DNA of 21,266 bases. Source: a virus. Within the stretch, counting starts at the first letter, position 1, and each line of letters begins with the position of its first letter. The notes under the pieces were generated by a model, which was given only the letters and a program-made list of their open reading frames with translations, had not been told where the DNA came from and ran no database searches. Shown here piece after piece: positions 1 to 21,266 of this stretch. The translations under genes and the position numbers were made by a program. The stretch covers positions 1 to 21,266 of IMG/VR virus record IMGVR_UViG_3300030331_000443; one strand, written 5' to 3'.

Positions 1-101
1 TCTGATTTAGCAGCAAGATCTTTCAAAAGACTTAAAGCAGCTTTACGCAGAGATTCAGATTTACCAAATTTGATAAATAGACCGATTAAAAATTTAGACA
101 T
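1..101 (-). CDS. Small hypothetical protein, 3' end cut by window edge
   Basis: An open frame runs leftward from an ATG at 101-99 off the left end, giving 33 visible residues. It starts MSKFLIGLFIKFGKSES and continues as a basic, amphipathic Leu/Ala/Lys helix. A good ribosome binding site (AAGGAG) lies about 10 nt upstream, at roughly 115-120, which fixes the start. The N-terminus could lie on or in a membrane. Similar short proteins, as I remember them, occur in marine cyanophages, but I know no function. The true length is unknown. Confidence 0.6.
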   Translation of the reverse strand, partial: MSKFLIGLFIKFGKSESLRKAALSLLKDLAAKS

Positions 102-135
102 AGTGTTTTATGTTCTCCTTCAAACATACCAAACA

Positions 136-297
136 TTAACGATTTCGACCTTCTAATCTACTTACGTCTTTTTCAAGTTGATTTACTCTACGAAATAATT
201 CAATAATATCTCTGTCTCTTCGATTGCTGATATTAGATAAAACCATAACAAAAGCTGTTGCGGCCACTCCGATTAATACAGGATAAATCTGTGTCAT
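136..297 (-). CDS. 53-aa single-span membrane protein with coiled-coil tail
   Basis: The ORF runs from ATG 297-295 to TAA 138-136. Residues about 5-21 (YPVLIGVAATAFVMVLS) form one transmembrane helix. The rest is highly charged and has heptad-like hydrophobic spacing (ELFRRVNQLEKDVSRLE), so a short coiled coil is likely. One N-terminal anchor plus a charged helical tail fits small phage membrane proteins such as holin accessory or i-spanin-like proteins, but no family is recognised and no endolysin is in view. The start has only a weak AAGG upstream. It is divergent from the plus-strand operon that starts at 344 and has the same orientation as the gene at 1-101. Confidence 0.6.
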   Translation of the reverse strand: MTQIYPVLIGVAATAFVMVLSNISNRRDRDIIELFRRVNQLEKDVSRLEGRNR

Positions 298-343
298 TGC
301 CTTGAAGTATAATTATGCTTAGTATGACTAATAAATCCTAGTT
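298..343. promoter_or_regulatory. Divergent intergenic region with candidate promoter for the plus operon
   Basis: These 46 AT-rich bases separate divergent genes. A perfect -10 hexamer TATAAT lies at 308-313 on the plus strand, but no good -35 sits 16-18 nt upstream, so the assignment is weak. The segment 317-334 carries the AT-rich motif also seen at 2427-2444 (plus) and 18400-18384 (minus). A five-codon open frame (324-341, ATG to TAG) ends two bases before the ATG of the next gene, which has no Shine-Dalgarno sequence. Confidence 0.3.
317..334 (+). repeat. AT-rich intergenic motif (copies at 2427-2444 and, inverted, 18400-18384)
   Basis: GCTTAGTATGACTAATAA here matches GCTTAGTATACTAATAA on the minus strand at 18400-18384 except for one extra G. 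A relative, TTAGTATAGCAATAAATC, lies at 2427-2444 on the plus strand. All three are intergenic; two lie 9-15 nt before start codons that lack ribosome binding sites. They may be phage promoters, but AT-rich chance similarity is not excluded. Confidence 0.35.
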
Positions 344-748
344 ATGACAGAAGAAGTCAAAAAAAGTCCACTACAAAAACTTAAAGACAACATCACAGAC
401 AAAGAAGAGCAATTAGCCTTTATCTCAGTCGTAGTAAGGCTTGTTGTTGTTGCCTGGAGTGGATTTATAGTTTCTCTGAACTACATTTCAATTCCAGGAT
501 ATAGTAACGAACCAAAAGATATTACATTCCCCGCCAGTTTGCTTACGGGAGCATTAGCTTCATTTGGATTAGAGGGTGCAAAGAAAAGGGGAGATGGTAC
601 ATATAAAAAAGAAGATAAACCACTGAACAAAAGAGAGGTGGAACAGTTATTAGCAACACAGTCTGGTAACTATCAAACCATTAGAATAGAGACACCCATT
701 AAAATTCTTGGTGCGGAAGTTATTAACAAAAAGGAGGATAAAAAATGA
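344..748 (+). CDS. Putative holin-like two-span membrane protein
   Basis: This 134-aa protein has a charged N-terminus (MTEEVKKSPLQKLKDN), a long hydrophobic helix at about residues 24-46, and a second at about 61-79 (small-residue rich, FPASLLTGALASFG). A strongly charged C-terminal half follows, with many lysines. Two spans and charged ends match class II holin-like proteins, and marine cyanophages carry similar proteins as I recall, but no lysin gene is visible nearby. An in-frame stop at 332-334 forces the ATG at 344. It has no evident ribosome binding site. It is the first gene of the plus-strand operon and overlaps the next gene by ATGA (745-748). Another possible role is anchoring or exporting the secreted proteins encoded downstream. 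Confidence 0.65.
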   Translation: MTEEVKKSPLQKLKDNITDKEEQLAFISVVVRLVVVAWSGFIVSLNYISIPGYSNEPKDITFPASLLTGALASFGLEGAKKRGDGTYKKEDKPLNKREVEQLLATQSGNYQTIRIETPIKILGAEVINKKEDKK

Positions 749-1260
749 AAAAACTTCTTCCCTTTTTATTTCTTATATCAACACCAGTTTATGCTGATAT
801 AAAACAGGAATTTGTAACCTCTGCACAGATCACTGTAGATATGCCGTACTCTGTTACGAATAAATTAGGAACGACTTATTCAATATCAGGAAACAACATC
901 ACTCCATCTGTAACTTCTGGTGGCTCTACAACTTCTGGTCAGATTGGTGGACTTAATGTTTCCAGTTTGACTAGCGGAGTTCCAGCTTTGATTCAAACTG
1001 ACAAAGCTATCACAAGTTCAGGGTCGGCCTTCTCTCTTACAGAATCCATCACTATGGGAGATGCCTTGCCTTCTGCAATAACTCCTTCCAGTGGGATTGC
1101 TTCGATACCTCACTTATCTGGCCAAACAACGGTGGGAAGCGGAGGGACTGCGGGAAATCTTGCCCTAACGAGTTTAAGTAGCGGAGTTCATACCTGCACG
1201 GCTGGAGGATCAGGTACTAGCTGCGTTGGTTCTACTACTGTTCGTATTACGATTGACTAG
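745..1260 (+). CDS. Secreted Ser/Thr/Gly-rich protein, first of a tandem trio
   Basis: This 171-aa protein has a clear Sec signal peptide (MKKLLPFLFLISTPVYA, predicted cut after Ala17). The mature part is low-complexity and predicted beta-rich, with many Ser, Thr and Gly and only two cysteines, both near the C-terminus (residues about 150-160). The start is supported by AAGGAGG about 7 nt upstream and by the ATGA overlap with the membrane-protein gene. The segments YSISGNNI (about 45-52) and GSAFSL (93-98) recur, in the same order, in the next gene, so the two are probably tandem paralogues. The role is unknown; an extracellular or outer-membrane-facing appendage is possible. Similar proteins occur in marine cyanophages, as I recall. 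Confidence 0.75.
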   Translation: MKKLLPFLFLISTPVYADIKQEFVTSAQITVDMPYSVTNKLGTTYSISGNNITPSVTSGGSTTSGQIGGLNVSSLTSGVPALIQTDKAITSSGSAFSLTESITMGDALPSAITPSSGIASIPHLSGQTTVGSGGTAGNLALTSLSSGVHTCTAGGSGTSCVGSTTVRITID

Positions 1261-1690
1261 ACTTTGGCTGTTAGTTTTATTAGCATTACCTATAAGGACA
1301 TTAGCCGTTCCTGTCGTGCCACAATTTCGTAGTGGTTCGAGTCAGACTTCTTCAACTTCTGAATCCGTAATAAATGAAACCATCACAAGTCATCAGTATC
1401 GTACAGGCTACTCTTACTCAGCATCAGGACATAATATTGAGAGTGCCGATACAAACAGCTATATCAATCCCACCGCTACCACTCTTACAGAACAGACAGT
1501 TGGAGGTGTAAGTTTTAGTTGGACTTCGCCAAACTTAGATTCTGTTCCAAGATGGACAATAACAACTCCAGGATCAGCCTTTTCTCTTCAAGAAACTCTA
1601 ATAACACCAGGATTAGACACAGTAACGACAATACAAAGAACAATAAATACAAGCACCACAGTAGAAACTACAACTACATTTGGGCAGTAG
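1253..1690 (+). CDS. Secreted Thr-rich protein, paralogue of the preceding gene
   Basis: The frame stays open from about 1226. I place the start at TTG 1253-1255, which overlaps the previous stop (TTGACTAG) and gives a compact signal peptide (MTRLWLLVLLALPIRTLA, cut before VPVV). TTG at 1226 is the alternative; no ATG exists in the region. The mature protein is about 127 aa, Ser/Thr-rich and without cysteine. It has YSASGHNI and then GSAFSLQET (about residues 107-115), matching YSISGNNI and GSAFSLTES upstream. The C-terminus is threonine-rich (TTVETTTTFGQ). No ribosome binding site is evident, so translation probably depends on coupling. Function unknown. Confidence 0.65.
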   Translation: MTRLWLLVLLALPIRTLAVPVVPQFRSGSSQTSSTSESVINETITSHQYRTGYSYSASGHNIESADTNSYINPTATTLTEQTVGGVSFSWTSPNLDSVPRWTITTPGSAFSLQETLITPGLDTVTTIQRTINTSTTVETTTTFGQ

Positions 1691-2268
1691 CTTTATTTCT
1701 TTGTCCTACAAAGGTTTTTGCTAATACAACAGTTGCAAGTCCTAGCTCTAATGCTCAAGGTGTTGTAAATAATAATGCCACGATGATAACTCCGTCATCA
1801 ATGCCTTCTTTTCGTATGAGTCAGGGTATTGTTTGTGCTTCTCCTAGTCTTACGATCACTCCATATGTAACCGACTCTCACACATTTTCTTTACCTAGAG
1901 AAACTGTTACCAAACAGAATATTTATGACGAGAATACTGGAGCGATAAAATATGTACAGGAAACTCCCAGATTTGAAAAAGAGAACTTTAATTTGAATTA
2001 TGGTATATCTGCTCAAATAAATATTCCATTAGGAAAATCTCCAAAACTTTGTCATAGGGCAACTGAAATAAATATCAAAAATCAGGAACTACTATACAAG
2101 AAAACCTTGCTTGAAATTTCCCTCCATAGACTCAAAATTTGTGCCGAGCAAGCGAGATTAGGTGTTACTTTCAAACCTAATACTCCTAGTGCTGTTACTT
2201 GTGAAGATGTTGTAGTTACAGTTCCACCAGGTCAAGTTATCCCACATACTCATAAATTAAAGCAGTAG
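1552..2268 (+). CDS. Secreted cysteine-containing protein, third of the trio; start uncertain
   Basis: Coordinates use the first in-frame ATG, but the first 42 residues (Asn/Ser/Arg-rich) look like the shadow of the preceding gene, which occupies 1552-1690 in another frame. The convincing part starts near 1678: a hydrophobic segment (IWAVALFLCPTKVFA) typical of a signal peptide, cut before NTTV. It is followed by about 180 mature residues. An ATT start at 1678-1680 coupled to the stop at 1688-1690 would give a normal signal peptide; a TTG at 1519 is also in frame. The mature part has four cysteines (segments GIVCASP, KLCHRA, LKICAEQ, VTCEDVV), a helical Lys/Leu stretch, and the ending VVTVPPGQVIPHTHKLKQ. 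It resembles, as I recall, a conserved cyanophage protein of unknown role. Confidence 0.65.
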   Translation: MDNNNSRISLFSSRNSNNTRIRHSNDNTKNNKYKHHSRNYNYIWAVALFLCPTKVFANTTVASPSSNAQGVVNNNATMITPSSMPSFRMSQGIVCASPSLTITPYVTDSHTFSLPRETVTKQNIYDENTGAIKYVQETPRFEKENFNLNYGISAQINIPLGKSPKLCHRATEINIKNQELLYKKTLLEISLHRLKICAEQARLGVTFKPNTPSAVTCEDVVVTVPPGQVIPHTHKLKQ

Positions 2269-2299
2269 ACAAGTACGGGTAAACTTGCCTACCTAGACG

Positions 2300-2340
2300 C
2301 CCTATCCTTCGCCATGTCGAATAGGGTATCTCTATTTTAT
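2300..2340 (+). terminator. Probable terminator of the plus-strand operon
   Basis: Arm CCCTA (2300-2304) pairs with TAGGG (2322-2326), and inside it TTCG (2308-2311) pairs with CGAA (2318-2321), with a TCC bulge. A T-rich but interrupted tract (TATCTCTATTTTAT) follows. It lies about 30 nt after the last stop of the plus operon. The broken U-tract makes it weaker than a textbook terminator. Confidence 0.45.
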
Positions 2341-2350
2341 AACAACGCAT

Positions 2351-2391
2351 AAAAAAAATAGGTAAGACCTTTCCAAACATCCTACCTATTT
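2351..2391 (-). terminator. Intrinsic terminator for the minus-strand RHH/ParB-like unit
   Basis: Arms AAATAGGTA (2356-2364) and TACCTATTT (2383-2391) form a perfect 9-bp stem with an 18-nt loop. Read on the minus strand, the stem runs into eight Ts (A run 2351-2358). It lies about 50 nt after the stop of the ribbon-helix-helix gene at 2443. Read on the plus strand it also gives a stem with a short T tract, so it may act in both directions between the convergent operons. The rest of 2269-2442 holds no gene I can see. Confidence 0.65.
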
Positions 2392-2442
2392 CTTAAGTTG
2401 CAATGGGATTCTTACATGAATCACATTTAGTATAGCAATAAA

Positions 2443-2706
2443 TCATAAAAGACAACTTGCATCAGCCATTACTAGATCTTCTTTTACACCTGCTGCCTCT
2501 TGAGCAAGCATATATTTTTCATACTCTTCATATTCAGCATCTTCAATAGCCTTCTCTCCAATAATCTGGTCGGCTTCAGCAAAATGTTTATCAAGAGCTT
2601 GTCTGACAAGAAGAGATATTGAAACACCTGGTTTTTGATGGTATTTCAGTAAATTATACTGATGTTTTGTTATTTGAATTGATAATCGCTGTAGATTTTC
2701 ATTCAT
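2443..2706 (-). CDS. Ribbon-helix-helix (CopG/Arc-type) DNA-binding protein
   Basis: In this 87-aa protein, residues 7-12 (RLSIQI) form a likely beta strand, 13-22 a first helix and 29-42 (SISLLVRQALDKHF) a second helix, with Gly27-Val28 in the turn. This matches the ribbon-helix-helix fold, which dimerises and places the strand in the DNA major groove. The C-terminal half is acidic (EDAEYEEYEKY) and could bind a partner or oligomerise. It is the last gene of a three-gene minus-strand unit, 30 nt after the ParB-like gene, and is followed by a terminator. It may repress its own operon; no operator was identified. It is also possible that it is an antitoxin-like protein, but no toxin is adjacent. 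Confidence 0.7.
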   Translation of the reverse strand: MNENLQRLSIQITKHQYNLLKYHQKPGVSISLLVRQALDKHFAEADQIIGEKAIEDAEYEEYEKYMLAQEAAGVKEDLVMADASCLL

Positions 2707-2736
2707 TAGTTAAAAGTGGTTAAAAACATTGTAACG

Positions 2737-3693
2737 TCAATTTGATGCCATAGTCATGATCTTGTTGGTGGAAGGTAACTCTATGAAATCTCTAAAAGGA
2801 TCATCTTTTGGAATTTTAAGAAATTGAGTGTCCAAACCAATCATAAAGTTATGGGCTGCTCTGACTGTAAGAGCAAAGGCTTCAGCACTACTCCAAAAAG
2901 ATCTCTTAAGATGACTGTCACAGGACTTTGTAAAAATAATCTGTGCTGCTCTATCGCATGGCTTAATATCTCTATCAATACCATCAATAGGACTTGCCAT
3001 ACCTGTAGTTACAATATTCAACCAATGTAATGCCCTTTCTTTAGGGTTCATCGTATGGTTATACTTTTTATTTCTTGTAATTTGACTGTTATAAGTCATT
3101 TCAGCATAGATTTTTAATGCTGCTCCAAGAAAAAATGATCTGACTCTAGTTGTATTTGTAGGACAGACTTTACTCATAAGAAAAAGAAACTGATTATGTT
3201 TTAAATAAGTTTCTGCAACTATGGCATCATGGCATGGTCTTGCATATTGCTCAGTACCAGTTGTTTGTCCAAGACTAGCCATAGCGTGTCTTATGGTTGC
3301 ACAATCTCTTCTACTGATCCTGACACCACTAACAGTAATACGATCAGACATACACCTAGACTTACCAACATCCATTATTTGTTTGGATTTGCTAGGCATA
3401 TTTTTAACAACAAGAAATGGTTGTGTCATTCCTGTTTGAACAACAGCAAGTAATCTATGTTGACCATTGACCAGAGTACCATCTACATCAAAACAAATGG
3501 CAGAGTCAGATAAGATGAAACGACTATTTTTCATCTCTCTTTTTAATTCTTCAAGATTATTTGTACTAATCTTGCGATTATTCTCAAAATTTTTCTCCAG
3601 ATAAAATTGTGCTTTTTCTGGAGTAATAAATTCTAGAGAATAGTTTATGCCCTCATATAAAGTTGAGAGGGCATTTTCTATTTGTGAAGTCAT
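2737..3693 (-). CDS. ParB/Srx-fold (ParB-like nuclease domain) protein
   Basis: In this 318-aa protein, the N-terminal part (residues about 20-100) has the ParB/sulfiredoxin-fold pattern: a helix followed by a DGTLVNGQHRLLAVVQTG segment, with the NGQHR core at 76-80. In this superfamily that loop binds nucleotide or phosphate. The C-terminal 200 residues are mostly helical and contain several cysteines and basic patches, but I see no recognisable helix-turn-helix. Such stand-alone ParB-like proteins are common in phages, with proposed roles in DNA binding, nicking or partition; the actual role is unknown. It is coupled to the upstream 102-aa gene by an ATGA overlap and followed by an RHH gene. 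No ParA-type ATPase is in the window. Confidence 0.7.
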   Translation of the reverse strand: MTSQIENALSTLYEGINYSLEFITPEKAQFYLEKNFENNRKISTNNLEELKREMKNSRFILSDSAICFDVDGTLVNGQHRLLAVVQTGMTQPFLVVKNMPSKSKQIMDVGKSRCMSDRITVSGVRISRRDCATIRHAMASLGQTTGTEQYARPCHDAIVAETYLKHNQFLFLMSKVCPTNTTRVRSFFLGAALKIYAEMTYNSQITRNKKYNHTMNPKERALHWLNIVTTGMASPIDGIDRDIKPCDRAAQIIFTKSCDSHLKRSFWSSAEAFALTVRAAHNFMIGLDTQFLKIPKDDPFRDFIELPSTNKIMTMASN

Positions 3694-3998
3694 ACTGTTT
3701 GAGTTACTTTTTCTTCAGTTTCTTCAAGTTCAGCTTCAGTTTTTTCTATCTCTCTTATTTTTGTAAATAGAACAGCAGCAAGTGTTTTCATCACTTCTAA
3801 TTCAGCTTTATCAAAATTAGAAATAGAAGTTTGTAATGAACTAATGAATTTATCAAGAGACATTGAATACTCTGTGACATCATTTCTTGCAGAATGAAAA
3901 TCTAAACTGATTTCTCTGTCAAATTGATTGAAGTGAAAATAAAGCCTGTCATCTTTTTCAAGAATGTTTTCAGTTCTGTTTTGGAATTTATGTTTCAT
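3690..3998 (-). CDS. 102-aa hypothetical protein with C-terminal coiled coil
   Basis: This is the first gene of the 3998-to-2443 unit. The N-terminal half is rich in Phe, Asp and Arg (RLYFHFNQFDREISLDFH) and looks like a few beta strands. The C-terminal half is helical and acidic, with heptad-like spacing (KTLAAVLFTKIREIEKTEAELEETEEK). It has no signal peptide, membrane span or known motif. The stop overlaps the start of the ParB-like gene (ATGA), so the two products are probably made together and may interact. There is no clear ribosome binding site, but an extended -10 promoter lies just upstream. Function not recognised. Confidence 0.6.
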   Translation of the reverse strand: MKHKFQNRTENILEKDDRLYFHFNQFDREISLDFHSARNDVTEYSMSLDKFISSLQTSISNFDKAELEVMKTLAAVLFTKIREIEKTEAELEETEEKVTQTV

Positions 3999-4025
3999 AA
4001 AAATGAAATTGTTTATTGCCTACTT

Positions 4026-4054
4026 ACTATAACATGAAAGGTATATAACTCTCA
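4026..4054 (-). promoter_or_regulatory. Candidate extended -10 promoter for the 3998-to-2443 unit
   Basis: On the minus strand, TGT followed by TATAGT (4034-4026) matches the extended -10 pattern TGnTATAAT at all but one base. The -35 position (4054-4049, TGAGAG) is poor, which extended -10 promoters can tolerate. Transcription would start near 4019, about 20 nt before the first ATG of the unit. The gap 3999-4078 holds no ORF. Confidence 0.35.
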
Positions 4055-4078
4055 GTATGTTTTCAATCCGTAACAATG

Positions 4079-4714
4079 TTACTTTCCTTTTTTCTTTGTT
4101 AGTTTTTTTACTATCTGCTTCACTAATGGTTTTACTGCGTTAAGAAGAAGTGGACTACTGGCAGCGACCAAGCCAATAACAGCAGTAGATACAATAGTAG
4201 AAACTTCTGGAATGTACTGATCTTTAAACGGGACGTTTTCATAAACAGTTATACATTCAATCCCATCTTCTCCTCTTTTATGTGAAATAACACGTTCCAA
4301 TCGTTTTTCGTTACGAAAATCTCCTACTCTTTGATCTTTTTTACCAGGACAAGGTTCTAACTCAATATCTTTATCTTTTGGTAGCTCTGGGATCTCTGGT
4401 TGCTTTGTCTCTGGTAAGGGTGGAGTTTCATTTGTAACAGGAACTTCTTCTGTAATGACCAAATTTTCAGGTGTATAGTCAAGAGGAATAAAACTAGGAA
4501 ACGGAAAATCACACGTTGAATATACCCCATTAGGATCTTCCAATAACAGATTACGATTACCTGTATTTTTTATATCACGATGTTGATAAGTACAACCAGG
4601 AACATCAATATCAGGTGGTTTTGCTATCTCAATATAATGCTGGCTATAAGGTTCTGGAATCTCTGGAACGTATATTTCAGGAATATAAATTTCAGGTATT
4701 TCAGTCATAGGCAT
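4079..4714 (-). CDS. Proline-rich protein with C-terminal membrane anchor
   Basis: In this 211-aa protein, residues 1-30 are short proline/isoleucine/glutamate repeats (EIPEIYIPEIYVPEIPE). The centre contains a conserved-looking CPGKKDQRVGDFRNEKRLERV stretch (about 122-142). Residues about 171-193 are a single transmembrane span, followed by a very basic tail (KPLVKQIVKKLTKKKGK). The topology suggests a rod-like N-terminal part outside the membrane and a cytoplasmic basic tail. I recall close relatives in marine cyanophages, with no known function. The start may be ATG 4714 or the third codon ATG 4708; both overlap the zinc-ribbon gene. It is the last gene of the 5083-to-4079 unit; no terminator was found after it. 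Confidence 0.65.
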   Translation of the reverse strand: MPMTEIPEIYIPEIYVPEIPEPYSQHYIEIAKPPDIDVPGCTYQHRDIKNTGNRNLLLEDPNGVYSTCDFPFPSFIPLDYTPENLVITEEVPVTNETPPLPETKQPEIPELPKDKDIELEPCPGKKDQRVGDFRNEKRLERVISHKRGEDGIECITVYENVPFKDQYIPEVSTIVSTAVIGLVAASSPLLLNAVKPLVKQIVKKLTKKKGK

Positions 4715-4868
4715 CTCTTGGCTTATATACTTCTACAAAAGAATGACAGTTAGGACAGGAAAGATTAGTTACCATACTAAATTCAGAAGATGAGGCTGGA
4801 TAATCTTCTTCATCCATACTATGATCTCCACCCCAAATTAGTTCTGTCTTACAGTGCCAACAATTCAT
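4701..4868 (-). CDS. 55-aa zinc-ribbon protein
   Basis: The ORF runs from ATG 4868-4866 to TGA 4703-4701. It has two CxxC knuckles, Cys3-Cys6 (NCWHC) and Cys38-Cys41 (CPNC), separated by an acidic segment. This is the arrangement of a four-cysteine zinc ribbon. The start overlaps the stop of the preceding gene (ATGA, 4868-4865), and the stop lies within the start region of the next gene, so translation is coupled on both sides. The opening MNCWHCKTELIWGGDH is, as I recall, very conserved in marine cyanophages. The role is unknown; zinc ribbons often bind nucleic acid or protein. Confidence 0.75.
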   Translation of the reverse strand: MNCWHCKTELIWGGDHSMDEEDYPASSSEFSMVTNLSCPNCHSFVEVYKPRDAYD

Positions 4869-5083
4869 TTTTTGAATGGTATTGATGGACCTGTTGTACT
4901 AGGTAAACCTTTGTCCAATACTTTAGGCATCATTCCCTGAACATTACCTATAACTTCATTCATCAGTTTTGTTTTAAATTGTTCTGATGTTACATACTTA
5001 TATCCAAAGTATCCTCCACCGATAACTGAAGTTACCATTAGGAATGAAACAATACTCAAAACATTAGCAATTTTTTGAAACAT
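4865..5083 (-). CDS. 72-aa single-span membrane protein
   Basis: Residues about 8-30 (VLSIVSFLMVTSVIGGGYFGYKY) form one transmembrane helix with a glycine-rich end. A soluble tail follows and ends SIPFKK. It could be a signal-anchor protein with the tail outside the membrane. It is the first gene of a three-gene unit (membrane protein, zinc ribbon, proline-rich anchored protein) read by ATGA coupling, with a candidate sigma-70 promoter 60-90 nt upstream. A plus-strand ORF starts back-to-back at 5082. I recall similar small proteins in marine cyanophages, without known function. Confidence 0.65.
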   Translation of the reverse strand: MFQKIANVLSIVSFLMVTSVIGGGYFGYKYVTSEQFKTKLMNEVIGNVQGMMPKVLDKGLPSTTGPSIPFKK

Positions 5084-5213
5084 GATAAAATTTGCAATTA
5101 TTAGAGCTATGTCAGTTATGACATTCGCTACATTACTGCTAATTATAGGTCTATCTCCTCTCTACGTCACGATGGGCTTAATGACAAGACAGATGCAAGA
5201 ATCTAAGCGTTAG
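5082..5213 (+). CDS. 43-aa hydrophobic mini-protein on the opposite strand
   Basis: The ORF runs from ATG 5082 to TAG 5211-5213. It encodes a short basic start (MIKFAIIRAM), a hydrophobic span (about residues 12-33, VMTFATLLLIIGLSPLYVTMGL) and a short polar tail (TRQMQESKR). It fills the gap between two minus-strand genes, overlapping the start of one by 2 nt and the end of the other by 11 nt. ATG 5109 and ATG 5118 are alternative starts; none has a clear ribosome binding site. The well-formed membrane protein and tight fit argue that it is real. Against it, it is the only plus-strand gene for 16 kb and it covers a predicted minus-strand promoter. Confidence 0.45.
   Translation: MIKFAIIRAMSVMTFATLLLIIGLSPLYVTMGLMTRQMQESKR
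5142..5170 (-). promoter_or_regulatory. Candidate sigma-70 promoter for the 5083-to-4079 unit
   Basis: On the minus strand, a perfect TATAAT (5147-5142) lies 17 nt after GTGACG (5170-5165, four of six matches to TTGACA). Transcription would start near 5135, about 50 nt upstream of the ATG at 5083. The site lies inside the 43-aa plus-strand ORF. Confidence 0.4.
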
Positions 5214-5745
5214 GGTCTGCTGGATATTGTGTCATGTTAGGTGTTACAACACCATCCTTTTCTGTTGAGCTATAAAGAGTAACTAAAGCTGCGGTATCTG
5301 CACAATCATCAATTTCAGTTTCCCTGGTCAGACAAGCAGTTCTAACACTTGTTCTATAAGTTTTAATTGCTGTGGGTATTGCTTTTGATGTCTCTGCTTT
5401 TCTTACAACGTACCAATCATATCTTGCTAATAAACTACCAGCAGTTACTTTTTCCTGTGCCTTCAATACTGATTTAACACCTTGTATTACCATCTGACTG
5501 CCATCAGAATTTTTTATTAATACGCCATCTTTATCTTTAGCATCTTCATCATCAAGTGCTTTTGCAGATCCATCGCCATTATAAAAACGACCATCAAATA
5601 TCGGTGCGTCAGCAACCTCAGTGATGCCAAGATCTTTTTTCTCTTTTGCTGTTGATAGTCTTAACCAGTTAGAAGGGTAATTAACATCCCCAACTGTAAA
5701 GGGAACATCAACTGCTAATAAGTTTCCGTTTAATTTAAATGCCAT
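5203..5745 (-). CDS. Probable tail-fibre assembly / attachment protein
   Basis: This 180-aa protein lies 9 nt after the large adhesin gene, the usual place of a fibre chaperone. The N-terminus (GNLLAVDVPFTVGDVNYPSNWLRLSTA, given in part) has the short beta-strand look of fibre-tip-interacting proteins. Residues about 100-140 contain a YDWYVVRKAET segment and a helical TYRTSVRTA segment, which resemble the C-terminal helical part of phage fibre-assembly proteins (DUF4376/TfaE-like). The acidic insertion at about 58-82 looks flexible. There is no signal peptide or membrane span. The assignment rests mostly on position and this local resemblance. Confidence 0.55.
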   Translation of the reverse strand: MAFKLNGNLLAVDVPFTVGDVNYPSNWLRLSTAKEKKDLGITEVADAPIFDGRFYNGDGSAKALDDEDAKDKDGVLIKNSDGSQMVIQGVKSVLKAQEKVTAGSLLARYDWYVVRKAETSKAIPTAIKTYRTSVRTACLTRETEIDDCADTAALVTLYSSTEKDGVVTPNMTQYPADPNA

Positions 5746-5754
5746 AATAATAGT

Positions 5755-8682
5755 TTACCTCGCACGAGAGTTTTTGAAAGGAGATTTTGCAAAAGCTAGA
5801 AAGATGTACACTCCTCCATTCCCATTAAAACTACCATCTGAATTACGTAATTTAAAGCCATTTGAAAGAAAATCTAAATTACAGTTATCAGCATCAATAT
5901 TTTCCCACTGAGTCGTATTCCAAACCATCTGGTTGTTTACTTGGTTAAATGGATTTCTTACATTGTTATAACCAATCCAAGGACTGTTATCTCCTGATGA
6001 ACTTCTTTTCAGCAGGACAAAAGCTGGCTCGAAATTACAAAAGACATACGTACCATTGGCATTAGCATTACCAACGTAGGAGCCGAATTTTGAATATGAG
6101 GAAACCTCGCTGAAACACCACGCAATATAAGTGTCAGTTGATCCATTAGAACCACCATCAGAACCTACACTAAAAGTAGTAGAGGTTGGAGAAGTGTTAT
6201 TAAACCAATTAGCACTAGCACTACTTTCTGGAGAATTACTATCTAGGGTTAATCTCTTTGTATTCCCAACTCGTTCGTGATAAACAACCCAACTTGAAGA
6301 ACTTGGCCTTCTCCTAATAATTACCACTTTAGGTGCAACACCTAATCCATGACCTAAAGTTCCGTTTCCATTTGTACCTGTCCAGCCTACGACAGAAAAC
6401 CCTGCCGTTGGAGAGGCTTTTACAGTTGCTTGAATAGACCCATCAAAATTACTTGATCCAAGGGTTGAGTTTGTATTAGCCTGTCCTCCCATGCCACTAT
6501 GATTAGTACAGTAATAGTAAAGAGTAGGAGCAGAAGCAGCTACTACAATTTGTGTGAAAGCTCCACTAGATCCCGGTGTGCCTGATGTGGTAACTCCTGT
6601 TGTATATTCAGATCCACCACCATGAGTACCATTTGATGTAGTAGAGAACCTTAATGGATGTCCAGAGTTAGAACTATCAGACTGATCGAAAATATAAGTG
6701 CCACCTTCTGCAAGGTCAAGAGTTACAGCAGACGTTCCAAAATCATCGAATCTATATTTATTACCACCATCAGAAACAACTTTTACTGTATAAGTTTTAC
6801 TATCTGTTTCTCCTGCATCCCAACAAAGAGCTTGATAAGTTCTTCCTGTTTGGTTATAAGTTTGATAATTATTATAAACTCCATCACTTCCAACAGTTAG
6901 ACCATTGGAGTCAAAAGAAACTAAATAACTTGAATTTGTTACTTCTACCGAAGTGTCTGAAGGAGACAATGACTTTGTAGATCCTCTTACAGAATCATGT
7001 ACACTTGTTTTCCCATGTCCAGACTCAGGATTTAAGGCTTTATAGACAACCCAATCAGGTTGAAAATTTAATCCAGTTTGTGCATTTGTACTTTGATTAC
7101 CAGTAAAAACAAGGGTATTAAAATGTTTATCCCCTTTTAAAATTGTTGGGTCGGGTAAGTTTGATGAGCATATAGCTAACGCATTTGCTGGAACTGTATA
7201 TTTAAAATCTCCTATTCCATTTGCATCTGTATTGCCACCTGCTGTAGTTAGTCCAGAAAATGTACTATCTTGTCCAAAGTTAGCTTGATAATTAACACTA
7301 CTCCCACCAGAAGAAGAACTTACAATAATTCCAATACCTGTATGTCCTCCTGTATCTGTTGTAAAGAAAGTATCTCCTAAAGTAATTCCAGAAGTAGGAG
7401 TTGATTCATCAGAGTTGCCCGATCCATCTGCCCATTGCCCATTTTTTGAAAAATAAACTGTTGGGGTTCCAGCATCCATATCAATGTAGATGCCTACAAT
7501 ATCATCATTTCCATATCCAGCACCATGATTTGCATTTGATTCAGAACCATTAGTATTGACGTATTTTTGTCCATCAGGGCCATAATAATAAACATATCTA
7601 GAATTATTGCTTGAAGGAGATATTCCCACTTGATAAGATGAAACACCGATAAAGTTATTTTCACTTCCACCTGTTACTCTTACTTCTGCGTACCATTTAC
7701 CAGAAGTAGGAAGGAAAGTGCTTATACCTTGTCTGTTTAAGTTTCTGGCGGAACCACTTGAACCTGTAGTAAATTTTAAATTACCCTCTGCTAATGATGC
7801 TCCACTTGATGCAGGTGTTCCATACAGTCTAAATATTGCAAAATTATTAGTAGGACTATCTTTTACAGCATCGCCAGTTACGAAATTATTTGGTGTGAAG
7901 TTGTTAGAATTACCAGAAGAATCCTTGCCAAGTGTTGTTGCAGTCGTTCCAGAATTATCTGAAAAATTCAAATAAAATCCATTTGTTCCATAACTTCCTG
8001 TATATTTCTTAGGATTCCATTGACCTGTTTCTGCATTTGTCTCTCCAAAAGATGAAGGGTCAAGTTGTGATCCATCAATAAAATTAAATTCTGCTATATA
8101 ACCATTAAAGTTACCATAGGTGCTGTTAAGATTTGATCCTAGAGAGTTACTGCCGATTCTATGGTTAGTATTTAAATTGTAGTATAAATCATCATTTTGA
8201 CTTGGATAAGTTGCTGTTGACAAAGATGTTTCTTGAATACCGTTTACATACAATTTAGCTCTATCACTTGCTGTTCCCTGAGTTGTATCTACTGCAATGA
8301 CCAAATGATACCAAGCACTAAAATCTCTAAATTTTCTAGTTGTAATTAAACGTAAATTTGTACTTGGTTGCGGTGTTGAAACAAAATAAAGAGTATCATC
8401 ATTATTAAAATAAAAATTACCTTGAGAAGCTCCACTACCTCCCCCTCCAGTACTAAATATGGCATATTGATCATCTCCAATATTTCCTGGAGTATTACAT
8501 TTTTTAACCCAAACACTTACTGTAAATATCTTACGATTACCAGATGAACCAAAAGTTCTTGAAAAGTTAGAACCAGAGTTTACATCTGATGATCCTTGAT
8601 CATTTCTTACACTACGATCTACTGCATAAGCACTATCAGCAGCCCCAGAAGCTCCGACCCTTATTGCATCATAAAAACCCAT
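5755..8682 (-). CDS. Large multidomain tail fibre/adhesin: LamG, SPRY-like, cupredoxin-like, repeat modules
   Basis: In this 975-aa protein, residues about 50-245 form a LamG/concanavalin-like domain (FTVSVWVK, AWYHLVIAVD, AKLYVNG, GYIAEFNFIDG). Residues about 325-470 look like a SPRY-type sandwich (GKWYAEVRV, DIVGIYIDMD, VYFSKNG). Residues 520-620 (LNFQPDWVVYKAL), 759-857 (GLGVAPKVVIIRRR) and 865-968 (NFEPAFVLLKRS) are three diverged copies of one phage-fibre repeat. Between the first and second copies, residues about 629-737 resemble a cupredoxin, with His675 and a Cys725-x2-His728-x2-Met731 loop. The domains are typical of glycan- or surface-binding adhesins at the tail tip, so it probably decides host range. 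Its start overlaps the preceding stop (TAATG). Confidence 0.8.
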   Translation of the reverse strand: MGFYDAIRVGASGAADSAYAVDRSVRNDQGSSDVNSGSNFSRTFGSSGNRKIFTVSVWVKKCNTPGNIGDDQYAIFSTGGGGSGASQGNFYFNNDDTLYFVSTPQPSTNLRLITTRKFRDFSAWYHLVIAVDTTQGTASDRAKLYVNGIQETSLSTATYPSQNDDLYYNLNTNHRIGSNSLGSNLNSTYGNFNGYIAEFNFIDGSQLDPSSFGETNAETGQWNPKKYTGSYGTNGFYLNFSDNSGTTATTLGKDSSGNSNNFTPNNFVTGDAVKDSPTNNFAIFRLYGTPASSGASLAEGNLKFTTGSSGSARNLNRQGISTFLPTSGKWYAEVRVTGGSENNFIGVSSYQVGISPSSNNSRYVYYYGPDGQKYVNTNGSESNANHGAGYGNDDIVGIYIDMDAGTPTVYFSKNGQWADGSGNSDESTPTSGITLGDTFFTTDTGGHTGIGIIVSSSSGGSSVNYQANFGQDSTFSGLTTAGGNTDANGIGDFKYTVPANALAICSSNLPDPTILKGDKHFNTLVFTGNQSTNAQTGLNFQPDWVVYKALNPESGHGKTSVHDSVRGSTKSLSPSDTSVEVTNSSYLVSFDSNGLTVGSDGVYNNYQTYNQTGRTYQALCWDAGETDSKTYTVKVVSDGGNKYRFDDFGTSAVTLDLAEGGTYIFDQSDSSNSGHPLRFSTTSNGTHGGGSEYTTGVTTSGTPGSSGAFTQIVVAASAPTLYYYCTNHSGMGGQANTNSTLGSSNFDGSIQATVKASPTAGFSVVGWTGTNGNGTLGHGLGVAPKVVIIRRRPSSSSWVVYHERVGNTKRLTLDSNSPESSASANWFNNTSPTSTTFSVGSDGGSNGSTDTYIAWCFSEVSSYSKFGSYVGNANANGTYVFCNFEPAFVLLKRSSSGDNSPWIGYNNVRNPFNQVNNQMVWNTTQWENIDADNCNLDFLSNGFKLRNSDGSFNGNGGVYIFLAFAKSPFKNSRAR

Positions 8683-9638
8683 TACTTAACGTCCAAAGAA
8701 ACTGCACAATGGATTACGTTACTGGATAAAATTACATAATCAATCCGATCAACTGCAGCGGCAGCCGTTGATAATGTTGGTGCTGTTCCGCCTACAAATT
8801 TAAACGCTGCGTTAAATGAAGCTGTCCTAGAGCCAGTACCATCTTGTGTAATAAATATCGAACCTGCCTGACCTACTACCTGATTACTTGGTGCTGCAAA
8901 TGTTCTATTACCACCGAGTGTCACTGAATGATGACAGGCTGTTGCCATATCTATTGTTATTGTTGCTCCATCAGAAAGTGCTGTTATATTAGCTGCTGCT
9001 CCTCCTGTAAGTGAAACACCACCGCTTGCCAGTTGAAATTTAGTAGATCCACCTAATTGTAATTTTAAATCTCCTGTTCCAGCATCATTAATAATTGAAT
9101 CACTTGCATCATGGAATATTTCTAAATCTCCGCCTGTACCAAATACAGCTTTTGCATCATCAGCAAACTCTAGTGCATTATCTGATTTATCAAAAACTAC
9201 GTTTGCACTTGCTCCTGTAAAAGTTACATCGCCATCATGTGTAGCACCATCATCTACTACTGTTCCAGTAACATTAAGTCCTGTTGAACTTACATTTGCT
9301 CTTACAGATCCACCAGTAGCAATATCAAAATTATCTGCTCCACTTGAAAATATACCTGTATTTAAATCATCTCTAAAAGCTAAACCAGGAGTTGATGCAC
9401 TTCCATCTTCAAGAGTTAACGTGCCATCTAACTGAAGTAACTCTACCCAACCATTATTAGAGCTATTTCTTATTTTTAAAATACCTGTTGTTGTATCAGC
9501 CCACCATTGGTACGCATATTTTGTAGATGGTTCAGAAGAACTTGAATTATTACTGACAATCGCAGACAGTACGTTATTTAGGTCGGTTCTAACCGCAGCA
9601 CCCGTGCCATTATCAATTACATAGTCGTGTGTAGCCAT
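8682..9638 (-). CDS. Short tail fibre protein
   Basis: This 318-aa protein has an N-terminal module (MATHDYVIDNGTGAAVRTDL, then YAYQWWADTTTGILKIRN) that is common at the start of marine phage fibres and probably docks to the tail tip. The middle (residues about 75-200) is a Gly/Asp/Thr-rich beta repeat region (DGTLTLEDGS, TGIFSSGADNFDIATGG) typical of trimeric fibre shafts. The C-terminus (about 215-318) is a beta-rich head (SVTLGGNRTFAAP, GSIFITQDGTGSRT). It is followed directly by the large adhesin. The start ATG has little ribosome-binding signal but abuts the stop of a seven-codon leader frame. Calling it a fibre is secure; the receptor is unknown. Confidence 0.75.
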   Translation of the reverse strand: MATHDYVIDNGTGAAVRTDLNNVLSAIVSNNSSSSEPSTKYAYQWWADTTTGILKIRNSSNNGWVELLQLDGTLTLEDGSASTPGLAFRDDLNTGIFSSGADNFDIATGGSVRANVSSTGLNVTGTVVDDGATHDGDVTFTGASANVVFDKSDNALEFADDAKAVFGTGGDLEIFHDASDSIINDAGTGDLKLQLGGSTKFQLASGGVSLTGGAAANITALSDGATITIDMATACHHSVTLGGNRTFAAPSNQVVGQAGSIFITQDGTGSRTASFNAAFKFVGGTAPTLSTAAAAVDRIDYVILSSNVIHCAVSLDVK

Positions 9639-9671
9639 CTAACCTGTAAACTTTTTACTCATTCTACCCTC
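9639..9671 (-). promoter_or_regulatory. Seven-codon leader frame with strong ribosome binding site before the fibre gene
   Basis: GGAGG, part of the last codons of the J-like gene, lies 5-6 nt before ATG 9662-9660. That frame encodes MSKKFTG and stops at TAG 9641-9639, immediately followed by the fibre ATG 9638. Ribosomes loading here could terminate and restart on the fibre gene. Confidence 0.35.
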
Positions 9672-12600
9672 CTTTACCAAATCCGACAGCCTGATAAGTG
9701 AAATTTCTATCAATCGAAGCATTTGAGGAGTTTTTAAAGTGAACAGTAAATCCTGTCCCACTTACACTAGAAACTACAAAATAATCTCCAGATGCCATAT
9801 TTTGAGCATTGATACCAATAGAAGGTAAATTAGAATTTGCTCCTAATAAGGAAGAAGTACCAACAAAGAATGGATGAGTAAAGGTAATAGCCTTTGCACC
9901 TGCTCCGCTTGCTGTTACATTGCCTTGTTCTGTTCTTCTCTGTAAAGACGCTGTATAACCTAATTGAGAAACTCTAATATCTTGTGCAGGATCTTTACTT
10001 GTAAAATTAGTTCTAAATTGAAATCCTCTTCCTTTATAAGTGCCATTTGCAAATGTTTGAAATCCTGTATAAGTAGGAGATCCAGAACTAGGGTCATCTT
10101 GTGTAACTCTTACTAACATTTCGGCATTAACATCTGTTGCTTGAACTCCATCAAAATCTCCCCAAGTATCAATATTTGCACTTCTACTATCAAATAAATC
10201 ATTAGGGTAAAAGGCTTCTGTTAGAAAATGACGTTTAAGGTCAAGACTAAATACACCACCTAAATCTAAAGTATCTCCACCAGCAGTTCCACCAAAATCA
10301 TAAGTACCAGAAGAGCTAATGCCTCCAAAATCATCAAGAGAAGAGACAGTATCTAAATCTGTTATTGAATCAAAGTTACCAGCACCAACTAAATTTAAGC
10401 TATTCGTACCAGCGTCATAAGAAACATTAGTTTTTGTACCTTGGAATTGAGGACTATCTAAATCTTCTCTTCTTGTTTGTGCTATCAAAGGAGCAAGATT
10501 ATCTGGTAAATCAAAAACTACACTTGCTTCTCCAGAACAAAATCTACCACCATCATCTTGGAATTTTAAAATATATTCCCCTTCGAGATATGGAACTTCA
10601 GCAGTTGTAGTATTTCCAGCTAACGCTTGAATAAGGTCAACAGAGTTAGAAAAAGTCCCTGTTCCATCAGTTTTAGTTGAGTGTCTTACATAAACTAAAC
10701 CTCCATGAGTAACGTCTAAATCTGTAGATAAATTCCAACGTAATCTTACTAATTTAGAACTAATTGGTTCTGCTGTAAGTCCAGTAACATCTGATGGTAA
10801 AGCAGTTTTACCAACTGCATTAAATGTTAAATCAGCAGAAGTCGCACTTGTTTGTAATGCAGCATTATAACTGAATACTTGTATTTCATACGTTCCAATA
10901 TCACTATTGAATATTTCAAAGTCAGGAGAAGATACTGTCTGAGAAACAAAATTACCATTGTTAAATCTGTAATTAACTTGATACTGCGTGACACCAGTAA
11001 TAGGTTGCCAGCTAACGATAAGTTTAGATACAGCTTGATTATTTATTTCAACAATTTTTTCTTCAGCTTGCAAAGCTGATGGAGGATTTTTCGGGAGATT
11101 TAATATTGATACAGTTCTTGCTGGCAAACTCGCACCATCTTCAATGAAAGCATACTTAGCATTTACATAAGATAGAGCAGTAATCGCATAATTGATACCA
11201 TCAGATTCTTCTACTGTTATTACTCTGAATTTTTGAGCTTTAACTGTGTCATTCTGTAAAAGCCATCCTGAATTAACATTTGGTGCTTGAGAAAAAGCAC
11301 TATCAACTGTAATTACTGCACCAGAAATAGATTGAACACCTTTTGTCTCCATCGTTCCATTAGGGAGAATAACACTAAGAGTTGGATTATTTGTTGTTGC
11401 TAAATCAGTTGCAGCAGTATCATCTACAGTTATCTGGGTTGTTGTTGCAGCACTTATTCTTCCTCCTCTTCTAACACCAGAACGAACAGGGTCAGCTATT
11501 TCAATCACAGCACCAGGTCTTACAACAACACCTGAATCTATAGAAGTTGCAAATGCAACTATTTCACTTTCATTTTGTTCTGCAAATAAAATAGCTTTTG
11601 CTAATCTTCTAGCCTGACCTCTTGATGTACACGCAAATCCTTTTACTTGTTTAATAATTACTCCTAGCTTGGCTATCGAGGCGGTATCTTCATAAACCTC
11701 ATAATCTATCTCTCTACTATCCATGTTGAAGTAAGAAACAGAAATGACTGTATTTCTTGTTTTTAATCCACTTCCTGAATAATTAAAGCCTTCTGGAGTA
11801 ACATTAGCTAAATTAAATAAATAGCTTGCATCTTTTGGACTGTCTTGTGCAAGAAGAATACTACCAGCAGACCATATAGGCATACACCTCATAACACCTG
11901 CCAATTCATTTATCAAATCAAATGCTTCACTTGATGATTGAATATTTACATTACAACTAAATCTAGCTTCCTGTCCTCCAAAACCATCTGATACCAATGT
12001 ATTTGCAAATTTACTGGCAGTAACGAAAGAGAATAAATCAAGAGAACTTTCTGTTATATGATTACCAAATCCATAGCGTGTGTCTAACAGTAAGTCTAAT
12101 AAGACCATTGCAGGACATGAGCACCATTGAGCAGCACCCATAACACCATTGAAAATATAACCAGTGGGATAAATTATACGACCAGTAGCAGAATCAATAC
12201 TTGGTGTGCCAGAGCCACTAGCACCTGCACCAGGAATCCTTACTTTTATTCCTCTGATACGATATTTTCTGGTAGGAATTGATTGGAATTGCATAGAATC
12301 CAACCTGAGAGAAGCATAAGCACTATTGGCATAGGTATTGGAGTCATCAATAATTTCTCCAATACTTGTCCATGTGAAAGCATCTATAAGACTTGAAGTT
12401 GTACTATCAGCAGTGACTCTTGTAACTCTTATATCAACAGGAAAAGCACCTGTAAGATTTACTCTGTAATCTCTTTGGTAAGCATCAGCACTTCTACCTG
12501 TGATAGTGTCATCAATAACATCAGTAAATCCACCAGAATTGTATTGCACTGATATTTTTAATTGAACTGATGTACCAAGTAAATCTCCTTGATCTGTTGC

Positions 12601-13071
12601 TTTTTGTAGTTGAGGAAAAGTAATTGTTACATTTGCTGCATCAACATTTGAATTTGTTATCTGCCTGGTAACAGGAGAAGATTGAGTAACAGTTACGCCT
12701 ACTGCTGTAACAGAAGAACTACTTTCAATACCTTCAACTTTTGTCTGACCTGACGTACCAAAACGAGGATTAAATGTTACATCTTGAAAATTAAAATCAG
12801 TCGTGGCTGGATTGGTTGAATCAGCAGTTGATTTTAAAACAGGAGTATCATTTAGAAATACATCTTTTAGTGCAGCATTATTATATGCAGCAGTTCCCTG
12901 CGTTCTACCTTCTTTTGAAGCAGAAGCAAAACCTTCAATTTCCCCTTCAGAAATAAGATCAAGAAAAGTGGCGAACTGCCTACTGTGTAAAGTATCAGGT
13001 GCTCTAGTTGGTTGTGGTGGAGCTGGAGGAGAAGGAGGACCACCAGCACCTCTGATAATCTTTTTGGTCAT
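9664..13071 (-). CDS. J: Tail tip host-specificity protein, lambda gpJ-like
   Basis: This 1135-aa protein is the same size class as lambda gpJ (1132 aa) and sits in the J position after K and I. The start is glycine/proline-rich (residues 8-25), followed by the typical HSRQFATFLDLISEGEIEGF segment (29-48). Residues about 240-650 hold the phage tail-hub and attachment domains, including SIPTRKYRIRGIKVRIP and the helix AQWCSCPAMVLLDLLLDTRYG. Two fibronectin type III domains follow at about 664-752 and 758-855. The C-terminus (about 985-1135) is beta-rich and probably receptor-facing. It forms the central tip trimer that contacts the host receptor. Its start overlaps the I-like gene by ATGA; its end carries the ribosome binding site for the fibre leader. 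Confidence 0.9.
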   Translation of the reverse strand: MTKKIIRGAGGPPSPPAPPQPTRAPDTLHSRQFATFLDLISEGEIEGFASASKEGRTQGTAAYNNAALKDVFLNDTPVLKSTADSTNPATTDFNFQDVTFNPRFGTSGQTKVEGIESSSSVTAVGVTVTQSSPVTRQITNSNVDAANVTITFPQLQKATDQGDLLGTSVQLKISVQYNSGGFTDVIDDTITGRSADAYQRDYRVNLTGAFPVDIRVTRVTADSTTSSLIDAFTWTSIGEIIDDSNTYANSAYASLRLDSMQFQSIPTRKYRIRGIKVRIPGAGASGSGTPSIDSATGRIIYPTGYIFNGVMGAAQWCSCPAMVLLDLLLDTRYGFGNHITESSLDLFSFVTASKFANTLVSDGFGGQEARFSCNVNIQSSSEAFDLINELAGVMRCMPIWSAGSILLAQDSPKDASYLFNLANVTPEGFNYSGSGLKTRNTVISVSYFNMDSREIDYEVYEDTASIAKLGVIIKQVKGFACTSRGQARRLAKAILFAEQNESEIVAFATSIDSGVVVRPGAVIEIADPVRSGVRRGGRISAATTTQITVDDTAATDLATTNNPTLSVILPNGTMETKGVQSISGAVITVDSAFSQAPNVNSGWLLQNDTVKAQKFRVITVEESDGINYAITALSYVNAKYAFIEDGASLPARTVSILNLPKNPPSALQAEEKIVEINNQAVSKLIVSWQPITGVTQYQVNYRFNNGNFVSQTVSSPDFEIFNSDIGTYEIQVFSYNAALQTSATSADLTFNAVGKTALPSDVTGLTAEPISSKLVRLRWNLSTDLDVTHGGLVYVRHSTKTDGTGTFSNSVDLIQALAGNTTTAEVPYLEGEYILKFQDDGGRFCSGEASVVFDLPDNLAPLIAQTRREDLDSPQFQGTKTNVSYDAGTNSLNLVGAGNFDSITDLDTVSSLDDFGGISSSGTYDFGGTAGGDTLDLGGVFSLDLKRHFLTEAFYPNDLFDSRSANIDTWGDFDGVQATDVNAEMLVRVTQDDPSSGSPTYTGFQTFANGTYKGRGFQFRTNFTSKDPAQDIRVSQLGYTASLQRRTEQGNVTASGAGAKAITFTHPFFVGTSSLLGANSNLPSIGINAQNMASGDYFVVSSVSGTGFTVHFKNSSNASIDRNFTYQAVGFGKGG

Positions 13072-13694
13072 GCTTGCACCTGCTGAGTGTCAATCGCACC
13101 ACTTATAACAACTGATCCTGTAACTATCTCTCCATAAACTATTGGAACGGGAGTTCCTGCCCGTGATGTATTTTGCGTTCCAGAAAAACTATAAGATAAT
13201 TGTGGATCTTGTTCTGACTTAAATTCTTTTGGTTTTGGTACAGGAAATAACATTTCAGATACTCCTTGTAAAACAAGAGAAGCTCCTAAATAAACAGCAG
13301 CTTTACCTAAAAAAGTACCAGTAAGTCCTGTAATTGCACCTGCATTTGCTAAAGGTACTTTTGCAAAAGTAAAACCTACACCACCTGTTAAGAAAGCACC
13401 TCCAATTAAAGCAGCACCCAATAATACTTTTCCAAAACCTCCTCTTCCAGCACCAGCTATTACTGGCACAAAATGTATATCTTCTTGACCTATTGGATGA
13501 TGTATTTCTTCTTCTCCTACATCATAATTACCAACTTTAACTTGGTAATATTTAGGATTCATATATTTTTCTATCTGAGGAAAATTGTTAACAAGAAAAC
13601 TAACTGCTTTTGCAAGACTATCTACCTGTATTTCAAATTCTTTATGCCCTATAAATTCAGCAAGCTCGCCATATAACTTTAACTTACGCAACAT
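13068..13694 (-). CDS. I: Tail assembly protein, lambda gpI-like
   Basis: In this 208-aa protein, residues 1-78 fit a beta-grasp (ubiquitin-like) domain (MLRKLKLYGELAEFIG, then a helix AVSFLVNNFP and DIHFVPVIAG). Residues about 80-150 are a glycine/alanine-rich hydrophobic stretch. The C-terminus (SYSFSGTQNTSRAGTPVPIVYG) is typical of the I family. In lambda, gpI is needed for tail tip assembly but is not found in the mature virion. The gene overlaps K by 11 nt and J by 4 nt, in the lambda order. Confidence 0.85.
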   Translation of the reverse strand: MLRKLKLYGELAEFIGHKEFEIQVDSLAKAVSFLVNNFPQIEKYMNPKYYQVKVGNYDVGEEEIHHPIGQEDIHFVPVIAGAGRGGFGKVLLGAALIGGAFLTGGVGFTFAKVPLANAGAITGLTGTFLGKAAVYLGASLVLQGVSEMLFPVPKPKEFKSEQDPQLSYSFSGTQNTSRAGTPVPIVYGEIVTGSVVISGAIDTQQVQA

Positions 13695-14385
13695 AACGAT
13701 ACCTCCCTCCTGTACATTTTAATAACCATTGAGAATAAGGCTCTCTACAAGATAGTCTATCGGTTAAATGATGTAAAACATCTCCATCTAAAAAAATAGC
13801 CACATGATTTAAACCAGGAGATCCTATAGACATTAACAAAGCATCGCCATTCATTGTCTGTTCATCTGGTCTTAATTGTCTAAATCCAGTTCTCCATGCA
13901 CAAGTTTCAAATAATGGATTCAAAATAAACTCTTCTGGGGTTGTAGGTCTATCCCAATGTTTAAGTTCAATACCTTTTTCTTCCTTATACCAATCTTTTA
14001 CTAAAGACCAACAATCAGTAACACCCCAAACCCACGGACGGCCAAGTAAAGGTGGTTTGTATCCACAGGGTTCACAATATCCCCATGTTTCTGTTTTTGG
14101 ATTAACAATATGCCAAGGAAGTTTACTTTGTTCACAACTAATCTGATCTGCCTGACTAGCAACAGGAGGTGTTACGGGATGACTATGAACAATAGCTGTA
14201 ATTTCTCCAGTATTATCAGCTTTTACATAATCTTCTGGATCAAGAATAAAACACTGATGATCTGTCATGGCAAGATTACGACAAGGATAGTATCTTTCTT
14301 TTCCTCTAACATTTAATAAAAGACCACAAGACTCTTTAGGATCTTGGTCTTTCGCATGAGCAAGTGCTTCTTCTTTCCAATTCAT
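13684..14385 (-). CDS. K: Tail tip peptidase with JAMM and NlpC/P60 domains, lambda gpK-like
   Basis: This 233-aa protein has an N-terminal JAB/MPN domain with a complete JAMM metalloprotease signature: Glu18, His67-x-His69, Ser77 and Asp80. The C-terminal NlpC/P60 cysteine-peptidase domain has Cys125 (VTDCWSLV) and His194 (NHVAIF), with His205 or His206 as likely third residue. All catalytic positions are present, so both activities could be real: peptidoglycan peptide cleavage during entry and a metal-dependent cleavage during tip assembly. It is placed between the L and I homologues with short overlaps. Confidence 0.9.
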   Translation of the reverse strand: MNWKEEALAHAKDQDPKESCGLLLNVRGKERYYPCRNLAMTDHQCFILDPEDYVKADNTGEITAIVHSHPVTPPVASQADQISCEQSKLPWHIVNPKTETWGYCEPCGYKPPLLGRPWVWGVTDCWSLVKDWYKEEKGIELKHWDRPTTPEEFILNPLFETCAWRTGFRQLRPDEQTMNGDALLMSIGSPGLNHVAIFLDGDVLHHLTDRLSCREPYSQWLLKCTGGRYRYVA

Positions 14386-14960
14386 GCTATAAACGTACCA
14401 ATCGAAGGAAACTCTGTTCTAGTGCATTGTCTTTTAGGTGCTCTTATTCCAGCAAGATCAAAAACTGCCGCTAGTTCAAACTGTACTACTTCTCTGTTTT
14501 CTGCTGATTTTCTATCAATCTTGTATATCTCTTGAGGAAACTCTGCGGTAGGATCTGGTGTTCCAAGCGGATTTGTATTACCTGGAAAGTTAATAGAATC
14601 CAAATATCTAGCTAAAGTTCTAATTCTTGTTACTGTCGCTCCCGTTAAATCATTACCAACAGTTACAGAGTTTACGTTTAACAAGATAGCCGTAATTGTT
14701 CCAAGAGCATTACTAACAGTAAGAGTAGGTCTGGGAAGTTGTCCTTTCTGAAAAGCAAAACCCTCTGCCTGTATTGGCATTTTTATATAAGTATTACCAG
14801 CCCAGATAATATCTCCATTACTTAGTGCATTTGATCCATTATGAAATCTATAAGTTGCATTTGATCCATGCAATACAGTTTCAGTTGTAATAGTAAATAA
14901 TTCAATTATTGCCGAAGGATTGATCTTTTGTAGATCAGTAATAATAGGAGCAGTACTCAT
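14382..14960 (-). CDS. L: Minor tail protein, lambda gpL-like, lacking the iron-sulphur region
   Basis: This 192-aa protein has the typical L start (residues 9-30) and body (NGDIIWAGNTYIKMPIQAEGF, TLTVSNALG, VTRIRTLARYLD). The late motif LAGIRAPKRQC (169-179) also fits the L family. Lambda gpL is about 232 aa and coordinates a 4Fe-4S cluster with four C-terminal cysteines. Here Cys179 is the only cysteine in the whole protein, and the chain ends 13 residues later (TEFPSIGTFIA). The cluster segment therefore looks deleted in frame, while the ATGA overlap with K is kept. It should form part of the tail tip between M and K/J. Confidence 0.8.
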   Translation of the reverse strand: MSTAPIITDLQKINPSAIIELFTITTETVLHGSNATYRFHNGSNALSNGDIIWAGNTYIKMPIQAEGFAFQKGQLPRPTLTVSNALGTITAILLNVNSVTVGNDLTGATVTRIRTLARYLDSINFPGNTNPLGTPDPTAEFPQEIYKIDRKSAENREVVQFELAAVFDLAGIRAPKRQCTRTEFPSIGTFIA

Positions 14961-15304
14961 GGTTCAAATACTTCTCTAAATGTTGCCTGTATTGTAGCTC
15001 TATTGTTATATGGTATAGATTTTGACCATCCCTGACATACAAATTTTTGTGCAGTAGCTTCTCCTGGAGCAGTAAAATCAAAGCTATCAGAATCTTCCGC
15101 ACGGGCATCAAGAAAGGTTTCTATTTCGTCTGCTTCGACTTCAGAGACATTAAAAGTAAAATTATATATTTTTGGATTTTGGTGTTCTGCTAACCCAAAT
15201 AATATTCTATGTTCATAACCATCAGCAAAACTAATAGTTCTTGTCCTTGGTGCGGATCTTTTTTGTTGTCCATATGTAGGTTTTATTGAAGGAAACGTAG
15301 CCAT
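14957..15304 (-). CDS. M: Minor tail protein, lambda gpM-like
   Basis: This 115-aa protein has the Phage_min_tail family hallmarks: SFADGYEHRILFG (about 25-37), a central ETFLDARAEDSDSFDFTAP segment where the typical Leu/Phe-Ala pattern is seen, and a C-terminal FVCQGWSKS plus ATIQATFREVFEP. Lambda gpM is about 109 aa. It forms the ring at the tail tip next to gpL. It starts one base inside the tape measure stop (TAATG) and overlaps L by ATGA. Confidence 0.85.
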   Translation of the reverse strand: MATFPSIKPTYGQQKRSAPRTRTISFADGYEHRILFGLAEHQNPKIYNFTFNVSEVEADEIETFLDARAEDSDSFDFTAPGEATAQKFVCQGWSKSIPYNNRATIQATFREVFEP

Positions 15305-17796
15305 TATGCGAGCATACCTCCTGGTCTTTTTTGTTTAATTAATTCTGATTGTATAGCAACTGAAATCATACGACCAAGCTCTCTACCTTGTTCTTCATCT
15401 CCTTCAACAGAAGAACCAGAAGCATCTACGTTCACTACGATATTTGTTGAACCACCCAAAGACTCATTTGGTGTAATATTTCCACTCACTCCTGGGCTAA
15501 ATAATTCTGGCCCTCGTTCTCCTACTATATATGGTCTACCACCCGTAACCCTTCCTCCATCTGCCATTCCACTAATAGATGGCATCTGAACATTAAACAT
15601 ATTTTGAAACAAGCCTAAGAAAGACTTTTGAATACCAGCAGCAAGCACTTGTGCAGCAAGATCCAAGAAGTAATCGCCAATTCTGTTCAACATATTTCTA
15701 AAGGCATCGGTAACAGTCATTGTTCCTTTGACAATTCCTTTGAAAGATTCTGCAAAACTTGTTTTCAATTCTTTACTTACATCAAGAACTACTCTTGTTG
15801 CTCTCGATAATTTTTCTATTTCATCTACAGGTGCTCTAAATTCTTCAAACTCTTGTAATTGAAGGAGATATTCTTTTGTAAATTCTGTAAGTTGTTGTGT
15901 TTTTGCAATAGAATCATCGAGAGGCTTTATAAAATCAAAAAACTCTTTGCGGAACAAAGGCTCAATCTCTTTCATAAACTTAGCTCCACCTGGGCCAAAT
16001 GCTCTTGCAAGCTGACTATATAAATTAGCATTAGCAAGTCTATCGGGATCTGCCTTTTGGAACAACTTTCCTAATTCACTATTTGGATCGAGTTGTTTTA
16101 TGAAATTTTGTAAGTTATCACCCTCTTCAATAATTTTTTTAAATGCCTTACCGTCAATTTTTGTATTGAATTTTAAAGTATTTAAAAGATTTTTTCTGTT
16201 AACTTCTCCAATTTCTTTTGTTAACTTTAATTGAACTTCAAGATTTGATTTAGTTTTTAAATCTGCTAATAATTCATCTGCTTTTCTTTGTCCAATAATA
16301 TCCCTAGCTTTTACTATTTCATTTATTAATTTCGGAGCATCAGTCGCACCAGCTATTTCATCAAATCTTCCTATTCCTTCTTTGCCAAAAACATTTATCA
16401 AAGCATCTGCCTCTTTTTTAGTAAATCGAGGAACAAGACTATCTACTAATTGTGTTGCTTCTTCTTTCGTTATATTTAATTCTTTGGCAAAATTCTTTAT
16501 TTCTTGCCTTGAAAAAATTGAACTATTACCAACAGCTTGTAATTGAGCATTTACTAATTTTAATTCTTTTCTAAATTTTATGGCATCTTCAATTTGAGCA
16601 GCAGCAGCAGTAGCAGCAATAGAAAGAGCAAAACCACCTCCAGGTGCTAATGCTCCACCAATCGCACCTGCACCTGCACCCATAACTGCACTAAGACCAC
16701 CAGCTCCAAATAAGAAAGGAAAACCACCACCAATCATGGCACTGCCAACACCACCTTTTAATCTACCCATCGCACCACCTTGCATAGCAAATGGTCCTTG
16801 TTGTGCATTTTTACCAAAACCCATTCTGTTAAAGAAGGTAGGTGGAGCAGCAGGTCCAATTTGTCCATCTTTTACACCAAAAGGCATACCTTCAAAAGCT
16901 GCTCTTGTTGCTTGTTGACTTAATATTGATGCTGTTTTAGTAGTTTGTTTTACATTTGCTTTTACACCAGCAGCAATCTTATCAGCAGCTTTACTAAATG
17001 CTAAAAACCCACCCTCTGATCTGATTGGTTCTACTGGTCCTATTCGACCTCCTATTTGTCCAAAGTCTCTACCAGAAACTCCACCAAATACATTTCTAAA
17101 TTTAGCTCTCCTAGAAGCTAAAGTATTTCCTTCAATTCTACTTTTAACATCATATATATTTCCCCTAACATCAGAAGTTAAAGGACTAAATTGACCTCTT
17201 AATCTTGCATTATTTACAGCCTGTGCTGTTTGTCTATTTACTTCTCCAATTAATTGTAACTTTTCGTTTTGTTTTGCTGCTGACTTTATCTCTAAAGCTA
17301 ATAATGCTTCTTGTAATTCAAGCTCTTGTCGTTTTGTAGATACAATTTTTTCTGCTAATATTTTATCTGCTGATTGAGAAAACCCTAAAAAACCACCTGA
17401 TGATTTTTGTGAAGTTGCACCTTTACTTTGATTTCTTTTAATAGATTTTAGAACAGGATCAACCTCTAATCCTTTGCTTCTTGCCATCTTAATTCCTTTT
17501 AATATTCTTTCTCTCTGTATTAATTGATTATTTTGTTCTTTTTCTACATTTACTAATGCTTTTGCTGCTCTTGTAAAACTTGCTGTACCAACTGCTGCTC
17601 TATCTAATAATTTTCTAGCCCTTGTAAGTTGTTTATTAAAACTATTAATTGATACTGGTAATACTTTATTTTGCTCTCTAGCTTCTTTATTAAATTCTCT
17701 TATTTTATCTGTTGCTTTTACTAATTCTTTACGAAGGGTAATTAACTTATTAGAATTTTTTAATGCAATAGCAATATTTACATCGTAATTAGCCAC
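15304..17796 (-). CDS. H: Tail tape measure protein, lambda gpH-like
   Basis: In this 830-aa protein, residues 1-230 are helical and coiled-coil-like (Lys/Arg/Glu-rich), and about 345-400 is a Gly/Ala-rich hydrophobic stretch (GAGAGAIGGALAPGGG) that could cross the host membrane. About 400-700 is again long helices. The C-terminus has the usual ADGGRVTGG, RPYIVGERGPELF pattern (about 745-768). A motif GGFLGFSQSADKIL (134-147) is repeated as GGFLAFSKAADKIA (262-275), suggesting an internal duplication. With about 0.15 nm per helical residue, the protein predicts a tail around 120 nm. It lies just after the G/GT chaperone pair, the normal order. Confidence 0.9.
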   Translation of the reverse strand: MANYDVNIAIALKNSNKLITLRKELVKATDKIREFNKEAREQNKVLPVSINSFNKQLTRARKLLDRAAVGTASFTRAAKALVNVEKEQNNQLIQRERILKGIKMARSKGLEVDPVLKSIKRNQSKGATSQKSSGGFLGFSQSADKILAEKIVSTKRQELELQEALLALEIKSAAKQNEKLQLIGEVNRQTAQAVNNARLRGQFSPLTSDVRGNIYDVKSRIEGNTLASRRAKFRNVFGGVSGRDFGQIGGRIGPVEPIRSEGGFLAFSKAADKIAAGVKANVKQTTKTASILSQQATRAAFEGMPFGVKDGQIGPAAPPTFFNRMGFGKNAQQGPFAMQGGAMGRLKGGVGSAMIGGGFPFLFGAGGLSAVMGAGAGAIGGALAPGGGFALSIAATAAAAQIEDAIKFRKELKLVNAQLQAVGNSSIFSRQEIKNFAKELNITKEEATQLVDSLVPRFTKKEADALINVFGKEGIGRFDEIAGATDAPKLINEIVKARDIIGQRKADELLADLKTKSNLEVQLKLTKEIGEVNRKNLLNTLKFNTKIDGKAFKKIIEEGDNLQNFIKQLDPNSELGKLFQKADPDRLANANLYSQLARAFGPGGAKFMKEIEPLFRKEFFDFIKPLDDSIAKTQQLTEFTKEYLLQLQEFEEFRAPVDEIEKLSRATRVVLDVSKELKTSFAESFKGIVKGTMTVTDAFRNMLNRIGDYFLDLAAQVLAAGIQKSFLGLFQNMFNVQMPSISGMADGGRVTGGRPYIVGERGPELFSPGVSGNITPNESLGGSTNIVVNVDASGSSVEGDEEQGRELGRMISVAIQSELIKQKRPGGMLA

Positions 17797-17827
17797 TTGC
17801 TATAGAAATAAAAACATTTCTTCTATA

Positions 17828-18022
17828 TTACCTTCTTTTACCTCTTAAAGCATTAGTTTTTTGTGCTTGTTCTTGTTGTTTTTTCATTTCATCATGTTCA
17901 ATTTCTGCATAGGCAGCCCAACCTATCATTTCTTCCATCGTTAAGGTTTCACATAATTCAGCAACAGTTTTATGTAATTGTTTTGCTAAACCATATATAA
18001 ACTGCCAATCTTTATTTGCTTT
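17828..18022 (-). CDS. T: Tail assembly chaperone extension, lambda gpT-like, reached by frameshift
   Basis: An open frame of 63 residues plus stop (codons from GCA 18019 to TAA 17830-17828) has no ATG until well inside. It reads ANKDWQFIYGLAKQLHKTV and then MEEMIGWAAYAEIEHDE, ending KTNALRGKRR. The DW-x-GLAK start and the GWAAYxE core match phage T/DUF4035-type chaperone tails. It overlaps the 3' end of the 118-aa gene upstream in the +1 (equivalently -2) frame. It is probably made only as a fusion of about 179 aa with that protein and helps load tail subunits on the tape measure. The frame opens right after a stop (18025-18023), so the shift must occur in the last few codons of the upstream gene. 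Confidence 0.7.
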   Translation of the reverse strand, partial: KANKDWQFIYGLAKQLHKTVAELCETLTMEEMIGWAAYAEIEHDEMKKQQEQAQKTNALRGKRR

Positions 18023-18029
18023 TTAAATC
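18012..18029 (-). other. Candidate programmed +1 frameshift site for G/GT
   Basis: The zero-frame codons are GAT TTA AAA AGC AAA TAA (18029-18012). Lys-tRNA at AAA (18023-18021) can move one base forward onto another AAA (18022-18020) and continue as GCA AAT AAA GAT TGG, which enters the T-like frame. T TTA AAA also looks like a -1 slippery heptamer, but the -1 frame stops after 11 codons. A second option is a +1 slip at the terminal AAA TAA. Confidence 0.5.
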
Positions 18030-18368
18030 GGCTTTAGCCTCTTTAACCTCCTTATCAGCACCAATAGTAATCATTGAAATTTGTATTTCTTCAAGAATTG
18101 ATGCTGAAATCTCTCTTCTTAATGAAGCCTTATCTCCATCTTGAAAAAGTCTTGCACCATCTTTATCTAATGCTTTTTCAATCATCATCTGCAAAGCATA
18201 ATCATTAGTATCATCAGTTTTTGATTTTGCTTGTATTGCTTCTCGTTCTGCAATAGTTAATGGATGCCAATAGATACTAAGAATAATCTCATCATCTTGT
18301 TTTACATCATGTTTGTAAAGCTGAGAAACTCCAAACTTGTTTCTTAAAAGATCAACTGCTCTTGTCAT
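18012..18368 (-). CDS. G: Tail assembly chaperone, lambda gpG-like
   Basis: This 118-aa protein sits between the tail terminator gene and the tape measure, the G position. It is acidic and helical, with a beta-like middle (EIILSIYWHPLTIAEREAI). In the HK97/lambda family, phage chaperones of this kind coat the tape measure and recruit tube subunits. The last codons contain an A-rich slip site, and the T-like frame follows, so both the 118-aa form and a longer fusion are expected. No clear ribosome binding site precedes the ATG; the AT-rich motif TTAGTATACTAATAA ends 15 nt upstream. Confidence 0.75.
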   Translation of the reverse strand: MTRAVDLLRNKFGVSQLYKHDVKQDDEIILSIYWHPLTIAEREAIQAKSKTDDTNDYALQMMIEKALDKDGARLFQDGDKASLRREISASILEEIQISMITIGADKEVKEAKADLKSK

Positions 18369-18394
18369 GTTGTTATGTAGCTATTATTAGTATA

Positions 18395-18823
18395 CTAAGC
18401 GTTTGCCGTAAATTGGCAAGATATTAAGCCAAGAAAGTGTGAAGAGTCATCTAATTCGATAGGAGCAGGGCCAACAACATCAAGCACTCTAGGATCACAA
18501 CTAAAAGTATCGGTGTAATTAGAAGCATTAACAGAAGTAAGCCCATCAATAACAGCTTCTCCTAAAGTAGATAACACAGAAGTACCCTTACCTCTTGGAA
18601 CATAAATATTACATTGAATAACACCAGAATAAAAATCTTGTGATGCACCCTGCGTCTGAGTTGTTGCCTGTGCAAAATCAACTGACATAAGAATATATTT
18701 TTTAGTTTTTCCTGGTGTTTTATAAACCATGTTGTCATATACCATTTCAACAGTAGCGTCTACTGCTGCAACTGCATCTGTTACTGCTTTTTCAAAAGCT
18801 GCTCGTGTGTTAACTAAAGTCAT
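18395..18823 (-). CDS. Tail terminator protein (gpU-like)
   Basis: In this 142-aa protein, the helix at residues 5-20 (TRAAFEKAVTDAVAAV) and the strands that follow (KKYILMSVDFAQAT, FYSGVIQCNIYVPRGKGTS, LISCQFTA) match the alpha/beta terminator fold. The VIQCNIYVPRGKG segment corresponds to the central strand-loop of the DUF4128/gpU group. Such proteins cap the tail tube and join it to the head. It overlaps the preceding gene by ATGA. Only 26 nt separate it from the chaperone gene, so the major tail (tube) protein, which normally sits here, is absent. Confidence 0.7.
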   Translation of the reverse strand: MTLVNTRAAFEKAVTDAVAAVDATVEMVYDNMVYKTPGKTKKYILMSVDFAQATTQTQGASQDFYSGVIQCNIYVPRGKGTSVLSTLGEAVIDGLTSVNASNYTDTFSCDPRVLDVVGPAPIELDDSSHFLGLISCQFTANA

Positions 18824-19377
18824 GGAGTTTCATAATCAACAAATACAGAACTAGGATCACTAAATCCACCAATACCTTTTCCTTTAAACCTTACATTATC
18901 AGATTTACCTCTAACACCTGTACCAAAAGCAGCAACACCAAGTTTCGGTTTTTCAGTAAATACTGTATTTATAAGCCGTCTTAATTTACCTTGAACATAT
19001 TGAGGTATTTGACTATTAGGAGAAGCTAAAGCTCTAGCTGCATATTGTGATCTGTTGCCAATAAATACTTTTGAAAAAGGTTTGAAATTAGGTATCGAAT
19101 CAATAAATCTAGGTTCAATTACTGCTTGAGGATTACTTTGATCTCCTCTCCTTCGAGGTTTTATATTACTCCACGGAGCAACTGATTCTCTAGCTTCATC
19201 AGGTCTTGGTCTTTGAGTACTAGCTGTCCAACTTGAAACAAAGAAACCTGTATCTACAGGACTATTTTCTTTTGTAGATAAATCAGATAAGACAGCACGA
19301 ACCAAAGTATTTAAATCTCTCTCTAAATTACCTTCTAAATCTGGAATAATTCTATCAATATTTCGTGTTAAAGCCAT
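18820..19377 (-). CDS. Tail completion / neck protein (HK97 gp10 or gpZ-like)
   Basis: In this 185-aa protein, residues about 35-52 (KENSPVDTGFFVSSWTA) carry the PVDTG-x-x-SSW motif characteristic of the gp10/Z group. A strand with FIGNRSQYAARAL (about 104-116) is the other family segment. The C-terminus is basic (GVRGKSDNVRFKGKG). Members join the neck to the tail and are needed for tail completion. The start overlaps the stop of the stopper gene (TGATG), and the end overlaps the terminator gene by ATGA. Confidence 0.8.
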   Translation of the reverse strand: MALTRNIDRIIPDLEGNLERDLNTLVRAVLSDLSTKENSPVDTGFFVSSWTASTQRPRPDEARESVAPWSNIKPRRRGDQSNPQAVIEPRFIDSIPNFKPFSKVFIGNRSQYAARALASPNSQIPQYVQGKLRRLINTVFTEKPKLGVAAFGTGVRGKSDNVRFKGKGIGGFSDPSSVFVDYETP

Positions 19378-19760
19378 CAGAACCTCACTAATAAAGTAAA
19401 CAGATAAGTCTGTCCGCCTTGTCTTGTATCTATATTAACTATCTGTCCTACTCTTGTAGATCCAGCATAAGTTAATGTAACTTCATCTTGAAAATCAGGT
19501 TGGCTATCGCCAATAAGATCAGGTGTAATATAAATCTTTGCTTCTCTTCTTTCTCTACCATCATCTTCAGTAGATTGAACAAACTCAACAGGAGCTTTGA
19601 TACTGTAAGTCGTATCGCTTGTGGAATAAACACCTGTACTTGTGTTATAACTTCCTGATGCTTTTTTTGTATAAACAATAGAAGAATCTAAAGAAGATCC
19701 CAAATCAGCTACTACTTGTTTGGCAACACTCTTTAATAATGTATCGAGTTGACCTGCCAT
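19377..19760 (-). CDS. Head-closure (stopper) protein
   Basis: This 127-aa protein is small and beta-rich. After a short N-terminal helix (residues 1-20) come strands such as YSIKAPVEFVQST, EAKIYITPDL and DEVTLTYAGSTRVGQIVNI. This fits the stopper/FII-type beta barrel that seals the portal channel. It lies between the connector and the gp10-like gene, the typical neck order. It overlaps both neighbours by 1 nt (TAATG, TGATG). Confidence 0.65.
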   Translation of the reverse strand: MAGQLDTLLKSVAKQVVADLGSSLDSSIVYTKKASGSYNTSTGVYSTSDTTYSIKAPVEFVQSTEDDGRERREAKIYITPDLIGDSQPDFQDEVTLTYAGSTRVGQIVNIDTRQGGQTYLFTLLVRF

Positions 19761-20296
19761 TATCCTCTAACTACCCTCATCTGAAAACTACCTGCTCCAC
19801 CTAGCATATATGCTCCAAGATAACTTTGTAACCACGGGTAAACATCTAAAATATTATTAACAGAACCAGTTCCCTGACTATCAGTATTATATTTAACCTG
19901 TATATCTCCTAATTTCACTTCTTCAAAATTACCATCTTTACCAGTAGTTCCCGTAATAGCATCAGTATCATTTGCCAATGCCCTAGCTAACTCATATTGT
20001 GCATATTTAATATTATTTGGAATTTTAGAACAAGCCAATTCAACTCCATCTACCTGATAATTATTTCTAGGAAATTTCAATGCCTGTCCATCATCACATC
20101 TATCTCCATAATAAACCAAAGTATCAATCCATCTAACAGCAGATATTAATGATCTTTTCTTTTGATCGTCTGTTTTATTTGTCCAAGTAGAAGAATCTGG
20201 AGAGGTGTCAAAATAATCATTAGCTTCTGTCAATGTGACATAACTATTAGCATTTTCTCCTTTTATTGTTGCGTCTATAGTAGCTGCCACGATCAA
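19760..20296 (-). CDS. Head-tail connector (DnaT-like-annotated neck protein)
   Basis: In this 178-aa protein, residues about 17-45 (NANSYVTLTEANDYFDTSPDSS, given in part) and the helix KKRSLISAVRWIDTL (about 46-60) carry the pattern of the PF20557-type family often annotated 'DnaT-like'. This family occupies the first neck position after the capsid gene in many phages. The GxxLKFPRN and helix IPNNIKYAQYELARALAND (about 92-110) also fit. It would sit on the portal and receive the stopper. The start codon is a TTG at 20296 or GTG at 20290 (MAATIDATIKG), both without a clear ribosome binding site. It starts just after the capsid terminator. Confidence 0.7.
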   Translation of the reverse strand: MIVAATIDATIKGENANSYVTLTEANDYFDTSPDSSTWTNKTDDQKKRSLISAVRWIDTLVYYGDRCDDGQALKFPRNNYQVDGVELACSKIPNNIKYAQYELARALANDTDAITGTTGKDGNFEEVKLGDIQVKYNTDSQGTGSVNNILDVYPWLQSYLGAYMLGGAGSFQMRVVRG

Positions 20297-20325
20297 TAAG
20301 GTAATTTAGTTTTATTGTAGCGTAA

Positions 20326-20356
20326 AGAAAAAACCCCACCAATAATTGATGAGGTT
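20326..20356 (-). terminator. Strong intrinsic terminator after the capsid gene
   Basis: On the minus strand, AACCTCATCAA (20356-20346) pairs with TTGGTGGGGTT (20342-20332), giving an 11-bp stem with two G-U pairs and a three-base loop. A run of six Ts follows (20333-20328, two of them in the stem). It is 25 nt after the capsid stop and about 30 nt before the connector start, so it probably limits read-through from capsid into the tail genes. The rest of 20297-20381 holds no gene. Confidence 0.8.
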
Positions 20357-20381
20357 TCGTTATGACCACTTGTAAATACTA

Positions 20382-21266
20382 TTACGCAATAGTAGATGTA
20401 TCAAGTGGAGAGTTGACGATCATCTCGACCACAGGTATTAGGTCGGCATCGTATGTGATTCCCCAGTTATTTAAGTTACCTAACTGAGCATTTGTTGGGT
20501 TATCTGTAGCAGATGTCCACTTAGTTCCCATGATGTGATAAGCACTATGGTAATCAACAGACATAACATCCTGCTTAGAAAGAATGTTTCTATCTGATTC
20601 AATACCTAGAGGAGACTGTTCGCCTTCAAGAATTGTTCCTGACTTGATTAAATAGCAACGGAACTCTTTCTGATGACCAGATGTTCCAGGAATTACTGTA
20701 TTAACCTGTGAGTCAATAACAACATTCATTCCAGCGAATTGACCGATGCTTCTTTCGTTAACACCGACACCGCCACCACCCCAAGTTACTGCACCACCAG
20801 AAGTGAATGAGCTTGTTGAGAATGTAAGCATACCAACCTGATATAGGTAGTAAGCAACAGATGGATGAACTACAATTGTATCTAGTTCTTCGCCTCTTTC
20901 TCCAAGAACTGATCTTCCTCTTGCAACTGTAGATGCTGTCAAGAAGTTATCTTCATCAGCACCAGAAGAAGCAGCCTTACCTAAATCAAGTAAGTTTGCA
21001 CCTAATGGACCAGAACCAGAGCCAAATAAACCATCCAAGATACTAAATAATCTTGCTGAGTTTAATTTGTTGATAGCGTCTGCAATTTGGTTTCTGATGT
21101 GACCCATTGGATCTTCGCCAGCAGCCAATACAGCTACATCATCAACAGCATACGCAAAACCTCTATGACAGATAGTTGCGATCTGTGTTCCTGTACCAAT
21201 CTTCTGTGGTGTTAAATAACCACCATTGCTAGTACCCCAAGTTGCTGTACCATCTAAAATTTCTTC
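20382..21266 (-). CDS. Major capsid protein, 5' end beyond the window
   Basis: An open frame of 294 residues plus stop runs in from the right edge; the true start lies outside. The first 46 visible residues (starting EEILDGTATWGTSNGGYLTPQ) continue in frame before the TTG at 21128, so that TTG is not the start. Family-like segments are HRGFAYAVDDVAVLAAGEDP, the helix DPMGHIRNQIADAINKLN, DTIVVHPSVAYYLYQ, and GMNVVIDSQVNTV with FRCYLIKSGTILEG. The pattern fits an HK97-fold capsid protein, and the gene lies immediately upstream of the neck genes. It ends at TAA 20384-20382 and is followed by a strong terminator. Confidence 0.8.
   Translation of the reverse strand, partial: EEILDGTATWGTSNGGYLTPQKIGTGTQIATICHRGFAYAVDDVAVLAAGEDPMGHIRNQIADAINKLNSARLFSILDGLFGSGSGPLGANLLDLGKAASSGADEDNFLTASTVARGRSVLGERGEELDTIVVHPSVAYYLYQVGMLTFSTSSFTSGGAVTWGGGGVGVNERSIGQFAGMNVVIDSQVNTVIPGTSGHQKEFRCYLIKSGTILEGEQSPLGIESDRNILSKQDVMSVDYHSAYHIMGTKWTSATDNPTNAQLGNLNNWGITYDADLIPVVEMIVNSPLDTSTIA

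Follow-up and report, generated by a model that had tools for sequence, protein, structure and literature searches.

Why would a virus carry what looks like a copper site in the middle of a protein of its tail? The question was raised by a virus record, IMGVR_UViG_3300030331_000443, whose 21.3 kb (21,266 nt) form the window, the whole stretch of DNA analysed here. The first-pass annotation had proposed that a 975-aa fibre encoded in the window contains a cupredoxin-like domain that may bind copper or act structurally; we found that both the predicted fold and the conservation of the ligands support this proposal. The features concerned are the following.

9664 to 13071: lambda-J-like tail-tip protein (Pfam GpJ FNIII-A and Phage-tail_3)
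5755 to 8682, minus strand: tail-fibre/adhesin protein of 975 aa (open reading frame; Pfam DUF7483 and SPRY; PHROG virion structural and tail fiber families)
7432 to 7698, minus strand: SPRY domain, residues 329-417 (Pfam, E-value 7e-7)
6805 to 7170, minus strand: first part of DUF7483, residues 505-626, ahead of the insertion (runs straight on into the second part where paralogues have no insert)
6460 to 6804, minus strand: predicted cupredoxin domain, residues 627-741 (AlphaFold model; Foldseek and VIA-align matches to cupredoxins; alignment of 78 rows)
5776 to 6459, minus strand: second part of DUF7483, residues 742-969, past the insertion (Pfam match of residues 740-968 to profile positions 106-330; joined to the first part in uninserted paralogues)

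The domain had been placed earlier at 6472-6798 (residues 629-737), which was nearly right; homology moved its borders to about residues 627-741.

The fibre ORF is situated downstream of the tail-tip protein, which is about 45% identical to its counterpart in the Prochlorococcus siphophages MED4-117 and P-HS2 and 84-90% identical to that of AG-345-A17, a virus from a single seawater cell. These identities make a picocyanobacterial host plausible, and the earlier guess of a cyanophage is plausible on the same ground. AG-345-A17 is the nearest relative of the window phage. It has a different fibre ORF (locus L154; 331 aa, from position 7415 of the reverse complement) with a divergent cupredoxin where H, C, H and M are kept and the loop reads C-x2-H-x3-M. 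Elsewhere in the window, the minus strand at 13684-14385 codes for a tail protein with Prok-JAB and NlpC/P60 domains, like the lambda tail protein K, and the plus strand at 344-748 for a 134-aa protein with DUF6450 (E-value 1.5e-21), transcribed divergently from the tail module.

The cupredoxin is an insertion in one loop of DUF7483; the first-pass annotation had noticed neither this nor the recurrence of the domain in virion proteins of marine phages and in cells. The Pfam model (PF24299) matched the fibre with an E-value of 2e-87 and 293.7 bits, against a gathering threshold of 27, in two stretches flanking the cupredoxin, with profile position 106 resuming at residue 740. We read this as an insertion because DUF7483 units lacking a cupredoxin occur within the same proteins and genomes. 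For example, of the three DUF7483 units in a 1600-aa protein of Synechococcus phage S-B68, only the first contains the insert; uninserted units were also found in loci L008, L036 and L040. The uninserted units join as YVAWCFNAGTGSATTNTDGSI, and the position of the insert falls inside YVAWCFNAGTGSATTNTDGSI. The cupredoxin was located directly between both DUF7483 halves at 39 loci. Many DUF7483 proteins in the phage collection had matched regions that fell short by about one insert, leaving no room for a cupredoxin; in Cyanophage SS120-1, 969 bases were matched for the whole query, which is too short for the insert. A single-sequence search with a DUF7483 half led to one locus.

To residues 627-741, given to AlphaFold along with 77 relatives, the program assigned an all-beta structure with pLDDT 88.3 and pTM 0.83. 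In the Foldseek search against the PDB copper proteins topped the list, with probability near 1 and E-values of only about 2e-3 to 2e-2. The best VIA-align match was the N-terminal cupredoxin of the H. denitrificans nitrite reductase (HdNIR), with Z 9.6 and rmsd 2.6 over 101 residues, followed by small laccases and rusticyanin; the A domains of factor VIII, which have the same fold, were also among the leading matches. The HdNIR match was repeated, with Z 9.2, for a 471-residue model (residues 505-975, pTM 0.90), whose match list was filled by the cupredoxin, so that the DUF7483 fold gave no identification there. The fold check suggested in the first-pass annotation was thus passed, as cupredoxin-fold copper proteins lead the PDB matches of a confident all-beta model. 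As modelled, the domain is a Greek-key beta-sandwich in the size range of about 100-150 residues that matches solved cupredoxins, and residues 627-741 almost certainly adopt the cupredoxin fold. Besides, in the fold search among viral models the domain was matched over about its full length by giant-virus "beta-sandwich proteins" (Pithovirus LCPAC302, Marseillevirus LCMAC201).

Sequence searches placed the domain outside the curated families. The domain alone matched no model in Pfam and NCBIfam, and phmmer found no match for it in the PDB; profiles of the domain family reached pseudoazurin and plastocyanin only at E-values of 0.6-1. The Copper-bind model PF00127 was touched weakly by 16 of the 58 diverse relatives (best E-value 0.0012), and the window domain itself did not reach its gathering threshold; we therefore do not file it as a PF00127 member. 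It also had no match to the amicyanin equivalog TIGR02657, to which a copy in phage P-HM2 scored 22.8 of the required 110.2 bits. The link to classic cupredoxins was provided by bridge relatives: the second copies in P-HM1, P-HM2 and MED4-213, the C-terminal domain of the gp10-like/gp9 proteins in Syn9 and P-RSM4, a P-SSM2 spike, and a subtilisin-like protein of S-H9-1. One of the bridge relatives matched plastocyanin 1b3i (E-value 6e-5) and another the NCBIfam amicyanin (E-value 9e-5), while hhalign aligned the classic cyanophage cupredoxin profile to the window family with a probability of 99.0 and with the four ligands in register. We also considered, and rejected, an immunoglobulin V-set domain, given the PF07686 label in P-HM1 and P-HM2 and weak antibody matches; these appear to be due to a "YYC" strand, and the fold matches are cupredoxins.

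The segment GHPLRFS begins at residue 674 and CTNHSGM at residue 725, so that, in sequence, the four predicted type-1 copper ligands are present at the residues at which they had been reported.

6658 to 6660, minus strand: His675, first predicted copper ligand (100% in 27 clusters)
6508 to 6510, minus strand: Cys725, predicted thiolate ligand and the only Cys of the domain (100% in 27 clusters; lone Cys in 154 of 157 copies)
6499 to 6501, minus strand: His728, predicted ligand (100% in 27 clusters)
6490 to 6492, minus strand: Met731, predicted axial ligand (96%, or 26 of the 27 clusters; Gln in one)

The first His and the Cys are 50 residues apart, and the order H...C-x(2 or more)-H-x(2 or more)-M/Q found in the domain is that of a type-1 copper site. 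The loop is C-x2-H-x2-M, which had been likened to pseudoazurin; this comparison did not hold. Such a spacing is that of amicyanin, while pseudoazurin has C-x2-H-x4-M, as does plastocyanin 1b3i in our alignment; plastocyanin is a small blue copper protein that works in photosynthesis.

We assessed conservation on 161 near-complete copies taken from records of viruses, bacteria and phages; of these copies, 157 had residues at all four positions. The four read HCHM in 156 copies and HCHQ in one, a count to be seen in view of the fact that loci were fetched partly via patterns built on the segments HSGMGG and HPLRF, a procedure that favours copies with ligands; the set of 49 phage records was retrieved by tblastn with the entire domain. 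The C-x2-H-x2-M loop was present in 156 of the 157 copies, and the first copy of all 18 named phage loci kept the four ligands. Clustering at 60% identity gave 27 clusters with a mean identity of 40%, among which the median column was conserved at 48%; the conservation check suggested in the first-pass annotation was strongly passed, His675 and Cys725 being retained in all 27. The one natural M-to-Q change at the axial position (locus L112) is telling, since some type-1 sites, such as that of TsNirK, are known to have Gln as their natural axial ligand (PMC6400189). A chance motif is ruled out by the ligand conservation together with the predicted cupredoxin fold. With one Cys per domain an internal disulfide does not explain the conservation of the Cys, and a disulfide role for Cys725 was rejected.

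Some copies have no ligands: the second copies in the Kyanoviridae proteins L141, L146 and L147 and one copy in L134 (Nonlabens). The existence of such copies means that the cupredoxin fold needs no ligands; since they keep the fold, the fold does not by itself account for the ligands kept elsewhere. In L141, L146 and L147, virion proteins of about 1360 aa, the ligand-less copies (approximately residues 780-1040) are apparently split by an inserted segment.

The insert was also compared with its surroundings. In 40 inserted units the mean amino acid identity was 75% for the cupredoxin, a value biased somewhat upward by retrieval through cupredoxin similarity, versus 42% and 43% for the DUF7483 halves. 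At four-fold sites the identities across the cupredoxin and the halves were 0.46, 0.48 and 0.39, with 0.38 expected by chance. This difference in amino acid identity at similar, near-saturated synonymous sites indicates that the insert is under strong purifying selection, not merely recently exchanged. As the synonymous sites are near saturation, recent swapping of modules cannot by itself account for the conservation.

How common is such a module? We found related modules in at least 599 stretches of viral contigs and in 49 phage records, all of marine phages wherever a host or source was given, with Synechococcus, Prochlorococcus, Pelagibacter and Methylophilales as hosts; the fold search gave 61 viral predicted structures matching at an E-value <0.001. 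The carriers are fibre, baseplate and protease proteins of cyanophages, pelagiphages and methylophages. The remark that a metal-binding domain on a fibre is unusual is thus true of phages generally but not of marine phages, where the module is widespread. Among the matches in bacterial records, some have the look of phage or prophage sequence; the module also occurs in giant surface-like proteins of Prochlorococcus and Bacteroidetes. Two SAR86 genomes have a stand-alone lipoprotein-like cupredoxin (L106, 4764-5312; L118, 4815-5348), in which a signal peptide and a lipobox were recognised by eye; in both, the gene is followed by that of a protein of about 970 aa without a Pfam match, in a chromosomal context with fatty-acid genes and with no copper genes among the neighbours.

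Several phage proteins combine the module with other domains. In the structural-region protein of P-HM1 (L143, ORF from 2641, residues 122-790) a subtilisin-like segment, recognised by eye from GHGT and GTSFS, lies between two cupredoxins, and L139 and L150 have a similar arrangement; proteins of the L143 type are annotated just as hypothetical or PF07686. The protein of S-H9-1 (L158, 713-2719), annotated as a subtilisin-like serine protease, has a C-terminal cupredoxin with C-x2-H-x2-M. The T4 gp10-like/gp9 baseplate connectors of Syn9 (L155, 1457-2677) and P-RSM4 (L156, 1445-2677) have a classic cupredoxin with the full ligand set at their end.

The explanation that we favour, and hold to be probable if by no means assured, is that of a cupredoxin with an intact type-1 ligand set, filled with copper outside the cell and serving as a metal-stabilised adhesin module. 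The domain was inserted into a permissive loop of the tail-fibre domain DUF7483; once released, the virion would acquire a single copper for each domain while outside the cell, and the occupied site would rigidify a module that helps the fibre to bind the host surface, with no electron transfer required. The site very probably binds copper, whether in seawater or at the envelope of the host. Zinc or another metal is hardly to be expected: Cys/His sites can take zinc, and cupredoxins produced in E. coli often do so, but His2-Cys-Met with a conserved thioether and Gln as its sole alternative is the pattern of type-1 copper. An unlikely reading is that the cupredoxin is a structural relic, a spacer or receptor-binding scaffold with the ligands kept for packing and no copper in nature. 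Ligand-less copies beside ligand-bearing ones in the same proteins indicate that the fold tolerates loss of the site; the same copies, though, imply selected retention elsewhere, with H, C and H at 100% and M at 96% in spite of a mean identity of 40%, and a conserved lone Cys with no disulfide partner would need explaining.

What a filled site would do is a separate matter. Given the site, we lean slightly toward a role that is mainly structural or adhesive, its adhesive side being suggested solely by the location of the domain, over redox chemistry or the targeting of copper receptors. The fibre copper could target copper-handling proteins of the host surface or exploit the metal need of the host, in analogy to the "Ferrojan horse" proposed for iron; the module is widespread in phages of trace-metal-limited marine hosts, and metal-bearing fibre tips have been proposed for iron (PMC11705849). 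Yet the module is shared by phages of very different hosts, occupies several virion positions and occurs in cell proteins too, which makes such targeting decidedly unlikely. Still less probable is a copper centre that exchanges electrons at the host surface or shields the virion from reactive oxygen species. The ligand set is indeed that of electron-transfer cupredoxins, and the tethered type-1 domain of HdNIR accepts electrons (PMC7201279), but no partner oxidoreductase was recognised in the window and the tail is located outside the cell.

The cupredoxin fold and the type-1 site are already known; their location in a phage fibre is apparently undescribed. A search of the open-access literature gave nothing on point about cupredoxins in phage tails, virions or cyanophages, the nearest published idea being an iron-bearing fibre tip (PMC11705849). 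Modules of this kind are common on the tails of marine phages, so that many viruses of the ocean may bear copper atoms on the parts that touch the host. Were the sites filled, these phages would represent a pool of protein-bound copper that goes uncounted, and phage attachment to cyanobacteria and SAR11, hosts for which copper is scarce or toxic, could depend on copper. Whether such virions contain stoichiometric copper is a testable question. A wider view, possible but doubtful, is that marine tailed phages, differing in morphology and with hosts from several phyla, bear functional type-1 copper centres on fibres and baseplates, that these centres have spread as a plug-in module, and that their filling with copper controls adsorption or takes advantage of the way in which the host handles copper. 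The analysis also supplies an annotation for a domain unnamed in Pfam and NCBIfam.

Among known systems, the N-terminal cupredoxin of HdNIR (2dv6, 6tfo) is the best structural match and likewise a type-1 copper domain (PMC7201279) tethered to another protein. It differs by an identity of 18%, an enzyme context, an N-terminal fusion rather than a loop insertion, and a non-viral origin. The T4-type long tail fibre tips share with our case metal-binding residues in a phage fibre, but these are His-X-His at the receptor-binding tip, with iron instead of copper and no cupredoxin fold (PMC11705849). DUF7483 (PF24299) is the host domain of the insertion, and many of its units have no cupredoxin.

Amicyanin, plastocyanin and pseudoazurin (PF00127, TIGR02657) have the same ligand order, His...Cys-His-Met, and are matched weakly by the classic cyanophage relatives. 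Amicyanin agrees with the window domain in loop spacing as well, while plastocyanin and pseudoazurin do not, and the window domain scores under every curated cut-off. The C-terminal domain of the Syn9 and P-RSM4 gp10-like/gp9 proteins is terminal on a baseplate connector, shorter and more plastocyanin-like; still, it belongs to a cyanophage virion protein, has H and C-x2-H-x2-M, and matches the window family at the profile level (99.0).
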